Of a stretch of DNA of 64,000 nt, positions 1 through 64,000 are shown piece by piece (the first letter of the stretch is position 1; each line of letters opens with the position of its first letter). Made by a program: the position numbers and the translations under genes. Origin of the DNA: Phycicoccus sp. CSK15P-2 (GTDB lineage: Bacteria; Actinomycetota; Actinomycetes; Actinomycetales; Dermatophilaceae). Below the pieces are notes generated by a model. The model saw only the letters and a program-made list of their open reading frames with translations, did not search any database and was not told the origin of the DNA. The stretch lies in the NCBI RefSeq assembly GCF_016888005.1, contig NZ_JAFDVE010000025.1, positions 1 through 64,000 of the forward strand, given 5' to 3'.

Positions 1-158
1 CCGCCGGGCAGGAAGGGCAGGCCGGCGTGGTAGAGCACGACGAGGACCACGGCCAGGGCACGCAGGGCCTCGATGTCCGGGCGGAACCCCCGCACCACAC
101 CGTCCGGGAGCTGCCGACGACGCCGGCGGGTCGGGGCGGCGAGGTCGACGACCGTCAC
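1..158 (-). CDS. Acyltransferase-3 family membrane protein, N-terminal fragment
   Basis: Only the first 52 or so codons are inside the window; the gene continues past the left edge. The protein starts VTVVDLAAP and reaches FRPDIEALRALAVVLVV followed by LYHAG, the typical opening of OafA/YrhL-type membrane O-acyltransferases, including the conserved His of the first membrane helix. Such enzymes put acetyl or other acyl groups on surface polysaccharides or lipids. Its GTG start overlaps the stop of the upstream glycosyltransferase gene by four bases (GTGA, 155-158), so the two are probably translated together and this protein probably modifies the polymer made next door. The acyl group and the acceptor cannot be told from the fragment. 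Confidence 0.8.
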   Translation of the reverse strand, partial: MTVVDLAAPTRRRRRQLPDGVVRGFRPDIEALRALAVVLVVLYHAGLPFLPG

Positions 159-1555
159 GACGTCGCCTCCTTGGCCGCCACCGCCGGCTCGAGGGCGCTG
201 CCGGCAGGGAGCTCGAGGCCGCTGCCTGCGGGGAAGAGGCCGACCTCGACGCGCTTGCGCGTCCCCCACGTCCGCTGGGGTCGCGGGCTGGCGACCGCGA
301 CGAAGTAGAGGGGTAGGAGGACGAAGAGGCTGAGGACGCTGGCAAGGGGGCTGATCCACCACACGAGGAGGCGCTGGGAGAGCGGTTCGTCGCGGCGGGC
401 CAGGAGCACGTAGCGGAAGTGCGACGCGAGCGAGATCCCGGCGGCGGTGATCACCGTGGAGGTCAGCAGGCTCGCGCTCAGGGCGCCGCTCGCGACACCG
501 AGGACCGCGACCGACATCGAGATGCCGTACATGACCAGCGCGAGGACCTGCGTCGCGGTGAACCAGAAGTCCGCGCTCGTCACGGGTCGGCGCAGGAGCC
601 ACAGGGTGCCCCAGCAGAAGGACCGGCACCAGCGCAGGCGCTGGCGCACGAGGTGCGACATCCGCGACGGCAGCGCCGAGTAGGCGACAGCCTCCGGCTG
701 GTACTCGCAGCGTCCGAGCTCCTTGGCGAAGAGCGTCATGATGCGGTCGTCCCCGGCCCGGACCGGGCGGGACAGGAACCGCTGCCCGAGGAAACGGTCG
801 AGGTTCCGGCGCGGCACCTCGCCCCGGTAGGCGGCGAGGATCCCGCAGTTGACCCGCACCGACCCGAACGCGCCCTCGGCCATCCGGCCGTGCACGAAGC
901 TCATGACGAACCCGATCTCGATGACCCGCGTGAAAAGCGACCGGGCGTGGTTCTGGCCGACGGCGGTCCCGGCGACGCTCATGACGTCGGGGCGGCAGAA
1001 CGGGACGAGGATCTTGTCGATCGCGTCGTGCCGCAGCACCGTGTCGGAGTCGACGGTCACGAAGACGTCGGCGTCCGAGCGGCCGTAGGCGACGGACTGG
1101 GCGTGCCGCTTCCCGGCGTTGGGCTGGCGGTGCTCGTGCACGGAGATCCCGTGGACGCGCAGGGCCGCGAGAGCCTCGCGCACGGGCTCGGTCCGCAGCA
1201 CCTCGAACGGCGCGCCGTCGCGGGTCGAGCCGTCGTCGACGACCCACACCGCACGGGGCAGTCGGTCCTGCGCGGCGATGCTGCGCAGCCCGGCCGCGAG
1301 CAGCTCCGGGTCCTCGTTGTAGACGGGGACGACGACGTCGACCCTCAAGAGCGCGAGGTCGACGTCCGGGTCGGGGACGTGCCGCCGTGCGGCGAGGCTC
1401 GCGGCCGCCTTGAGCGCGAGGTGGCACCACATGAAGGCGAAGCAGAGCGCGAAGTTGGTCAGCTTCGCGGCGTACACGAGGTGGTTGACGAGGAGGCCCG
1501 TGAGCAGCGCGAGCATCCCGATGGAGTAGGCGAAGTACGGCGTTCCGAAGCTCAT
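155..1555 (-). CDS. Processive GT2 glycosyltransferase (hyaluronan/chitin-synthase-like)
   Basis: A 466-residue membrane glycosyltransferase. Two membrane segments lie near the N terminus (about 5-50). The GT-A domain follows, with VDVVVPVYNED near residue 75, VVDDGS near 108, the metal-binding DSD near 170 and the processivity motif QRLRW near 275. Three or more membrane helices follow (about 300-430). This order matches NodC/HasA-like synthases, which polymerise a UDP-sugar at the inner membrane face and pass the chain outward. The start follows a purine-rich stretch (GGGAGCCCGG). The acyltransferase gene overlaps its stop by 4 bases and a small membrane protein gene lies just upstream on the same strand, so the three look like one operon. 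The sugar is unknown. Confidence 0.85.
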   Translation of the reverse strand: MSFGTPYFAYSIGMLALLTGLLVNHLVYAAKLTNFALCFAFMWCHLALKAAASLAARRHVPDPDVDLALLRVDVVVPVYNEDPELLAAGLRSIAAQDRLPRAVWVVDDGSTRDGAPFEVLRTEPVREALAALRVHGISVHEHRQPNAGKRHAQSVAYGRSDADVFVTVDSDTVLRHDAIDKILVPFCRPDVMSVAGTAVGQNHARSLFTRVIEIGFVMSFVHGRMAEGAFGSVRVNCGILAAYRGEVPRRNLDRFLGQRFLSRPVRAGDDRIMTLFAKELGRCEYQPEAVAYSALPSRMSHLVRQRLRWCRSFCWGTLWLLRRPVTSADFWFTATQVLALVMYGISMSVAVLGVASGALSASLLTSTVITAAGISLASHFRYVLLARRDEPLSQRLLVWWISPLASVLSLFVLLPLYFVAVASPRPQRTWGTRKRVEVGLFPAGSGLELPAGSALEPAVAAKEATS

Positions 1556-1577
1556 CCGGGCTCCCTGGGTGCTGGTC

Positions 1578-1715
1578 TCAGACGCGGACGGGGGGGAGGA
1601 GGCGGACGGCCAGGACGATCCCGCCGACGACGACGAGGCCGCCGAGGGCGAGCCATCCGTTGCCGAACACGACGGTGTCGATCAGGTCGTGGAGCTGGGA
1701 GACGAGGTCACGCAT
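1578..1715 (-). CDS. Small membrane protein (45 aa) of the polysaccharide locus
   Basis: A short ORF running from ATG at 1715 to TGA at 1578, preceded by a good ribosome site (GGAAGGA, seven bases before the ATG). The protein begins MRDLVSQLHDLIDTVVFGNG, then has one membrane helix of about 20 residues (WLALGGLVVVGGIVLAV) and ends RLLPPVRV. It lies 22 bases before the HasA-like glycosyltransferase on the same strand. I do not recognise a family. From its position it may be an accessory subunit that helps the synthase fold, assemble or export its polymer, but that is inference. The ribosome site, spacing and sensible hydrophobic pattern argue that it is real. Confidence 0.6.
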   Translation of the reverse strand: MRDLVSQLHDLIDTVVFGNGWLALGGLVVVGGIVLAVRLLPPVRV

Positions 1716-2095
1716 GAGCGGTCCTTCCGGCACGTCGCCGTGCGAACGATGGACTGGCCCGGGGCCTGCCGAGGCGCGAAAAGCGTTGCCCCCGGGCGGA
1801 TCTCAACGGGTGAGGACGGACGCGGCGGCTTCTGCGGCGCGGCGTCCGGAACTGCCGAACGGGTGACGGTCGGGCCGGATGTGTGGCCGGCCACGTGAGC
1901 CCTCTGTCGACTCGGGCCCGCCCGGCCAGCATGGGAGTGCCTCGCGGGGGCACGCAACCCGAGGCGTCGCCGGTGAGGTGAATTTTTCCTGAGCGAAACA
2001 TTGACCGGTGGACTCGCGAACACGTCTCCGGTGCAATGGAGTCACCGAGGACGGCCCTCCCGCGAGCCGCGCAGGGCGCCTGGAAGGAGACCCGG
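1716..2095. other. Intergenic region between two divergent polysaccharide units
   Basis: About 380 bases with no convincing gene. It must hold the promoters of the leftward operon and of the rightward glycosyltransferase. Around 1975-1992 there is a short AT-rich patch (GAATTTTTCCTGAG), unusual for this DNA, followed by TTGACC at 2001-2006, which could be a -35 box; no clear -10 follows at the usual distance. I saw no conserved core of a cyclic-di-GMP or cyclic-di-AMP riboswitch. Confidence 0.4.
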
Positions 2096-4366
2096 ATGGC
2101 CACCACCCTCGCCACACCCGTCGACGGCGCCCTCGTCCGTCCCGCCGGGAGTGTGCTCGTCGTCGGGCAGCGGTCCGACCGCGACGCCGTCGCCCACCGG
2201 CTCGCCGGAGCCGGTGTGTACGTGGTGCCCGGGGGCCCCGCCCGCCTCCGGACCGTCGCCGACGTCGCACGGGTCGCTCGCGACGAGAGCGTCGACGCTG
2301 TCCTCTGGCTCACGACGGACGACGCCGCCCCGGCCCGGGCCCTCGCCCGGCAGCTCGCCGTGCTGGGGATGCGGGAGCTGCCGGTCGTCCTGGCGCCCGA
2401 GGCCGGCGACGAGGACCTCGCCCACCACGCCGCCTGGCTCACCGACAGGGTCACCGAGACGCTCGAGGACGCGCGGGGCGGGTCGGCGACGACGGCCACG
2501 GTCGTGTCGATGGGCGAGCTGGTCTCCCGGCTCGAGCGGGAGATCCGGGCCGCGAGCGGGCACCGCCGCCGTCGCGGTGTCACCATGCCCGCCGTCGCGG
2601 TCCTCGACGTCGCGGAGCGGGGTCTGCTGCGGAGCCGCTTCGGCGACAACGGCGTCCGCAAGGCCGCCCGGTCCGTGGCGGCTCTCGCCCGGGAGGCCGC
2701 CTCGGCCCGCGACGTCATCGCGGTCGACCGGTCCGGGAGGGTCGTCGTCCTGCTCCGCGACCGCGACGACGTGTGGGTCGAGCACCGGCTCGTGGGTCTG
2801 GCCGCCCGGGTCTCGGAGGTCGAGGTCCGCCTGCACGGCGAAGGGCTCCGGCTCACGCCGGTCGTGGGATGGGCGCGCGCCGACTCGCCGTCCTCGGGCG
2901 CGGCCCTGGGTCGCGCCCGGACGGCCGCCGCGGTGGCCGCCGAGCAGCTCGACCTGCAGCCCGTGCGGTGGCAGGAGGGCATGACCCGCACCCCACCGCG
3001 TCGTGGCGTGACGTACCGGCTGCCCTCCGCCGTGGGGCAGTTCGGGCTCTCGCTGCTCGTCGGCGTCGTCATCCCCTTCCTCCTGCTCGTCCTCGCGGAC
3101 AAGCTGGGGCATTCCGTCGCCTCGTACGTCTACGCGACCGTCGTCGTCGTCATGTCGGTCACGGCCGTCTCCGTCTGGGCGGAGGGCCTGGCCTCCCTCC
3201 GCACCCGCCCGCTCCCGCCCGCCTCGGGTTCGCCGCCCCTCGCGAGCGCCGTCATCGCGGCGTACCTGCCGAACGAGTCCGCGACGATCCTCGACACCGT
3301 CCGGGCGCACCTCGCGTCCGAGCACCGCGACCTCGAGGTCGTCCTCGCCTACAACCGCCCGCACCGCCTCCCGGTGGAGGACGCGCTGGAGGCGCTGGCC
3401 GCCGAGGACCCGCGGCTGCGGTTGCTGCACGTCGAGGGCAGCGCGAGCAAGGCACAGAACATCAACGCCGCGCTGGGCCACGTCCGGGGGGAGATGGTCG
3501 GGGTGTTCGACGCCGACCACCATCCGGCGCCGGACGCCTTCGACCGGGCCTGGCGGTGGCTCGCGGCGGGCTACGACGTGGTCCAGGGGCGCTGCGTCGT
3601 CCGCAACGGGGACGTCTCGTGGATCTCGCGCCTCGTCGCCGTCGAGTTCGAGTGCATCTACGGCGTCTCGCACCCCGGCCGGGCTCGGCTGCACGGCTTC
3701 GCCGTGTTCGGTGGCTCGAACGGCTACTGGCGTACCGACGTCCTGCGTCGGGTGCGGATGCACTCCTCGATGCTCACCGAGGACATCGACGCCAGCGTCC
3801 GGCTCGTCGGGGAGGGCGGCCGGATCGCCTACGACCCGGGCCTGCACTCCTACGAGCTCGCGCCGACCCGTCTCGAGCCGCTGTGGTGGCAGCGGCTGCG
3901 GTGGGCCCAGGGCTGGTTCCAGGTGACCCGGGCCCACGCGGGGGCGGTCGCGAACCGCTTCTCGCTGGGCCGCCGGCAACGGCTCGGGATGACCTTCCTG
4001 CTGCGCTGGCGGGAGGTGACCCCGTGGGTCGGCCAGCTCACCCTCGCCGTCGTCGCGCACGCGGTGTGGGCCGCGGGGGGCGAGCTGTCCCGGGTGCCGG
4101 TGAGCCCTCTCCTGCTCCTCGTCCTGCTCGTCTCGCTGGCCACGGCACCCGGGCAGGCGCTGTTCGGGTGGCTCAACGCGACCCCGCAGATGCGCCGCCG
4201 GCCTCGGTGGTTCCTCGTCTACCTCCTCGCCGGGTCACTCGTGTACGGGGAGTGGCGCAACGTCGTGGCCCGGGTGGCCCACGTGCGCGAGCTGACCGGC
4301 AGCGACGACTGGATCGTCACCCCGCGGGCCACCGGCCGGTCGTCCGGGGAGCGTCGCGCGCTCTGA
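2096..4366 (+). CDS. GT2 glycosyltransferase with N-terminal receiver-like and degenerate GGDEF-like domains
   Basis: A 756-residue protein. Residues 15-130 look like a Rossmann/receiver-type fold (VLVVGQRSD, later AVLWLT and LPVVLAPEAG). Residues about 163-290 align by eye with a GGDEF domain: AVAVLDVAERG in place of the usual LDIDHFK, GDNGVRKAARSVAAL in place of GxxxGDxxLxxVAxxL, DRSGRVVVLL where RxGGDEFxxLL belongs, and LTPVVGWA for the VTVSIG strand. The GGDEF residues are gone, so cyclase activity is unlikely. Two membrane helices follow (about 312-362), then a GT2 domain with DAD at 472-474, TED near 561 and QRLRW at 599-603, and C-terminal helices. ATG 2096 was chosen because GGAAGGAGA sits before it. 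It probably makes a polysaccharide under nucleotide or protein control. Confidence 0.75.
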   Translation: MATTLATPVDGALVRPAGSVLVVGQRSDRDAVAHRLAGAGVYVVPGGPARLRTVADVARVARDESVDAVLWLTTDDAAPARALARQLAVLGMRELPVVLAPEAGDEDLAHHAAWLTDRVTETLEDARGGSATTATVVSMGELVSRLEREIRAASGHRRRRGVTMPAVAVLDVAERGLLRSRFGDNGVRKAARSVAALAREAASARDVIAVDRSGRVVVLLRDRDDVWVEHRLVGLAARVSEVEVRLHGEGLRLTPVVGWARADSPSSGAALGRARTAAAVAAEQLDLQPVRWQEGMTRTPPRRGVTYRLPSAVGQFGLSLLVGVVIPFLLLVLADKLGHSVASYVYATVVVVMSVTAVSVWAEGLASLRTRPLPPASGSPPLASAVIAAYLPNESATILDTVRAHLASEHRDLEVVLAYNRPHRLPVEDALEALAAEDPRLRLLHVEGSASKAQNINAALGHVRGEMVGVFDADHHPAPDAFDRAWRWLAAGYDVVQGRCVVRNGDVSWISRLVAVEFECIYGVSHPGRARLHGFAVFGGSNGYWRTDVLRRVRMHSSMLTEDIDASVRLVGEGGRIAYDPGLHSYELAPTRLEPLWWQRLRWAQGWFQVTRAHAGAVANRFSLGRRQRLGMTFLLRWREVTPWVGQLTLAVVAHAVWAAGGELSRVPVSPLLLLVLLVSLATAPGQALFGWLNATPQMRRRPRWFLVYLLAGSLVYGEWRNVVARVAHVRELTGSDDWIVTPRATGRSSGERRAL

Positions 4367-4420
4367 CGGCCGCCGCCGGATCCGCGGGTAGCGCGGACGC
4401 TCTCGCGCCCGCCGCTCCGT

Positions 4421-4426
4421 TAGCGT
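4421..4426 (+). promoter_or_regulatory. Probable -10 box (TAGCGT) of the symporter operon
   Basis: TAGCGT matches the actinobacterial -10 pattern TANNNT. A transcript starting near 4433 would leave a leader of about 44 bases with the ribosome site GAGGGA at 4462-4467. GTG codons at 4432 and 4435 would make nearly leaderless alternative starts. No good -35 box is visible. Confidence 0.4.
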
Positions 4427-4476
4427 GACCGGTGGTGCCGGACCCGGCACGACGGCCTGGCGAGGGAGTGGTCGAC

Positions 4477-6258
4477 GTGGTCGCAGCAGCTGTCCCCGTG
4501 ACGCAGGTCCCGGCGGCGCTTCCGGCCGCGGACACGATCATCTCGGCGAGCTGGGTCGACTACCTCATCCTCGTCATCTACTTCGGCTTCGTCCTCGGCA
4601 TCGGGCTGCTCGCACGCCGGTCGGTCTCGGACTCGGTCGACTTCTTCCTGTCGGGGCGCTCACTGCCGGCCTGGGTCACCGGGCTGGCGTTCATCTCGGC
4701 CAACCTCGGAGCGGTCGAGATCATGGGGATGAGCGCCAACGGCGCGGAGTTCGGCATCCCGACGGTGCACTACTTCTGGGTCGGCGCCATCCCGGCGATG
4801 CTCTTCCTCGGCGTCGTGATGATGCCCTTCTACTACGGCTCGAAGGTCCGCTCGGTCCCGGAGTTCATGCTCCGCCGGTTCGGGACGGGCGCGCACCTGG
4901 TCAACGCCCTGTCCTTCGCCGTGGCCCAGCTGCTCATCGCCGGAGTCAACCTGTTCCTGCTCGGCTCGATCGTCAAGGCGCTGCTCGGCTGGCCGCTGTG
5001 GGTCGCGCTCATCGTCGCCGCCGCGATCGTCCTGTCGTACATCACCCTCGGAGGGCTGTCCGCGGCGATCTACAACGAGGTCCTCCAGTTCTTCGTCATC
5101 GTCGCCAGCCTGCTGCCGCTCGTGCTCATCGGCCTGCACCGGGTCGGCGGCTACTCGGGCCTGCAGGACAAGATCACCGAGATGGCCTCGTCGGCCCCGG
5201 CCGACGCCGGCGTGCCCCCGGCCGAGCAGCAGCTCGAGTCGTGGCCCGGGCAGGCGCTCTCCGGCTTCGACAACCCGTTCTGGTCGGTGGTCGGCATCGT
5301 CTTCGGTCTCGGTTTCGTCCTCTCCTTCGGGTACTGGACGACGAACTTCGTCGAGGTCCAGCGGGCGATGGCCTCCGAGTCGATCTCCGCGGCCCGCAAG
5401 ACGCCGGTCATCGGCGCGTTCCCCAAGATGTTCGTCCCGTTCCTCACGATCTTCCCGGGCATGATCGCCGCCGTGCTCGTGCCCGAGATCGTCGAGCTCA
5501 AGAACGGCGGCAGCCCGCCGGGCGGGGCCTCCGGCGACGGGGTCGCGTACAACGACTCCCTGTTGTACCTCATGCGCGACCTGCTGCCGAACGGCCTTCT
5601 CGGACTGGCGATCACGGGTCTGCTTGCGGCCTTCATGGCGGGTATGGCGGCCAACGTCTCCGCGTTCAACACGGTCTTCAGCTACGACCTCTGGGAGCGC
5701 TACATCCGCAAGGACCGCAGCGACGACTACTACCTGCGCATCGGCCGGCTCGCCACGGTGGGCGCCACGGTCATCGCCATCGGGACGGCCGTCGTCGCGA
5801 GCAGCTTCGGCAACGTCATGGACTACCTCCAGACGCTGTTCGGGTTCTTCAACGCGCCGCTCTTCGCGACGTTCATCCTCGGCATGTTCTGGAAGCGGAT
5901 GACCGCGACGGCCGGCTGGACGGGCCTGGTGTCCGGGACCGCCTCGGCCGTCGTCGTCGCGTTCCTCAGCGAGGACGCCTTCGGCGCGGCGTCGCTCGGG
6001 GTCATCCCCCTCGGGGGTCAGGGGGCGGCGTTCGTCGCGGCCTCGACGGCCTTCGTCGTCGACATCGTCGTCTCGGTGGCCGTGACGATGGTGACCGAGC
6101 CCAAGCCGGCGTCCGAGCTCAAGGGACTCGTCTACTCCGAGACGCCCAAGGAGGACCTCGTCGACCCCGACGAGGCGTCCTACCCCTGGTACCGCCGGAC
6201 GCTCCCGCTCGCCGGGGTCGCGCTCGGCATGGTCGTCGTCCTCAACGTCTTCTTCTGA
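4477..6258 (+). CDS. Sodium:solute symporter (SSF/SLC5 family)
   Basis: About 593 residues with a dozen or more membrane helices. The start of the core (VDYLILVIYFGFVLGIGLLA, then SVDFFLSGRSLPAWVTG and SANLGAVEIMGMS) and the later GYWTTNFVEVQRAMAS and GLLAAFMAGMAANVSAFNTV segments are typical of the Na+/solute symporter family, which uses the sodium gradient to import sugars, organic acids, choline or similar solutes. GTG 4477 was chosen because GAGGGA lies nine bases upstream; GTG 4432, 4435 and 4468 are in frame too. A two-helix protein follows 12 bases later and a hydrolase after that, suggesting one uptake and processing operon. The substrate is not evident. Confidence 0.85.
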   Translation: MVAAAVPVTQVPAALPAADTIISASWVDYLILVIYFGFVLGIGLLARRSVSDSVDFFLSGRSLPAWVTGLAFISANLGAVEIMGMSANGAEFGIPTVHYFWVGAIPAMLFLGVVMMPFYYGSKVRSVPEFMLRRFGTGAHLVNALSFAVAQLLIAGVNLFLLGSIVKALLGWPLWVALIVAAAIVLSYITLGGLSAAIYNEVLQFFVIVASLLPLVLIGLHRVGGYSGLQDKITEMASSAPADAGVPPAEQQLESWPGQALSGFDNPFWSVVGIVFGLGFVLSFGYWTTNFVEVQRAMASESISAARKTPVIGAFPKMFVPFLTIFPGMIAAVLVPEIVELKNGGSPPGGASGDGVAYNDSLLYLMRDLLPNGLLGLAITGLLAAFMAGMAANVSAFNTVFSYDLWERYIRKDRSDDYYLRIGRLATVGATVIAIGTAVVASSFGNVMDYLQTLFGFFNAPLFATFILGMFWKRMTATAGWTGLVSGTASAVVVAFLSEDAFGAASLGVIPLGGQGAAFVAASTAFVVDIVVSVAVTMVTEPKPASELKGLVYSETPKEDLVDPDEASYPWYRRTLPLAGVALGMVVVLNVFF

Positions 6259-6270
6259 GCGGGAGTGGTC

Positions 6271-6561
6271 ATGGCAGAACAGCACAAGGCCGGAGCCTTC
6301 GACATCCGCAACGTCATCGGGCTGCTGCTCGCGGTGTACGGCGTCATCCTCACGCTCACTGGTCTGTTCGCCGACCCCGAGACCGACAAGACGGGTGGGG
6401 TGGACGCCAACCTCTGGGCCGGCCTGGCGCTGCTCGTCGTGGGGTCCGTCTTCATCGCCTGGGCACGGCTGCGGCCGATCATCGTCCCTGATGACGTCGA
6501 GCACGTCACCGACGACCCGACCCGTCCGGCGCCGAGGAAGCGCCCGCCCGCGAAGGGCTGA
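6271..6561 (+). CDS. Small two-helix membrane protein linked to the symporter
   Basis: Ninety-six residues. A short N-terminal stretch (MAEQHKAGAF) is followed by a helix (VIGLLLAVYGVILTLTGLF), a loop containing DPETDKTGG, a second helix (LWAGLALLVVGSVFIAWARL) and an acidic then basic tail. The start ATG 6271 follows GGGAG by five bases. Proteins of this shape often sit directly after SSF symporter genes in actinomycetes, so it may be an accessory subunit; that is inference. It lies 12 bases after the symporter and three bases before the hydrolase, so cotranscription is very likely. Confidence 0.75.
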   Translation: MAEQHKAGAFDIRNVIGLLLAVYGVILTLTGLFADPETDKTGGVDANLWAGLALLVVGSVFIAWARLRPIIVPDDVEHVTDDPTRPAPRKRPPAKG

Positions 6562-6564
6562 GCG

Positions 6565-7269
6565 GTGGCAGGCGTCGCGACCCGGGTCGGTGACCTCGAC
6601 GGCTACCTCGCCGCGCCGCGGGGCGAGGGCCCGTGGCCCGGTCTGGTCCTCGTCCACGAGGCCTTCGGGCTCGACGAGAACATGCGGGCGCTCACCGACC
6701 GGATGGCGGCAGCGGGGTACCTCACCCTCGCGCCCGACCTGCTGTCCCGGGGCCTGCGGCCGGTGTGCCTACGGGCCACGATGCAGGCCCTGCGCCGGGG
6801 CCACGGTCGTGCCGTCGACGACATCGAGGCGGCGCGTGCCCGGCTCGTGGAGGACGACCGCTGCACCGGCCGGGTGGGGGTCATCGGCTTCTGCATGGGC
6901 GGCGGGTTCGCCCTGGTGCTCGCCGGGCGAGCGGGCTGGTCGGCAGCGGTGGCGAACTACGGCCTGCTGCCGGAGGAGCCGGACGCGCTCGCGGGTGCCT
7001 GCCCGGTCGTCGCGAGCTACGGCGGCCGGGACCGCTTCCTGGCCGGCGCGGCCGGCCGGCTCGAGGCCGCCCTGTCCGCCCGCGGGGTGCCGCACGACGT
7101 GCGCGAGTACCCGGATGCGGGCCACTCGTTCCTCAACCCCACGGACTCCTCGCCGTGGTGGCTCGCACCGATGGCGCGGTTCGTCCTGCACTCCGGACCC
7201 GAGCCGGGGTCCGCCGACGACGCCTGGCGGCGCATCGACGCCTTCCTCGCCGAGCATCTGGCGTCCTGA
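6565..7269 (+). CDS. Dienelactone hydrolase family protein
   Basis: A 234-residue cytoplasmic alpha/beta hydrolase. The segment PGLVLVHEAFGLDENMRALT is the typical oxyanion region, with the Glu that tunes the catalytic cysteine. The nucleophile motif is GFCMGGGFA (Cys near 111), the acid is in YGGRDRF and the base in DAGHSF, giving the Cys-Asp-His triad of carboxymethylenebutenolidase-type enzymes. These open the lactone ring of dienelactones in aromatic degradation, though many members act on other esters. GTG 6565 follows GAAGGG located in the end of the previous gene. It ends the symporter operon, so it may process the imported compound. The real substrate is unknown. Confidence 0.85.
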   Translation: MAGVATRVGDLDGYLAAPRGEGPWPGLVLVHEAFGLDENMRALTDRMAAAGYLTLAPDLLSRGLRPVCLRATMQALRRGHGRAVDDIEAARARLVEDDRCTGRVGVIGFCMGGGFALVLAGRAGWSAAVANYGLLPEEPDALAGACPVVASYGGRDRFLAGAAGRLEAALSARGVPHDVREYPDAGHSFLNPTDSSPWWLAPMARFVLHSGPEPGSADDAWRRIDAFLAEHLAS

Positions 7270-7287
7270 GACCCCGGCGGCCGGAGG

Positions 7288-8097
7288 TCAGGTGAACTGC
7301 CAGGAGCGTTTGCTCAGGCCGTACCAGAAGCCGTCGACGACACTCGTGCCGCGGACGTCGCCGGCCTCCGACGTCGCTCCCAGGGCCACGTACAGCGGTG
7401 CCCAGTGCTCGGTGCGCGGATGTGCCTCCTGCGCGGCGGGGGCCGTGGCGAGGAAGTCCAGGACGGCGTCGACGTCCCCCCGTCCGACGGCCTCCGCGGC
7501 CCAGTGGTCGAACTCGGCGGACGGCGTCGGCGGGGCGACGTCCGGGCCGCCGGACGGGTCGAACCACCGCAGGTTGTGCGTCGTGAAGCCCGATCCGACG
7601 ACGAGCACGCCCTCGTCGCGCAGCGGGGCGAGCCGCCGGCCGAGGTCGAAGAGCCGCTGCGGGTCGAGGGTCGGCATCGACAGCTGGAGCACCGGGACGT
7701 CGGCCTCGGGGAACATCTCGACGAGCGGCACGTACGCGCCGTGGTCGAGGCCGCGGGAGGGGTCCTGGTGCAGGGTCTCGCCGACACCGGAGAGCAGCCC
7801 CGCCACCGAGCGGGCCAGGCCGGGTGCCCCGGGGGCGTCGTAGGTGACCTCGTAGTAGCGCTGCGGGAAGCCCCAGAAGTCGTACACGAGCGGGGCGTCG
7901 CCGGTCGTCGCCGACACCGAGACCGGCGCCTGCTTCCAGTGTGCCGAGACCACGAGGACGGCCTCCGGGCGGGGGAGGTCGGCCGACCAGGCGGCGAGCT
8001 CGGCGGTCCACCGCTCGTCGTCGGCCAGTGGCGGTGCACCGTGGCTGAGGTAGAGGACGGGCATCCGCCCGTCGGTGCTCGCCGGTGTCGAGGTCAT
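7288..8097 (-). CDS. Class III extradiol dioxygenase-like protein (DODA/YgiD type)
   Basis: About 269 residues. It begins MPVLYLSHGAPPLADD after a short lead, then shows VVSAHW, DHGAYVPL and GSGFTTHNL; the His residues of these four motifs are the metal ligands and base of LigB-type 4,5-DOPA dioxygenases. These use a non-haem metal and O2 to cut catechol rings. Start ATG 8097 was preferred because it is nearest the family's usual N terminus; ATG 8112 (adding MVECS) is possible and has weak purines before it. The gene converges on the dienelactone-hydrolase-like gene 18 bases away, so two genes with aromatic-type folds meet here, but they are not in one operon. It follows the response regulator closely on the same strand. 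Confidence 0.82.
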   Translation of the reverse strand: MTSTPASTDGRMPVLYLSHGAPPLADDERWTAELAAWSADLPRPEAVLVVSAHWKQAPVSVSATTGDAPLVYDFWGFPQRYYEVTYDAPGAPGLARSVAGLLSGVGETLHQDPSRGLDHGAYVPLVEMFPEADVPVLQLSMPTLDPQRLFDLGRRLAPLRDEGVLVVGSGFTTHNLRWFDPSGGPDVAPPTPSAEFDHWAAEAVGRGDVDAVLDFLATAPAAQEAHPRTEHWAPLYVALGATSEAGDVRGTSVVDGFWYGLSKRSWQFT

Positions 8098-8104
8098 AGA
8101 ACAT

Positions 8105-8818
8105 TCAACCATTTTCCGGTCCGCGCGTGTTCCCCTCGGCGCGGTGCCCCTGCTCGGCGTCCCGCACGAGGAGCGCGACCTGGACCCGGTTGTCGGTGCC
8201 CACCTTCGTGAAGATCCGTCCGACGTGGGCCTTGACCGTCGCCGTCGAGAGGTAGAGCTCGGCACCGATCTGGGCGTTGCTCAGGCCGCGGGCCACCGCG
8301 TCGGCGACGTCACGCTCGCGTTCGGTCAGTCCCGAGAGCGCCGCACGGGCGGCCTCCCGGCGCCGGTCGGGGCGCGGCTCCTGCTCGGTGACGGCCGCGA
8401 TGAGCCGCGTCGTCACGCTCGGCGAGAGCATCGGCTCCCCGGCCGCGACCGCCCGGACCGCATGGACCACCTGTGCCGGCGGGGTGTCCTTGAGGAGGAA
8501 GCCCGCCGCACCCGCTCGCAGCGCCCGCAGGACGAGGTCGTCGGTGTCGAACGTCGTGAGGACGAGGACCCGTGGCGCCCCCGCCCGGGCGAGGAGGACA
8601 CGGGTCGCGTCGAGCCCGTCGCGCCGCGGCATCCGGATGTCCATGAGCACGACGTCCGGTGACCGCGCCCCGACGACGTCCAGCGCCTCCTCGCCGTCCG
8701 CGGCCTCCCCGACGAGGACGATGTCGTCGTGTCCGCCGAGCATCAGCCGGAGCGCGGACCGCACGAGCGGGTCGTCGTCGACCACGACGACCCGGACCAG
8801 CGCTGGGTCGTCGGTCAT
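8105..8818 (-). CDS. NarL/LuxR-family response regulator
   Basis: A 237-residue protein. The receiver domain (1-120) has VVVVDDDPLVRSAL, the phosphorylated Asp in VVLMDIRMPRRDGL, the Thr of VLTTFD and the Lys of FLLKDTPP. The C-terminal helix-turn-helix (about 165-225) has LTERERDVADAVARGLSNA and VKAHVGRI. Its ATG overlaps the stop of the kinase gene upstream (ATGA, 8815-8818), the usual arrangement for a coupled pair. The ABC exporter genes start on the other side of the kinase and point away, so this regulator most likely controls them, as in NatRK- or antibiotic-sensing systems. It is followed seven bases later by the dioxygenase-like gene, whose start may lie inside its end. Confidence 0.93.
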   Translation of the reverse strand: MTDDPALVRVVVVDDDPLVRSALRLMLGGHDDIVLVGEAADGEEALDVVGARSPDVVLMDIRMPRRDGLDATRVLLARAGAPRVLVLTTFDTDDLVLRALRAGAAGFLLKDTPPAQVVHAVRAVAAGEPMLSPSVTTRLIAAVTEQEPRPDRRREAARAALSGLTERERDVADAVARGLSNAQIGAELYLSTATVKAHVGRIFTKVGTDNRVQVALLVRDAEQGHRAEGNTRGPENG

Positions 8819-10014
8819 GCCGACCACGGTATCCAGGCCTCGACGACGAAGCCGCCGGTCACCGTGCGCCGGTGCCCGAGCCGGCCGCCCAGCAGCTCGA
8901 CCCGCTCGTGCAGGCCGACGAGCCCGATCCCGGCACCGGGGAGCACGAGCGGGCGGCCCCGGGCGGCGCCGCTCGAGACCGTCACGGCGAGCCCGTCCCC
9001 GGCCGCGCCCGAGACGCCGACCGTGACGTCGGCGCCCGGCGCGTGCTTGGCGGCGTTCGTCAGGGCCTCCTGGACGACCCGGTAGGCAGCGCGCTGGACC
9101 GTCGCCGGCGGGTCACCGGTGACCCCGTTCCGCAGCGTCACCTCGACCCCCGGGGCCCGGGCCGCGGCGACGAGCGCCGGGAGGTCGGCCAGCCGGGGCT
9201 GCGGCGGCTCGGGCGCCTCGTCCGCCTCCGGGTCGGCGCCGTCGGCGGAGCCTCGGAGGACGCCGAGCACGTCGCGCAGGTCGGTCAGCGCCCGGCGCGC
9301 GTTGTCCTCCACGGCCCGGACCGAGGCGGACCGCTCGTCGTCGGCGAGGTCGGAGCGGTAGGACAGCGCGCCCGCGTGCATCGCGACGAGCGAGATCCGG
9401 TGCGCGAGGACGTCGTGCATCTCCCGGGCGATCCGGGTGCGCTCCTCGGCCCGGGCCCGGTCGACCCGCGCGCCCTGCTCGCGCTCGGCCGTCTCGGCCC
9501 GCTGCCGGAGCGACTCGACGAGTGCCCGCCGCGAGGCCACCTGGAGCCCGACGGCCAGCGTGAGCGCCGTCGCGAGCCCGGACACGACGCCGAGGAGCCA
9601 CCACGAGTCCGGGTTCGTCCGCAGTGGTCGGTACATCGCCTCCGCCACCAGGCCGGCGCCGAAGTAGAGGACGGCCATCGGGGCGACACGGCGCAGCGGA
9701 CGCTGGGTCGTCGCCGACACCAGCGCCCAGGTGGCGGGGCCGCCCGACGTGGTCGACACGGAAGAGGCCAGAGCGGAGAGGGCCGCCACGAGCAGGGGCC
9801 GACGGCGGCGAGCCACCACGACGAGCAGGGTGGTCAGCACACCGAGGAGCGGGTCGGCGACGACGAGCCACAGGACGAGCGTGACCGGCTCCTCCGGGAG
9901 CCCGACGCCGAAGGAGAGCCAGGCGAGGGCACCCACGGTCACGCTGAGCCCGATCCGCCACATGGTCTGCCACCACGTGAGGCGCGGGCTCGGCGCCGGT
10001 GTCGCCCCGGTCAT
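8815..10014 (-). CDS. Sensor histidine kinase (HisKA_3 type)
   Basis: A 399-residue kinase. About six membrane helices fill residues 15-165 with little outside the membrane, suggesting that it senses a membrane signal or a partner transporter rather than a large ligand. A coiled linker (about 170-200) leads to the dimerisation box REMHDVLAHRISLVAMHAGA, whose His is phosphorylated. The ATP-binding domain follows with VVQEALTNAAKHAPGA (N box) and GIGLVGLHERVELLGG (G box). Start ATG 10014 gives a normal N terminus just before the first helix. The 141-base gap to the divergent ABC genes (10015-10155) must hold both promoters. Confidence 0.92.
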   Translation of the reverse strand: MTGATPAPSPRLTWWQTMWRIGLSVTVGALAWLSFGVGLPEEPVTLVLWLVVADPLLGVLTTLLVVVARRRRPLLVAALSALASSVSTTSGGPATWALVSATTQRPLRRVAPMAVLYFGAGLVAEAMYRPLRTNPDSWWLLGVVSGLATALTLAVGLQVASRRALVESLRQRAETAEREQGARVDRARAEERTRIAREMHDVLAHRISLVAMHAGALSYRSDLADDERSASVRAVEDNARRALTDLRDVLGVLRGSADGADPEADEAPEPPQPRLADLPALVAAARAPGVEVTLRNGVTGDPPATVQRAAYRVVQEALTNAAKHAPGADVTVGVSGAAGDGLAVTVSSGAARGRPLVLPGAGIGLVGLHERVELLGGRLGHRRTVTGGFVVEAWIPWSA

Positions 10015-10155
10015 GTCCCGAAGCCTAGGAGCGTCGGTCGGTCCCGGGCATCCGACCGAGGTAGGGGCCCGCCGGTCCGAAGGTCGACCGTCCGGGCGAC
10101 GGTGTCGACCCGTGGCCGATGCGCCGACGGCCCGCGGGCCGCGACCGTGGTTCGC

Positions 10156-11052
10156 ATGATCCACATCGAGAACCTCACGAAACGGTACGGCGGGCTGACC
10201 GCCGTCGACGACATCTCGTTCACCGTGCGTCCAGGCACGGTCACCGGCTTCCTCGGCCCGAACGGTGCGGGGAAGTCGACCGCCCTGCGGATGCTCACCG
10301 GCCTCACCCCGCCGACGAGCGGTACGGCCACCATCGGGGGCCGGCGCTACGCGGACCTGCCCAACCCGGCCGCCTCGGTCGGCGTGATGCTCGACGCGAC
10401 CGCCCAGCACCCGGGGCGCACCGGGCGCGAGGTGCTCCGCCTCGGCGCGATGACGATCGGCGTCCCGGACACCCGGGTCGAGGAGCTGCTCGACCGGGTG
10501 GGCATCACGGCCGACGAGGCGCGCCGCCGGGTGCGCAACTACTCGCTCGGCATGCGCCAGCGGCTCGGCCTGGCCGGAGCGCTGCTCGGCACCCCCCGGG
10601 TGCTGGTCCTCGACGAGCCCGCGAACGGGCTCGACCCGCAGGGCATCCATTGGATGCGCGAGCTGCTCCGTGAGTTCGCGTCCGAGGGAGGCACGGTGCT
10701 GCTCAGCTCGCACCTGCTCGGCGAGGTCGCGCAGACCGCCGACGAGCTCGTGATCATCGGGCGGGGCAGCATCGTCGCGCAGGGACCGACCGAGGAGCTG
10801 GTCCGTGCCGGAGGCACCGTCGTCCGTGCCGAGGACGCCGGCACGCTCGGGGCCGCGCTCGCCGCGGCGGACATCGTGACCCGGGAGTCGGGTGCGGGCC
10901 TCGTCGCCGAGGCGATGCCCGAGGAGGTCGGGCGGGTCGCCCGGGACGCGGGGGTCGCGCTCAGCGAGCTGCGCACGACCGGGGCAGAGGGTCTCGAGGC
11001 CACCTTCCTCGAGCTCACCGCCGACACCGCTCGCGACAAGGCGGTGGCGTGA
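10156..11052 (+). CDS. ABC transporter ATP-binding protein (NatA/bacitracin-type)
   Basis: A 298-residue nucleotide-binding subunit. The Walker A motif is GPNGAGKST (near 37), the signature is NYSLGMRQRLGLAGALL (near 133), Walker B is VLVLDEPANGLDP and the switch His lies in LLSSHLL. The extra C-terminal domain of about 80 residues is normal for DrrA/NatA-like exporters. The start ATG 10156 opens directly into MIHIENLTKRYGG. The permease gene starts on the A of this stop codon (TGATG), so they are translationally coupled. With the divergent two-component system this looks like a regulated exporter for an antimicrobial peptide, lipid or ion. Confidence 0.93.
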   Translation: MIHIENLTKRYGGLTAVDDISFTVRPGTVTGFLGPNGAGKSTALRMLTGLTPPTSGTATIGGRRYADLPNPAASVGVMLDATAQHPGRTGREVLRLGAMTIGVPDTRVEELLDRVGITADEARRRVRNYSLGMRQRLGLAGALLGTPRVLVLDEPANGLDPQGIHWMRELLREFASEGGTVLLSSHLLGEVAQTADELVIIGRGSIVAQGPTEELVRAGGTVVRAEDAGTLGAALAAADIVTRESGAGLVAEAMPEEVGRVARDAGVALSELRTTGAEGLEATFLELTADTARDKAVA

Positions 11053-11852
11053 TGACGACCCTCAACGACCGTCCGGCCCACCGCGACGCGGGCTCCGCCG
11101 AGCTGCCGCAGGTGGCGGGGGTCCCCTTCCACCGTCTGCTCCGGGTCGAGGTCCGCAAGTGCGTCGACACCCGGGCCGGCCGCTGGCTCCTCGTGGTCAT
11201 CGCGGCCGCGACGGTGCTGGTTCTGGCCGCCACCCTCGTCTGGGGTGAGCTCGCGGACCTGGAGTACGGGGCGATGTTCTTGACGGCGACGCTGCCGCTC
11301 CTCGTGCTTCTCCCGGTCCTCGGGATCATGACCGCCACCGCGGAGTGGGCGCACCGCACCGGCCTGGCCACCTTCGCCTACGAGCCGCGGCGGGGCCGGG
11401 TCGTGCTCGCGAAGGCACTCGCGGCCGTCGTCCTCGCGGCCTGTCTGGTCGCCGTCGCGGCGGCCGCCTCGGCCGTGACGCTGCTCGTCGACACCGTGGT
11501 CCACGACTCCTCGCCGGACTGGTCGACGGACGGGGCCGCCGTCGGTGGGGTGCTCCTGACCCTTGCGATCTACACGGTCCAGGGCGTCGGGTTCGGTCTC
11601 CTCCTGCGCAGCACCCCACTCGCCATCGTCGCGACCTTCGTCATCCCGACGGTCTGGACGTTCGCCGGGTCGCTCGTCGAGTGGATGCGCGACGTCCAGC
11701 CCTGGCTCGACCTGGGCCTCGTGACCGAGCCGCTCACCGAGGGCCGGATGACGGGGGAGGACTGGACCCACCTCGCGACCTCGGTGGCGGTGTGGCTGCT
11801 CCTGCCGGCCGCCGTCGGCACCTGGCGGGTGCTGAGAGGCGAGGTCAAGTAG
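11052..11852 (+). CDS. ABC transporter permease (ABC-2 type)
   Basis: A 266-residue membrane subunit. A soluble N terminus of about 40 residues with VEVRKCVDTRAGRWLL leads into six predicted helices: about 42-64, 75-97, 125-147, 160-182, 190-212 and 235-258. The arrangement is that of ABC-2 permeases that pair with DrrA/NatA-like ATPases. The segment TATAEWAHRTGLATFAYEP between helices two and three is a common feature of this group. The start overlaps the ATPase stop (TGATG, 11050-11054). It is the last gene of the pair; a gap of 131 bases separates it from topA. What it moves is not evident from sequence. Confidence 0.88.
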   Translation: MTTLNDRPAHRDAGSAELPQVAGVPFHRLLRVEVRKCVDTRAGRWLLVVIAAATVLVLAATLVWGELADLEYGAMFLTATLPLLVLLPVLGIMTATAEWAHRTGLATFAYEPRRGRVVLAKALAAVVLAACLVAVAAAASAVTLLVDTVVHDSSPDWSTDGAAVGGVLLTLAIYTVQGVGFGLLLRSTPLAIVATFVIPTVWTFAGSLVEWMRDVQPWLDLGLVTEPLTEGRMTGEDWTHLATSVAVWLLLPAAVGTWRVLRGEVK

Positions 11853-11983
11853 GCCGTCCCGGCGCGCCGCACGCCCCTGATGTGCGGTGCGCCGGGAAGG
11901 GGCGCTACCGTCGGCGACGTCCACACGTCGGAGCAGCGACGAATCCGCTGCACGTGCCGGACGGAACGGAACAGGTGCACCCC

Positions 11984-14731
11984 ATGGCAGGACGCAAGCT
12001 CGTCATCGTCGAGTCGCCCGCGAAGGCCAAGACGATCGCCGGCTACCTCGGCAGCGACTGGGACGTCGAGGCGTCCGTCGGCCACATCCGCGACATCCCC
12101 ACCCCCAGCGAGATGCCGGCCGAGGTCAAGAAGGGCCCGTTCGGCAAGTTCGGCGTGAACATCGACGACGACTTCGACCCCTACTACGTCGTCGACGCCG
12201 ACAAGAAGAAGAAGGTCCGCGAGCTCAAGTCCCTCCTCAAGGAGGCCGACGAGCTCTACCTCGCGACGGATGAGGACCGCGAGGGCGAGGCCATCGCGTG
12301 GCACCTGTTCGAGACCCTCAAGCCCAAGGTCCCGGTCAAGCGGATGGTCTTCCACGAGATCACCCGCGAGGCCATCCAGCGGGCCGCCAACCAGACCCGC
12401 GACATCAACGTCGCCCTCGTCGACGCCCAGGAGACCCGGCGCATCCTCGACCGCCTCTACGGCTACGAGGTCTCCCCGGTCCTGTGGCGCAAGGTCAAGG
12501 CCGGCCTCTCCGCGGGGCGCGTGCAGTCCGTCGCCACGCGCATGGTCGTCGAGCGCGAGCGGGAGCGGATGGCGTTCGTCCGGGCGTCGTACTGGGACGT
12601 CGACGCCGACGTCACGCCCGCCGGCGACGAGGACCTCTTCACCGCCCGGCTCACCGGGGTCGACGGCAAGAAGGTGGCCACCGGCCGCGACTTCGCCGAC
12701 GACGGGACGCTCAAGGGCGACAAGGCCGTCCAGCTCGACGAGGGGCGGGCGTCTGGCATCGCGCAGGCGCTGCGCAGTGCGCAGGTCAGCGTCGCCGAGG
12801 TCTCCGAGAAGCCGTACACCCGCCGGCCGAGCGCCCCGTTCACGACGAGCACCCTGCAGCAGGAGGCCTCGCGCAAGCTGCGGCTCAACTCGCGTAACGC
12901 GATGCGGGTCGCCCAGCGGCTCTACGAGAACGGGTACATCACCTACATGCGCACCGACAGCACCGCGCTGTCCGACACCGCGCTCACCGCGGCCCGCCAG
13001 CAGGCCCGTGACATGTACGGTGCCGAGTCCGTCCCGGACGCGCCGCGCCGGTACGAGAAGAAGGTCAAGAGCGCCCAGGAGGCGCACGAGGCCATCCGTC
13101 CGGCGGGGGACCGGTTCCGCACCCCGGCCCAGGTCCGCGGTGAGCTGCGCGGCGACGAGTACGCCCTGTACGAGCTCGTCTGGATGCGCACCGTCGCCTC
13201 GCAGATGGCCGACGCCAGGGGCTCGACGGCCTCGGTGCGGCTGGCCGCGACGCTGGCCGACGGCGCTCCGGCCCGCGAGGTCGAGCTCTCCGCCAGCGGC
13301 ACGGTCATCACCTTCCGCGGCTTCCTGGCTGCCTACGAGGAGGGCCGGGACGCGCCGCGCGCCCGCGACGACGAGGAGCGGCGCCTGCCCAAGCTCGGTG
13401 TCGGCCGGGCGCTCACCGTCCGCCGCGCCGACGCGAACGGCCACGAGACGTCCCCGCCGGCGCGCTACACCGAGGCGACCCTCGTCAAGGCGATGGAGGA
13501 GCGTGGCATCGGCCGGCCCTCGACCTACGCCTCGACGATCGGGACGATCCAGGACCGCGGCTACGTCAGCAGCAAGGGCTCGGCCCTCGTGCCGTCGTGG
13601 CTCGCGTTCGCGGTGACCCGGCTCATGGAGGCGCACTTCGGCCGGCTCGTCGACTACGACTTCACGGCGTCGATGGAGGAGGACCTCGACGCCATCGCGC
13701 GCGGCGACCAGCATCGGGTCGCCTGGCTCAAGCGCTTCTACTTCGGCGACGAGGCGTCCTCGGCCGAGGGTCTGCGCGACCTCGTCGAGGACCTCGGCGA
13801 CATCGACGCCCGGGCCATCTCGACGATCGACATCGGCGACGGCGTCGTCGTGCGGGTCGGGCGGTACGGGCCGTACGTCGAGGAGGTCGTCCCGGCCGGG
13901 ATCGACCCGAAGACGGGCGAGGTGACCGACGAGAAGGCCGCCGCGTCGGGCGAGACCCAGCCGCGCCGGGCGTCCATCACCGACGACGTCCCGCCGGACG
14001 AGCTCACCCCCGCCATGGCCCGCGAGCTGCTCGACCAGGCCGCCGACGACGGCCGGGTCCTCGGCCGGCACCCGGAGACCGGCCGCGACATCGTGGCCAA
14101 GGCCGGCCGGTACGGGCCCTACGTCACCGAGGTCATCCCGGAGGAGGAGCAGGGCAAGGGCAAGAACAAGGTCAAGCCCCGGACGGCCTCGCTCTTCACG
14201 GACATGGACCTCGCGACGGTCGAGCTCGACACCGCGCTGCGGCTGCTGTCGCTGCCCCGGGTCGTAGGCACCGACCCCGAGTCCGGAGACGACATCACGG
14301 CCCAGAACGGCCGCTACGGCCCGTACCTGAAGAAGGGGACGGACTCGCGCTCGCTCACCTCCGAGCAGCAGCTCTTCGACATCACGCTCGAGGAGGCGCT
14401 GGCGATCTACGCCCAGCCGAAGCAGCGCGGCCGGGCCGCGGCCAAGCCGCCGCTCGCCGAGCTCGGCACCGACCCGGTGTCCGGCAAGCCCGTGGTCGTC
14501 AAGGACGGCCGGTTCGGTCCGTACGTCACCGACGGCGAGACGAACGCCACCCTGCGCAAGGACGACGACCCGGAGAAGATCAGCCCGGAGCGCGGCTACG
14601 AGCTGCTCGCCGACAAGCGGGCGAAGGGGCCGGCGAAGAAGACGGCGCGCAAGCGGACCACGAAGAAGACCGGTGCCAAGAAGACGGCCGCCAAGAAGTC
14701 CACGGCCACGAAGGCCGCGAAGAGGTCCTGA
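11984..14731 (+). CDS. topA: DNA topoisomerase I
   Basis: A 915-residue type IA topoisomerase that relaxes negative supercoils through a covalent 5'-phosphotyrosine link. The N-terminal Toprim domain begins KLVIVESPAKAKTIAGYLG and has its acidic cluster in ATDEDREGEAIAWHL. The catalytic tyrosine is Tyr321 in YITYMRTDS. The C-terminal part has repeated GRYGPYV units (about 622, 706, 784 and 844) in place of zinc fingers, and ends in a lysine-rich tail (KKTARKRTTKKTGAKKTAAK and on) that is typical of actinobacterial TopA and aids DNA binding. ATG 11984 was chosen; an in-frame GTG lies at 11975. Its length is normal. It is transcribed alone, with an SCP2-like gene 100 bases later. Confidence 0.97.
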   Translation: MAGRKLVIVESPAKAKTIAGYLGSDWDVEASVGHIRDIPTPSEMPAEVKKGPFGKFGVNIDDDFDPYYVVDADKKKKVRELKSLLKEADELYLATDEDREGEAIAWHLFETLKPKVPVKRMVFHEITREAIQRAANQTRDINVALVDAQETRRILDRLYGYEVSPVLWRKVKAGLSAGRVQSVATRMVVERERERMAFVRASYWDVDADVTPAGDEDLFTARLTGVDGKKVATGRDFADDGTLKGDKAVQLDEGRASGIAQALRSAQVSVAEVSEKPYTRRPSAPFTTSTLQQEASRKLRLNSRNAMRVAQRLYENGYITYMRTDSTALSDTALTAARQQARDMYGAESVPDAPRRYEKKVKSAQEAHEAIRPAGDRFRTPAQVRGELRGDEYALYELVWMRTVASQMADARGSTASVRLAATLADGAPAREVELSASGTVITFRGFLAAYEEGRDAPRARDDEERRLPKLGVGRALTVRRADANGHETSPPARYTEATLVKAMEERGIGRPSTYASTIGTIQDRGYVSSKGSALVPSWLAFAVTRLMEAHFGRLVDYDFTASMEEDLDAIARGDQHRVAWLKRFYFGDEASSAEGLRDLVEDLGDIDARAISTIDIGDGVVVRVGRYGPYVEEVVPAGIDPKTGEVTDEKAAASGETQPRRASITDDVPPDELTPAMARELLDQAADDGRVLGRHPETGRDIVAKAGRYGPYVTEVIPEEEQGKGKNKVKPRTASLFTDMDLATVELDTALRLLSLPRVVGTDPESGDDITAQNGRYGPYLKKGTDSRSLTSEQQLFDITLEEALAIYAQPKQRGRAAAKPPLAELGTDPVSGKPVVVKDGRFGPYVTDGETNATLRKDDDPEKISPERGYELLADKRAKGPAKKTARKRTTKKTGAKKTAAKKSTATKAAKRS

Positions 14732-14795
14732 CCCGAGGCGGCCATCTCGGTGGAGCGCGCGGACTTCTCCGGTGGGGGCGGGCGTGCGGTCCTGT

Positions 14796-14824
14796 TTGCA
14801 CCGTTGGTTACCGGCCAGTAGGTT
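14796..14824 (+). promoter_or_regulatory. Promoter of the SCP2-like gene (leaderless)
   Basis: TTGCAC (14796-14801), a 17-base spacer, and TAGGTT (14819-14824). The -10 ends seven bases before ATG 14832 and there is no ribosome site, so the transcript should start at or next to the start codon. Confidence 0.6.
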
Positions 14825-14831
14825 CTGGGGC

Positions 14832-15281
14832 ATGGCCCTGGACCCGCAGACCCTGCCGACGCTGACCCCCGCCGAGTTCGTGACCGCCGTGAAGCGCGCG
14901 TCGGACCGCGAGATCGCCGAGCTCTTCGGCGGCCCGCACCGCGAGGCGCTGCTCGACGCCGTCTTCGCCCGGTTCCCCGGCCAGTTCCGCCCGGAGAAGG
15001 CCGGCGACCGCAGCGCCCGCATCGACTTCCGCGTCACCGGTGGTCCGGACGGCTCGAGCGACACCTACGCCGTGGTCGTCGACTCCGGTGCCTGCACGGT
15101 CGAGAAGGCTCCGACCGCCGAGCCGCAGCTGTCGCTCATGGCCGGCCCCGCCGAGTTCCTCAAGCTCATCACCGGCACGGGCAACCCCGCGATGATGTTC
15201 ATGATGGGCAAGATCAAGGCCCGCGGCGACATCGGGCTGGCCACGGCCCTCGGCACCTGGTTTGAGACCCCGACGGCCTGA
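14832..15281 (+). CDS. SCP2 sterol-carrier-like domain protein
   Basis: A 149-residue soluble protein. The middle and C terminus (RIDFRVTGGPDGSSDTYAVV, then DSGACTVEK, PQLSLMAGPAEFLKLITG and a closing MFMMGKIKARGDIGLATALG) follow the SCP2 fold, a hydrophobic pocket that binds lipids or other apolar ligands. The MGKIKARGDIGLA motif is characteristic of bacterial SCP2-like proteins. The N-terminal 45 residues, with LTPAEFVTAVKRASDREIAE, form a helical extension. No partner gene lies beside it: topA is upstream and a convergent peptidase gene follows 30 bases later. The ligand is unknown. Confidence 0.8.
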   Translation: MALDPQTLPTLTPAEFVTAVKRASDREIAELFGGPHREALLDAVFARFPGQFRPEKAGDRSARIDFRVTGGPDGSSDTYAVVVDSGACTVEKAPTAEPQLSLMAGPAEFLKLITGTGNPAMMFMMGKIKARGDIGLATALGTWFETPTA

Positions 15282-15311
15282 GCGTGCCCGCCCGGCCGTC
15301 GGGGTCCGACG

Positions 15312-17000
15312 TCAGCCGATGGCGCTGCCCAGCCGCTCGGACAGCTCGGCGATCCGCTGCAGCTGCGGCGTCGGCAGGCCGGCCCACCGTCCACCGTCCG
15401 CGGGCACCGGGTCCGGGACGGGGATGCCGCGGCACGTCCGGTCGTGGGCCGGTGCGCGACCGGTCGTGAGGTAGCGCAGCACGATGTCGTCGACGCACCG
15501 GTTTCCCATGCCGAAGACGCCGTGGTCGCCCTCGTCGGTCACGGTGAGCAGCACGGCACCGGAGTACCGGCGCTCGGCGTCACGGGCCAGCCGGGCGTTG
15601 GTCGCGGGGTCGTTCACCGACTGCACCATGAGCGTGGTGTCCACCCCGGCGCCGTCCGGCACGGGCATCCGCACGCCGGGGCGGGTCCAGTAGGCGCACG
15701 GGTTCTCGTTGGTGCTCCACCCGACGAGCGGGTACCTCGGCCCGAGGCGCCCCGAGAGGCGGTCGAGGTAGCGCTGTCCGCGCGGCCACCGGGTGTCGTT
15801 GCAGGTGATGGCGTAGAAGGTCGCCGGGTAGGCGTCGGACGCGACCGGCTGCGCGACACCGTGCTCCATCCGTGCGGCGATGTCCCGCAGCCGCTCCTGC
15901 ACCTGGCGCGGGGTGGCGTCGAACCGGCGCTGCACACTCGCCGGGTCGGACGCGTGCTCCTCGTCCCACCACGTCCGCAGCAGCGCGTAGTCGGCGGCGA
16001 GGGGCTGGAAGCTGTACTTCGAGTACATCGACTGGATCGTGTCGGCGTCGAGGAAGTTCTGGTCGAGCGTGATCTCGACCTCGCCCGGGACGACGACCTC
16101 GATCGGGTCGCGCTTCAGGTCGGCCCGGAGCCGCTCGTAGAACCGCCGCACCTGCTCCGGGCTCGAGCCGAGGCCGAGGACGTCGTCGTGCTCGGCCGCC
16201 CACGCCGTGAAGTCCTGCCGGAAGCGCCGCTCGAAGGACTCGGGCTGTGCCTCGAAGGTGACGTTCCACGGCCGGGTGAAGTCGGTGTTGGAGTCGAGGA
16301 CGAACCGGCCGGCGTGCTTCGGGAAGTACTTCTGGTAGTACGCGCCGAGCCAGGTGCCGCCGGAGTAGCCGACGTAGTCGAACGTCTCCGCCCCGAGCAG
16401 CGCTCTGACGAGGTCGACGTCCTTGACCGTCTGCTCGGTGGTCACGTGGTCGCGCAGCCCGCGGCTCTTCAGGGTGCAGAACGGGTCGTAGAGCTTCGAG
16501 GCGTCGGCGATGAGGTCGAGGTTCGCGCGGTCCCGGTCGCGGGCGTCCATCGTGTACTGCGGCGCGCCCTCGCACGACACGTTCGTGCTGGCGCCGGTGC
16601 CCCGGACGTCGAACCCGATGGCGATGTGGTCCGGGACGACGCTCGCCAGGTACGGCGCCATCCCCAGCCCCGGTGCGCCCGGGCCTCCGGGGTTGCCGAA
16701 GATGTAGCGCGCGTCGTCGCCGGCGCCCTCGGGGACGGTGCGGCTAACGGCCACCCGGATGTCCTCGCCGGCGCCCGGCCGGTTCCAGTCCCGGGGTGCG
16801 GTGACGAGCGCGCACTCGGTGCCGGTGGCCTCGTCGCAGAGCTGCCAGTCGAGGGTCTGCCGGAGGTAGCGGGTCGAGGCCGCCGCGGTGGCCCCGGTCG
16901 TGGTCGTGCCCTCCTCGTGGGCGGTGGCGGGGAGCGCGGTGGTGGCGGCCGTGGCGCAGGCCGCCACGGCCACCGGAATCCTGCTGAGACGTCGTGTCAT
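15312..17000 (-). CDS. Secreted alpha/beta hydrolase, tripeptidyl aminopeptidase family (S33)
   Basis: A 562-residue exported protein. The signal peptide (MTRRLSRIPVAVAACATAAT, ending near ATA at about 31) is followed by the S33/TAP core: FGNPGGPGAPGLG (oxyanion loop), GFDVRGTGAS, the nucleophile in VGYSGGTWLGAYY, and C-terminal TAP-like segments with VNDPATNARLA (acid) and DEGDHGVFGMG (His). Such enzymes clip tripeptides or other small groups from peptide N termini outside the cell. AGGGG lies a few bases before ATG 17000. A second member of the same family is encoded at 23051, but that one is a lipoprotein. The gene is divergent from the MerR-type regulator at 17140, whose operator lies about 100 bases upstream. 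Confidence 0.88.
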   Translation of the reverse strand: MTRRLSRIPVAVAACATAATTALPATAHEEGTTTTGATAAASTRYLRQTLDWQLCDEATGTECALVTAPRDWNRPGAGEDIRVAVSRTVPEGAGDDARYIFGNPGGPGAPGLGMAPYLASVVPDHIAIGFDVRGTGASTNVSCEGAPQYTMDARDRDRANLDLIADASKLYDPFCTLKSRGLRDHVTTEQTVKDVDLVRALLGAETFDYVGYSGGTWLGAYYQKYFPKHAGRFVLDSNTDFTRPWNVTFEAQPESFERRFRQDFTAWAAEHDDVLGLGSSPEQVRRFYERLRADLKRDPIEVVVPGEVEITLDQNFLDADTIQSMYSKYSFQPLAADYALLRTWWDEEHASDPASVQRRFDATPRQVQERLRDIAARMEHGVAQPVASDAYPATFYAITCNDTRWPRGQRYLDRLSGRLGPRYPLVGWSTNENPCAYWTRPGVRMPVPDGAGVDTTLMVQSVNDPATNARLARDAERRYSGAVLLTVTDEGDHGVFGMGNRCVDDIVLRYLTTGRAPAHDRTCRGIPVPDPVPADGGRWAGLPTPQLQRIAELSERLGSAIG

Positions 17001-17101
17001 GTGAGCCCCTGACGTGGTGAGCGGAAACCCCGGGGAACCCACCGGCCCCCCCGGCCAGCCCAGCGTGGCACCGGCGGTCCGGCCCCGCACCCGGAGCGGG
17101 C

Positions 17102-17123
17102 TTGACCCTCACGCGACGTGAGG
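17102..17123 (+). promoter_or_regulatory. MerR/TipA-type promoter with operator dyad
   Basis: TTGACC (17102-17107) is a -35 box. CCTCAC-GCGAC-GTGAGG (17107-17123) is a perfect 6-5-6 inverted repeat sitting in the spacer. With the 19-base spacer usual for MerR-type promoters, the -10 falls at 17127-17132 (CACCGT), seven bases before ATG 17140. CTCAC/GTGAG dyads of this form are known operators of TipA-like regulators, so the gene probably controls itself. Confidence 0.7.
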
Positions 17124-17139
17124 CACCACCGTGGATGAC

Positions 17140-17883
17140 ATGACCACGACGAGCCAGCACACTGCACGGATGGAGCTGACGGTCGGACAGGTCGCCGAGC
17201 GGTTCGGTGTCACGGTGCGCACCCTGCACCACTACGACGCCGTCGGCCTCGTCGTCCCGTCCGCCCGGACCCACGCGGGGTACCGCCTCTACACGGACGC
17301 CGACCTCGCCCGGCTCGCCACGGTCGTCACGTACCGCCGGCTCGACCTGCCCCTCGACGAGGTGCAGGACCTGCTCGACGGCGACGGGACGGCCGAGGAG
17401 CACCTGCGCCGCCGGCGCGCCGTGGTCGTATCCCGGCTGGGCGAGCTCACCGAGCTCGTCGCGGCCATCGACCGAGCACTGGAGCGAGAGATGAACGACC
17501 GACCTGCGACGACCGAGGACCTCGAGGAGCTCTTCGGGGACGGCTTCGGCGAGGAGTACACGGCCGAGGCCGAGGAGCGCTGGGGCGACACCGACGCCTG
17601 GACGCAGTCCCGGGAGCGCACGGGCCGCTACACGAAGGCCGACTGGGCCGAGGTCAAGGCCGAGGCGGAGGCGGTGGACGCGGGCCTCGTCGCGGCGCTG
17701 GCGTCCGGGGAGCCGCCCACCTCGGAGCGGGCGATGGACGCCGCGGAGGCGCACCGGATGCACATCCACACCCGGTTCTACGACGTCGACGCGGCCTTCC
17801 ACCGCGCCCTGGCGGACATGTACGTCGCCGACCCCCGGTTCACGCGGACGTACGAGGACCGCGCGCCGGGGCTCGCGCAGTAA
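17140..17883 (+). pseudogene. TipAL-type MerR regulator, truncated by a TAA stop
   Basis: As written the protein has 247 residues. The N-terminal MerR domain (about 11-80) has ELTVGQVAERFGVTVRTLHH and GYRLYTDADLARL, a coiled coil follows, then a TipAS drug-binding domain with ERWGDTDAWTQS and the ending DPRFTRTYEDRAPGLAQ. The TAA at 17881-17883 is followed in frame by VRDAIHANADRLEQG and a TGA at 17929-17931. That is the normal C-terminal helix of TipAS proteins, where a Tyr (TAC) is expected at the TAA. The last 16 residues are therefore lost by one base change. The DNA-binding half is intact, so the product could still act as a repressor. GTG 17131 is an alternative start. Confidence 0.75.
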
Positions 17884-18037
17884 GTGCGCGACGCGATCCA
17901 CGCCAACGCCGACCGCCTCGAGCAGGGCTGAGGCGCCGCCGGTACTACGACCATCGCCCGATGGTGGGTGTCCGCGCGGCCGGGGGACCGTTCTCTTCGA
18001 CGGGCCGACCTGCGGCCCACCGTCCGAGGAGGTTCCC

Positions 18038-18436
18038 ATGACCAGCACCATCATCCGTCGTGCCGGAGTCGTCGCCGCGTCGGTCGCCCTCGTCGCGACC
18101 ACCGCCCCGCTCGCCGCGGCCAAGGACCCGGAGGTCCGCACGTCCGGTACCTGCAGCTCCGGCGCCACGTGGAAGCTCAAGGCCAAGGGTGACGACGGCC
18201 GGCTCGAGGTCGAGCTCGAGGTGGACTCGAACCGGGTCGGACAGACGTGGTCGTGGTCGCTGAGCGACAACGGGGTGCGCGTCGGCTCCGGCACGGCCCG
18301 CACGACGGCGCCGAGCGGCTCCTTCGAGGTCGAGCGGCGCGTGGCGAACCGCGCCGGCACGGACACCATCACCGCCACCGCGCGACACGCGGCGAGCGGC
18401 CAGACCTGCCGGGCGCGAGCCGTCTTCCCCGGCTGA
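18038..18436 (+). CDS. Small secreted protein of unknown function
   Basis: A 132-residue protein with a clear signal peptide (MTSTIIRRAGVVAASVALVA, cleavage near APLAAA-KD). The mature part of about 105 residues has two cysteines (Cys near 39 and near 125) that could form one disulfide, and alternates charged and small residues (WKLKAKGDDGRLEVELEVDS, WSWSLSDNG) in a way that suggests a beta-sandwich or immunoglobulin-like fold. GAGGAGG precedes ATG 18038 by about five bases, a strong ribosome site. I do not recognise a family. It lies 39 bases before the acidic repeat protein and the sensor kinase, so it may be a further part of that signalling unit. Confidence 0.7.
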   Translation: MTSTIIRRAGVVAASVALVATTAPLAAAKDPEVRTSGTCSSGATWKLKAKGDDGRLEVELEVDSNRVGQTWSWSLSDNGVRVGSGTARTTAPSGSFEVERRVANRAGTDTITATARHAASGQTCRARAVFPG

Positions 18437-18475
18437 CCCACGCCCTGACACACTTCGCTCACGGAAGGACCCACC

Positions 18476-19051
18476 ATGCGCCGTATCGCTCTCCTCGTCT
18501 CTGCCGTCGTCGTCGCCGCCGCCCCGGCGGCCGTCGGGCTGGTCGACAACGCCTCCTTCGCCCAGCGGCTGCCCGTGCAGGCACCCGCGGCGAGCCCGTC
18601 GCCCAGCGCCTCCCCCACCTCCGACAACCCGGCCTCGCACGACGCCGGTGACGACCACGGCGGTGACCGGCCCGACCGTGTCTCGGACGACCCGGCGACC
18701 CACGACGCCGGTGACGACCACGGCGGTGACCGGCCCGACCGTGTCTCGGACGACCCGGCGACCCACGACGCCGGTGACGACCACGGCGGTGACCGGCCCG
18801 ACCGTGTCTCGGACGACCCGGCCACGCACGACGCCGGTGACGACCACGGCGGCGACCGGGACCGTTCCGGCTCCGACGACGACTCGGCCGAGGACCGGTC
18901 CGGCCGTCGCGGTGGCGACGACGCGGACGACGACCGGTCGGGCCGCCGCGGCGGGGACGACCGGTCCGACGACGACCGCTCCGGCCACGGCGGAGGCGAC
19001 GACTCCGACCACGAGGAGGACCGCTCGGGTGGACACGGGTCCGACGACTGA
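18476..19051 (+). CDS. Secreted acidic Asp/His-rich repeat protein
   Basis: A 191-residue protein with a signal peptide (MRRIALLVSAVVVAAAPAAV), a short link rich in Pro and Ser (SPSPSASPTS), four tandem 21-residue units built on DDPATHDAGDDHGGDRPDRV, and an Asp/Gly/Arg-rich tail with repeated DDRSGRRGG. About a third of the mature residues are Asp and many are His, as expected of an unstructured metal- or cation-binding protein. No known family is recognised. The sensor kinase gene starts inside its 3' end (GTG 19029), so kinase translation probably depends on this gene. Sensing of ions or cell-wall charge is a reasonable guess, but only that. Confidence 0.75.
   Translation: MRRIALLVSAVVVAAAPAAVGLVDNASFAQRLPVQAPAASPSPSASPTSDNPASHDAGDDHGGDRPDRVSDDPATHDAGDDHGGDRPDRVSDDPATHDAGDDHGGDRPDRVSDDPATHDAGDDHGGDRDRSGSDDDSAEDRSGRRGGDDADDDRSGRRGGDDRSDDDRSGHGGGDDSDHEEDRSGGHGSDD
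18623..18874 (+). repeat. Four tandem 63-bp repeats inside the acidic protein gene
   Basis: Units at 18623-18685, 18686-18748, 18749-18811 and 18812-18874. The second and third are almost identical at the DNA level; the first and last diverge at their outer ends. The 63-base length keeps the frame, each unit adding 21 residues. Confidence 0.9.
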
Positions 19052-20471
19052 GCACGACCCTGCGGCGCCCCCGGCCGGTCCTGACCAGGACGGGGGCGCC
19101 TCACCCGTGCCCTGGCGGGTCGTCTCCCGTCCGGTCATCCTCGACGACGACCCCGCGGTCCGACCGCACCGGATCGTCGCGCGCCTCGTCCTCGGGGTCC
19201 TCGCGGCGATGGTCGTCGTCGGCGTGCTCGGCACCCTCGCGGCCCGCCAGCTCGCCGAGCGGGAGGCCGTCAACGACGCCGCGACGATGGCCGGGGTGGT
19301 CGCCGAGGCCGTCGTCCAGCCCGCGCTGACCGACGAGCTCCTCGCCGGCGACCCCGACGCCGTCGCCGCCTTCGACGACACCGTCCGACGCAGCCTCCTC
19401 GGCGACACCGTCGTCCGGGTCAAGCTGTGGCGACCGGACGGGCTCGTCGTGTACGCCGACGAGCCGCAGCTCATCGGCCGGTCCTTCCCGCTGGACGACG
19501 AGCAGCAGGAGGCCCTCGACGGCCCGAGCACGATCGCGGAGGTGTCCGACCTCAGCGACTCCGAGAACGCCTTCGAGGACGCCGACCGCCTCGTCGAGGT
19601 GTACCGGCCGGTCTGGGCCCCGGACGGCAGCACCGTGCTCTTCGAGATCTACGTCTCCTACGACCCCGTCTCCGAGCGTACCGGCCAGCTGTGGCGCGGC
19701 TTCGCGGGGGTCACGGCGAGCAGCCTGATCCTCCTCGTCGTCATCGTCACACCGCTCGTGCTCCACCTGGTCCGGCGGCTACGGCGCGCGGAGGTCCAGC
19801 GCTCCGCCCTCCTCGAACGGGCCGTCGAGGCCTCCGCCGACGAACGCCGCCGGATCGCCGCCTCGCTCCACGACGGCCCGGTGCAGGAGCTCGCCGCCAC
19901 CTCCTTCACCGTCTCCGGCGCGTCCGCCACGGCTGCGCAGCGCGGCGAGGAGGGGCTCGCCCGCGACCTCGACGCCGCCGCGGCGGCCGTGCGGGGCAGC
20001 ATCCGCTCGTTGCGGACGCTGCTCGTCGACATCTACCCGCCGAGCCTCGCCGCGTCCGGGGTCGTCGTCGCCCTCCAGGACCTCGTCCAGGCCTCGCGGC
20101 GGGACGCCCTCGCCGTGGCGCTCGACGTCGACGACGAGGACGACCTCGCCCTCACCCCGGAGGCCCAGCGGCTCGTCCACCGGGTGGCCCAGGAGTGCCT
20201 CCGGAACGCCGTCAAGCACGCGGGACCGGCGACCGTCGCCGTGTCGCTGCACCGCGACGGGCCGGGACAGGTCACCCTGGACGTCGTGGACGACGGACAG
20301 GGGTTCGACACGGACGCGGTCCTGGAGCGGCCCTACGACGGTCATCTCGGGACCCACGTGCTCGGGGACGTCACCGGCGCGCCCGGGGCGGTGCTCCAGG
20401 TCGCCTCGGCGCCCGGCCGCGGCACGCACTGGCGGCTCGAGCTCACCGGACCCCTCGGGGAGCGGGCATGA
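19029..20471 (+). CDS. Sensor histidine kinase (HisKA_3) with extracytoplasmic domain
   Basis: A 480-residue kinase. After a soluble lead there is one membrane helix (IVARLVLGVLAAMVVVGVLG, about 54-76), an extracytoplasmic region of about 130 residues with VRVKLWRPDGLVVYADEPQL and YRPVWAPDGSTVLFEIYVSY (a PAS-like double-Cache-type pattern), and a second helix (SLILLVVIVTPLVLHLV). Then come the phosphoacceptor box RRRIAASLHDGPVQELAATS and an ATPase domain with AQECLRNAVKHAG. GTG 19029 was chosen because GAGGAGGA (19013-19020) lies eight bases before it; GTG 19107 is the alternative. It overlaps the acidic protein gene by 23 bases and the regulator gene by four. Confidence 0.88.
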   Translation: MDTGPTTEHDPAAPPAGPDQDGGASPVPWRVVSRPVILDDDPAVRPHRIVARLVLGVLAAMVVVGVLGTLAARQLAEREAVNDAATMAGVVAEAVVQPALTDELLAGDPDAVAAFDDTVRRSLLGDTVVRVKLWRPDGLVVYADEPQLIGRSFPLDDEQQEALDGPSTIAEVSDLSDSENAFEDADRLVEVYRPVWAPDGSTVLFEIYVSYDPVSERTGQLWRGFAGVTASSLILLVVIVTPLVLHLVRRLRRAEVQRSALLERAVEASADERRRIAASLHDGPVQELAATSFTVSGASATAAQRGEEGLARDLDAAAAAVRGSIRSLRTLLVDIYPPSLAASGVVVALQDLVQASRRDALAVALDVDDEDDLALTPEAQRLVHRVAQECLRNAVKHAGPATVAVSLHRDGPGQVTLDVVDDGQGFDTDAVLERPYDGHLGTHVLGDVTGAPGAVLQVASAPGRGTHWRLELTGPLGERA

Positions 20472-21100
20472 TCCGGGTCCTCGTCGCCGACGACCACCGG
20501 CTCGTCCGGGCCGGCCTGCGCACGCTGCTCGAGGCCGAGCCCGACATTGCCGTCGTGGCCGAGGCGCGGGACGGCGGTGAGGCCGCCGAGTCCGCCACCG
20601 CGACCCGGCCGGACGTCGTCCTCATGGACCTCTCGATGCCGGGCGTCGACGGGGTCGACGGCACCCGCGGTGTGCTCGCCGGCCGGCCCGAGGTGCGGGT
20701 GCTCGTCCTCACGAGCTTCTCGGACCGGGTGCGGGTCCGGGAGGTGCTCGCCGCGGGAGCCATCGGCTACGTGCTCAAGGACTCGGAGCCGGAGGCGCTC
20801 GTCGCGGCCGTCCGGGCGGCCGCCGCGGGTCACGTGCCCATCGACCCGCGGGTGGCGGCCGCGCTGCTGCCGTCCACCGGCGACCCGGAACGGGACGCCG
20901 CCGCCGTCGGGCTCTCACCGCGGGAGACCGAGGTCCTCCGGCTCGTGTCCCAGGGGCTCGCGAACAAGCAGATCGCGCGTGCCCTCGGCATCACCGAGCG
21001 GACGGTCAAGGCGCACCTCGGGCGGGTGTTCCGCGAGATCGGCGTCGTCGACCGCACGAGCGCGGCGCTCTGGGCGCGCGACAACCTGCCCACCCCGTGA
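20468..21100 (+). CDS. NarL/LuxR-family response regulator
   Basis: A 210-residue regulator. The receiver domain carries VLVADDHRLVRAGL, the phosphorylated Asp in VVLMDLSMPGVDGV, the Ser/Thr switch in VLTSFSD and the Lys in YVLKDSEP. The C-terminal helix-turn-helix has LSPRETEVLRLVSQGLANK and TVKAHLGRVFREIGV. Its ATG overlaps the kinase stop (ATGA, 20468-20471), so the two proteins should be made in step. Together with the small secreted protein and the acidic repeat protein this forms a four-gene unit on one strand. No dyad that would mark its target was found near by. Confidence 0.93.
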   Translation: MIRVLVADDHRLVRAGLRTLLEAEPDIAVVAEARDGGEAAESATATRPDVVLMDLSMPGVDGVDGTRGVLAGRPEVRVLVLTSFSDRVRVREVLAAGAIGYVLKDSEPEALVAAVRAAAAGHVPIDPRVAAALLPSTGDPERDAAAVGLSPRETEVLRLVSQGLANKQIARALGITERTVKAHLGRVFREIGVVDRTSAALWARDNLPTP

Positions 21101-21129
21101 CGCGTGCGCCCGGCGTCGGGGCGGCGGTC

Positions 21130-21135
21130 TAGGCT
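21130..21135 (+). promoter_or_regulatory. -10 box of tmk-holB (leaderless)
   Basis: TAGGCT ends seven bases before GTG 21143 and no ribosome site is present, so the tmk transcript probably starts at the GTG. No clear -35 box. Confidence 0.5.
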
Positions 21136-21142
21136 CGGCGGC

Positions 21143-21781
21143 GTGAGCGGACGGGACGGGGTGTTCATCGCCTTCGAGGGCGGTGACGGTGCGGGGAAGT
21201 CGACCCAGGTGCGCCTCCTCGCCGACGCGCTGTGCGAGGCCGGGCGCGAGGTCCTCGTCACCCGCCAGCCGGGGGGCACCGAGCTGGGTGCCGCCATCCG
21301 CGACCTCGTCCTCCACGGCGACCACGTCTCGCCGCGCGCGGAGGCCCTGCTCTTCGCCGCCGACAAGGCGCACCACGTCGACCTCGTCATCCGTCCGGCG
21401 CTCGCCGCCGGGCAGGTCGTCCTCACCGACCGCTACACCGACTCGTCGGTCGCCTACCAGGGCGCGGGCCGGGACCTCGGCGCCGGCGAGGTCCACGACC
21501 TCCAGATGTGGGCCGTCGGCCACCTCGTCCCCGATCTCACCGTCGTCGTCGACGTGCCGCCCGAGGAGGGGCGCCGCCGCCGCGGCGAGGTCCACGACCG
21601 GCTCGAGTCCGAGGCGGACGCCTTCCACGCGGCCATCCGCGAGCACTTCCTCGCGACGGCCCGGGGCAACCCGCAGCGCTACCTCGTCGTCGACGGCACG
21701 GCGGCCCCCGAGGACGTCCACGCGGCGGTGCTCGCGCGGTTCGAGACGCTGGGCGGGGCCCGGCCGGAGGCCTCGGCATGA
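21143..21781 (+). CDS. tmk: Thymidylate kinase
   Basis: A 212-residue cytoplasmic enzyme that phosphorylates dTMP to dTDP with ATP, an essential step of dTTP supply. The P-loop is EGGDGAGKST (about 11-20), followed by the family motifs TRQPGGTELGAAIRDLVL (the DRX-like Arg region), DRYTDSSVAYQGAGR, and a short lid (PEEGRRRRGEVHDRLE). Length is normal. The GTG start lies directly behind a -10 box, so translation is probably leaderless. holB begins inside its stop (ATGA), the usual actinobacterial pairing of dTTP supply and clamp-loader genes. Confidence 0.96.
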   Translation: MSGRDGVFIAFEGGDGAGKSTQVRLLADALCEAGREVLVTRQPGGTELGAAIRDLVLHGDHVSPRAEALLFAADKAHHVDLVIRPALAAGQVVLTDRYTDSSVAYQGAGRDLGAGEVHDLQMWAVGHLVPDLTVVVDVPPEEGRRRRGEVHDRLESEADAFHAAIREHFLATARGNPQRYLVVDGTAAPEDVHAAVLARFETLGGARPEASA

Positions 21782-22917
21782 GCGTCTGGCGCGACGTCGT
21801 CGGGCAGGAGCGCGCCGTCGCCACCCTCGAGCAGGCGGTCCGCGAGCCGGCCGCGATGACCCACGCCTGGCTCTTCACCGGACCACCCGGCTCCGGCCGC
21901 TCCGTGGCCGCGCGGGCGTTCGCCGCGGCCCTGCTGTGCCCGCAGGGCGGGTGCGGCGAGTGCCGGGAGTGCCGCACCGCCCTCGACGCCACGCACGCCG
22001 ACGTCGACGTCATCGCCACCGAGGGCCTGTCGATCAAGGTCGAGCAGGCCCGCGACCTCGTCGCGCTCGCGGCGCACCGGCCGAGCGTCGGGCGCTACCG
22101 CGTCATCGTCGTCGAGGACGCCGACCGGCTCACCGAGCGGGCCGCCGACGCCCTGCTCAAGGCGCTCGAGGAGCCGGCTCCACGCACCGTGTGGATGCTC
22201 TGCGCGCCGTCGGTCGAGGACGTCATCATCACGATCCGCTCGCGGTCCCGGCACGTGCGGCTGCGGACACCGTCGGTCGAGGCGGTCGCGGACCTCCTCG
22301 TGCGCCGGGACGGGGCCGAGCGCCCGATGGCGCTGTACGCGGCCCGGGCCGCGCAGTCGCACGTCGGGCTGGCACGGCGCCTCGCCCGCGACGAGCACGC
22401 CCGGATCCGCCGCCACGACGTCATCACGATGGCCATGAGGATCACGGGCGTCGGCGAGGCCGTCGGCGCGGCCCAGGACATCATGACCATCGCCCAGGAG
22501 GAGTCGGCGGCGGCCTCGGGGGAGCGGGACGCCGCCGAGAAGGAGCGGCTGCTCGAGATCCTCGGGGCCGACCCCACGGCGCGCACGCAGCCGCCGCACG
22601 TCCGCTCCCAGGTGAGCGCCCTGGAGCGGGAGCAGAAGGCCAGGGCCACCCGGTTCACCCGCGACGTCGTCGACCGCGCCCTCGTCGACCTCCTGTCGGT
22701 GTACCGCGACGCGCTCGTCGTGCGCTCCGGTGCGGGGGCGGGGCTGGTCAACGAGGACAGCAGGCAGGTCGTCACCCGGGTCGCCGAGGTCCTCACCGCC
22801 GAGCAGCTCCTCGGGGCGATGGACGCGGTCGGCACCGCTCGGGAGCGGATCGGTGCCAACGTCGCGCCGCTGCTGGCGCTCGAGGCGATGGCCCTCGACC
22901 TCCGGCTGCCGAGCTGA
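21778..22917 (+). CDS. holB: DNA polymerase III subunit delta-prime
   Basis: A 379-residue clamp-loader subunit that helps place the sliding clamp on primed DNA. It opens VWRDVVGQERAVATLEQAV, has the degenerate P-loop GPPGSGRS (Arg in place of the catalytic Lys, as is common for delta-prime, which does not hydrolyse ATP), and a zinc-binding knuckle of four cysteines in the run from about 59 (CPQGGCGECREC). The arginine-finger region reads IITIRSRSRHV, the SRC-like motif with Ser-Arg-Ser. The start overlaps the tmk stop. Length and gene order are normal. Confidence 0.94.
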   Translation: MSVWRDVVGQERAVATLEQAVREPAAMTHAWLFTGPPGSGRSVAARAFAAALLCPQGGCGECRECRTALDATHADVDVIATEGLSIKVEQARDLVALAAHRPSVGRYRVIVVEDADRLTERAADALLKALEEPAPRTVWMLCAPSVEDVIITIRSRSRHVRLRTPSVEAVADLLVRRDGAERPMALYAARAAQSHVGLARRLARDEHARIRRHDVITMAMRITGVGEAVGAAQDIMTIAQEESAAASGERDAAEKERLLEILGADPTARTQPPHVRSQVSALEREQKARATRFTRDVVDRALVDLLSVYRDALVVRSGAGAGLVNEDSRQVVTRVAEVLTAEQLLGAMDAVGTARERIGANVAPLLALEAMALDLRLPS

Positions 22918-23038
22918 CGGCCCCGCGCGTGGGCTCGGGCACCCGCACGGGCGGGACGTCGGGGCGGACGCGAGGTCGTCCGGTCGATCGCTGCCGGATC
23001 GTGACCATGAGCGCAGGTGGTCCCCGGGGTCGCTCGCC

Positions 23039-23044
23039 TATCGT
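23039..23044 (+). promoter_or_regulatory. -10 box of the lipoprotein peptidase gene (leaderless)
   Basis: TATCGT ends six bases before ATG 23051. No ribosome site is present between them, so the message is probably leaderless. Confidence 0.5.
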
Positions 23045-23050
23045 GCGGCC

Positions 23051-24598
23051 ATGACCCAGCGCCGCCTCACCGTCGTCGCGGGCGCGCTGGCGGTGCTCAC
23101 CGGCCTGTCGGGATGCTCGCTCGTCGACGGCGTCCGGGACCGCGTCCAGGGCAGGCCGTCGGTCACGGTGACCCCGCAGCCCCCGCCGTCGGGCACGACC
23201 GGCCTCGACCGCTTCTACGGCCAGCGCCTCGACTGGAGCGACTGCTCGGGTGCAGAGTGCGCCGCGCTCACCGTCCCGGTCGACTACGACGCGCCGACGG
23301 GCGCGACCATCGAGATCTCGGTGCTGCGGGTCCGCGCCGCCAAGTCCTCGGCTCGGGTCGGTTCGCTCGTCGTCAACCCGGGCGGGCCGGGCGGGTCGGG
23401 GGTCGACTACGCCCGCGCCGCCGACTTCATCGTCGGCCAGAAGGTGCGCCAGGCCTACGACGTCGTCGGCTTCGACCCCCGAGGGGTCGGCCGCTCGGCG
23501 CCCATCGACTGCCTCACCGACACCCAGCTCGACGCCTTCCTCGCGGGCGACCCCACACCGGACGACGACGCCGAGGAGCAGTCCTTCGCGGCGACGGCGG
23601 AGGGGTTCGCGAGGGCGTGCGCCACGAACGCCGGTCCGCTCCTGCCGCACGTCTCCACCGAGGACGCCGCCCGTGACCTCGACATCCTGCGGGCGGCCCT
23701 GGGGGAGGAGCAGCTCACCTACCTCGGCAAGTCGTACGGCACCTACCTCGGAGCCACGTACGCCGACCTCTTCCCCGAGCACGTCGGCCGGTTCGTGCTC
23801 GACGGCGTCGTCGCGCCGGACCTCACGGCCGAGGAGATCAACCTCGGCCAGGCGAAGGGCTTCGAGCTCGCCACGCGCACCTGGGCGAAGTTCTGCGTCG
23901 ACGAGGGCGACTGCCCCCTCGGTGACTCGGTGAAGGGCGTGATGGAGAACCTGCGCGGCTTCCTCGCCGACGTCGACGAGAAGCCGCTGCAGCGCACCGG
24001 GGACGGCTCGGTACCGCAGCTCACCGAGGGCTGGGCGTCACTCGGCATCGCGGCGGCGATGTACGACCAGGGCTCCTGGCAGGTGCTCGTCGACGCGATG
24101 GACGAGGCGCTGGCCGGTGACGGCACCTCGCTGATGGAGCTCGCCGACCAGTACGCCGACCGCAACCCCGGCGGCAGCTACTCGGGCAACATCATGGAGG
24201 TCATCTACGCGGTCAACTGCCTCGACAAGCCGGAGTCGAACAGCCTCGAGGAGCACCAGGCCCAGGCCGACGCGGCCGAGGAGGAGGCGCCCACCTGGGG
24301 CCGCTACCTCATGTGGAGCTCGCTGCCGTGTGGCTTCTGGCCGGCCGAGCCCACCGGCGTGCCGCACCCGGTGAGCGCCACGGGCGCCCAGCCGGTCGTC
24401 GTCATCGGGACGACGCGTGACCCGGCGACACCGTACGAGTGGGCCGTCCGGCTGCGCGACCAGCTCGACGACGCGGCGCTCATCACGTTCGACGGTGACG
24501 GCCACACGGCCTACACCCGGAGCAACGGGTGCGTGGACGGCGCCGTGGACGCCTACTTCCTCGAGGGCACCGTCCCGAAGGACGGCCTGCGCTGCTGA
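23051..24598 (+). CDS. Lipoprotein alpha/beta hydrolase, tripeptidyl-peptidase-like (S33)
   Basis: A 515-residue protein. The signal peptide ends in a lipobox (VLTGLSGC-S, Cys near 22), so it should be anchored to the outer face of the membrane. The catalytic core has NPGGPGGSG (oxyanion loop), GFDPRGVGRS, the nucleophile in LGKSYGTYLG, the acid in GTTRDPATPYEW and the His in DGDGHTAY; the C-terminal TAP-like domain holds several cysteines. Members cut tripeptides from peptides or cut small esters. It is similar in type to the secreted peptidase gene at 15312, so the window encodes one free and one anchored form. tRNA-Thr follows about 100 bases later. Confidence 0.88.
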   Translation: MTQRRLTVVAGALAVLTGLSGCSLVDGVRDRVQGRPSVTVTPQPPPSGTTGLDRFYGQRLDWSDCSGAECAALTVPVDYDAPTGATIEISVLRVRAAKSSARVGSLVVNPGGPGGSGVDYARAADFIVGQKVRQAYDVVGFDPRGVGRSAPIDCLTDTQLDAFLAGDPTPDDDAEEQSFAATAEGFARACATNAGPLLPHVSTEDAARDLDILRAALGEEQLTYLGKSYGTYLGATYADLFPEHVGRFVLDGVVAPDLTAEEINLGQAKGFELATRTWAKFCVDEGDCPLGDSVKGVMENLRGFLADVDEKPLQRTGDGSVPQLTEGWASLGIAAAMYDQGSWQVLVDAMDEALAGDGTSLMELADQYADRNPGGSYSGNIMEVIYAVNCLDKPESNSLEEHQAQADAAEEEAPTWGRYLMWSSLPCGFWPAEPTGVPHPVSATGAQPVVVIGTTRDPATPYEWAVRLRDQLDDAALITFDGDGHTAYTRSNGCVDGAVDAYFLEGTVPKDGLRC

Positions 24599-24658
24599 GC
24601 CGCCCGTCGCGGGGTGTGCGGTTGCGACCCGGATTCGCCCTGCCGGGCCTCGGCTCCG

Positions 24659-24664
24659 TATACT
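24659..24664 (+). promoter_or_regulatory. -10 box of tRNA-Thr
   Basis: TATACT lies 32 bases before the tRNA start and is the best -10 match in this region. TTCGCC (24634-24639), 19 bases upstream, is a weak -35 candidate. Confidence 0.5.
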
Positions 24665-24696
24665 CGGCGTCCGTGCCCGGCCGCGGTCGGGCGCAC

Positions 24697-24773
24697 GCCG
24701 CCTTAGCTCAGTCGGCCAGAGCGATTCACTCGTAATGAATAGGTCGTCGGTTCGATTCCGACAGGCGGCTCCA
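24697..24773 (+). tRNA. tRNA-Thr (anticodon CGU)
   Basis: A complete cloverleaf. The acceptor stem pairs GCCGCCT (24697-24703) with AGGCGGC (24763-24769), followed by T and an encoded CCA (24771-24773). The anticodon stem ATTCA/TGAAT encloses the loop CTCGTAA with anticodon CGT, reading ACG. The T arm has GTCGG-TTCGATT-CCGAC. The 3' half is the attachment site of the island that follows: a diverged copy of 24729-24778 occurs at 28796-28845. Confidence 0.97.
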
Positions 24774-25830
24774 CGCAGCACAGCAGGTCAGGCCCCCTCG
24801 ATCCCGGTCGAGGGGGCCTTTGCGTTCCCCTCGACGGCCTCGTGTGCCCGGTGTGCCCCCGACCCGGTCGGCCGCCTCCCACAGGTTCTTGTCGACGAGG
24901 TGGCCGTAGAGGTCCATCGTCATCGCGGCCGACGCGTGCCCCAGGATCCGCTGGACGACTTTCGAGTCGGCGCCGGCGCCGAGCCAGATGGAGGCCGCCG
25001 TGTGCCGGAGGTCGTGCGGTCGCAGGGTGGGCCGCCCGATTGCGTCCGTGGCCCGGGCCCAGCCGATCGACCGCTTCCAGTTCGACTCGCTGAGGGGCCC
25101 GCCCTCGGGAGCGGCGAAGAGCCACTCGTCGGCGGCCCGGCCGTCCGCCCAACGCTGGACGACCTCGTGTGCCGCGGCTGGGAGGGGGACGGTCCGGGCC
25201 CGGCGGCCCTTGAGCGAGTCGACGTAGAGGCTGCCGTCGTGACTACTGGCCAGCACCGCTCGCTGCAGACGGAGGCCGGGGCCGGGCACTTGGACGACAT
25301 CGCCTACCTGGAGGCCGGCCAGCTCACCCCACCGCAGGCCGCACAGGCCCAGCACGGTGACGACGTCGGCGTCCCGGCCCGTCGCGGCGGTCACCAACGC
25401 GTGCAGCTCGTCGAGCGTGAGGAACCCCTCCCTCGCGCCGGACCTTCGCACCTCGCGGCAGTGGCACACCCGTGGCGACATTGCGGGCGAGCCGGCCGTC
25501 GGCAACGGCGAAGGCGAGCATGCACCGCAGTGTGCTCAGGTAGCGGTTCGCGGTCGCGGTCGAGCAGCAACCCTCGACGAGCCCGCCAACCCAGTGGGCG
25601 ACCTGGGCGCGGGTGATCGTCGTCAGGGGAGCGCCGCCGAACCTCGGCTCGATGTGGTGACGCCACGCCGACTCGTCGGCCTCACGGGTCTTGCGCTTCA
25701 GCGCACTGCGCGACCTCGACCACTCAGGGTGCAGCGCCGACAGCGGAATGCGCCCGCGGCGGGGGTCGAACCACTCGCCCGAGCGCAGCGCCCGACGGAA
25801 ACCGGCCCTCTTGGCGCAGCCAACGGATCG
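24726..25830 (-). pseudogene. Tyrosine-recombinase integrase, truncated and frameshifted
   Basis: The catalytic domain is open from about 25505 down to a stop at 24726. It has LCGLRWGELAGL (first Arg), RPHDLRHTAASIW (His-x-x-Arg) and LGHASAAMTMDLYGH (His and Tyr). The core-binding domain continues upstream in another frame (RRGRIPLSALHPEW, TTITRAQVAHWVGG, RYLSTLRCMLAFAVADGRLA), so one base has been gained in the homopolymer near 25425-25434. The normal N-terminal arm-binding domain is missing: the frame simply opens after a stop at 25831-25833, inside the excisionase-like ORF. The last 20 or so residues are read from the tRNA antisense strand. The enzyme that put the island into tRNA-Thr is therefore dead or needs a frameshift. 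Confidence 0.85.
24791..24821 (+). terminator. Rho-independent terminator after tRNA-Thr
   Basis: GGCCCCCTCGA (24791-24801), loop TCCCGG, TCGAGGGGGCC (24808-24818), then TTT. An 11-bp perfect stem with a short T tail. Confidence 0.85.
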
Positions 25831-25888
25831 TCAGCACCTTGACGCGCAGGCGCTCGGCGACCTCCTCGATGGTCGACAGCTCGGGCAT
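25724..25888 (-). CDS. Excisionase-like helix-turn-helix protein (54 aa)
   Basis: A short ORF with a strong ribosome site (GGGGAGGA, about four bases before ATG 25888). The protein starts MPELSTIEEVAERLRVKVLT followed by IRWLRQEGRFPSGAALGRVV, the pattern of small MerR-like excisionase/HTH_17 proteins: one winged helix that bends DNA beside an integrase. The tail after GRVV is proline/arginine-rich and overlaps, in another frame, the start of the surviving integrase sequence. A deletion may have joined the middle of xis to the middle of int, so this tail is probably not native. It may still bind attachment-site DNA or act as a repressor. Confidence 0.6.
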   Translation of the reverse strand: MPELSTIEEVAERLRVKVLTIRWLRQEGRFPSGAALGRVVRPPPRAHSAVGAAP

Positions 25889-25925
25889 GGTGTCCTCCCC
25901 GGGCCGATTCTTCTCGCCGCCGGTA

Positions 25926-26060
25926 CCGTTGCCGAACGACTGTCCACAGCCTCCCTGGCCACCGCAGATGAAGCGGTGGCGCAGCAGTCTTCGCAGGTGA
26001 GAGCCGGTACGTGTCCGGCCGCGGCCCCGCCATCGGCCGTTGCCGAAGTGGTGTCCACAG
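25926..26060. repeat. Pair of imperfect 24-base direct repeats upstream of xis/int
   Basis: Copies at 25926-25949 and 26037-26060 share CCGTTGCCGAA, four variable bases, and TGTCCACAG: 20 of 24 positions the same, 111 bases apart. TGTCCACA resembles eight of the nine bases of an actinobacterial DnaA box (TTGTCCACA). They may be integrase-arm or excisionase sites, or replication iterons of the original element. Confidence 0.5.
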
Positions 26061-26300
26061 GACATGTGACCGCCCGGCGGCTCGCCCAGCCCACGGTGAT
26101 GGCCCGCTCGCGGCGGACGGGCATCGCGTCACGCGGGGTCGTCGAGGGCTGGGTCCGCATGGCTCCTCCTGGTGTGGGCTGTGTCTGACCATCCATGAAG
26201 GACCTCCGTCGGTGACGTTCCCACCCCCTCACGGGACGCTTCTGGACGTCCTGCAGCGAGCGAGACGTCCCATGACGTCCCAACGCCCTGCCGTAGGCAT

Positions 26301-26319
26301 TTGTGGCTACACTTGTGGC
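26301..26319 (+). promoter_or_regulatory. Promoter/operator of the Phd-RelE pair
   Basis: TACACT (26308-26313) is a -10 box ending seven bases before ATG 26321, so the message is probably leaderless. TTGTGGC occurs at 26301-26307 and again at 26313-26319, a direct repeat that covers the -10 box and could be where the antitoxin binds to repress its own operon. Confidence 0.5.
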
Positions 26320-26320
26320 C

Positions 26321-26602
26321 ATGACGAACGACGGCCAGATGGCACTCAAGGACGTGAAGAACCGGCTGTCCGAGGTGGTCGATCAGGTCGAGCGTGAGCA
26401 CGGCCGGGTCGTCATCACCAAGCACGGCCGGCCGGCTGCTGTCGTCGTGTCCGTCGACGACCTCGAGTCGCTCGAGGAGACCCTCGACGTCATGGGCAAG
26501 CCGCGTCTTCTGGAGCAGATCCGCGACAGCCTCGCCGAGGCGGGCGCCGGCGAGGCACAGACGCTGAGCAAGGACGAGGCCCTCGCGCTGCTGCGCAGCT
26601 GA
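26321..26602 (+). CDS. Phd/YefM-family antitoxin
   Basis: A 93-residue protein. The N-terminal half (MTNDGQMALKDVKNRLSEVV, then RVVITKHGRPAAVVVSVDDL) is the Phd/YefM DNA-binding dimer fold, and the C-terminal part (ETLDVMGKPRLLEQIRDSLA) is the toxin-wrapping tail. In such systems the antitoxin blocks the RelE nuclease and represses the promoter. It lies eight bases before the toxin gene in the same direction. The pair is inside the tRNA-Thr island, where such genes often help keep an element in the chromosome. Confidence 0.9.
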   Translation: MTNDGQMALKDVKNRLSEVVDQVEREHGRVVITKHGRPAAVVVSVDDLESLEETLDVMGKPRLLEQIRDSLAEAGAGEAQTLSKDEALALLRS

Positions 26603-26610
26603 GGCGCTTC

Positions 26611-26862
26611 GTGGACATCGCGTGGACGCCGACGTCCAAGCGGGCGTTGGTCCGGCTTCCGGAGAAGGTCGCGGCCGCGGTCGTCGAGTTCCACTACGGG
26701 GCGCTGGCCGAGAACCCGCGCCGAGTGGGCAAGCCGCTCCGCTTCGAACTCGAAGGTCTTCACAGCGCCCGGCGCGGAGACTTCCGGGTCATCTACCGCG
26801 TCAGTGACCCGGTGACGATCATCGCGATCGAGCACCGCGCGGATGTCTATCGCCCGCGGTAG
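26611..26862 (+). CDS. RelE/YoeB-family toxin
   Basis: An 83-residue protein that starts at a GTG (VDIAWTPTSKRALVRLPEKV) and carries the RelE fold: a helical start, NPRRVGKPLRFELEGLHSAR, then the strand RGDFRVIYRVSDPVTIIAIE and the ending HRADVYRPR. The basic residues of RRGDFRVIY and the His/Tyr of the C terminus are those used by RelE toxins to cut mRNA in the ribosomal A site. It is coupled to the Phd-type antitoxin upstream. Both genes look intact. Confidence 0.9.
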   Translation: MDIAWTPTSKRALVRLPEKVAAAVVEFHYGALAENPRRVGKPLRFELEGLHSARRGDFRVIYRVSDPVTIIAIEHRADVYRPR

Positions 26863-26951
26863 CTCGGGGCAGCGGTAGCCCTGTGGCGGCGGTTAGACGC
26901 AAGTAGCCAGCACCCTGTGGCGCCGACGGCGTCTCTCCGGCGGTCTGCGGA

Positions 26952-27371
26952 TTAGATGGTCAGTTCCCCTCGCATCCACGCCTCGAGATACCCGAGCACA
27001 GTGGCGGCTACCCAGGTCCGGCTGTCGCTCTCGTGGTCCCAGACGTAGACCTCGTGATTGCCGCTGAGGCTCATGAAGAATTGATCGCCGTTGCCTGCGT
27101 CGGCAAAGAAGACCAGACCGCTGAAAGGCATGTAGAGGGTGGCTATGTCGGAGTCGGTGCGGAAGTGAGCGTTGTCGGAGGCGATGCGCTCGGCGCTCCA
27201 CACGAGACCTAGATCGTATTCGCCTTCGATGCCATCCGACTGCGACAGCAGCTCACGAAGCTCCAACGGCAGAGCATGGCCGAGGGATGCCTCCAGTGCC
27301 TGGATCGCGGCCGGAGTCGCCGGCTGGTGAAGGTGCCCTTCGCCCCACTCCACGATCGCCGAGATCCGCAT
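26952..27371 (-). CDS. SMI1/KNR4 (SUKH) family protein, possible orphan immunity protein
   Basis: A 139-residue soluble protein. The pattern (IQALEASLGHALPLELRELL then SQSDGIEG, FFADAGNGDQFFMSL, VYVWDHESD and a C-terminal GYLEAWMRGEL) is that of the SUKH superfamily. Many SUKH proteins are immunity proteins that neutralise polymorphic or contact-dependent toxins; others have regulatory roles. No toxin gene is beside it. Its codons and base content are visibly less GC-rich than the flanking core genes, in line with transfer. It points towards the RelE toxin gene with a 90-base gap that shows nothing special. Confidence 0.8.
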   Translation of the reverse strand: MRISAIVEWGEGHLHQPATPAAIQALEASLGHALPLELRELLSQSDGIEGEYDLGLVWSAERIASDNAHFRTDSDIATLYMPFSGLVFFADAGNGDQFFMSLSGNHEVYVWDHESDSRTWVAATVLGYLEAWMRGELTI

Positions 27372-27502
27372 AGCTGCAATGGTGCCGAATACCGACCAGA
27401 ACCCGGCCTACGTGGCGGTCGACTCGCGGCGAAGTGCAGCAGTCCGCGGTGTCTCTCAGCAATTGACGACTCGGCTCTTCACCAGCGCGGCAGAATGTCG
27501 GC

Positions 27503-27661
27503 GTGGTGAGAATCGTCCTGCTCTTGGGTCTGGCGCTGATGGTTATCGGAGGAGCGCTTGTCCCGCTGCCTGGGCCGGGCTACCCCGTGCTCTTGGCGGG
27601 GCTTGCCGTCACGGTCGTCGTTGGCATCGCCCTCTGGCGTGATCGCACCCGGCGCACGTAG
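27503..27661 (+). CDS. Small membrane protein with PGPGY motif (52 aa)
   Basis: A short ORF from GTG 27503 (or GTG 27506) to TAG 27661. The protein reads VVRIVLLLGLALMVIGGALV then PLPGPGYPVLLAGLAVTVVV and a basic end (WRDRTRRT): two membrane helices joined by a PLPGPGY turn. That is like the PGPGW family of small actinobacterial membrane proteins, in which a Pro-Gly-Pro-Gly turn joins two helices; here the aromatic residue is Tyr. No clear ribosome site. It lies between the SUKH gene and the FitAB pair in the island. Function unknown. Confidence 0.55.
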   Translation: MVRIVLLLGLALMVIGGALVPLPGPGYPVLLAGLAVTVVVGIALWRDRTRRT

Positions 27662-27676
27662 CGCGGCGACGCGTCG

Positions 27677-28099
27677 CTATGGAGTGGGGTGGCTCCACGG
27701 GTTGACGTACTTCACGCCCAGGGGCTTGAAGTGTTTGGTGTTGCGGGTGGCGACGGTCATCTCGGCGGATTGGGCGATGGCGGCGATGAGCGCGTCATCC
27801 AGCGGTGCTTGGTCGGGGACGGGGTAGCTCGCCAGGACCCGGGCGGCCGCGAGGTCGAAGGGCAGGACGCGGTCGGTGAACGCGGGCAGGACGCGCTCCT
27901 CGAGCCATCGACGCAGGACGGCGCCTTGGGAGGGGTCGGTGCGCTCCTTGGCGACCACGCCGCGCTCGATCTCCGCGACGGTCAGGGCCGAGACGTACTG
28001 ATCGGCCACCGAGATGCTCGCGGACCAGGCCTCGACCTGCGGGTGGCGTCCACGCACGCGCAGGGCGGACACCACGTTGGTGTCCAGCAGGAACCTCAC
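27677..28099 (-). CDS. PIN-domain toxin (VapC/FitB type)
   Basis: A 140-residue PIN-domain ribonuclease. It starts [15 protein letters not shown] (first catalytic Asp), has the acidic pair of [19 protein letters not shown] (third acid) and [11 protein letters not shown] (last acid region). The KHF plus GVKYVNPW ending is typical of FitB-like members, which cut RNA when freed from their antitoxin. Its GTG overlaps the stop of the antitoxin gene (GTGA, 28096-28099). All catalytic residues appear to be present. Confidence 0.9.
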
Positions 28100-28323
28100 A
28101 GTGGCGCGGTCCGGGACGTCAGGCCGAGGCGGTCGGGCTCGAAGTCGATCTCGACGCCGTCGTCAGCGGCGAGGAGGTCGACCATCGTCGCCGGCTCACG
28201 GCCGACCGCGTCGGCGAGGATCTCGCGAGCCTCGGCCTCCACCGATCGGTGATGCGCCTCGGCGCGGGCCCGCAGGGCGGCCTTGGTGCCCGTGGGCAGG
28301 TTGCGAATCAGGATCTGCTCCAC
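28096..28323 (-). CDS. FitA-type ribbon-helix-helix antitoxin
   Basis: A 75-residue protein. The N-terminal 40 residues ([20 protein letters not shown] then [16 protein letters not shown]) form a ribbon-helix-helix DNA-binding unit typical of FitA; the tail ([20 protein letters not shown]) would bind the PIN toxin. GAGAGAGG lies before GTG 28323. Two GATATC blocks 14 bases apart lie just upstream and are the likely binding site, by analogy with the inverted-repeat operator of FitAB. Overlap with the toxin gene makes coupled translation likely. Confidence 0.88.
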
Positions 28324-28341
28324 CTGACACCTCTCTCGTTC

Positions 28342-28361
28342 GATATCAAGGTCAGGATATC
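28342..28361 (-). promoter_or_regulatory. Probable FitAB operator
   Basis: GATATC at 28342-28347 and again at 28356-28361, separated by eight bases. GATATC is itself a palindrome, so the pair forms a dyad as well as a direct repeat. It lies about 20 bases before the antitoxin start, where the promoter should be. Confidence 0.5.
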
Positions 28362-28688
28362 ACCGGGATGACGCGAGCCGGAGGTAGCCCCTTGTGGGGG
28401 GAGTGCAGCAGGGATACGAGTTGGCAGGGAGCCAGGTTGCAGGGGGTCGCAAGGGTGTTCTTGAGGGCCAACCATCGACCTCAGGGCGCTGCGCGTCGCT
28501 CCGCGATGGCCTCCGGCCCTCGACCCGTCCGCTCCGTGGGCGCGTCCGGCTCCGCTATCGGGTCGGCGGTCAGGAGTGCGCCGTTTGTGCCCCCGCTCGC
28601 GGAGCAACGACTCTCGGTCACCTTCCCCCAGCCGTCGCAGGACGCGATGTTCTCGCCGACGAGGTCAGCGGCGAACGGGCAGGAACGC

Positions 28689-28786
28689 GGCTCATCCCAA
28701 TTGAGGGTGTAGGAGTTGGGTCTGAATGTCGCGCGTCAGGATCAGCTCCCTACGCGCGTCGCCTACACCCTTGACTGGGATGAGCC
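28689..28786. mobile_element. 98-bp MITE with 25-bp inverted ends and 8-bp target duplication
   Basis: The left end (28689-28713, starting GGCTCATCCCAA) and the right end (28762-28786, ending TGGGATGAGCC) are inverted repeats matching at 22 of 25 positions. The 8-bp sequence AGGAACGC occurs directly outside each end (28681-28688 and 28787-28794). An 8-bp duplication and GGCT-type ends fit the ISL3 family of insertion sequences. The 48-base middle holds no gene, so it must be moved by a transposase encoded elsewhere. Confidence 0.8.
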
Positions 28787-28795
28787 AGGAACGCT

Positions 28796-28845
28796 CTCGT
28801 CATGAACAGGTCGTCGGTTGGGCTCCGGCAGGGGGCTCAGCGCAG
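28796..28845 (+). repeat. Diverged copy of the tRNA-Thr 3' end (right attachment site)
   Basis: Matches 24729-24778 at 41 of 50 positions without gaps, with 12 identical bases over AGGTCGTCGGTT. It covers the anticodon loop, T arm and acceptor end of the tRNA. It marks the right boundary of the island. Several changes break the T stem, so it is no longer under selection as a tRNA. Confidence 0.75.
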
Positions 28846-28846
28846 T

Positions 28847-28878
28847 GGCCCCGACCCGTACGTCTGCGGGTCGGGGCC
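28847..28878 (+). terminator. Strong hairpin, probable terminator
   Basis: GGCCCCGACCCG (28847-28858), eight-base loop, CGGGTCGGGGCC (28867-28878): a perfect 12-bp stem followed by a pyrimidine-rich run without a true T tail. It lies two bases after the diverged tRNA end. Confidence 0.7.
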
Positions 28879-29106
28879 CCGTCTCTTCTCCGACCTGGGC
28901 GGGTGGAGTGGCACGTTCGCGACGCGCTCCACTCCCCGCGACGGACGGGTGGCCGTCCTGAGCTGGAGCCAGCGGCCGAGAGGCCGGAGTCGCGGACGGT
29001 CAGCGGATCTCCCGTCGGGAGCGGGATCACGCGCTCCCACGAAAGGCGCCGATCCGGCCCGGTGAAGGCCGTGCACCGCCCGCACGAGGACACCCCGCGT
29101 CTCTCA

Positions 29107-29124
29107 GTACTCCCACGGGAGTAC
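29107..29124. promoter_or_regulatory. Operator dyad upstream of the amidohydrolase gene
   Basis: GTACTCCCACGGGAGTAC is a perfect 8-2-8 inverted repeat, 126 bases before ATG 29251. Nearly the same dyad, in reverse orientation, lies before the ABC operon (30592-30609). Confidence 0.65.
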
Positions 29125-29250
29125 GGGATGCCTCCCTCCAGCGGATGGCGGCCGTCGAGTTCTCGTTCACAGTGACGGAGTGCTTCACGAACGCCGGCCT
29201 CGACGCCGTCGTCGCCAGCTCACGTACACAACACAGGAGAACCTCCAGAC

Positions 29251-30417
29251 ATGAACCCGATCGAACAAGGCCCAGCAAGAAAGTCGGTGGGACGCCGCAG
29301 CTTCTTCACCGGCGCGGCTGCACTCGGCGCCGGCGTCGGATTGTCCGCGGTGGCACTCACGTCATGCGATGACGACCCCGCGGCCCCGACCGCGTCCAGT
29401 GGTGGGCAGGACATCTCAGCTCGTGACCGAGACCTGAAGTTCATCGGTACGGAGGAGACCTTTTCGACTCCCGAGCTGTTGAAGCTGAACTCCATCAACG
29501 AGGACCACATCGCGTTTCTCGAGGAGATCGGCCTCGCGGATCTGGGTGAACGCCGTATCGGTGACATGGACGAGGGGGGACTCGACGTCCAGATCCTCTC
29601 TGCGCACACGCCATCGGTGCAGAACGTCCCGGGAAAGGAGGGCATCGACTTCGCGCGTCGCCTCAACCGGCAGCTGGTGGAGGGGCCGATGGCCGACTAC
29701 CCGGGCCGCTTCCAGGCCTTCGCCACCCTGCCCTTGCAGAGCCCGGAGGCGGCTGCGGACGAGCTGGAACGCTCCGTCCGGGAGGACGGCTTCCTGGGCG
29801 CGCTGACCAATGGACACATCGGGAAGAAGTTCCTCGACCATCCCGACTTCGAGCCCGTCCTGGCGCGTGCCGAGTCTCTCGATGTGCCGATCTACCTGCA
29901 TCCCGGCTACCCGGCCGAGGAGATCTTCCAGATCTACTACAGCACGACGCGGTCGGAGTACACCCAGGAGTACCAGGACTACATCTTCAGTGGATCCGGG
30001 CTCGGCTGGCACCAGGAGGTGCTGATCCAGTGCGTCCGGATGATCGCGTACGGGGTGTTCGACAGGTTCCCGAAGCTGAAGGTCATCGTCGGTCACATGG
30101 GCGAAGGCCTTCCGTTCTACTACGAGCGGATCGCCAACGACATGGGCAACCCGACCGAGAACTCGCTCGAGAAGCCCTTCGCGCAGTACTTCCAGGACAA
30201 CTTCTGGTTCACCACCAGCGCGTTCTTCCAGGACGACCTGCTCCACCAGCTGCTGAAGCACATCAGCGTGGACCGAGTGATGTTCGCAACCGACTATCCC
30301 TTCATCGACAGCATCAAGGAAGGGACCGACTGGTTCCGTGCGGTCGACCTTCCGCGCGAGGACAAGGAGAAGATCGCGTTCCGCAATGCCGAGAAGCTGT
30401 TCGGCATCACGGTCTGA
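29251..30417 (+). CDS. Tat-exported lipoprotein amidohydrolase (ACMSD/resorcylate-decarboxylase fold)
   Basis: A 388-residue protein. The N terminus has a twin-arginine signal (GRRSFFTG, Arg 15-16), a hydrophobic stretch and a lipobox (ALTSC-D, Cys near 39), so it should be folded in the cytoplasm, exported by Tat and anchored as a lipoprotein. The rest is an amidohydrolase-2 TIM barrel: TEETFSTPE near 67, the metal His in YLHPGYP (His217), GHMGEGLPFYYER (His282) and FATDYPF (Asp348). Relatives are metal-dependent decarboxylases and hydrolases of aromatic or lactone-type acids. The usual ExH at the first strand reads EET here. Export of this fold is uncommon. AGGAG precedes ATG 29251. A shared dyad links it to the ABC/two-component genes downstream. 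Confidence 0.85.
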   Translation: MNPIEQGPARKSVGRRSFFTGAAALGAGVGLSAVALTSCDDDPAAPTASSGGQDISARDRDLKFIGTEETFSTPELLKLNSINEDHIAFLEEIGLADLGERRIGDMDEGGLDVQILSAHTPSVQNVPGKEGIDFARRLNRQLVEGPMADYPGRFQAFATLPLQSPEAAADELERSVREDGFLGALTNGHIGKKFLDHPDFEPVLARAESLDVPIYLHPGYPAEEIFQIYYSTTRSEYTQEYQDYIFSGSGLGWHQEVLIQCVRMIAYGVFDRFPKLKVIVGHMGEGLPFYYERIANDMGNPTENSLEKPFAQYFQDNFWFTTSAFFQDDLLHQLLKHISVDRVMFATDYPFIDSIKEGTDWFRAVDLPREDKEKIAFRNAEKLFGITV

Positions 30418-30475
30418 CGCGTCGGGGCCTGCCGAGACGTCCCGCGTGTCCTCGTGCCAGCGGCGGCACACCAGC

Positions 30476-30512
30476 CGTGCTCGGCTGCACCGTGAAGGTG
30501 CAGCCGAGCACG
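30476..30512 (+). terminator. Hairpin terminator after the amidohydrolase gene
   Basis: CGTGCTCGGCTGCACC (30476-30491), loop GTGAA, GGTGCAGCCGAGCACG (30497-30512): a perfect 16-bp stem with no T run, typical of GC-rich actinomycete terminators. It separates the amidohydrolase transcript from the ABC operon. Confidence 0.75.
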
Positions 30513-30591
30513 CGCATTCGGCCCTGAGCCACCGGTCGGGATGGGCCAGCAGCGGGTCGTGACGCGCCGGCTTCGGCGGCTCGAGGGTCCC

Positions 30592-30609
30592 GTACTCCCG
30601 TGCGAGTAC
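30592..30609. promoter_or_regulatory. Operator dyad upstream of the ABC/two-component operon
   Basis: GTACTCCCGTGCGAGTAC, an 8-2-8 inverted repeat with one mismatch, 82 bases before GTG 30691. Read on the minus strand it shares CACGGGAGTACGGGA with the site at 29107-29124, so one regulator probably binds both. The NarL-type regulator encoded at 35266 is the first candidate. Confidence 0.65.
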
Positions 30610-30690
30610 CCCTCATCTCCCACTGGTGGACGCGGGAGCCCTGCGTCCGCGGTCATCCTGACACCCACCCACCCAACCATCGGAGGTCCC

Positions 30691-31482
30691 GTGTCACCTC
30701 AGCCAAACCCCACCGTCGTCGACTCGTCATCCGTGAGTGTGCTGTCGGGCACCGCGACGGCTGCCGCGGCCGAGCTCGTCGGTGCTGTCAAGCGTTTCGG
30801 CGCCGGCCGGTCGGCCGTCGTCGCGCTCGACGACGTCACCATCGCGTTCCCCACGGGGAGGTTCACGGCCGTGATGGGCCCCTCGGGCTCGGGGAAGTCG
30901 ACGTTGATGCACTGCGTCGCGGGTCTGGAGAACCTGACGTCGGGGCGCGCGTTCGTCGGTGGCACGGACCTGTCGACGCTCGACGACCGTGAGCTGACAC
31001 GCCTGCGTCGAGAACGGGTCGGGTTCGTGTTCCAGGCGTTCAACCTCGTCGCGACGCTCTCGGCCGAGGAGAACATCTGTCTGCCGTTGACGCTGTCGGG
31101 CCGTCGGCCGGATGACGACGTGCTGGACCGCGTCGTGTCGATGCTGCGGCTCGGTGACCGCATGCACCATCGGCCGACGGAGCTCTCGGGCGGCCAGCAG
31201 CAACGGGTCGCGGTCGCCAGGGCCCTGGTCGCGCAGCCGCAGGTGGTCTTCGCCGACGAGCCGACCGGCAACCTCGACACGCGGTCCGGACAGGAGATCC
31301 TCGGGTTCCTCCGGTCAGCGGTCGACCTGCACGAGCAGTCGATCGTCATGGTCACCCACGATCCCCACGCCGCTGCGTGGGCGGACCACGTCGTCTTCGT
31401 CGTCGACGGCCGGGTGCACGACGTGATGGACCGTCCGTCGGCCGACTCGGTGCTCGACGTGATGAAGGTCCTGGCGCCATGA
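30691..31482 (+). CDS. ABC transporter ATP-binding protein (MacB/LolD type)
   Basis: A 263-residue ATPase. After about 30 variable residues come Walker A (GPSGSGKST), the Q loop in [15 protein letters not shown], the signature [16 protein letters not shown], Walker B ([12 protein letters not shown]) and the His of VMVTHDP. These motifs, and the [11 protein letters not shown] ending, mark the MacB/LolD/FtsE group, which works with FtsX-type permeases to extract lipoproteins, release antibiotics or signal across the membrane. GTG 30691 follows GGAGG by five bases. The permease gene overlaps by four bases (ATGA). Confidence 0.94.
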
Positions 31483-34022
31483 GCCAGATGCGGCAGATGG
31501 TGCGGGCCTCGGCCAGAAGCGTGTTCGCGAGTCGGAGTCGGTTCGCGCTGACGGGCATGGCCATCACGCTGTCGGTGGCGTTCCTCGTCGCCACCCTCGT
31601 GCTGACCGACTCGATGCGTGGCCGAGCCGCGAGTGACATCGCCGAGGCGATGGCCGGGACGGACGCCGTGGTCCAGGGCGCCGCACTCGGCGAGGCGGGC
31701 GGTGGGCCGGGAGATCCGGAGCGCGCGGTGCAGCAGTCACTGGATCCCGACGTCACCGACCGCGTGGCGGCCGTCGACGGCGTCGACGGTGCCTCCCCGC
31801 AGTGGGTCGGCTTCGCGAAGCTGATCGTCGACGGAGCGCCGGTGGGGACCGGGACGGCCAGCGACGTCGGACGGAACTGGGTGGTGAGCCCCGCGCTCAG
31901 TCCCTTCCGGCTCGTCAGCGGACGAGCACCGACCGAGACCGGGGAGATAGCCATCGACCGGTCCCTGGCCACGGACGGAGACACGGCCCCGGGTGACGTC
32001 GTCCAGGTCCTGACCGCGACAGGAATGCACGAGGCGACCGTCACCGGCGTCGCGACCTTCGCCCGGGCGGACGCTGCTCCGTTGCAGCGGACGGTCCTCC
32101 TGCCCGACGCAGCGGTGACCGACTGGCTCGACGCCACGGCGCCCACCGAGGTCCTCGTGGACATCGCGGACGGGGAAGACCGCGCCGAGGTCCTCGGCCG
32201 CCTGTCGGCCCTCTCCGACGCCGAGGTCGTCGATGGTCCCGACCTGGTCCGGACGATGCAGAACGCCGCGACGGCGCCGTTGGAGTTCCTGACCGTCTTC
32301 CTCCTGGCCTTCGCCATGGTCGCGATCCTGATCGGCGTCACGATCATCTACAACACATTCACACTCACCGTCGCCCGCCGTCGACGGGAGTCGGGCCTGC
32401 TGCGTGCCGTCGGCGCGGAACGGCGTCAGGTCCTCGGTGGGGTGGTGGTCGAGGCGTTGTTCGTCGGCACGGTCGCGACGCTCGGCGGTCTCGTGCTGGG
32501 GGTTGCGGGCGTCGGTGCGTTGCGCTGGGTGGTCGGGCTCACCGGGGTCAGCCTGCTCCCGGGGTCGCCGATCGTGAGTCCGGTCTCGATCTCGGTGGCC
32601 GCGGCCGTCGGGATCGGCGCGACGATCCTCTCGGCGTGGGTCCCGGCCCGACGCGCGGCGGCGACGCCGCCGATCGAGGCGCTGCGGGACGGCGCCGCAG
32701 AAGCACGCACGGTGAGCACGGTGCGGACCGCGAGCGGGCTGGTCCTCGCCGCCGTGGCCGTCGTCGGAGGAACCGTCGCCGTGCTGGCGTCCAGCCCTGC
32801 GTGGCTGGCCCTCGCGGTTGCCATCGTCCCGGCGCTCGTGCTGTGCGGGCCGGCCATCGTGAGCACCGCAGCGCGCTGGAGCGCTGTGGTTGCACGTCGC
32901 GTCGTCGGGGTGTCCGGCACGATCGCCACGGGCAACCTCGCGGGGAGTCCCCGTCGGTCGGCATCGACGGCTCTCGCACTGATGCTGGGCACGGCCCTGG
33001 TGACGATGTTCGCCATCTTCGCGAGCTCCCTGGCGAGCGGGGTCGGGAACGACGTGCGAGAGGGGCTGCGGGCGGACCTGGTCGTCACGTCGGCGACCCC
33101 CGACTTCCCGACCATCGACCCCTCTCTGGCAGGCCGGATCGCCGGGCTGCCCGATGTCGACACGGCGACGGCGATGTCGAGCGCCGAAGGTGTCGTGGCC
33201 GGTCGGGCGGAGTCGGTCGGAGGCATCGACCCCACAGCACTGCCCACCGTGTTCGACCTCGATCTCGTCGCAGGCGACCTCGCCGCGCTGAGCGCCGGAG
33301 GCGTGGCTGTCGTCGGTACCGACCCGTCGGTGCTCGGCAGCACCCTGGAGATCCAGTTCGAACGATCCACGGCGGAAGCGCCGATCGTCGCCGTGGTCGC
33401 GAGGAGCACCGGGGGTTTCGAGGCCCCCTTGTTCTTCCTCGACTCCGCGACCCTCGAGGAGTCGGTCGGCCGCACGCTCGACGCCCGGGTGTTCGTCGAT
33501 CTCGCCGACGACGCCAGGGGCGATGTCGAGGCGGAGGTGCAGGCACTGGTCGCATCCGCCCCGGGGTCGTTCCTCGAGACGAAGGTCGAGCACATGGCCA
33601 AGAACGGGGAAGAGATCGCGTCCTTCGCCGCGTTCGTCGACGGGATGCTCGTCCTGGCCGGCATGGTCGCGATCCTCGGAGTCGCCAACACCACGGCGCT
33701 CGCGATCAACGAACGCTCGGGAGAGATCGGACTGCTGCGAGCCGTCGGCGCGAGTCGCCGGGAGGTGCGCCGCATCGTGCGGCTCGAGGTGGCACTGCTG
33801 TCCTTCGTCGCGGCGGCGATCGGCATCGCGGTCGCGTCCGGCTTCGGCTGGGCGCTCATCGACGTGACCGGCGGCGACGAGATCCCGTCCGTCATCATGC
33901 CCTGGCCGCGTCTGGGCCTGACCCTCGTGGTCGCCGTCGTGGCCGGAGTCGTCGCCGCGGCGTGGCCCGCGTTCCGCGTGTCCCGGAGGCGCCCGCTCGA
34001 GCTGGTGAGCGGTGACCGGTGA
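31479..34022 (+). CDS. FtsX-like ABC permease (two-domain)
   Basis: An 847-residue membrane protein. It has a first helix near residues 20-42, an extracellular domain of about 210 residues, three helices (about 265-290, 315-345 and 365-390), a fourth and linking helices near 415-475, a second extracellular domain of about 210 residues and three closing helices (about 720-840). The segments IYNTFTLTVARRRRESGLLR and ANTTALAINERSGEIGLLRA are the paired cytoplasmic FtsX signatures. Such mechanotransmission permeases move no solute through the membrane but push on substrates outside it, often lipoproteins or bound antibiotics. It is the partner of the ATPase encoded upstream and is followed by a two-component system. 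Confidence 0.92.
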   Translation: MSQMRQMVRASARSVFASRSRFALTGMAITLSVAFLVATLVLTDSMRGRAASDIAEAMAGTDAVVQGAALGEAGGGPGDPERAVQQSLDPDVTDRVAAVDGVDGASPQWVGFAKLIVDGAPVGTGTASDVGRNWVVSPALSPFRLVSGRAPTETGEIAIDRSLATDGDTAPGDVVQVLTATGMHEATVTGVATFARADAAPLQRTVLLPDAAVTDWLDATAPTEVLVDIADGEDRAEVLGRLSALSDAEVVDGPDLVRTMQNAATAPLEFLTVFLLAFAMVAILIGVTIIYNTFTLTVARRRRESGLLRAVGAERRQVLGGVVVEALFVGTVATLGGLVLGVAGVGALRWVVGLTGVSLLPGSPIVSPVSISVAAAVGIGATILSAWVPARRAAATPPIEALRDGAAEARTVSTVRTASGLVLAAVAVVGGTVAVLASSPAWLALAVAIVPALVLCGPAIVSTAARWSAVVARRVVGVSGTIATGNLAGSPRRSASTALALMLGTALVTMFAIFASSLASGVGNDVREGLRADLVVTSATPDFPTIDPSLAGRIAGLPDVDTATAMSSAEGVVAGRAESVGGIDPTALPTVFDLDLVAGDLAALSAGGVAVVGTDPSVLGSTLEIQFERSTAEAPIVAVVARSTGGFEAPLFFLDSATLEESVGRTLDARVFVDLADDARGDVEAEVQALVASAPGSFLETKVEHMAKNGEEIASFAAFVDGMLVLAGMVAILGVANTTALAINERSGEIGLLRAVGASRREVRRIVRLEVALLSFVAAAIGIAVASGFGWALIDVTGGDEIPSVIMPWPRLGLTLVVAVVAGVVAAAWPAFRVSRRRPLELVSGDR

Positions 34023-34138
34023 CGGGTGACGCGGGGCTCGTGGCCCGTGGGCCGGTCCGGCACGGCCGCTCCCCGGCGCGTCCCGGTCGCCCTGCCGCGG
34101 GCCACGCAGCCCCCTTCGCTCTGGACGATGATGGGCCC

Positions 34139-35269
34139 GTGGCACACACCGGTCTGCGCACCTCGGGCGTCGAGCTCGTTGCAGTCGTCGCCGCGGTGGC
34201 AGTGACGGTCGGTGCGCTGCTCCTGGATCCGGAGGTGCAGGCCGGCCGCCAGCTCCCGGGCATCGCGACTGCGGTCGTCGCCGCGGGCCTGCTCGTCGTG
34301 GGCGGTCGCTTCGACCGGGCCGGTGTCGTGGCGATCGGTGTGCTGGACGTCGCCACCCTCGCGTGGACCTCGGGCCCCATCGCGCTACGACCGCTGCTCG
34401 CCGTCGCTCTGTTCCGTCTCGTGTACCGGGGCGAGAGCCGCTCCGCCATCTGGTTCGGGTCCTTGGTGGCGACCGTCGTCGCCGGCTTCGGAGCGCAGGT
34501 CGACACCGAGCCGTTCTGGTCCGAATGGGCCACGGACGCTGCCGTTCTGCTCTTGCCCATCGCCGCCGCCGACGCCCGGCGCTCGAACCTGCACCGTCGA
34601 GCGGAAGCGGTCGAGCGACAGGTTGCCGAACGGCTCCAGGCGGAACGCCTGAGCATCGCGTACGACCTGCACGACATCGTCGCCCATTCGCTGTCGGCGA
34701 TCACCGTCCGGTCAGGTATCGCGGCACACGTCTTCGACCGCGACCCTCCCGCCGCCTACTCGGCCCTGGTCGAGATCAACGACGCGGGACGCCGGTCACT
34801 CGACGAGCTCAGGTCCCTGCTCGGGCTGCTCCGGTCCGACGAGGCGGTTCCGTTGCGCCCGTTGTCGTCGGCGACGACACTCGGCGACGTGGTCGTCGCT
34901 GCAGCCGGACACGCGGGGAACGTCGAGGTGGTCGAGAACGGGCGCTATCCGCCGGGCGAAGCGGACAGCACCGTCGTCACGGTGCACCGCATCGTCCACG
35001 AGTGCCTGGTCAACGCCACTCGTCACGCCGGCGATGTGCCGGTGACCGTGCAGGTCCGTCATGTGGACGCCGGGGTGCACGTCACCGTGTCGAACGACGC
35101 CCCCGCCGGCACCCACGTCGTGGCCAGGGGCACCGGGCTCGGACTGCTCGCGATCCGCGAGCGGGCCGAGCTCCTCGGTGGCACCGTCCATGCGGGCCGC
35201 ACCGACGACGGAGGGTTCACGGTGCGTGCTTTCGTGCCGTACCAGCTCCCCGAAAGCCGGTCGGCATGA
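34139..35269 (+). CDS. Sensor histidine kinase (HisKA_3 type)
   Basis: About 376 residues from GTG 34139. Four or five membrane helices occupy residues 8-150 with short loops, so it lacks a large sensor domain and may sense through the ABC transporter. The phosphoacceptor box is AYDLHDIVAHSLSAITVRSG, and the ATPase domain has VHECLVNATRHAGD (N box) and GTGLGLLAIRERAELLGG (G box). An upstream in-frame GTG at 34019 overlaps the permease stop (GTGA) and would add 40 residues rich in Arg, Pro and Gly; that lead does not look like protein, so the later start is preferred. Its stop overlaps the regulator start (ATGA). Confidence 0.88.
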   Translation: MAHTGLRTSGVELVAVVAAVAVTVGALLLDPEVQAGRQLPGIATAVVAAGLLVVGGRFDRAGVVAIGVLDVATLAWTSGPIALRPLLAVALFRLVYRGESRSAIWFGSLVATVVAGFGAQVDTEPFWSEWATDAAVLLLPIAAADARRSNLHRRAEAVERQVAERLQAERLSIAYDLHDIVAHSLSAITVRSGIAAHVFDRDPPAAYSALVEINDAGRRSLDELRSLLGLLRSDEAVPLRPLSSATTLGDVVVAAAGHAGNVEVVENGRYPPGEADSTVVTVHRIVHECLVNATRHAGDVPVTVQVRHVDAGVHVTVSNDAPAGTHVVARGTGLGLLAIRERAELLGGTVHAGRTDDGGFTVRAFVPYQLPESRSA

Positions 35270-35967
35270 CCGCTCGACCCGATGCGCCGAACGAACCGGG
35301 GCGAGACATCCGTGTGCTCCTCGCGGATGACCAGGAGCTGGTGCGCCGTGGGTTCGCGGCACTGCTCGCGAGCGAACCCGGCGTCGAGGTCGTCGGGGAG
35401 GCCGTCGACGGTGCGCAGGCGGTCTCCGAGACGCGGCGGTCACGCCCGGACGTCGTCCTGATGGACATCCGCATGCCTCGGATGGACGGGTTGGACGCAA
35501 CGCGGGTGATCTGCGGTGACGAGCGACTTGCCACGACCAAGGTGCTCGTCCTCACCACCTTCGCGCTGGACGATTACGTCTACGAGGCGCTCCGGGCAGG
35601 CGCCTCCGGGTTCCTGCTCAAGGACTCGCCGCCGCGACTCCTGCTGGAGGCGATCGCCGCCGCCGCCGACGGTGATGTCCTCATCTCCCCGGCGATGACC
35701 ACACGGCTCGTCGCCGAGCTCGTTCGCCGACCCACCAGCCGTCCGGGGCGCCCGAGCCCACTGGACGTCCTGAGCGAGCGGGAGCGTGAGGTGCTGGCCG
35801 AGGTCGCTCGCGGCAAGACCAACGCGGAGATCGGAGAGTCTCTGTTCATGTCGCCCCTGACGGCCAAGACGCACGTCAGCCGCATCATGAGCAAGCTGGA
35901 CGCCCGCGACCGCGCCCAGCTCGTGATCTTCGGATACGAGACCGGACTCGTCAGCCCCGGCGAGTAG
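35266..35967 (+). CDS. NarL/LuxR-family response regulator
   Basis: A 233-residue regulator. The receiver domain has VLLADDQELVRRGFAALLAS, the phosphorylated Asp in VVLMDIRMPRMDGL, the Thr in VLTTFALDDYV and the Lys in FLLKDSPP. The C-terminal helix-turn-helix has LSEREREVLAEVARGKTNAE and TAKTHVSRIMSKL. It is the last gene of the ABC/two-component operon and is coupled to the kinase by ATGA overlap (35266-35269). It is the natural candidate to bind the two GTACTC-type dyads (29107 and 30592), which would place the amidohydrolase and the ABC operon under one signal. Confidence 0.93.
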   Translation: MTARPDAPNEPGRDIRVLLADDQELVRRGFAALLASEPGVEVVGEAVDGAQAVSETRRSRPDVVLMDIRMPRMDGLDATRVICGDERLATTKVLVLTTFALDDYVYEALRAGASGFLLKDSPPRLLLEAIAAAADGDVLISPAMTTRLVAELVRRPTSRPGRPSPLDVLSEREREVLAEVARGKTNAEIGESLFMSPLTAKTHVSRIMSKLDARDRAQLVIFGYETGLVSPGE

Positions 35968-36196
35968 GCACAGTGACTGTCGCGGTGGTCGGCTCGGCCG
36001 AGGTCGACCCGCGACCGGCCGTCCTCGCCACGGCGCACGGCCGGGGCGTCGGCAGAAACGCCCTGGACCCCCGACGAGGAGCCGCCCTCGGTCACCACCC
36101 CGACGGGCTTGCCCTTCTGGTCGTTCCCGGGCGCTCGTCTCGACGGCGCGGCACGGCGTCAGTACGGTGAGTCACACACCGACTCGGAGGCCGACG

Positions 36197-36709
36197 ATGG
36201 CGATTCCTCCCGCCCCTGCGGGCTACACCCGGTTCCTCATGAAGAGCAAGTTCGGTGCGGGCCGCGACTTCCGCGTCCTCGACCCGCAGACCGAGACCGA
36301 GCTCTTCCTCGTCGACGGCAAGATCGGCACCCGCCCCAAGGCCGACATCCAGGACGCGCAGGGCACGGTGCAGTACCGGGTGCGCGGCAACCTGCTCGGC
36401 ATCCCGAAGCGGATGAACGTCCTCGACGCCGACGACACCGAGATCGCGCACCTGCACGCCCAGCCGTTCAAGTTCCTCAAGGACAAGATCGACGTCACGC
36501 TCGCCTCGGGCGAGGAGTGGCTGCTCGAGGGCAACCTCATCGAGAAGAACTACGCCGTCAACGACAGCGGCGGCCGGCACGTCGTGCAGATCACCCAGAA
36601 GTGGGTCCAGATCCGCGACCAGTACATCATCGACGTCGCCGACGGCGTCGAGCCAGCCGTCGCGTTCGCCCTCGTCTGGGCCGTCGACCGGTGGGTGGAG
36701 CGGGACTGA
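36197..36709 (+). CDS. LURP-one-related / tubby-like family protein
   Basis: A 170-residue soluble protein. The central part (RFLMKSKFGAGRDFRVLDPQ then YRVRGNLLGIPKRMNVLDAD, EEWLLEGNLIEKNYAV and VQITQKWVQIRDQYIIDVAD) follows the LURP-one-related/phospholipid-scramblase-like beta-barrel fold. Bacterial members have no well-defined role; lipid or nucleic-acid binding has been suggested for the fold. GGAGG lies six bases before ATG 36197. It is a single-gene unit between the two-component operon and a small unknown gene, and its base content is that of the core genome, so the acquired module seems to end before it. Confidence 0.75.
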   Translation: MAIPPAPAGYTRFLMKSKFGAGRDFRVLDPQTETELFLVDGKIGTRPKADIQDAQGTVQYRVRGNLLGIPKRMNVLDADDTEIAHLHAQPFKFLKDKIDVTLASGEEWLLEGNLIEKNYAVNDSGGRHVVQITQKWVQIRDQYIIDVADGVEPAVAFALVWAVDRWVERD

Positions 36710-36724
36710 CCGACCCACGCGGGC

Positions 36725-36730
36725 TAGCCT
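36725..36730 (+). promoter_or_regulatory. -10 box (TAGCCT) of the DUF427 pair, leaderless
   Basis: TAGCCT ends six bases before ATG 36737 and there is no ribosome site, so the message probably starts at the ATG. No clear -35 box. Confidence 0.5.
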
Positions 36731-36736
36731 GCGGGG

Positions 36737-37123
36737 ATGGCTGAGCCGATCGTCGAGGTCCTCGGGGTGTACGACGCGGACGGCGGTGTCCGGGGAGAGC
36801 TCGCGTACGTCGTCGGGCACCTCCTCGGGCGCACCGAGTGCGCCTTGTGCGACGTCACCCACGGCGGGCTGCGCCGCAAGCCGGCCTGGGACGCGATGAC
36901 CGCCGACCTCCCCGTGCCGGTCCGGCTCGCACACCGCAACGAGCTCTCCGCACCGGAGGCTGACGCGGTGGAGGCCAGCGGGCTGCCGGTCGTCCTCGGC
37001 GCGCGGGCGGACGGCTCGCTCACCGTGCTCGTGCCACCGCTCACCCTCGGCGGGCTCGGCGGGTCGGTGGAGGCCTTCGGCGACTCGCTGCGGGCCGCCC
37101 TGGACGACGAGGGCGTCGCATGA
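36737..37123 (+). CDS. Conserved hypothetical protein with CxxC motif
   Basis: A 128-residue soluble protein. The N-terminal third (VLGVYDADGGVRGELAYVVG then HLLGRTECALCDVTHGGLRR) has a CALC pair followed by a conserved-looking THG; the rest has KPAWDAMTADLPVPVRLAHR and ends in a helix. The CxxC-D-x-THG pattern suggests a metal- or redox-related thioredoxin-like role, but I do not recognise a named family. The stop overlaps the DUF427 gene start (ATGA, 37120-37123), so the two probably work together. Confidence 0.7.
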   Translation: MAEPIVEVLGVYDADGGVRGELAYVVGHLLGRTECALCDVTHGGLRRKPAWDAMTADLPVPVRLAHRNELSAPEADAVEASGLPVVLGARADGSLTVLVPPLTLGGLGGSVEAFGDSLRAALDDEGVA

Positions 37124-37617
37124 CGCGGCCGGTGCCCCAGCGCCCCGGCCCGGGCCAGGAGTCGGTGTGGGACTACCCCCGGCCACCGGCCGTGGCACCG
37201 AGCCGGGAGTCCGTCGAGGTCTGGCTCGGCGGGGTACGGCTCGCGGCGACGACACGCTCGGTCAGGGTGCTCGAGACCAGCCACCCGCCGACGTACTACC
37301 TCCCGGCGGACGCGTTCGTGGAGGGCGCGCTGCATCCGGTGGAGGGCACGACGTTCTGCGAGTGGAAGGGGGAGGCGGCGTACTTCGACCTCCACGGCGG
37401 CGACGCGGTGGCGGCCCGCGCGGCGTGGACCTACCCCGAGCCGACGGCGGGGTTCACCATGCTTCTCGGCCACGTGGCCGTCATGCCCGGCGCCGTCGAC
37501 CGCTGCGTCGTCGACGACGAGGTCGTGACTCCCCAGGCCGGCGGCTTCTACGGCGGATGGGTGACGAGCCGGGTCGTCGGCCCCTTCAAGGGAGAACCCG
37601 GCACCTGGGGCTGGTGA
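37120..37617 (+). CDS. DUF427 domain protein
   Basis: A 165-residue protein. After a lead with WDYPRPPAVAPS comes the DUF427 core: VWLGGVRLAATTRSVRVLET (first strands), HPPTYYLPADAF, FCEWKGEAAYFDLHGGD (central motif with Cys-Glu-Trp-Lys-Gly) and AAWTYPEPTAGF. The fold is a small beta barrel whose activity is not known. It is translationally coupled to the CxxC protein upstream. Downstream lies a short region with duplicated sequence and inverted ends that separates it from the convergent ppa gene. Confidence 0.85.
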   Translation: MTRPVPQRPGPGQESVWDYPRPPAVAPSRESVEVWLGGVRLAATTRSVRVLETSHPPTYYLPADAFVEGALHPVEGTTFCEWKGEAAYFDLHGGDAVAARAAWTYPEPTAGFTMLLGHVAVMPGAVDRCVVDDEVVTPQAGGFYGGWVTSRVVGPFKGEPGTWGW

Positions 37618-37630
37618 CCGACGACCTCAC

Positions 37631-37777
37631 CTTTTTCGCCTGGTGCCAGAAGGTTGGGTCGCGCACCCGGAAGTTCCTCGCCGGTGACCGAAGGTTCTGG
37701 CATCCGGTGGGAATGTTGGGTCGCGCACCCCGAAGTTCCTCGCCGGTGACCGAAGGTTCCGGCATCAGGCGAAAAAG
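37631..37777. repeat. Duplicated 51-bp unit flanked by 12-bp inverted repeats, between convergent genes
   Basis: Two direct copies, 37654-37704 and 37716-37766, agree at 49 of 51 positions (GTCGCGCACCC...GAAGTTCCTCGCCGGTG...). The first unit is itself bounded by TGCCAGAA/TTCTGGCA. The whole is enclosed by CTTTTTCGCCTG (37631-37642) and its exact complement CAGGCGAAAAAG (37766-37777). It may serve as a two-way terminator or belong to a REP-like repeat family. Confidence 0.75.
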
Positions 37778-37788
37778 AGGGGGAGCGG

Positions 37789-38433
37789 TCAGTCGTCGCT
37801 GAGCGGCTTGTCCTTCGTCGCGAGCTCCGAGCGCGCCTTCTCGGCGGCCTCCTCGAGCTCCTCGGGGGTGTGCGCCGACTTCAGGGCCTCGACGACCTCC
37901 GCCGTCGGCGCGTTGTCGTGCGACGGCATGCGCCAGCGAGCGGTCGTGAGCCCTGCGGCCTTGGCGCGGTCGAGGGCCTCGACGATGCACTTCTCGGCCT
38001 CCGAGCGGCCGGCCCAGTGCGCGCCCTCGACCGACTTGCCGGGCTCGAGGTCCTTGTACGTCTCGAAGAAGTGCTGGATCTCGAGGCGCTCGAACTCGTT
38101 GATGTCCTCGAGCTCGGTGATGTTGCTCTTGCGCGGGTCGCCGGCCGGGATGCAGAGAATCTTGTCGTCGCCGCCCGCCTCGTCACGCATGTGGAACATC
38201 CCGATCGGGCGGGCCCGCACGAGGCAGCCGGGCCAGGTGGGCTCGTCGAGGAGGACGAGTGCGTCGAGCGGGTCGCCGTCCTCGCCGAGCGAGTCCTCGA
38301 TGTAGCCGTAGTCGGACGGGTAGGCCATCGACGTGAAGAGCATCCGGTCCAGGCGGATGCGCCCGGTCTCGTGGTCGACCTCGTACTTGTTCTTCTGCCC
38401 CTTGGGGATCTCGATGGTGACGTCGAACTCCAC
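37789..38433 (-). CDS. ppa: Inorganic pyrophosphatase (family I)
   Basis: A 214-residue enzyme that splits pyrophosphate to two phosphates and so drives biosynthetic reactions. It has [40 protein letters not shown] with the signature DGDPLDALV (metal-binding Asp residues), GDDKILCIP and [17 protein letters not shown]. The part after about 160 ([20 protein letters not shown] and a charged helix) is a C-terminal extension common in Gram-positive high-GC species. GTG 38433 is the start, opening [12 protein letters not shown]. It is divergent from dacB with an 83-base gap holding both promoters. Confidence 0.96.
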
Positions 38434-38516
38434 GGCGGACCGGCTCCTCTGGTGTGTGACCTAGGCTCGACCGACAGTCTGGCGCATGGAGGGCCCACCG
38501 CACGAAGGGAGACGGG

Positions 38517-39962
38517 GTGAGACGTGTCATGGCCGCCGGTGCGGCGGCCGCGGTCGTCCTCGCGGTCGGCGGCTACGCGACCGCGGACGTCCTCGACGTC
38601 GCCCCGGGCATCCTCACCCGGGACCGTCCGGTCACGGTGCCCACCCCCACCGTGTCGGGCACCCCCCGGCCCGTCGTCCTGCCCACGCCGCAGCCCTCCG
38701 GCTCCGGTCTCCTCGCCGCCACCGGGGAGGACGCCCCCGTCCCGACCGAGGAGGGTCTGGCCCGGGCCGTGGCGGAGGCGTCGGACGCCGCCGAGCTCGA
38801 GGGCGGTCTCGGGCTGAGCGTGCGGGACGGCGTGACCGGCGAGGAGGTCTACGGCGCCGACGCCGCGCGGGCCCGGGTGCCGGCCTCCACCGCCAAGCTG
38901 CTCACCGCCTCGGCGGTCGCCGACACCCTCGACCTCGACGCCCGGATCCCGACGACCGTCGTCGCCATCCCGGGATCGTCCGACCTCGTCCTCGTCGCGC
39001 GCGGCGACATGCTCCTCGCCCCCGGGGCGGGCAACCCCACCGCCGTCGCCGGGCACGCCGGCCTGGCTGACCTCGCGGCACAGGTCGCCGCCGCCGTGAC
39101 GGTGGCCGGGACGGACGCGGTGACGTTGCGCCTCGACCTGTCCTTCGCCCCGGGCCCACGGGTGCCACCCACCTGGAACCCGAACGACGTCCGCGACGGC
39201 TTCGCCGGCCCCGTGGTCATGACCGGTCTCGCGACCCGCCGCGCCGAGGCGGGACGTCCCGCGCCGGCGAAGCCCGAGGTCGCCGTCGCCAAGACGTTCG
39301 CGGCAGCCCTCGACGAGCGGGGCGTCACCGCCACGCTCGCGCCCGAGAGGACCTGGACGCGCCCGGCGCCCGAGGACGCCGAGGAGCTCGGCTCGGTCGA
39401 GTCGGCGACGTTCGGAGAGCTGCTGTCGTTGGCTCTCGACGAGAGCGACAACTCGCTCACGGAGAGCCTCGCACGGCAGGCCGCGGCCACGGCCGGGAGG
39501 CCCACCGCGGGGGCGGGGGCCGTCGCCGCGTTCGTCCGCGCCCGACTCGAGGCCGACGCGGTCCCGACCGACGGGATGGTCCTCAAGGACGCGAGCGGGC
39601 TGAGCCCGGGCCAGAAGGTCAGCCCGAGCACCCTGTCGGCCGTGCTCGCCCGGGCGGTCGGCGGGGACTCCCGGCAGTTGCGCGAGGTCCTCGCGCGGCT
39701 GCCGGTGTCCGGGCTGAGCGGCACGCTGCGCAACCGGTTCACCGAGAAGGCCACCGACGACGTGCTCGGGGTGCCGCGCGCCAAGACCGGCACGCTGCGC
39801 GCCGGGTCCTCGCTCGCCGGCACGACCGTCACCGCGGACGGTCGCCCGCTCACCTTCGTCGTGCAGGTCGACGGCTTCCCCGAGACCTACGACGGAACCC
39901 TGCGCGCGCGAGCCGCGTTGGACCGGATCGTCGCCGCGCTGACCCGGTGCGGCTGCCGCTGA
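38517..39962 (+). CDS. dacB: D-alanyl-D-alanine carboxypeptidase/endopeptidase (PBP4 type)
   Basis: A 481-residue exported cell-wall enzyme (peptidase family S13) that trims or opens peptidoglycan cross-links. The N terminus is a signal peptide or anchor (VRRVMAAGAAAAVVLAVGGY) and a Pro/Thr-rich link. The three active-site motifs are SxxK in PASTAKLLTA (near 125), SDN in DESDNSLTE (near 315) and KTG in RAKTGTLRAG (near 423). Four cysteines are absent apart from the C-terminal TRCGCR. GGGAGA lies before GTG 38517. TAGGCT at 38462-38467 is a likely -10 box. It precedes a metalloprotease gene and the tilS-ftsH block, the usual actinobacterial order. Confidence 0.94.
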   Translation: MRRVMAAGAAAAVVLAVGGYATADVLDVAPGILTRDRPVTVPTPTVSGTPRPVVLPTPQPSGSGLLAATGEDAPVPTEEGLARAVAEASDAAELEGGLGLSVRDGVTGEEVYGADAARARVPASTAKLLTASAVADTLDLDARIPTTVVAIPGSSDLVLVARGDMLLAPGAGNPTAVAGHAGLADLAAQVAAAVTVAGTDAVTLRLDLSFAPGPRVPPTWNPNDVRDGFAGPVVMTGLATRRAEAGRPAPAKPEVAVAKTFAAALDERGVTATLAPERTWTRPAPEDAEELGSVESATFGELLSLALDESDNSLTESLARQAAATAGRPTAGAGAVAAFVRARLEADAVPTDGMVLKDASGLSPGQKVSPSTLSAVLARAVGGDSRQLREVLARLPVSGLSGTLRNRFTEKATDDVLGVPRAKTGTLRAGSSLAGTTVTADGRPLTFVVQVDGFPETYDGTLRARAALDRIVAALTRCGCR

Positions 39963-39986
39963 GCGGCATGATGAGAGGCTGACCAC

Positions 39987-41027
39987 GTGGGATACGTCGA
40001 CTGGGAGTTCGCGAAGACGACCGGACGCACGCTCGTGCCCGCGGGGCCCGTGGTCTCGCCGGCCGAGGCGCGCGCCGAGGTCGAGGCCATCCGTGAGGCG
40101 GCGAGGCACGCGCGGGGGCCGGTCGCCGAGACGGCCCGGCTGCAGACCCCTCCGGACGCTCCCGACGCGCTGGTCGTCGACCGCGCGACGTGGATCTCGG
40201 TCAACGCCGACTCGATGGCGGCCCTGCTCGACCCGGCCGTCGAGCAGATCGTCGCCCAGCGCGGCGTGGCCCCGGGCGCCACGGCCCAGGTGGTCGGCGG
40301 CAAGGTCACCGGCGCCGAGGCGGGGGCGCTGTTGGCGTTCATGGCCAGCAAGGTCCTCGGCCAGTACGACATCGCGCCGGGCGGGACGCCCGCGCTGCTC
40401 CTCGTGGCGCCGAACCTCATGGCGACGGCCCGCGAGCTCGGTGTCGACCCCGCCGACTTCCGGCGCTGGGTCTGCATGCACGAGGAGACCCACCGCGTGC
40501 AGTTCACCGCCAACCCGTGGCTGCGCGACCACGTCGTCGGCGAGGCGCGCCGGCTCGCGGTCGACCTCGCCCCCGACCAGGAGCGGATGCAGGAGATCGC
40601 CGCGCGGGTCACCGAGCGGCTCCCCGAGCTCTTCTCCGAGGGCAGCACCGGCATCGCCGACCTCTTCACGACCCCCGAGCAGCGCGAGCAGCTGGCCCGG
40701 CTGACGGCCGTCATGTCGCTCCTCGAGGGGCACGCCGACGTCGTGATGGACGACGTCGGCCCGGCCCACATCCCGACCGTCACCGAGATCCGCCGCAGGT
40801 TCACCCAGCGCCGCAAGGGCGCGGGCGCCCCGGACCGCCTGCTGCGACGTCTGCTGGGGCTCGAGGCCAAGATGCGCCAGTACCGCGACGGCGCGGCCTT
40901 CGTTCGCGGGGTCCAGGACAAGGTCGGCGTCGACGGCTTCAACGCCGTCTGGAGCGGCCCGGAGAGTCTTCCGCTGCCGCGGGAGATCACCGACCCGGAG
41001 GCCTGGGTCCGCCGCGTCCACGGCTGA
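39987..41027 (+). CDS. Zinc-dependent metalloprotease (DUF2342 type, F420-associated family)
   Basis: A 346-residue protein of the family often named coenzyme F420 biosynthesis-associated/zinc-dependent metalloprotease. The key motif is CMHEETHRVQFTANPWLRDH, where HEETH (near 168-172) has the two His ligands and the catalytic Glu; a further Glu in LEGHADVVMD is a likely third ligand. The start VGYVDWEFAKTTGRTLVPAG is highly characteristic. No signal peptide is visible, so it is probably cytoplasmic. GAGAGG precedes GTG 39987 by about eight bases. The substrate is not known, and the link to F420 rests only on co-occurrence. It is followed seven bases later by tilS, as usual in actinomycetes. 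Confidence 0.9.
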   Translation: MGYVDWEFAKTTGRTLVPAGPVVSPAEARAEVEAIREAARHARGPVAETARLQTPPDAPDALVVDRATWISVNADSMAALLDPAVEQIVAQRGVAPGATAQVVGGKVTGAEAGALLAFMASKVLGQYDIAPGGTPALLLVAPNLMATARELGVDPADFRRWVCMHEETHRVQFTANPWLRDHVVGEARRLAVDLAPDQERMQEIAARVTERLPELFSEGSTGIADLFTTPEQREQLARLTAVMSLLEGHADVVMDDVGPAHIPTVTEIRRRFTQRRKGAGAPDRLLRRLLGLEAKMRQYRDGAAFVRGVQDKVGVDGFNAVWSGPESLPLPREITDPEAWVRRVHG

Positions 41028-41034
41028 GCACACC

Positions 41035-42027
41035 GTGTCGCGTCCGTGGGGCCGGCCCCACCCGGCGGTCGCGGCCGTCCGGCGGGCCGTCCGGGACGTG
41101 CTCGCCGAGTGCGCGCCCGGCGACCTCGTCCTCGTCGCGTGCAGCGGTGGAGCCGACTCGGGCGCGCTCCTGGACGCCGCCCGGTTCGAGGGCGAGCGGG
41201 CGGGCGTCCGGGTCGGCGCGGTCGTCGTCGACCACGGGCTGCGGGCCGGCTCCGCCGACATCGCGCGGATGGTGGGCGAGGGGGTGCGGGCGACGGGGCT
41301 GGACCCGGTCGAGGTCGTCCGCGTGACCGTCGACGGCACCGGTGACGGCGTCGAGGCCGCCGCCCGGAACGCCCGCTACGCCGCCCTCGACGCCGCGGCG
41401 GACCGGCACGGCGCGCGGGTCGTCCTCCTGGGCCACACCCTCGACGACCAGGCGGAGCAGGTGCTCCTCGGCCTCGCCCGGGGGAGCGGCGCCCGCTCCC
41501 TCGCCGGGATGCCCGCCGTCCGCGGCCGCTACCGCCGCCCGCTGTTGCACGTGACCCGCGAGCAGACCCGGGCCGCCTGCGCGGCCGAGGGCGTCGAGGT
41601 CCGGGACGACCCGATGAACGACGACCCCGCGTTCGCGCGGGTCCGGGCCCGCCGCGCGCTCGCGGACCTCGAGGCCGACCTCGGGCCCGGTCTCGCCGCC
41701 GCACTGGCCCGCTCCGCCGACCGGCTGCGCGACGACGCCGACCACCTCGACGCGCTCGCCGCCGAGGCCGCGCGGCCGCTGGGCCCCGGCCCCTGGCCGG
41801 CCGAGACACTCCTCGACCTGCCCCGGGCAGTCCGCACCCGGGTCTGGCGGCACCTCCTCGTCACCGCCGGAGCCCCGGCCGGGCAGCTGTCCGCGCGCCA
41901 CGTGGACGCCTGCGACCGGCTGCTCACGGCCTGGCGGGGCCAGGGCGCCGTCCACGCCCCCGGCGACCTGCGCGTCTCCCGATCCGAGGGACGGGTGTCC
42001 ATCGCCCCCGCCCCTCTGGTTGAGTAG
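41035..42027 (+). CDS. tilS: tRNA(Ile)-lysidine synthase
   Basis: A 330-residue enzyme that puts lysine on C34 of the CAU-anticodon tRNA-Ile, changing its reading from AUG to AUA. The ATP-binding PP-loop is VACSGGADSGALL (near 35-40). It continues with VVVDHGLRAGSADIARMV, GHTLDDQAEQVLLGLARGSG and GMPAVRGRYRRPLL, all signature stretches of the N-terminal domain. The C-terminal domain is short, as in most actinobacteria. GTG 41035 starts seven bases after the metalloprotease stop. hpt follows 33 bases later. Confidence 0.95.
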   Translation: MSRPWGRPHPAVAAVRRAVRDVLAECAPGDLVLVACSGGADSGALLDAARFEGERAGVRVGAVVVDHGLRAGSADIARMVGEGVRATGLDPVEVVRVTVDGTGDGVEAAARNARYAALDAAADRHGARVVLLGHTLDDQAEQVLLGLARGSGARSLAGMPAVRGRYRRPLLHVTREQTRAACAAEGVEVRDDPMNDDPAFARVRARRALADLEADLGPGLAAALARSADRLRDDADHLDALAAEAARPLGPGPWPAETLLDLPRAVRTRVWRHLLVTAGAPAGQLSARHVDACDRLLTAWRGQGAVHAPGDLRVSRSEGRVSIAPAPLVE

Positions 42028-42060
42028 CCCCGACCGCCCCCGCCCCACCCAGGAGCCGCA

Positions 42061-42612
42061 GTGGACGCCGCCCACATGGGAGCCGACCTCGAACGAGTCC
42101 TCGTCACCGAGGACGAGATCCACGCCAAGCTCGACGAGCTGGCCGCACACATCACCGAGACCTACGCGGGCAAGGACCTCCTGCTCGTCGGCGTGCTCAA
42201 GGGCGCGGTCATGGTCATGGCCGACCTCATGCGGGCCCTGCCGGTCAGCGTCCCGGTCGACTGGATGGCCGTGTCGTCGTACGGCTCGGGCACCAAGAGC
42301 AGCGGTGTCGTGCGCATCCTCAAGGACCTCGACACCGACATCACCGGCCGGCACGTCCTCATCGTCGAGGACATCATCGACTCCGGCCTGACACTGTCCT
42401 GGATCCGGTCCAACCTGGAGTCCCGCAGCCCGGCCTCGGTCGAGATCTGCACGCTGCTGCGCAAGCCGGACGCCGCGAAGGTCGAGGTCGACGTCCAGTG
42501 GGTCGGCTTCGACATCCCCAACGAGTTCGTCGTCGGCTACGGGCTCGACTACGCCGAGGCCTACCGTGGCCTGCGGGTGGTCGGCACCCTGGCCCCGCAC
42601 GTGTACTCCTGA
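42061..42612 (+). CDS. hpt: Hypoxanthine(-guanine) phosphoribosyltransferase
   Basis: A 183-residue purine-salvage enzyme that joins hypoxanthine or guanine to PRPP. It has VGVLKGAVMVMADLMRALPV, the flexible loop with SSYGSGTKSSG, the PRPP-binding VLIVEDIIDSGLTL (acidic pair plus DSG) and VDVQWVGFDIPNEFVVGYGL near the C terminus, where the base is stacked. AGGAG precedes GTG 42061 by five bases; ATG 42076 is an alternative. It lies between tilS and ftsH, an order kept widely in Gram-positive bacteria. Confidence 0.96.
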   Translation: MDAAHMGADLERVLVTEDEIHAKLDELAAHITETYAGKDLLLVGVLKGAVMVMADLMRALPVSVPVDWMAVSSYGSGTKSSGVVRILKDLDTDITGRHVLIVEDIIDSGLTLSWIRSNLESRSPASVEICTLLRKPDAAKVEVDVQWVGFDIPNEFVVGYGLDYAEAYRGLRVVGTLAPHVYS

Positions 42613-42751
42613 GGGTCGAGCCGTACGGCCGACCCCGGTGGAACACGGGTCGCCCGCGGCTCGTTGCTAGCGTGTACCAGTCCCGGAGGAGATCGGCCAC
42701 CGGGCGACTGACGACGATCAGGAGGGTCGGGGACCAGGTCCCCGTGGCCAG

Positions 42752-44840
<2,089 letters not shown>

Positions 44841-44854
<14 letters not shown>

Positions 44855-45434
44855 CCCCGGCTCGACCATCGACGTCGCGCGTGCCGAGGCCGCGGTCCGG
44901 GAGTTCCTCCTCGCCATCGGCGAGGACCCGGACCGCGAGGGCCTGCGGGACACCCCGGCACGGGTGGCCAAAGCGGCCCACGAGCTCTACGGGGGGATGG
45001 GCCAGGACCCCGCCGACGTGCTCTCGGCGACGTTCCCGATCAAGCACGAGGAGCTCGTCATCGTCCGGGACATCCCGATGTACTCCACGTGCGAGCACCA
45101 TCTGCTGCCGTTCCACGGGGTCGCGCACATCGGGTACATCCCCGCCGAGGACGGCCGGGTGACCGGGCTGTCCAAGCTCGGCCGGCTCGTCGAGGTCTTC
45201 GCCCGGCGCCCGCAGGTGCAGGAGCAGATCACGACCCAGATCGCCGACGCCCTCGTCACCCACCTCGAGGTGCAGGGCGTCATCGTCGTCGTCGAGGCCG
45301 AGCACCTGTGCATGTCGATGCGCGGGGTGCAGAAGCCCGGCTCACGCACCATCACCTCCGCCGTCCGGGGCCAGCTGCGTGACCCCGCGACCCGGGCGGA
45401 GGCGATGTCCCTCCTCCTGGGCGGGACGCGGTGA
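44841..45434 (+). CDS. folE: GTP cyclohydrolase I
   Basis: A 197-residue enzyme that opens GTP to dihydroneopterin triphosphate, the first step of folate synthesis. It has [20 protein letters not shown], the zinc and active-site residues in [20 protein letters not shown] (Cys and two His), [19 protein letters not shown] and the second Cys/His region [22 protein letters not shown] 44841 was chosen because GGAGG (44830-44834) lies six bases before it; GTG 44835 is too close. The start is inside the 3' end of ftsH. It heads a tight folate operon. Confidence 0.96.
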
Positions 45435-46282
45435 GCACGGCGCCCCCCGGCCTGCCCGTCGCGCGGGACGGCCGCCCCGTCGTCATGGGTGTCGTCAACG
45501 TCACCCCCGACTCGTTCAGCGACGGCGGGCAGTGGTTCCAGCCGGAGGACGCCGTCCGGCACGGCCGGGAGCTGCGCGCCCAGGGTGCGGACGTCCTCGA
45601 CGTCGGGGGCGAGTCGACCCGCCCCGGTGCCGAGCGCCCCTCGGAGGCCGAGGAGCTGCGTCGCGTCCTGCCCGTCGTCGCGGCGCTGTCGGAGGTCTCC
45701 CCGGTCTCGGTCGACACGATGCGGGCCACGGTGGCGGCGGCCGCGCTCGACGCCGGTGCCACGCTCGTCAACGACGTCTCCGGTGGCCTGGCCGACCCGG
45801 ACATGGCTCCCCTGGTCGCCGAGCGCGGTGTGCCGTTCGTCGCGATGCACTGGCGCGGCCACAGCCTCGACATGCAGAGCCGTGCGTCCTACGACGACGT
45901 CGTCGCCGACGTGTGCCGCGAGCTCGGCGGGCGCGCGGAGGCGCTGTTGGCGGCGGGTGTCGCCGCGGACGGGCTGGTCCTGGACCCCGGCTTCGGCTTC
46001 GCCAAGCTCGCCCCCGACAACTGGGCGCTGCTGCGCCACCTCGACGCCGTCCTGGGCCTCGGCCACCCGGTGCTCGTCGGGACGTCCCGCAAGAAGTTCC
46101 TCGGGCTGGTGGGCCGCGAGGGCCGCGAGGAGCGGCCCCCGCTGGAGCGCGACGTCGCGACGGCGGTGACGACCGCGCACGCTGCGCGGGCCGGAGCCTG
46201 GGGTCTGCGGGTGCACGACGTCGTGGCGGCGGTCGACGCGCTCGACGTCACCGAGGCGCTCCGGGGGTCCGATGGCGACTGA
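45431..46282 (+). CDS. folP: Dihydropteroate synthase
   Basis: A 283-residue enzyme joining p-aminobenzoate to dihydropterin pyrophosphate, the target of sulfonamides. The pterin-site motifs are [20 protein letters not shown] and [15 protein letters not shown], followed by [37 protein letters not shown] and [12 protein letters not shown]. All are full length and normal, with no obvious insertion of the kind seen in resistant Sul enzymes. The start GTG overlaps the folE stop (GTGA, 45431-45434). folBK begins 11 bases before its end. Confidence 0.96.
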
Positions 46283-47159
46283 CCGGATCACGCTGCGGGG
46301 GGTACGCGCCACCGGGTTCCACGGAGTGTTCGAGCACGAGAGGCGGGACGGGCAGGAGTTCGTCGTCGACGTCGTCGTGACGCTCGACCTCGCCGCCGCG
46401 GGTCGCAGCGACGACCTCGCCGACACCTTCGACTACGGCGCCCTCGCCGCCGCCGTGGTCGCTCGCGTGGAGGGCGAGGCCTTCGACCTGGTCGAGCGGC
46501 TCGCCACCGTCATCGCCGACGACGTCCTGGCCGACGTGCGGGTCGAGGAGGTCGAGGTCACCGTGCACAAGCCGCAGGCGCCGATCACCGTCCCGTTCGA
46601 CGACGTCGCCGTCACGGTGGTCCGTGAGCGGGAGCAGCCGGTCGTCGTGGCGCTCGGCTCGAACCTGCCGTTCGGGGACGTCTCGTCCGCCGAGGTGGTG
46701 CTCGAGGCGGCGGACGCGGTGGGGCTCCTCGGCGAGATCGACGACGTGCGGGTGTCGGGGCTGTACGTCAGCGACCCCGTCGGCGGCCCGCAGGACCAGC
46801 CGTCCTTCGTCAACGCCGTGCTCGTCGGCACCAGTGCACTCGCGCCCACCGAGCTGCTCGAGCTCCTCCACGACGTGGAGTGGCAGTTCGACCGCACCCG
46901 AGAGGTGCGATGGGGGCCGCGGACCCTCGACCTCGACCTCGTCCAGTACGGCGACCCTGGCGCCGGCCGCGACGTCCGCTCGGACGACCCGGAGCTCACC
47001 CTGCCGCACCCGCGCGCGCACGAGCGCGCCTTCGTCCTCGTCCCGTGGCTCGATGTCGACCCGGAGGCCGTGCTGCGCGTGGGTGGCGACGTCGTCCCCG
47101 TGGCCCGACTCGTGGAGGGCGTGGACGTCACCGGCCTGCGCCCGGAAGGAGACTCGTGA
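46272..47159 (+). CDS. folBK: Bifunctional dihydroneopterin aldolase / HPPK (FolB-FolK fusion)
   Basis: A 295-residue fusion. Residues 1-120 are dihydroneopterin aldolase: RITLRGVRATGFHGVFEHER, then FDYGALAAAVV and VERLATVIADDVLADVRVEE with VTVHKPQAPI. Residues 123-290 are the pyrophosphokinase: QPVVVALGSNLPFGD, GPQDQPSFVNAVLVG, and RWGPRTLDLDLVQYGD with the catalytic Asp pair, ending LPHPRAHERAFVLVPW. The two enzymes perform neighbouring steps, so fusion lets 6-hydroxymethyl-dihydropterin pass from one to the other. Fusion in this order is known in several actinomycetes. The ATG lies inside the end of folP. Confidence 0.95.
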   Translation: MATDRITLRGVRATGFHGVFEHERRDGQEFVVDVVVTLDLAAAGRSDDLADTFDYGALAAAVVARVEGEAFDLVERLATVIADDVLADVRVEEVEVTVHKPQAPITVPFDDVAVTVVREREQPVVVALGSNLPFGDVSSAEVVLEAADAVGLLGEIDDVRVSGLYVSDPVGGPQDQPSFVNAVLVGTSALAPTELLELLHDVEWQFDRTREVRWGPRTLDLDLVQYGDPGAGRDVRSDDPELTLPHPRAHERAFVLVPWLDVDPEAVLRVGGDVVPVARLVEGVDVTGLRPEGDS

Positions 47160-47629
47160 ACCGGCACGGCATCACCGGCCGCATGCTGCTCGTCGTCGGG
47201 CTGGCGGCACTCGTCGTCGGCTATCTCGTCGCCGTCGTCGTCATCCGCGACGGCTCGCTGCTCCAGCGTCCGCCGTGGGGTGCCGGGGTGCTGCTCGTCG
47301 TCATGGGCGGGCTCGTGCTGGGCCTGGCCCGGCCGGTGCGCAAGCACCTGCACAGCGGCGCCCGCACGTCCCTGGACGCGCTGCGGGCCGCTCGAACGGT
47401 GGTGCTCTCGCAGGCGGCGGCGCTCACCGGGGCAGCCGCGGCGGGCTGGTACCTCGGTCAGCTCGGTGGGCTGCTCGGCGACCTGTCGCTCGTGGCGAAC
47501 CAGGAGCGGCTCCTCCCGTTCGGGTTGCTGCTCCTCGCCTCCGTGGTCCTCATGGTGTGCGGGATGGTGGCACAGTCCTGGTGCCGCATCGACCGCGACG
47601 ACGAGCCCACCGAGACCGAGGACGACTGA
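47156..47629 (+). CDS. DUF3180 membrane protein
   Basis: A 157-residue membrane protein with four helices: about 9-31, 41-60, 80-102 and 119-142, the second with GVLLVVMGGLVLGLARPVRK and the third with GAAAAGWYLGQLGGLLGDLS. DUF3180 proteins are found at the end of the folate operon in most actinobacteria; their function is not known. GGAAGGAGA precedes GTG 47156, which overlaps the folBK stop (GTGA). The tail (DRDDEPTETEDD) is acidic. The coding sequence of its last five residues plus stop is repeated just downstream at 47639-47654. Confidence 0.88.
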   Translation: MNRHGITGRMLLVVGLAALVVGYLVAVVVIRDGSLLQRPPWGAGVLLVVMGGLVLGLARPVRKHLHSGARTSLDALRAARTVVLSQAAALTGAAAAGWYLGQLGGLLGDLSLVANQERLLPFGLLLLASVVLMVCGMVAQSWCRIDRDDEPTETEDD

Positions 47630-47655
47630 GCCCGTCCGGACCGAGGACGACTGAC

Positions 47656-47682
47656 GCGGGGCTCCACCCCTGAAGTCCCCGC
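47656..47682. terminator. Weak hairpin between the folate operon and the convergent sortase gene
   Basis: GCGGGG (47656-47661) and CCCCGC (47677-47682) around a 15-base loop. Six base pairs only and no T run, so this is a tentative call. Confidence 0.3.
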
Positions 47683-47797
47683 GCCAGCCGCCGGTCTCGG
47701 CGCCGGTTGCTCTCGGCACTCGTAGGTCAAGGACGCACGTCGCGGGCGTGAGGTTGCCCACGGCGACCGGACCGTGACCTTTTCGTGACCTCTTGGA

Positions 47798-48436
47798 TCA
47801 GGCCAGGTCCGCCCAGAGCACCCAGTTGCCCTTGTAGTGGCCGTCGCGCAGAGGCGTCGTCGGGTCGCACGTGATGAGCCGCAGGAGCGGCTCGGGGTTG
47901 CCGGCGTCCCAGATCGAGTCGTCCTTCGGGGTCTGGTCCTTCGGCACCCCCGAGGACCGGACGACGACGAAGCGCACGACGTCGCCGGAGTCGTACGTCA
48001 CGGCGACCGCGTCCCCGGGGCCGGCCTTGGGGAGGTCGCGGAAGATGTCCGCCCGGGCGACGCCGACGTGCCCGGCCAGGATGGCCGCCCCCGGGTAGCC
48101 CGGCTTGGGCCACCCCGCCTCGTCGTACCAGCCGACGACCCCGGACGGCGGGCTGAGCACGCCGCTGTCGTCGAGTCCGTGCGGCTCGATCGGCGCGTCC
48201 ACGATCGACGTGCCGTCGGCACCCTCGACGACGACCCGGACGGGGTTCCCGGCCGGCTCGGCCACGGAGGCCGGCGGGGAGGGCGACGGGCTCGGGGTCG
48301 AGGTCGGGCTGGGTGTGGGCGTCGCCGTGGCGGACGGGGGCGGCGGCGCGGCCGGCGCCGGTTCACCCGCGCACCCGGCGAGCGCGGCGACGCACGCTCC
48401 GACGACGAGGAGCCGTCGGGGTGTGCGGGCTGTCAT
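47798..48436 (-). CDS. Sortase (class E/F-like), predicted lipoprotein
   Basis: A 212-residue exported protein. The N terminus ends in a lipobox (VAALAGC-AG, Cys near 22) and a long Pro/Thr/Ser linker, so it should be tethered to the membrane by lipid rather than by a helix. The catalytic domain has GWYDEAGWPKPGYPGAAILA with the His in LAGHVGVARADIF, and the Cys in RLITCDPTTPLRDGHYKGNW, where Arg follows at the usual distance. Sortases join surface proteins to the wall by their C-terminal sorting signal. GAGGA lies before ATG 48436. The gene directly upstream encodes a secreted protein with a C-terminal anchor, its likely substrate. Confidence 0.85.
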   Translation of the reverse strand: MTARTPRRLLVVGACVAALAGCAGEPAPAAPPPPSATATPTPSPTSTPSPSPSPPASVAEPAGNPVRVVVEGADGTSIVDAPIEPHGLDDSGVLSPPSGVVGWYDEAGWPKPGYPGAAILAGHVGVARADIFRDLPKAGPGDAVAVTYDSGDVVRFVVVRSSGVPKDQTPKDDSIWDAGNPEPLLRLITCDPTTPLRDGHYKGNWVLWADLA

Positions 48437-48492
48437 GTGTCCATCCTCGTGCATCGGGTGGGCGGAGCGGGCCGGCGCCCGCTCTGCCGGCG

Positions 48493-49257
48493 TCAGTGCC
48501 GGCGGTCGGGGAGCCGTCGACGCGCTGCGACGCCACCGGCCAGCACGAGGAGGCCGGCTCCGGCGGCGGCCGGGAGCAGGGAGGGGCCCGCTCCGGCCGC
48601 GTCGGTCTGCACCAGGACGGGCCGAACCGGAGAGGCGGTCACGGTGACCGTGGGGGTGGGAGTCACGGTGACGGTGGGTCCGGGCGCCGCCTGGGCCGTG
48701 AACGAGTCGATCGTGGCGTCGCCGTTGTCGACGAGCTCGCAGTACATGCCGGCGGTGTCGTCGTCGTCCGAGAGGAAGAAGTCGTTCGCCACGAGGGTGT
48801 ACGTGCCCGCCTCCGTGGCCTCGATGTCCTCGGGGTCGACGCCGCTCAGGTCGAGCGTCATCGGGCCGGAGGCGGGCACGGGCGTGCTGTCGAAGACGAG
48901 CTCGATGATGAACGGCTCGTCGCTCTCCTCGAGGACCGTCAGCTGGAGCCCGCCGCCCCCGAGCTCGGTGCGTCCCGAGTCCCGGAGGGCGTCGACGAAG
49001 CCGGTGGGCAGCTCGACGGTGCCGGTGTACGGGTCGAGGGAGACCGAGTCGCCGACCTCGACGACGAGCCCGTCGGCGATGCCGGAGTCCCAGCTGGCGG
49101 TGGCGTCGCCCGTCCCCTCGGTCGTGTCGACCCCGTACTCGCACGAGTACTCGAGGTCGGCCGAGGCGGCCGTGGCGAAGGGGCTGACGAGGCCGGCGAG
49201 GGCCAGGGTGGTGCCGCCGACGACGGCGGGGCGGACGAGGGCGGTGGAGCGGCGCAT
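48493..49257 (-). CDS. Secreted surface protein with C-terminal sorting-like signal (DUF6801-like)
   Basis: A 254-residue protein. It has a signal peptide (VVGGTTLALAGLVSPFATAA, cleaved near ASA-DL), an N-terminal domain starting LEYSCEYGVDTTEG with a second Cys in GMYCELVDNGDATI (likely disulfide), a Thr/Val/Pro spacer (PTVTVTPTPTVTVTASPV), and a C-terminal tail made of RPVLVQTDAAGAG, a hydrophobic helix (LLPAAAGAGLLVLAGGVA) and ARRR. The tail has the layout of a sortase signal, with VQTDA at the position of LPxTG. The start LEYSCEY resembles actinobacterial DUF6801 proteins. The sortase gene lies 56 bases downstream on the same strand, so this is probably its substrate. Confidence 0.75.
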   Translation of the reverse strand: MRRSTALVRPAVVGGTTLALAGLVSPFATAASADLEYSCEYGVDTTEGTGDATASWDSGIADGLVVEVGDSVSLDPYTGTVELPTGFVDALRDSGRTELGGGGLQLTVLEESDEPFIIELVFDSTPVPASGPMTLDLSGVDPEDIEATEAGTYTLVANDFFLSDDDDTAGMYCELVDNGDATIDSFTAQAAPGPTVTVTPTPTVTVTASPVRPVLVQTDAAGAGPSLLPAAAGAGLLVLAGGVAARRRLPDRRH

Positions 49258-49398
49258 GGTGGCGTCCTCGGGGGAAGGGGCGTGGGCCCGGGTGGTCGGA
49301 TCGGGCGTGGCCCGAGCGGAAGATATCCGGCCCGGACACCGTCCCGGGGGCGAATCGTGGAACTCCGGTTCTCGCTCGACCGCCTCGGGGGACCACAT

Positions 49399-49440
49399 CG
49401 TGCTGCCGTGCGGGCAACAGGACGCCCGGTCGGCAGCACG
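49399..49440 (-). terminator. Hairpin downstream of nuoD
   Basis: CGTGCTGCCG (49399-49408) and CGGCAGCACG (49431-49440) form a perfect 10-bp stem with a 22-base loop, 26 bases beyond the nuoD stop. It would end the XRE-midA-nuoD transcript. Confidence 0.5.
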
Positions 49441-49465
49441 GCCGCGGTCAGGGGGGGCGTACGGG

Positions 49466-50638
49466 CTACTTGTCGACGTCCCCGACCACGAAGAACATCG
49501 AGCCCAGGACGGCGACCATGTCGGCGACGACGCAGCCCGGCAGGACCTCGGTGAGCACCTGGACGTTGCCGAAGGACGCCGAGCGCAGCTTGAGCCGCCA
49601 CGGGGTCTTCTCGCCCCGGGAGACGAGGTAGTAGCCGTTGAGCCCGAGGGGGTTCTCGGTGGCCGTGTAGCGCTCGCCCTCGGGCACCTTGAGCACCTTC
49701 GGGAGCCGCTGGTTGACCGGACCCGGCGGGAGGGAGCGAAGCCGATCGAGGCAGGCGTCGGCGAGGTCGAGGCTCACGTGCACCTGCTCGAGGAGGACCT
49801 CGAGCCGGGCCAGGCAGTCGCCCTCCGAGCGGGTGACGACCCGGCCCGGACCCGCGGGTCCGAACAGCTCGCCGTACGCGAGGTACGGGGCGTCGCGCCG
49901 GAGGTCGAGGTCGAGGCCGCTGGCGCGGGCGATCGGGCCGGACACGCCGTAGCCGAGGCAGGTCTCGCGGTCGAGGACCCCGACGCCTCGGGTCCGGGCG
50001 AGGAGGATCTCGTTGCCGACGAGCATCGACTCCAGGTCCGGCAGGCGGCGGCGGACGGCGGCGAGGGCGTCCGCGACCCGCCCGAGCCAGCCCGCCGGGA
50101 CGTCCTCCTTGAGGCCGCCGACCCGGTTGAACATGTAGTGCATCCGGCCGCCCGAGGCCTCCTCCATGACGGCCTGCAGCTCCTCACGCTCGCGGAAGGC
50201 GTAGAAGACCGGCGTGATGGCGCCGAGCTCGAGCGGGTAGGAGCCGAGGAACATCAGGTGCGACAGGACCCGGTTGAGCTCGGCGAGCAGCGTGCGCAGC
50301 CAGACGGCCCGCTCGGGCACCTCCATCCCGAGCATCGCCTCGACGCCGAGGACGACGCCGAGCTCGGACGAGAACGCCGACAGCCAGTCGTGCCGGTTCG
50401 CGAGCACCGTGATCTGCCGGTAGTCGCGGACCTCGAAGAGCTTCTCGGCGCCGCGGTGCATGTAGCCGATGACCGGCTCGGCGGTGACGATGCGCTCGCC
50501 GTCGAGGACGACCTTGAGCCGCAGGACGCCGTGCGTCGCCGGGTGCTGCGGGCCGATGTTGAGCACCATGTCGGCGGTCGCCAGACCACCTGCGCCGACC
50601 GCGACGTCGAGCGCGCGGGGCTCGGCGTCGGAGGTCAC
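49466..50638 (-). CDS. Stand-alone NuoD-type subunit (NADH-quinone oxidoreductase subunit D family)
   Basis: A 390-residue member of the 49-kDa/NuoD family. It has [20 protein letters not shown] (with the quinone-site His), [80 protein letters not shown] and the ending [20 protein letters not shown]. Arg62 of HRGAEKL matches the arginine dimethylated in mitochondrial NDUFS2. At the catalytic quinone Tyr of complex I (Y108 of NDUFS2) this protein has Trp85 (NRHDWLSAF). No other nuo gene is present here, so it is probably not the complex I subunit proper. GTG 50638 overlaps the methyltransferase stop (GTGA). Confidence 0.88.
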
Positions 50639-51603
50639 GTCCGCCAGTCTGCCGCACCGACCCGGCGCGCCACCCAGGCGAACCCGCCGAAGCCTCGCGG
50701 GTCGAGCAGGGAGGCGGCCGCCGAGGCGCGGGAGAGGGCGGCGAGGTATCCGGCGGGGTCGGTACGGGCGTCCTCGACGGATGGGCGGGCCGCGTCGACC
50801 CCGAGCCCGCGCAGGGCGTCGGCCTGGGTCGTCACCGTGTCGGCGGTGAGGCTGTCGACGGCGACGTGCGCCGTGAGGTCGCAGCCGCCGTCGGGTACGG
50901 GGTCGACGAGCGTCCCCGCGCGGTAGGCGACGAGCGAGCCGCCCGGCGGTCGGTTCCCGCGGGTGTGGCCGTAGTCGGCCGCGACGACCGTGCCGCGGCG
51001 CACCCGGCCCACGAGGTCGTCCCAGGCGCGGTCCCGGGCCAGCCCGACCTCGACGCGCGCGCCGTCCGGCAGGTCGTCCGCCGGCCAGTGAGCGGCGCAC
51101 CATGCGGCGTCGTCGGCTCCGAGCGGCGGTCCGGGGGTCTCGGCGCCGGTCACCGGGTCGACGAGCAGCGCGACGAGGCGTCCGCCCTCCACCCGGGCGA
51201 CGGTGCACGGGACGACGTCGAGCCACTCGTTGGCCACGACGAGGACGTCCTCGAGGTCGGTGAGGGCCCCCGGCAGCCCGGCGCCGCCGGGTGAGCGGAG
51301 CCAGGCGATGTCGTCGGGCAGCGCGCCGGGACGCTCGACGACGTCGACACCCGTGAGCCCCAGGTCGGGACGGGCGGCTCGTAGCGCCGTGAGAAGCTCG
51401 CCGCGTCCGGCCCCGACGTCGACGACGTGCACCGCACCCTCGCGGTCGGCGAGGCCGCCCAGCGCCTCCGCGAGGACCTCCCCGAGCGGCCCCTGGGCGG
51501 CGGTCGCGAAGTGCCCCGCGGGGCCGTCCGCCGCACGGTAGAAGCCCTCCGGGCCGTAGAGCGCGACGTGCCAGGCGTCCCGCCAGGGCAGCGGCTCAGC
51601 CAC
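50635..51603 (-). CDS. MidA/NDUFAF7-type SAM-dependent methyltransferase
   Basis: A 322-residue protein of the DUF185/MidA family. It opens [20 protein letters not shown] followed by [20 protein letters not shown], and has the SAM motif [16 protein letters not shown] (near 80), [12 protein letters not shown] (the conserved NEL/NEW region), [20 protein letters not shown] and a C-terminal domain with [13 protein letters not shown]. The mitochondrial homologue NDUFAF7 dimethylates an arginine in NDUFS2, the homologue of NuoD, whose gene here overlaps this stop by four bases. GTG 51603 follows GGAGG-rich sequence and overlaps the XRE gene by eight bases. Confidence 0.87.
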
Positions 51604-51808
51604 GGGCCCCTCCGTCCTCCGGGAGGTGGAAGAGCTCCTCGACGGTCGTGCCGAAGTAGCGGGCGAGGGAGATGGCGAGCGGGAGGGAGGGGTCGTACCG
51701 GCCCCCTTCGAGGGAGTTGACCGTCTGCCGGGAGACCCCGAGCGCCTCGCCGAGCGCGGCCTGCGAGAGCCCGCGCTCGGCCCGCAGGCGGCGGATGTCG
51801 TTCTGCAC
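51596..51808 (-). CDS. XRE-family helix-turn-helix regulator (70 aa)
   Basis: A 70-residue DNA-binding protein. VQNDIRRLRAERGLSQAALG then EALGVSRQTVNSLEGGRYDP is a complete HTH_3 domain, and the tail SLPLAISLARYFGTTVEELF followed by HLPEDGG is typical of the small Gram-positive XRE regulators related to YozG. These often form an operon with a small membrane protein, as here (the gene at 51810 lies one base upstream). It starts at GTG 51808. The perfect 32-bp palindrome at 52009-52040, before the operon, is its probable binding site. Its end overlaps the methyltransferase gene. Confidence 0.9.
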   Translation of the reverse strand: MQNDIRRLRAERGLSQAALGEALGVSRQTVNSLEGGRYDPSLPLAISLARYFGTTVEELFHLPEDGGARG

Positions 51809-51809
51809 C

Positions 51810-51995
51810 TCAGGCTCGCCTGACCGACACGACGGCGATGCCCCACACGGCGGTGAGGACGAGGACGACGACCAGGCCGACGAGGACCGCCAGACCGAAG
51901 ACCCACTCCCCGCGGGTCAGCGCCCAGACGCCCGTGGCGACGAAGAGCATCGAGTACAGGCGGTTGAACCAGCTGAGGCTGCGGAGCGTCTCCAT
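51810..51995 (-). CDS. Small two-helix membrane protein (61 aa)
   Basis: Sixty-one residues: METLRSLSWFNRLYSMLFVA, a first helix through TGVWALTRGEW, then FGLAVLVGLVVVLVLTAVWG as a second helix and the end IAVVSVRRA. This type of membrane protein is commonly coupled to a small XRE regulator. It may pass a membrane signal to it, but the function is not known. ATG 51995 lies behind CATAGT, a -10 box ending six bases away, so the transcript is probably leaderless. The palindrome at 52009-52040 covers the -35/-10 spacer. It is the first gene of the operon leading to midA and nuoD. Confidence 0.75.
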   Translation of the reverse strand: METLRSLSWFNRLYSMLFVATGVWALTRGEWVFGLAVLVGLVVVLVLTAVWGIAVVSVRRA

Positions 51996-52008
51996 GACCC
52001 GACTATGA

Positions 52009-52040
52009 CAAGCACCCTTGACATATGTCAAGGGTGCTTG
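52009..52040. promoter_or_regulatory. Perfect 32-bp palindrome, operator of the XRE operon
   Basis: Each 16-base arm reads CAAGCACCCTTGACAT; the two meet at ATAT and the whole is a perfect palindrome. It contains TTGACA in both directions (52018-52023 on plus and its mirror on minus), so it overlaps the -35 of the leftward operon and may also drive a rightward transcript with GACTAT at 52040-52045. Confidence 0.8.
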
Positions 52041-52107
52041 ACTATGGTGGGGATGGTCTTGGGGCAGCCGGCCTCGGCAGGGCCCGGCCCGGCAGTACGA
52101 CGAGGCT

Positions 52108-52151
52108 GCGCGACATGCCGATGCCCGGACCCGTCTCTCGGTATGTCGCGC
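52108..52151. promoter_or_regulatory. Inverted repeat between the palindrome and the DUF2520 gene
   Basis: GCGCGACATGCCGA (52108-52121) and TCGGTATGTCGCGC (52138-52151) pair at 13 of 14 positions around a 16-base loop. It may be a terminator for the rightward transcript from the palindrome, or a regulatory hairpin. Confidence 0.5.
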
Positions 52152-52197
52152 GCTCTCGTCCGCCGCACGTGCGGCCTCGGGGGTTCGGCCGGGCGGG

Positions 52198-52203
52198 TAG
52201 CGT
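52198..52203 (+). promoter_or_regulatory. -10 box of the DUF2520-panC-nadBC operon
   Basis: TAGCGT ends eight bases before GTG 52212, with no ribosome site between, so the first gene is probably read from a leaderless message. Confidence 0.45.
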
Positions 52204-52211
52204 GCTCGTCC

Positions 52212-53102
52212 GTGGACGGCATCGAGCACCCCGCCCGCCTCACCGTCGGCGTCGTCGGTGCGGGCCGCGTCGGGGCCGTCCTCGGTGCCGCGCTCGTCCG
52301 CGCCGGGCACCGCGTCACCGGGACGTACGCGGTCTCCGACGCCAGCCGCGACCGTGCGGAGACCCTCCTGCCGGGCGTGCCCGTGGCCGACGTCCCCACC
52401 GTCGTCGGGGGCGCCGAGCTCGTCCTCCTCGCCGTGCCGGACGACGCGCTCGCCGCACTCGTCGCGGGCCTGTCCGCCACCGGCGCCTGGCAGGCCGGTC
52501 AGCTCGTCGTCCACACGAGCGGCCGGTACGGCACCGCTGTGCTGGAGCCCGTGCGCGCCCACCACGCGCTGCCCCTGGCCCTGCACCCGGCGATGACGTT
52601 CTCCGGGACCGCCATGGACCTCGACCGGCTCGCCGACTGCGCCTTCGGCGTGACCGCCGACGACCCGCTGCAGCCGGTCGCCGAGGCACTCGTCCTCGAG
52701 ATGGGGGGCGCTCCGGTCCGGGTCGCCGAGGAGGACCGCGTCGCCTACCACGCGGCGCTCGCCCACGGCGCGAACCACCTCGTGACCCTGACGGCCGAGG
52801 CGCTCGAGCTGCTGGGCCGGGCCGGGGTGGACGAGCCGAGACGCGTCCTGGCCCCGCTCATGCACGCCGCGCTGGACAACGCCCTGCGCGGGGGTGACGC
52901 CGCCCTCACCGGTCCCGTGGCGCGCGGCGACGTCGGTACGGTGGGTGACCACCTGCGCGAGCTGGACCGGCTCGCCCCCGAGATCCGGAGGACCTACGTG
53001 GCGCTCGCCCGGGCCACCGCGCTGCGCGCGCTCGATGCCGGCCGGCTCCGGCCCACCGCTGCCGAGCCCCTCCTCGACATCCTCGCCGACCAGGAGCGTT
53101 GA
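52212..53102 (+). CDS. Rossmann-fold/DUF2520 domain protein
   Basis: A 296-residue protein. The N terminus is a NAD(P)-binding Rossmann domain (LTVGVVGAGRVGAVLGAALV, GxGxxG), followed by ELVLLAVPDDALAALVAGL and the HTSGRYG segment. The C-terminal helical DUF2520 domain carries HPAMTFSGTAMDLDRLADCA and ALAHGANHLVTLTAEALELL. The layout resembles ketopantoate reductase/6-phosphogluconate dehydrogenase-type enzymes. It is commonly encoded next to panC in actinobacteria, so a role in pantothenate synthesis has been suggested but is not proved. GTG 52212 starts the domain directly. Confidence 0.85.
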   Translation: MDGIEHPARLTVGVVGAGRVGAVLGAALVRAGHRVTGTYAVSDASRDRAETLLPGVPVADVPTVVGGAELVLLAVPDDALAALVAGLSATGAWQAGQLVVHTSGRYGTAVLEPVRAHHALPLALHPAMTFSGTAMDLDRLADCAFGVTADDPLQPVAEALVLEMGGAPVRVAEEDRVAYHAALAHGANHLVTLTAEALELLGRAGVDEPRRVLAPLMHAALDNALRGGDAALTGPVARGDVGTVGDHLRELDRLAPEIRRTYVALARATALRALDAGRLRPTAAEPLLDILADQER

Positions 53103-54020
53103 GTGACCACCACGACCGCCGTCCCCGCCGTCGCGCACACCCGTGAGGAGCTGAAGGCCGCCCGTGAGGCACTGCCGAGCCGCGACGTCGCCGTCGTCAT
53201 GACGATGGGTGCGCTGCACGACGGGCACGCGCAGCTGATCCGGGCCGCCCGGCAGCGGCACGAGCACGTCGTCGTGACGATCTTCCTCAACCCCCTGCAG
53301 TTCGGGCCGAAGGAGGACCTCTCGCGCTACCCGCGCACCTTCGACGACGACATGGCGATCTGCACCCAGGCCGGCGTGGACGTCGTGTTCGCGCCCACCC
53401 CGGACGTCGTGTACCCCGACGGCGACCCCGGTGTCCGGGTGTCCGCCGGTCCGCTCGGCGCGATGCTCGAGGGCGCCTCGCGGCCGGGGCACTTCGACGG
53501 CGTGCTCACCGTCGTCGGCAAGCTGCTGCACCTGACGGCCGCCCGAAGCGCCTACTTCGGGCAGAAGGACGCCCAGCAGCTGCTCCTCATCCGCCGGATG
53601 GTCCGCGACCTCGACTTCCCGGTCGAGGTCGTGTCGGTCCCGACGGTGCGGGAGGACGACGGGCTCGCGATGAGCAGCCGCAACACGTACCTCACCGACT
53701 CCGACCGGGAGGTCGCGCTCTGCCTGAGCCGCGCGCTGCGGGCCGGGGGGGAGGCGGCGTCGTACGGCCCGTCCGCGGTGCGCCGGGCGGCCCGCGAGGT
53801 CCTCGTCGACGAGCCGCTCGCGCTCGTCGACTACCTCGTGCTCGTCCATCCGCTCACGCTGGCCGACGTCCCCGAGTGGTACCGCGGCGAGGCGCTGCTC
53901 GCCGTCGCGGCCCGGATCGGCACGACCCGGCTCATCGACAACACCCCGCTCGTGGTCGGTCCGGGGGGCGGGGCCATCGACGTCTTCTCCGACGTCCCGC
54001 ACGCGCGGGCCGAGGTCTAG
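53103..54020 (+). CDS. panC: Pantothenate synthetase
   Basis: A 305-residue ligase that joins pantoate and beta-alanine with ATP. It has the HIGH-like motif VMTMGALHDGHAQLIRAARQ, FLNPLQFGPKEDLSRYPRTF, GHFDGVLTVVGKLLHLTAAR, FGQKDAQQLLLIRRMVRDL and the KMSKS-like AMSSRNTYL. Length is normal. The GTG start follows the upstream stop with no gap (TGAGTG). panB and panD are not in the window. nadB starts 10 bases later, so two vitamin pathways share one transcript. Confidence 0.95.
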   Translation: MTTTTAVPAVAHTREELKAAREALPSRDVAVVMTMGALHDGHAQLIRAARQRHEHVVVTIFLNPLQFGPKEDLSRYPRTFDDDMAICTQAGVDVVFAPTPDVVYPDGDPGVRVSAGPLGAMLEGASRPGHFDGVLTVVGKLLHLTAARSAYFGQKDAQQLLLIRRMVRDLDFPVEVVSVPTVREDDGLAMSSRNTYLTDSDREVALCLSRALRAGGEAASYGPSAVRRAAREVLVDEPLALVDYLVLVHPLTLADVPEWYRGEALLAVAARIGTTRLIDNTPLVVGPGGGAIDVFSDVPHARAEV

Positions 54021-54030
54021 GGGGCTGCGG

Positions 54031-55752
54031 GTGACCGACACCTCCGGCGCCGTGTCGCCGGCGACCCTTCCCCGACGCCTCGCCGCCTCCGCTCCCGGGT
54101 GGTCGACCGAGGCCGACGTCGTCGTCGTGGGCTCCGGCATCGCCGGGCTCACCTGCGCGCTGCGGCTCCGGGAGCGGGTCGACCGGGTCCTGCTCGTCAC
54201 CAAGACCGTGCTCTCGGCGGGGTCCACCCAGTGGGCCCAGGGCGGCATCGCCGCGGCGCTCGACCCGGAGGACACCCCCGACGAGCACCTCGAGGACACC
54301 CTCGTGGCCGGGGTCGGGCTGTGCGACGTCGACGCCGTCCGTGCGCTCGTCACCGAGGGGCCGGACCGGGTCCGTGAGCTCGTCGCGCTCGGCGCGGTCT
54401 TCGACCTCGACGCCGGTGGCGAGATCAAGCTGACCCGTGAGGGCGGCCACCACCGCGACCGCATCGCCCACGCCGGCGGGGACGCGACCGGGGCCGAGAT
54501 CAGCCGGGCGCTCATCGCAGCGCTCCAGAAGGTCATCGACGACCCGGGGATCGAGGTCGTCGAGCACGCCCTGGTCGTCGACCTCCTGACCGCCGACGAC
54601 GGCGCGGTGTGCGGCGTGACGCTGCACGTCATCGGCGAGGGGCAGCTGGACGGCGTCGGCGCCGCCCGGGCGCGGGCGGTCGTCCTCGCCACGGGTGGGC
54701 TCGGCCAGATCTACACCTCGACGACGAACCCGCCGGTCGCCACCGGCGACGGCATGGCCGCGGCACTGCGGGCTGGTGCCCGGCTCGCCGACCTCGAGTT
54801 CGTCCAGTTCCACCCGACCGTGCTCTACCTCGGCGAGGGGTCGACGGGCCAGCAGCCGCTCATCTCCGAGGCGGTCCGCGGCGAGGGCGCGTTCCTCGTC
54901 GACGACCGCGGGGAGCGGTTCATGACCGGCCGGCACGAGCTCGCCGACCTCGCGCCGCGGGACGTCGTCGCGCGCGGCATCCTCGACGTCATGGGCGAGC
55001 GCGGCCTGGAGCACGTGTGGCTCGACGCCCGGCAGCTCGGCGCGGAGTTCCTCGAGGAGCGCTTCCCGTCGATCGTCGCGCGCTGCCGCGAGCTCGGCTT
55101 CGACCCCGCCACCGACCTCCTCCCCGTCGCACCGGCGCAGCACTACGCCTCCGGCGGCGTCGAGACCGACCTGCGCGGACGGTCCTCCGTCGACGGCCTC
55201 TACGCCTGCGGCGAGGCCTCGTGCACCGGGGTCCACGGGGCCAACCGGCTCGCCTCCAACTCGCTCCTCGAGGGTCTCGTCTTCGCCCACCGGATCGCCG
55301 ACGACGTCACCGCCCGGCTCGCGGCGGGCGAGCTGCCGCGGCGCCTGCCGTCCGACGCGGCGGAGCAGGCGGCCGACCTCCTGGACGCCGCCCGGCGGAT
55401 CGAGGTGCAGCGGGCGATGACCCGCGGATGCGGGCCGCTGCGCACCGCGGCGTCCACCTCCGAGGCCGCCACGGCGCTGGACGTGCTCGCCGCGCTGCCC
55501 CCGTCGGCGGCCGAGCCCGGGCCGGCGTCCTGGGAGACGACCAACCTGCTCCACCTCGGCCAGGCGCTCGCGCTGCTCGCGCACCGTCGCGAGGAGACCC
55601 GGGGCGGTCACCTGCGCCGCGACCATCCGGAGCGGGACGACGCGCGCTGGCTCGTCCACCAGGAGGTCGTCCGCGAGCCGGGCGGCCCGCTGCGGGTGGC
55701 CGAGCGGCCGGCGGCCGAGCCGATGGGCGAGCGGACGGGAGAGCCGACGTGA
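54031..55752 (+). CDS. nadB: L-aspartate oxidase
   Basis: A 573-residue flavoenzyme that oxidises aspartate to iminoaspartate, the first step of NAD synthesis. The FAD-binding motif is VVVVGSGIAGLTCALRLRER (near 31-50). It continues with the succinate-dehydrogenase-like stretches STQWAQGGIAAALDPEDTPD, EGGHHRDRIAHAGGDATGAE, ATGGLGQIYTSTTNPPVATG, EFVQFHPTVLYL (substrate-binding His) and GEASCTGVHGANRLASNSLL. The C-terminal tail after about 555 repeats AERPAAEP-like residues. GTG 54031 is the start; the stop overlaps nadC (GTGA). nadA, the next enzyme, is not encoded nearby. Confidence 0.95.
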   Translation: MTDTSGAVSPATLPRRLAASAPGWSTEADVVVVGSGIAGLTCALRLRERVDRVLLVTKTVLSAGSTQWAQGGIAAALDPEDTPDEHLEDTLVAGVGLCDVDAVRALVTEGPDRVRELVALGAVFDLDAGGEIKLTREGGHHRDRIAHAGGDATGAEISRALIAALQKVIDDPGIEVVEHALVVDLLTADDGAVCGVTLHVIGEGQLDGVGAARARAVVLATGGLGQIYTSTTNPPVATGDGMAAALRAGARLADLEFVQFHPTVLYLGEGSTGQQPLISEAVRGEGAFLVDDRGERFMTGRHELADLAPRDVVARGILDVMGERGLEHVWLDARQLGAEFLEERFPSIVARCRELGFDPATDLLPVAPAQHYASGGVETDLRGRSSVDGLYACGEASCTGVHGANRLASNSLLEGLVFAHRIADDVTARLAAGELPRRLPSDAAEQAADLLDAARRIEVQRAMTRGCGPLRTAASTSEAATALDVLAALPPSAAEPGPASWETTNLLHLGQALALLAHRREETRGGHLRRDHPERDDARWLVHQEVVREPGGPLRVAERPAAEPMGERTGEPT

Positions 55753-56654
55753 CCGACGACCACCGCTTCCCGACGGACGACGCGCTGCTCGTCGTCGAGC
55801 GGGCCCTCGACGAGGACCTCGGGACCTCTGGGGGTGGAGGGCGGGACGTCACGACGCTCGCGACCATCCCGGAGGCCCAGGAGTCGGTCTCGCACGTCGT
55901 CGCCCGGGCGGACGGGGTCGTCGCGGGTCTGCCGGTGGCCGCGCTCGTCCTGGGCGCGGTCGACCGGCGGCTGGGGACCGGAGCGGTGGAGGTCGGGCTG
56001 CACGTCGAGGACGGCGCCCGGGTCTCGCGCGGGGACCACCTCGCGACGCTGCGCGGCTCGACCCGTACGACGCTCGTCGCCGAGCGCACCGTGCTCAACG
56101 TCCTCTGCCGGACCTCCGGCGTCGCGACGCACACCCGGCGCTGGGCGGACGCGCTGGACGGGACCGGCGCGACGGTGCTCGACACCCGCAAGACGACCCC
56201 GGGGATGCGCGCGCTCGAGAAGTACGCCGTGCGCTGCGGCGGCGGCACGAACAAGCGGATGGGCCTGTACGACGTGGCCATGGTCAAGGACAACCACAAG
56301 CTCGCCGCGGGCGGGCTGACGGCGGCGTACCAGGCGGTGCGCCGGGCCTACCCGGACGTCGAGGTGCAGGTCGAGGTGACGACCACCGCCGAGGCGCTGG
56401 AGTCGGTCGCTGCCGGGGCGCGGTTCCTGCTCTGCGACAACATGTCCCCCACGCTGCTGCGCGAGACGGTCGAGGCGGTGCGCGCGACGGGTGAGCGGGT
56501 CGAGCTCGAGGCCACCGGCGGGCTGACGCTGGACGTCGTGCGGGAGTACGGGGAGACCGGCGTCGACTACCTCTCGGTCGGCGGGCTGACGCACTCCTCG
56601 CCCATCGTCGACATCGCCCTCGACCTGGACGCAGGGGCAGCGGCCGAGGGGTGA
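55749..56654 (+). CDS. nadC: Nicotinate-nucleotide pyrophosphorylase (quinolinate phosphoribosyltransferase)
   Basis: A 301-residue enzyme that makes nicotinate mononucleotide from quinolinate and PRPP. It has ALDEDLGTSGGGGRDVTTLA, ERTVLNVLCRTSGVATHTRR, DTRKTTPGMRALEKYAVRCG followed by GGTNKRMGLYDVAMVKDNHK, then VEVTTTAEALESV, LLCDNMSPTLLRETV, LEATGGLTLDVVREYGETGV and the ending SVGGLTHSSPIVDIALD. All active-site Arg, Lys and His residues of the family appear present. The start overlaps the nadB stop by four bases. Confidence 0.96.
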   Translation: MTDDHRFPTDDALLVVERALDEDLGTSGGGGRDVTTLATIPEAQESVSHVVARADGVVAGLPVAALVLGAVDRRLGTGAVEVGLHVEDGARVSRGDHLATLRGSTRTTLVAERTVLNVLCRTSGVATHTRRWADALDGTGATVLDTRKTTPGMRALEKYAVRCGGGTNKRMGLYDVAMVKDNHKLAAGGLTAAYQAVRRAYPDVEVQVEVTTTAEALESVAAGARFLLCDNMSPTLLRETVEAVRATGERVELEATGGLTLDVVREYGETGVDYLSVGGLTHSSPIVDIALDLDAGAAAEG

Positions 56655-56659
56655 GGTCC

Positions 56660-56665
56660 TAGGGT
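56660..56665 (+). promoter_or_regulatory. -10 box of the flavin-reductase/NUDIX pair, leaderless
   Basis: TAGGGT ends six bases before ATG 56672 without a ribosome site. No clear -35 box. Confidence 0.5.
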
Positions 56666-56671
56666 CGGGGG

Positions 56672-57301
56672 ATGCGCCACGAGCTCGCGATCCAGCACGG
56701 TCCGGAGGAGTCGCGGATGCCGGCGCCTGCCGCCTACCGCCTCATGACGTCCTCGGTCGTGCCGCGTCCGATCGCCTGGGTGTCCTCGCGGTCCGCGGAC
56801 GGGGTCGACAACCTCGCGCCGCACTCGTTCTTCACGGTGGCGAGCACCGACCCGGCGATGCTCGCGTTCACGTCGGTGGGGCGCAAGGACACGCTGACGA
56901 ACGTCGAGGCCACCGGGGAGCTCGTCGTCAACGTCGTGCCCGAGCCGATGTTCGAGGTCGCCAACGCCACGTCGGCCGACTACCCCCCGGACATCGGTGA
57001 GTTCGACGCCGAGGGTGTGCAGCGCGAGCCGTCGCTCACGGTGGCACCGCCGCGGGTGGCCGGGGCGCCGGTCGCGTTCGAGTGCCGGCTGCACGAGGTC
57101 CGGCCGACGGGCAACTGCTTCGTCGTCGTGGGGCTCGTGCTGCACGTCGCGGTGTCGGACACGGTCGCGGCCTCGGACGACATGCTCCGGCGCCCGCACG
57201 TCGACATCCGCGCCCTGGACCCGTTGTCACGGCTCGGCGCGGACGAGTGGGGCCGCCTCGGCGAGATCCGTGAGATCCGGCGTCCCCGGTACGAGGGCTG
57301 A
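56672..57301 (+). CDS. Flavin reductase-like domain protein (FMN-binding split barrel)
   Basis: A 209-residue protein. AAYRLMTSSVVPRPIAWVSS then RSADGVDNLAPHSFFTVAST and DPAMLAFTSVGRKDTLTNVE are the FMN-binding core of the flavin reductase-like family; VNVVPEPMFEVANATSADYP and ECRLHEVRPTGNCFVVVGLV complete it. Members reduce or bind flavin, or act as small oxidoreductases. There is no partner monooxygenase nearby, so the specific role is not clear. The NUDIX gene follows three bases after its stop. Confidence 0.88.
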   Translation: MRHELAIQHGPEESRMPAPAAYRLMTSSVVPRPIAWVSSRSADGVDNLAPHSFFTVASTDPAMLAFTSVGRKDTLTNVEATGELVVNVVPEPMFEVANATSADYPPDIGEFDAEGVQREPSLTVAPPRVAGAPVAFECRLHEVRPTGNCFVVVGLVLHVAVSDTVAASDDMLRRPHVDIRALDPLSRLGADEWGRLGEIREIRRPRYEG

Positions 57302-57304
57302 GCC

Positions 57305-57787
57305 GTGCCGACCCCCGACTTCATCCTCGACCTGCGCGCGAAGGTCGGGCACGCGATGCTCTGGCTGCCGGGGGTGACGGCCGTGGTCGTCGACGGAGAG
57401 CGGGTGCTGCTGGTCCGGCGTGCCGACACGGGGGAGTGGACGCCGGTGACGGGGATCTGCGACCCGGGCGAGCATCCGGCCGACACGGCGGTGCGCGAGT
57501 GCCTCGAGGAAACGGGCGTGGTGGCCCAGGTCGACCTCCTCGCGTGGGTCAATGTCACGCGGGTCGTGGAGTACCCGAACGGCGACCGCACGCAGTACGT
57601 CGACCACACGTTCCGGTGCCGGTACGTCTCGGGGGAGGCGCACGTCGCGGACGACGAGTCGAGCGAGGTCGGATGGTTCGGGCTGGACGACCTGCCGCCG
57701 ATGAGCGAGCCGCACGTCGAACGCGTCCGGACGGCCGTGGCGCACGAGGGTCCGACGCGGCTGGACCAGCCGGCCGCGGGGGAGTGA
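57305..57787 (+). CDS. NUDIX hydrolase
   Basis: A 160-residue hydrolase of nucleoside diphosphates linked to another group. The NUDIX box is GICDPGEHPADTAVRECLEE followed by TGV (G-x5-E-x7-R-E-x2-E-E-x-G), with all metal-binding Glu residues present. The N-terminal strand AVVVDGERVLLVRRADTGEW and the later VEYPNGDRTQYVDHTFRCRY are typical of MutT/ADP-ribose-type members. GTG 57305 starts three bases after the flavin reductase stop. The substrate cannot be told from sequence. Confidence 0.92.
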   Translation: MPTPDFILDLRAKVGHAMLWLPGVTAVVVDGERVLLVRRADTGEWTPVTGICDPGEHPADTAVRECLEETGVVAQVDLLAWVNVTRVVEYPNGDRTQYVDHTFRCRYVSGEAHVADDESSEVGWFGLDDLPPMSEPHVERVRTAVAHEGPTRLDQPAAGE

Positions 57788-57841
57788 CGAGCGGCCGTCC
57801 GCTTCGGGGGCGGGTGGGTGCTCGCGGGTCGGAGTCTCGGG

Positions 57842-57870
57842 TTGTACATGTGTTCGATTAAGGGTAGGGT
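57842..57870 (+). promoter_or_regulatory. Promoter of the DUF222/HNH gene
   Basis: TTGTAC (57842-57847), an exact 17-base spacer, TAGGGT (57865-57870). A message starting near 57877 would have a short leader carrying the ribosome site GGGGAGGGGGAAG before ATG 57896. Confidence 0.65.
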
Positions 57871-57895
57871 CGGGGCATCCGGGGAGGGGGAAGCG

Positions 57896-60022
57896 ATGGG
57901 GGCGACGGTCGGTCCGGCCGAGGTGTCGGCTGCCGCAGAGGCGGCACGTGCGGCGCTCGACGGTGCGCTCACCCCGGGTGAGACGTGCGGTTCGGTGGCG
58001 CAGTGGTCCGACGCCGTCGCGGGGCTGCAGGCGGTCGTCGACGTCGCCACCGCCGCTCAGGACGCCGCCATCGCCCGGCTCGCGGCGATCGAGCCCGAGG
58101 TGCTGGAGACCGGCGAGGTCGTCGAGACCCACCGCGCGCTCGGGCATCTCGCCCTCGACGCCCCTGCGGTGGTGTCCGGCGCCCTGTGCGTGACCGCGGC
58201 AGCGGCCGAGACCCGCGTGCGGAACGCGGTCCGGCTGGCCGCCGACGGGCCCGAGGGGACGGACTCGCACACCGGGCTGCGTGGCCTGCACGACGCGATG
58301 GCTGCCGGCGGGGTCGACGCCTACCGGGCGTCCGTCGTCGCGTACGAGCTCGAGGAGACACCGCCCGACGTCGCGTCCACGGTCGTGGCTGCGCTCGCCG
58401 CGTGGTTCGGCCGTGAGGACGCGCCCCGGCTGCGGCGGCGGGCCCGGCGGATGCTCGCGCGGATCAGCCCCGACCTGGTGCGCAAGCGCGCCGAGCGTGC
58501 GCGGTCCGAGTCCCGCCTGGAGCGGTGGGCGTCCGAGCCGGGCGTCGACACCTGGCACGGGACCTTCCCTTCCGAGGAGGCGTGTCGGGCGTGGGCGGCC
58601 GTCGACGCGCTGGCCCAGCGGTACGTCGCCGACGGGGTGTGCGCACACGTCGACCGGGCGCGGGCCAAGGCGCTCACCGATCTCGTCGAGGGCAGCGCCA
58701 CGGTCGACGTGAGCGTCGTCCTCACCACCCCGGCGGGGTACACCTCCGAGCCGGAGCCGGAGCCGGAGCAGGAGCAGGAGCAGGAGCGGGTGCGGGTGCT
58801 GGGGGCGGAGCGGCTGGTGGAGCCGGGGCGGGTGCCGGAGCCCTCGGGACCACCGGCGGTGTCGGCGGGTCGTTCGGCGCGGTCGGCAGCACGTGCTGTC
58901 GCGGGCGACGACCTCGTGGAGGTGAACGTCTCGCGGTCCCGTGGTCCGGTGCTCGTCGAACGGTCGTGGCTGCGCACCACGGTGGAGGCCGCCGGGCGTA
59001 CGGGACAGCGCGTCGCCGAGTGCGACCCCGGGACGGGTGCGCTGGCCGACCCCGCCGGCGTGCTCGGGACGGATGCCTACCGCCCGGGCCCGCGCCTCAC
59101 CGAGCTGGTCCGGGCTCGCGACGGCCGGTGCCGGTTCCCCGGATGCCACGTGGCGGCGCGCTTCTGCGACGTCGACCATGTTCGGCCCTGGCCCACCGGA
59201 GCGACCTGCGCGGACAACCTGGCGTGTCTCTGCCGGAGGCACCATCGCGTCAAACAGCGCCTCGGGTGGGTGGCCACACTGCACCCTGACGCGACGATGA
59301 CCTGGGTCGACCCCACCGGGCGGGAGCGCACGACCCTGCCCGTCGACCACCTCGCCGGCATCGTGCTGCCGGGAGTCGGATCGGCGTCTGTGGCAGCCGG
59401 CACGAGCGAGCCCGATGATGTCCCCGTACCCGATGGTGTGCCCCGGTCCGGTGGCCTGCCTGAGCTCGGTCCGGGTGTGTCAGGTGGTAGCGGAAGCGCC
59501 GCCGGCGAGCCGGCTCCGGGCCGAACCCCGGTGACGTCCGAGGTGCCGGTTCCCGGTCGTGCCGGCGCACGCGGCAACGTGCCGCACAGCGCGCTCGAGT
59601 TCGTGGTCGAGCACTGGGTCGCTGCTCGCCGCGCGGCCGCCAGGGGCGGTGAGGTGCGCCACCCGGGCGTGTCGATTCGTGACCTCTCGGGCAGCGGGCT
59701 GCGGTTCGCCGACTCCTGGGCAGCATGCCGGCACCGAGAGTCGTCCCGCCGAGGGACGCCCGCCGGAGACGTGAACGGTTCGGGTACCGGTCCGTCGTCA
59801 GGACGGAGGGCGTCGGCCGGAGGGGTAGACGGTTCGGGGGCCGGTCCGCCGTCCGGATGGAGAGCCTCGGCCGGAGAGGTCGTCGGTTCGGGGGCCGGTC
59901 CGCCGTCCGGATGGAGAGCGTCGGCCGGAGAGGTCGTCGGTTCGGGGGCCGGTCCGCCGTCCGGATGGGGAAGGTGGGCTTCCGGGGTAGACGGGTCGGG
60001 GGCCGGTCCGCCACCCTTCTGA
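57896..60022 (+). CDS. DUF222 / HNH endonuclease domain protein (13E12 repeat type)
   Basis: A 708-residue protein. The N-terminal DUF222 region (about 10-300) is helical, with VETHRALGHLALDAPAVVSG, LRRRARRMLARISPDLVRKR and SEEACRAWAAVDALAQRYVA. A Glu/Gln run (EPEPEPEQEQEQE, near 285) follows. The HNH domain near 410-460 has CRFPGCHVAARFCDVDHVRP, WPTGATCADNLACLCRRHHR and VKQRLGW, with paired cysteines and the His of DVDH. The last 230 residues are disordered, with five 18-residue repeats. Such proteins are multicopy in actinobacterial genomes and are assumed to be DNA nucleases, though their biological role is unclear. ATG 57896 has a strong ribosome site. Confidence 0.88.
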   Translation: MGATVGPAEVSAAAEAARAALDGALTPGETCGSVAQWSDAVAGLQAVVDVATAAQDAAIARLAAIEPEVLETGEVVETHRALGHLALDAPAVVSGALCVTAAAAETRVRNAVRLAADGPEGTDSHTGLRGLHDAMAAGGVDAYRASVVAYELEETPPDVASTVVAALAAWFGREDAPRLRRRARRMLARISPDLVRKRAERARSESRLERWASEPGVDTWHGTFPSEEACRAWAAVDALAQRYVADGVCAHVDRARAKALTDLVEGSATVDVSVVLTTPAGYTSEPEPEPEQEQEQERVRVLGAERLVEPGRVPEPSGPPAVSAGRSARSAARAVAGDDLVEVNVSRSRGPVLVERSWLRTTVEAAGRTGQRVAECDPGTGALADPAGVLGTDAYRPGPRLTELVRARDGRCRFPGCHVAARFCDVDHVRPWPTGATCADNLACLCRRHHRVKQRLGWVATLHPDATMTWVDPTGRERTTLPVDHLAGIVLPGVGSASVAAGTSEPDDVPVPDGVPRSGGLPELGPGVSGGSGSAAGEPAPGRTPVTSEVPVPGRAGARGNVPHSALEFVVEHWVAARRAAARGGEVRHPGVSIRDLSGSGLRFADSWAACRHRESSRRGTPAGDVNGSGTGPSSGRRASAGGVDGSGAGPPSGWRASAGEVVGSGAGPPSGWRASAGEVVGSGAGPPSGWGRWASGVDGSGAGPPPF
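59756..60019 (+). repeat. Tandem 54-bp repeats at the 3' end of the DUF222/HNH gene
   Basis: Units at 59756-59809, 59810-59863, 59864-59917, 59918-59971 and a partial unit 59972-60019. Each codes for a variant of ASAGEVVGSGAGPPSGWR. The third and fourth units are nearly identical in DNA; the first and last have diverged. Confidence 0.85.
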
Positions 60023-60070
60023 AAGCCCCGTCTCACCTCCGCCAGTCCTGCTCGTCGACCGAGGACCGTG

Positions 60071-60532
60071 ATGCGCCCGGATCCACGCGACATCGCCACA
60101 CGTCTCGCCGACACGCGCCGCCACCTGCACGAGGACGTCGACCTCTGGATGGCGACGGCGTCGTCCGGCGCGGTGCCCGGTCTCGTCCCGCTGTCCTTCG
60201 ACTGGGACGGGCGGACGATCCTGGTCGTCACGAGCCGCCGAAGCCCCGCCGGGACCAACCTCCGAGACACGGGCCGGTGCCGCGCAGCGCTCGGCAGCCT
60301 TCGTGACGTCGTCATGGTCGACGCCACGGCCGACCAGGTCGTCCTCGAGGAGGTCCCTGCCGAACGGTGGCAGCGGTTCGCGGAGCGCACGGGCTGGGAC
60401 CCGCGCGCCTCGGGGCCTGACTACGCTGCCTACCTCCTACGCCCGACGAGGGTGCAGGCGTGGCGCGAGGAGAACGAGCTCGCCGGACGCACGCTCATGC
60501 GTGACGGGACCTGGGTCGACGAGGAACCTTGA
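60071..60532 (+). CDS. Pyridoxamine 5'-phosphate oxidase-like (FMN/F420-binding) protein
   Basis: A 153-residue split-barrel protein. MRPDPRDIATRLADTRRHLH leads into VDLWMATASSGAVPGLVPLS, FDWDGRTILVVTSRRSPAGT and LRDTGRCRAALGSLRDVVMV, the strands that bind flavin or F420 in the PNPOx superfamily. VLEEVPAERWQRFAERTGWD and YLLRPTRVQAWREENELAGR form the C terminus. Actinobacterial members often use F420 rather than FMN, but the sequence alone does not decide this. GAGGA lies five bases before ATG 60071. It is a single-gene unit. Confidence 0.85.
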   Translation: MRPDPRDIATRLADTRRHLHEDVDLWMATASSGAVPGLVPLSFDWDGRTILVVTSRRSPAGTNLRDTGRCRAALGSLRDVVMVDATADQVVLEEVPAERWQRFAERTGWDPRASGPDYAAYLLRPTRVQAWREENELAGRTLMRDGTWVDEEP

Positions 60533-60577
60533 GGGTCTCGTGGTGGGCTGCCGGCGGACAGCGCGCACGAGCGACCC

Positions 60578-61285
60578 TCAGTACCGCCGCCAGCGCAGCG
60601 CGACGGCGTAGTCGACCTCCAGCCCGTCGTGGCCGGCGAGGGCGTGGTCGGCCGGGCCGGGAGGCAGCTCGATCCGGACGACGGACTCGAGGTCCTCGCG
60701 CCGGTCGAAGGTCCACCGGATCGTCAGCCGTTCCGTCGTGAAGCCGTGGCGGTCCCAGAACCGCTGGACCGCGTCGTGGTCGTAGGCCGGGTAGGCGGTG
60801 GAGAACCATCCGCCGAACGTCGAGCGGGTGGCGTCGTTGTCGACGAGGCAGGCCACCCCTCCCGGCCGGACCACCCGGGCCAGCTCGGCGAGTCCCGGCT
60901 CGCAGCCCGGCCCGAAGAAGTACGCCCACCGCGCGTGCACGACATCGACCGACGCGTCCGCGAGCGGCAGCGCCTCCGCCGACCCCGCGACCACTCGAGC
61001 CGATGGATACCGAGCATTCGCCCCCCGCGCCCGCAGCCGGTCGGCTGCGCGTACGACGAGCGGGAGGTGCGGCTCGACCCCGACGACCGACGCCCCGCGC
61101 TCGGCGAACCGAGGCAGGTGGAAGCCGGTGCCGCAGCCGACGTCGACGAGCGTCGCGCCGCGGAGCGGATGGAGCGACTCGATGGCGCCGTCGATGACGC
61201 CCGCCCGGTCCGACGCGAGGTTCTCCAGCTCGTAGACGTCGGGGGTGTCCCAGATGTTGGGGCTGCGGATGGGTGAGCCCGCCAC
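60578..61285 (-). CDS. SAM-dependent methyltransferase (class I)
   Basis: A 235-residue methyltransferase. The SAM-binding motif is ATLVDVGCGTGFHLPRFAER (near 40-60), the acidic second strand is SVVGVEPH, and motif III reads DASVDVVHARWAYFFGPGCE followed by LARVVRPGGVACLVDND. The C-terminal part has GWFSTAYPAYDHDAVQRFWD. It begins VAGSPIRSPNIWDTPDVYEL, typical of small-molecule methyltransferases that act on cofactors or natural products. GTG 61285 lies two bases after the end of the cysteine-cluster gene, so the two are cotranscribed. The substrate is unknown. Confidence 0.85.
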   Translation of the reverse strand: MAGSPIRSPNIWDTPDVYELENLASDRAGVIDGAIESLHPLRGATLVDVGCGTGFHLPRFAERGASVVGVEPHLPLVVRAADRLRARGANARYPSARVVAGSAEALPLADASVDVVHARWAYFFGPGCEPGLAELARVVRPGGVACLVDNDATRSTFGGWFSTAYPAYDHDAVQRFWDRHGFTTERLTIRWTFDRREDLESVVRIELPPGPADHALAGHDGLEVDYAVALRWRRY

Positions 61286-61287
61286 GG

Positions 61288-62313
61288 TCAGCCCCGCGAC
61301 GAACGATGCCCGGGCCGGCGCGAGGAGGCGGTGCCCTTCCCCGACGCGACGCCCTTCCCGGAGGTGGTGTTCTTGCCGGAGGCTGTGGCTTTCCCGGAGG
61401 TGGTGTCCTTGCCGGAGGCCGTGCCCTTCTCCGGCTCGGTGGTCTCCGGGTCCGGCAGCGCGGTGGTCCCGCGGCGCCGCTTGACCCGTTCGCGTCGCCC
61501 CCCGAGCGTGCCGGCCTCGGCGGTCGCCGGGTGGACGAGCAGTGGGATGAGCTTGCGCGCGCCGGCCGAGCGCGCATGCCGGACCATCGCGAGGTGCGCC
61601 TCGCAGTGCAGGACGAGCTCGTCGTACGCGGCCTGCCCCATGAGCTCGACGAGCTCGGCCCGGCTGCCCCGGTACACCGGCTCGCGGCCGACGTGCGCCT
61701 CGGGGTTCGACGAGCAGTACCAGTCGAGGTCGTGACCACCCGGCCCCCACCCGCGGCGGTCGTACTCGGCGATCGTGATCTCGAGGTAGCTCGTGTCGTC
61801 CGGCCGCTCGACGGTGCGGTAGGAGCGACGGACGGGAAGCTGCCAGCAGACGTCCGGCTTGGCCTCGTGCGGTGGCGTCCCGGTGAGCACGGCGTGCTGG
61901 TGCAGGGCGCACCCGGCCCCGGCGGGGAAGCCGGGCCGGTTGAGGAAGATGCACGCGCCGTCGACGGTGCGGGTCTTGCGCGCGCCGTCCTCCTTCTCGC
62001 TCCACGCGGAGAGCCGGGCGGGGTCCTTGTCGCCGCGCTTGCCGTGGCCGGGGTGGTGCTGCCACTCGTCCTCGCCGAGCTCGGCCACGACCCGGCGCAC
62101 CCGCTCGACGTCGTCGCGGTCGGTGAGGTGCGCGCCGAGTGTGCAGCACCCGTCGTCCGGCCGGTCGGCGTAGATCCCCCGGCAGCCCGCCCCGAAGATG
62201 CACGTCCAGCTCGAGGTGAGGAACGTGAGGTCGACGCGGAAGCGCTGGCCGGGCTCGTCCGGGTCGACGAACTCCGCCCAGGTCCGCGGGATGTCGAGGG
62301 GGGCTTCCGGCAC
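61288..62313 (-). CDS. Cysteine-cluster protein of unknown function with hexapeptide tail
   Basis: A 341-residue protein. The N-terminal 150 residues hold many cysteines: [20 protein letters not shown] then CCTLGAHL, later [20 protein letters not shown] with HQHAV, and [12 protein letters not shown]. The spacing looks like a metal-binding (zinc or iron-sulfur) site of the YkgJ type, but no family is certain. The middle has [20 protein letters not shown]. The last 45 residues are disordered, with 18-base repeats coding for hexapeptides around TASGK. GTG 62313 is the start. It is coupled to the methyltransferase gene downstream. Confidence 0.7.
61327..61431 (-). repeat. 18-bp tandem repeats in the cysteine-cluster gene tail
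   Basis: About six units coding for [30 protein letters not shown] and a last partial copy. The DNA copies vary mostly at the first and fourth codons. Confidence 0.75.
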
Positions 62314-62344
62314 GTGTCCACCCTAAGCACGCTGGGTCGTCGCA

Positions 62345-62405
62345 CCGGCCCGGCGCCACGCCGTAGTGACCCGGGCCATGCCGCGCCGGCCCGGCGCCAC
62401 GCCGT
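62345..62405. repeat. 20-bp direct repeat before the ppx gene
   Basis: CCGGCCCGGCGCCACGCCGT occurs exactly at 62345-62364 and at 62386-62405, 41 bases apart. A third partial copy (CACGCCGTACCGGC) follows near 62413. It lies upstream of the -10 box and may be a regulatory site or a chance duplication. Confidence 0.7.
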
Positions 62406-62426
62406 CCCGGCCCACGCCGTACCGGC

Positions 62427-62432
62427 TACCTT
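62427..62432 (+). promoter_or_regulatory. -10 box of the Ppx/GppA gene, leaderless
   Basis: TACCTT ends six bases before ATG 62439 with no ribosome site between. Confidence 0.5.
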
Positions 62433-62438
62433 GCTCCC

Positions 62439-63365
62439 ATGCGCCTCGGGGTCATCGACGTCGGCTCGAACACCGTCCACCTGCTCGTCGTCGACGCCCA
62501 CCCGGGCGCGCAGCCGCTGCCGGCGAGCAAGCACAAGATCGACCTGCGCCTCTCCGAGCACGTCACCGACGACGGCCACATCGCGGACGAGGGCCGCGAC
62601 CGGCTCGCCGAGTTCGTCGCCCGCTGCCAGGAGGTCGCCGAGGACCAGGGCGCCGAGGACCTCCGGGGCTTCGTGACCAGCGCCATCCGGGAGGCCCCGA
62701 ACGGCGACGACGTCCTCACCCACGTCGCCGACGAGACCGGTGTGCGCCTCGACGTCCTCACCGGCGAGGAGGAAGCCCGACTGACCTTCCTCGCCGTCCG
62801 GAGATGGTTCGGGTGGTCCGCCGGCACGCTGCTCGTCGCCGACATCGGCGGCGGGTCCCTCGAGCTCGCGATGGGCATGGACGAGGACCCCGACGTCGCC
62901 GTGTCCGTGCCGCTCGGCGCCGGGCGGGTCACCCGCGACCTCCTGCCCGGCGACCCGCCCGCCCTCGACGACGTCCGTGCCGCGCGCCGGCAGGTCCGGG
63001 CCACTATCGCCAAGGAGCTGCGCCCGATGGCCAAGGCCGGTGCACCGGACCGCGCCGTCGGGACGTCGAAGACGATGCGCTCGCTCGCCCGGATCTGCGG
63101 GGCCGCACCCAGCTCGGAGGGGATGTACGCCGAGCGGCTCCTGCCACTGGAGACCCTCACCGCGAAGCTGCCGGAGATCGCCGCCATGACGACGGCCCAG
63201 CGCGCCGACCTGCCGGGCGTCTCCCGGGCCCGGGCCCGGCAGATGCTCGCGGGAGCCATCGTCGCCGAGGCGACGATGGACCTCCTCGGCCTGGAGCACC
63301 TCGAGATCTGTCCGTGGGCGCTGCGCGAGGGCATCCTCCTGCGCCATCTCGACCGGATGGGCTGA
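62439..63365 (+). CDS. Ppx/GppA-family exopolyphosphatase
   Basis: A 308-residue protein of the ASKHA fold. It opens [20 protein letters not shown] (phosphate 1 loop), has [37 protein letters not shown], the second phosphate loop in [16 protein letters not shown], and [17 protein letters not shown]. Members remove terminal phosphate from polyphosphate or act on pppGpp. At 308 residues it is the short form that lacks the C-terminal HD-type domain of E. coli Ppx, as in mycobacterial Ppx1. It is separated by one base from the isomerase-like gene that follows, so they form an operon. Confidence 0.92.
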
Positions 63366-63366
63366 C

Positions 63367-64000
63367 GTGCCGGTCGGTCCCGACCCCGACCCCGTGCCCG
63401 TGCGGGCGCCGCGCGTCGGGCTCGCCACCGCCTCGGTGTACCCCGAGGGCTGCGCCGCGGCCTTCGCCACCGCGGCCCGGCTCGGCTACGACGGCGTCGA
63501 GGTCATGGTCTGGACCGACCCGCTGACCCAGGAGGCCGGTGCGCTGCGCCGGCTCGCCGAGCACCACGGCATGCGCATCCTCTCGGTCCACGCCCCGACG
63601 CTCCTCGTGACCCAGCGGGTCTGGGGTGCCGACCCGTGGGGGAAGGTCGACCGTTCCGTCGAGCTCGCCTACGAGGTCGGGGCGGAGGTCGTCGTCCTCC
63701 ACCCGCCGTTCCGGTGGCAGCGCGAGTACGCCCGAGGGTTCGTCGACGGCATCGCGCTGCGCGAGCACGACAGCGGCATCCGGCTCGCGGTCGAGAACAT
63801 GTACCCGTGGCGGGCGCCGCGCTCGCGCGAGCTCGAGGCCTACCTCCCGCACTGGGACCCAGTGCCGCAGCCCTACGACTCGGTCACCCTCGACCTGTCG
63901 CACACCGCGACCGCCGGCTCCGACGCGCTTGCGATGGTCGACGCGCTGGGGCGCCGCCTCGCCCACCTGCACCTGGCGGACGGGACCGGGTCCGCGCGCG
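63367..64000 (+). CDS. Sugar phosphate isomerase/epimerase-like TIM-barrel protein (partial)
   Basis: The first 211 residues of a gene that runs off the right edge. RVGLATASVYPEGCAAAFAT starts the barrel; GYDGVEVMVWTDPLTQEAGA, ILSVHAPTLLVTQRVWG, VVVLHPPFRWQREYARGF, IRLAVENMYPWRAPRSRE, VTLDLSHTATAGSDALAMVD and LAHLHLADG carry the metal-binding Glu, Asp and His residues of the AP-endonuclease-2/xylose-isomerase-like superfamily. GTG 63367 starts one base after the ppx stop. The reaction cannot be assigned, but this gene commonly follows ppx in actinobacteria. Confidence 0.85.
   Translation, partial: MPVGPDPDPVPVRAPRVGLATASVYPEGCAAAFATAARLGYDGVEVMVWTDPLTQEAGALRRLAEHHGMRILSVHAPTLLVTQRVWGADPWGKVDRSVELAYEVGAEVVVLHPPFRWQREYARGFVDGIALREHDSGIRLAVENMYPWRAPRSRELEAYLPHWDPVPQPYDSVTLDLSHTATAGSDALAMVDALGRRLAHLHLADGTGSAR

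Follow-up and report, generated by a model that had tools for sequence, protein, structure and literature searches.

What does a bacterial MidA-type methyltransferase modify when its gene overlaps the gene of a NuoD-type protein? In human cells, NDUFAF7 dimethylates Arg85 of NDUFS2 early in the assembly of complex I, and this mark probably stabilizes the contact with NDUFS7 (PMC3829151). Yarrowia requires the equivalent arginine for its cluster N2; in Thermus, NuoD has a threonine and an arginine of NuoB fills the same space (PMC8042128). Among bacteria, Arg65 of Nqo4 is dimethylated in Paracoccus denitrificans, whereas the arginine in E. coli is unmethylated (PMC3750175). A 2025 report, in its passages on MidA, describes the prokaryotic role as inferred in silico only, and gives as preliminary that Wolbachia MidA methylates DNA when expressed in E. 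coli (PMC12455994). Two accounts of Streptomyces list nuo2 genes (nuoA2, B2, D2, H2-N2) with nuoD2 apart from the cluster, and a separately placed nuoD2 is thus already known for this genus (PMC3765725, PMC8388888). An 11-subunit nuoABCDHIJKLMN enzyme without NuoEFG was described in 2024, and its electron donor was left open there (PMC11238625).

Gene organization of the locus

We analyzed a stretch of 64,000 nucleotides from Phycicoccus sp. CSK15P-2, here called the window. The features at the locus are the following:

49466..50638, minus strand: nuoD2, predicted to encode the 49 kDa subunit (D) of a second enzyme resembling complex I; GTG start, 390 aa (Pfam, NCBIfam, tree and model)
50455-50453, minus strand: codon CGC of Arg62 in the motif HRGAEKL of NuoD2 (direct reading; alignment to solved complex I chains)
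50384..50386, minus strand: codon of Trp85 of NuoD2, in RHDW as compared to RMDY in the canonical NuoD (alignment)
50635..51603, minus strand: midA, predicted SAM-dependent methyltransferase of the MidA/NDUFAF7 family (PF02636, COG1565); 322 aa, GTG start (profile and fold)
50635..50638, minus strand: GTGA, four-base overlap of the midA stop and the nuoD2 start (direct reading)
51596..51808, minus strand: small XRE-type helix-turn-helix regulator, 70 aa (PF01381, E = 8.4e-16), overlapping midA by 8 bases
51810..51995, minus strand: protein of 61 aa without a Pfam match, in which two membrane spans were apparent by eye; its gene opens the apparent operon
52002..52031, minus strand: promoter-like TTGACA-18-CATAGT, by consensus match only, upstream of the four genes

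Direct reading of the sequence confirmed two statements of the preliminary description, the overlap by four bases and Arg62 in HRGAEKL. The overlap reads GTGA at 50635-50638 and contains both the NuoD start and the MidA stop, and the codon of Arg62 is CGC. Its wording "fused in operon" has to be corrected, as the genes overlap and there is no fusion. The genes for the 61-aa protein, the helix-turn-helix protein, midA and nuoD2 form four closely spaced minus-strand genes, and midA and nuoD2 probably share a common transcript.

One flank of the pair contains Pfam matches to FolB/FolK and DUF6801, together with a gene that we take to be sortase-like. On the opposite flank are what presumably are a DUF2520-type gene and panC; the label DUF3180, used below for a gene of this neighbourhood, is likewise our assumption from the sequence. 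The midA-nuoD neighbourhood was found again in many families, suggesting that it reflects more than chance. In G082, a near relative, the midA match and the DUF2520-type match are only about 124 bases apart, at the place where the window has the helix-turn-helix and membrane-protein genes.

Identity of the methyltransferase

The window MidA scored 51.9 bits against PF02636, over the curated cut-off of 23.3. The protein is divergent, with 18-24% identity to the solved members of the family, and a single-sequence search of solved structures gave no match. A profile built from 19 relatives matched the structures 4f3n/4g67, 1zkd and 5ztz, the last of which is the Dictyostelium NDUFAF7 homologue (E = 3e-49). 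The AlphaFold2 model had a pLDDT of 94.4, and the six best PDB matches in a Foldseek search were all COG1565/MidA structures (E = 1.2e-17 to 9.4e-16), followed by the next methyltransferase at E = 3.1e-5. These six matches, to the solved members 4g67, 4f3n, 5zu0, 5ztz and 1zkd, had TM-scores of 0.68-0.74, as normalized by query length. In the 19-row alignment, MidA has the SAM glycine motif together with NE..D, DY and D.TA, the conserved positions of the family, and these motifs are equally present in 4f3n and 1zkd according to the profile alignments. Thus, by sequence profile and modelled fold, the window protein is a member of the MidA/NDUFAF7 family.

The NuoD paralogue

The window NuoD matched PF00346 with an E-value of 7.7e-69 and contains the HRGxE motif. 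Of the NCBIfam models, NF004739 scored 365 (cut-off 360), TIGR01962 370 (cut-off 459) and NF008974 380 (cut-off 522). Two pieces, together covering most of the protein, aligned to complex I chains. Compared with the canonical NuoD, there is a gap of about 40 residues near the C-terminal part. The model of the window NuoD had a pLDDT of 84.7. Alignment to solved complex I chains places Arg62 at the site of Arg85 in NDUFS2 and Arg121 in Yarrowia.

The tyrosine in the RxDY motif of NuoD serves quinone chemistry. This tyrosine is replaced by tryptophan in the window protein and in a clade of 91 rows, here called NuoD2, and tryptophan was found in all 117 NuoD2 rows assigned to the clade, irrespective of whether MidA is present. 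Because of this replacement, we filed the window protein as a NuoD paralogue rather than as a canonical NuoD. All 91 Trp-type rows formed a single group with an SH-aLRT value of 99 in a tree from a quick search supported by SH-aLRT only. In this tree, family f5 grouped with Streptomyces and family f7 with Micromonospora. The window NuoD2 is 74-79% identical to the NuoD2 of Streptomyces and of family f5.

We also considered that NuoD2 might be a decaying gene, and rejected this. The identity between the Phycicoccus genome and genome G192 was 74% for NuoD2, as compared to 63% for the canonical NuoD and 45% for MidA, and further subunits of its complex are present in the genome. As a separate observation, six NuoD2 proteins of family f15 (L134-L139) have HRAAEK, in which alanine replaces the glycine after the arginine, with MidA located within 9 kb.

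The second complex I-like gene set

The Phycicoccus genome contains two NuoD, one MidA match and two NuoH. The canonical NuoD is encoded in a nuo operon that also includes B, C, E, F, G, H and further genes, and has the motif GYLHTGIEK, with threonine where NuoD2 has arginine. The second NuoH is surrounded by NuoC2, H2, I2, L2, M2 and N2 at about 101.3-108.5 kb on contig C45, and NuoB2 and NuoA2 are found at about 122.3-123.1 kb on the same contig. No nuoD was present in this second set on C45 (A2 B2; C2 H2 I2 L2 M2 N2), and no match to J2 or K2 was obtained in the nuo2 locus L184. By its gene content, Nuo2 is a split set for a second complex I-like enzyme without the NADH-oxidizing subunits E, F and G, and the window NuoD2 is very probably its D subunit, as judged from the sequences. 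The term "stand-alone", by which NuoD had been described, is accordingly valid for the place of the gene only, since further subunits of a second complex are encoded elsewhere in the genome. The approximately 14 kb that part nuoA2-B2 from nuoC2-N2 (C45, about 108.5-122.2 kb; L184, L185) hold other genes, among which a long repeat-like protein and a MoxR-like ATPase were recognized by eye.

The set without a D gene was also observed in loci of families f1 (G082), f5 (G023, G162), f7 (G192), f14 (G006, G021) and f15 (G092, G059, G022). In these genomes, nuoD2 is located about 10 kb or less from midA, except in G022, where a contig end intervenes. MidA of G022 is in broken frames, with about 2.3 kb between it and the end of contig C1, and NuoD2, its frame also broken, stands at the very start of contig C2; the adjacency may therefore have been cut by the assembly. 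In MidA-less genomes of families f16, f31, f39, f47 and f65, nuoD2 stays in the operon with the motif HRGFEK. The same was seen in G040 (family f17), where MidA is located elsewhere in the genome. Wherever nuoD2 was seen outside the operon, MidA was either no more than about 10 kb away or on a different contig (G103, G022). In the NuoD tree, family f14 is separated from f15 and from the Actinomycetes, on a long branch with an unsure placement. By our reading of the tree, nuoD2 may have left the operon at least twice, if the placement of f14 holds and the operon state is ancestral.

Co-occurrence of MidA and the arginine

We surveyed 296 genomes of Actinomycetota, of which 78 contained MidA and 260 contained NuoD-type proteins; a NuoD-type match was present in all 78 MidA genomes. 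The arginine site was sought by a motif search in these 78 genomes and in 80 of the 87 MidA-less genomes with a strong NuoD. Most of the motif matches were assigned to NuoD by place and motif, and those in fetched loci were checked by alignment. Among the MidA genomes, 68 had an Arg-NuoD by the pattern, another six had HRAAEK and one had HRSVEK, giving 75 of 78. Genome G022, with a broken MidA at a contig end and the Arg motif, was moved from the MidA-less to the MidA-containing group, resulting in 76 of 79. An Arg-NuoD was thus found in 76 of 79 genomes with MidA, as compared to at least 28 of 79 without (27 by the pattern and one read later), with a Fisher p-value of 4e-17 that ignores relatedness. 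Genomes without a pattern match were examined more closely if they contained MidA; ten such MidA-less genomes that were read later showed threonine in nine cases and arginine in one, for one NuoD copy each and further copies aside. The three exceptions, G089, G196 and G244, have MidA but only a Thr-NuoD. The sequence GVIHRGEEK in G243 was left out of the NuoD count.

In a sample of 197 genomes from the class of the window, which overlaps the phylum sample, three or more PF00346 pieces were used as a proxy for a canonical NuoD plus a NuoD2. This was observed in 61 of 64 genomes with MidA and in 11 of 133 without. Family f79 was split along the same line (8/8 versus 0/11).

A search with the 19-row MidA profile against the 80 MidA-less genomes, with up to 25 candidates scored per genome, recovered a single MidA, the one in pieces in G022. 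The other matches listed were short and mostly covered the generic SAM motif. The possibility that divergent MidA proteins had been overlooked was thereby largely rejected, although a miss is possible.

The arginine itself was rejected as a marker of methylation, since at least 28 MidA-less genomes have it and it is unmethylated in E. coli (PMC3750175). Arginine that persists without MidA proves nothing on its own, and its occurrence in these genomes and in E. coli suggests that it is useful also without methyl groups. HRGAEKL is present in the window as first described, but the HRGxEK motif alone is not diagnostic of the modification that had been read from it. The related proposal, that the arginine is kept in paired and lost in unpaired NuoD proteins, agrees with the difference between the two NuoD paralogues. 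It fails inside the NuoD2 clade, since all 117 Trp-type rows have the arginine with or without MidA. The retention of arginine in NuoD2 of the MidA-less genomes of f16, f31, f39, f47 and f65 likewise argues against a strictly dedicated pair.

Linkage of MidA to the two types of NuoD

In 46 of 74 genomes, representing 15 of 28 families, MidA and an Arg-NuoD were no more than 20 kb apart, whereas a Thr-NuoD was found within this distance in none of 56 genomes. The limit of 20 kb was our choice, and G171 is outside the 74 genomes. At a limit of 50 kb, the numbers were 48 of 74 and 9 of 56, respectively. The nine Thr-NuoD are explained by the two nuo operons adjoining each other in some families; in these nine genomes the canonical operon stands upstream of the second one. 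Together with the co-occurrence data, the linkage supports, by genome context, an association of MidA with the arginine-keeping NuoD, as earlier proposed, in preference to the canonical Thr-NuoD.

The arrangement of the genes differed among families. In five of six f29 loci, midA directly follows nuoN of an 11-gene nuo operon with an Arg-NuoD, about 9 kb from nuoD, and it is also the next gene after nuoN of such an operon, at a similar distance of about 9 kb, in f62, f66, f23 and f56. MidA is more distant in the f29 genome G110 and follows some kilobases later in f33; for f44 and f61, the MidA-NuoD distance only was taken. In f9 (11 genomes) and several other families, MidA is on a contig other than that of NuoD2. 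Among the 31 named loci closest to the window NuoD2 (L204-L234, 68-85% identical), which include Knoellia, Terrabacter, Humibacillus, Streptomyces, Kitasatospora, Micromonospora and Actinoplanes, a MidA reading frame was found at a distance of at most 4 kb in 21, and two more show a MidA edge, in either orientation. The orientation also varies in family f5, where the genes remain within 9 kb. In the class of the window, the order folK-DUF3180-nuoD2-midA-DUF2520-panC is conserved in several relatives, which suggests that part of the linkage in this class is plain synteny.

Arginine and threonine in NuoB and NuoD

We compared the residue in NuoD with the corresponding site in NuoB, located by counting from the tandem cysteines with ligand numbers for Thermus that we take to be correct. 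Of 136 readable loci with both genes, 102 had threonine in NuoB and arginine in NuoD, 34 had arginine in NuoB and threonine in NuoD, and none was mixed. These numbers were obtained in successive reads of fetched loci (95 plus seven, and 23 plus four plus seven, respectively). They include ten loci from repeat genomes among the 102 (eleven if the identical L240 and L104 come from one genome) and one among the 34. The pairs in L018, L023, L025, L070 and L114, the NuoD of L256 and L261, and the NuoB in L288, L290 and L293 (three of ten late loci) were left out of the count. NuoB2 genes without a nearby NuoD had threonine in 12 of 12 loci, one of which is L144, indicating that NuoB2 matches the Arg-NuoD2.

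The lack of mixed loci suggests that the arginine is supplied once per complex, by one subunit or the other. The threonine at this site in the canonical NuoD, and the exchange of arginine and threonine between NuoB and NuoD at every readable locus, are new here. From this exchange, the form of the N2 site used by a genome can be read by a simple rule.

Proposed role of MidA and alternative explanations

The association of MidA with Arg-NuoD in occurrence and location suggests that MidA most likely methylates Arg62 of NuoD2 for the second complex. By homology to NDUFAF7 and from the genome context, MidA would put two methyl groups on Arg62, beside the iron-sulfur cluster N2. This would take place before NuoD2 and NuoB2 come together, in a way similar to the action of NDUFAF7 on NDUFS2. 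The window would then carry a displaced NuoD2 together with its own maturation enzyme. The canonical NuoD of the same cell would be left alone by MidA, as the canonical complex I offers no site: its NuoD has threonine and its NuoB brings the arginine. A more tentative possibility is that MidA is a sorting factor that keeps the two complexes I of one cell from mixing their subunits. Methylated Arg62, unique to the second complex, might in that case be the key that fits NuoB2 with its threonine and not NuoB1 with its arginine, and might adjust cluster N2 to a potential suited to an electron donor other than NADH. The move of NuoD2 from the nuo2 operon to the side of MidA, perhaps more than once, would have tied the modification to synthesis.

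The two genes might instead be neighbours through an old conserved fol-pan neighbourhood, with another or broader target of MidA, protein or DNA, and shared ancestry behind their joint presence. The conserved gene order in several relatives, the location of MidA off the contig of NuoD2 in f9 and others, and the preliminary DNA methylation by the Wolbachia enzyme (PMC12455994) are all consistent with this. Yet in other classes MidA still stands beside an Arg-NuoD in the different context after nuoN, it was within 20 kb of a Thr-NuoD in none of the 56 genomes, the f5 genes stay together despite their varying orientation, and gain and loss coincide inside family f79. We consider this explanation rather unlikely. 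Still less likely, in our view, is that Arg62 is retained in its own right and stays unmethylated, with MidA being inactive or a chaperone-like assembly factor that binds NuoD2. MidA retains the SAM-binding glycine motif and the other conserved positions of the family, and the equivalent arginine is methylated in Paracoccus, which weighs against this idea; the presence of arginine in all Trp-type NuoD2, with or without MidA, and the unmodified arginine in E. coli speak for it (PMC3750175).

It is very unlikely that NuoD2 serves as an alternative, modified D isoform in the canonical complex I, by analogy with the proposal for NuoL2 and NuoM2 in Streptomyces, for which subunit exchange has been suggested (PMC3765725, PMC8388888). 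Both nuo sets do co-occur in the genomes that were read, in line with such an exchange. However, the arginine of NuoD2 would then face the arginine of NuoB1, a pair observed in none of the 136 readable loci, and a matching NuoB2 with threonine is present in the same genomes. For the preferred reading, methylation of NuoD2 by MidA, these genomes offer an internal control: two NuoD proteins per cell, with and without the arginine, and one MidA beside the arginine form.

Comparison with known systems

The window pair resembles NDUFAF7 and NDUFS2 in the methyltransferase family, as judged by profile and fold, in the arginine motif of the 49 kDa subunit and, by analogy, in the supposed action early in assembly. 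It differs in that the target is part of a set that lacks NuoEFG, has tryptophan at the quinone tyrosine and is encoded by an adjacent gene, and in that the cell also has a canonical complex I with threonine at the site. The preliminary description suggested that the eukaryotic step descended from a dedicated bacterial pair; this is unsupported, and published work points to a proteobacterial origin (PMC9006661). The complex I of Paracoccus denitrificans similarly has a bacterial NuoD with arginine, for which methylation has been shown (PMC3750175).

As in Thermus thermophilus, the canonical actinobacterial proteins have threonine in NuoD and arginine in NuoB (PMC8042128), whereas the window cell holds both arrangements. 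The second set is the same as the Streptomyces nuo2, with nuoD2 away from the cluster; in their passages on nuo2, those accounts leave the midA neighbour, the kept arginine and the NuoB2 match unmentioned (PMC3765725, PMC8388888). The 11-subunit enzyme also lacks NuoEFG but is encoded by one operon, in an anaerobe, and a term search of that paper gave no mention of a methyltransferase (PMC11238625). Among the papers listed in the literature searched, which covered few subscription papers, we found no account of MidA beside nuoD in actinobacteria.

Additional observations

At positions 8265-11100 of L191 (G060:C1:444000-463900), the nuo2 cluster is reduced to NuoA2, B2, C2, NuoI2 and a NuoH2 fragment of 123 aa; no match to J to N was obtained within the 20 kb stretch, and NuoD2 and MidA are retained. 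This cluster may represent a remnant module. At positions 8924-10459 of L144, the genes for MidA and a lone NuoB2-type protein of the threonine form (PF01058, E = 5e-29) are arranged head to head, in a genome (G244) where a Thr-NuoD only and one NuoH were found.
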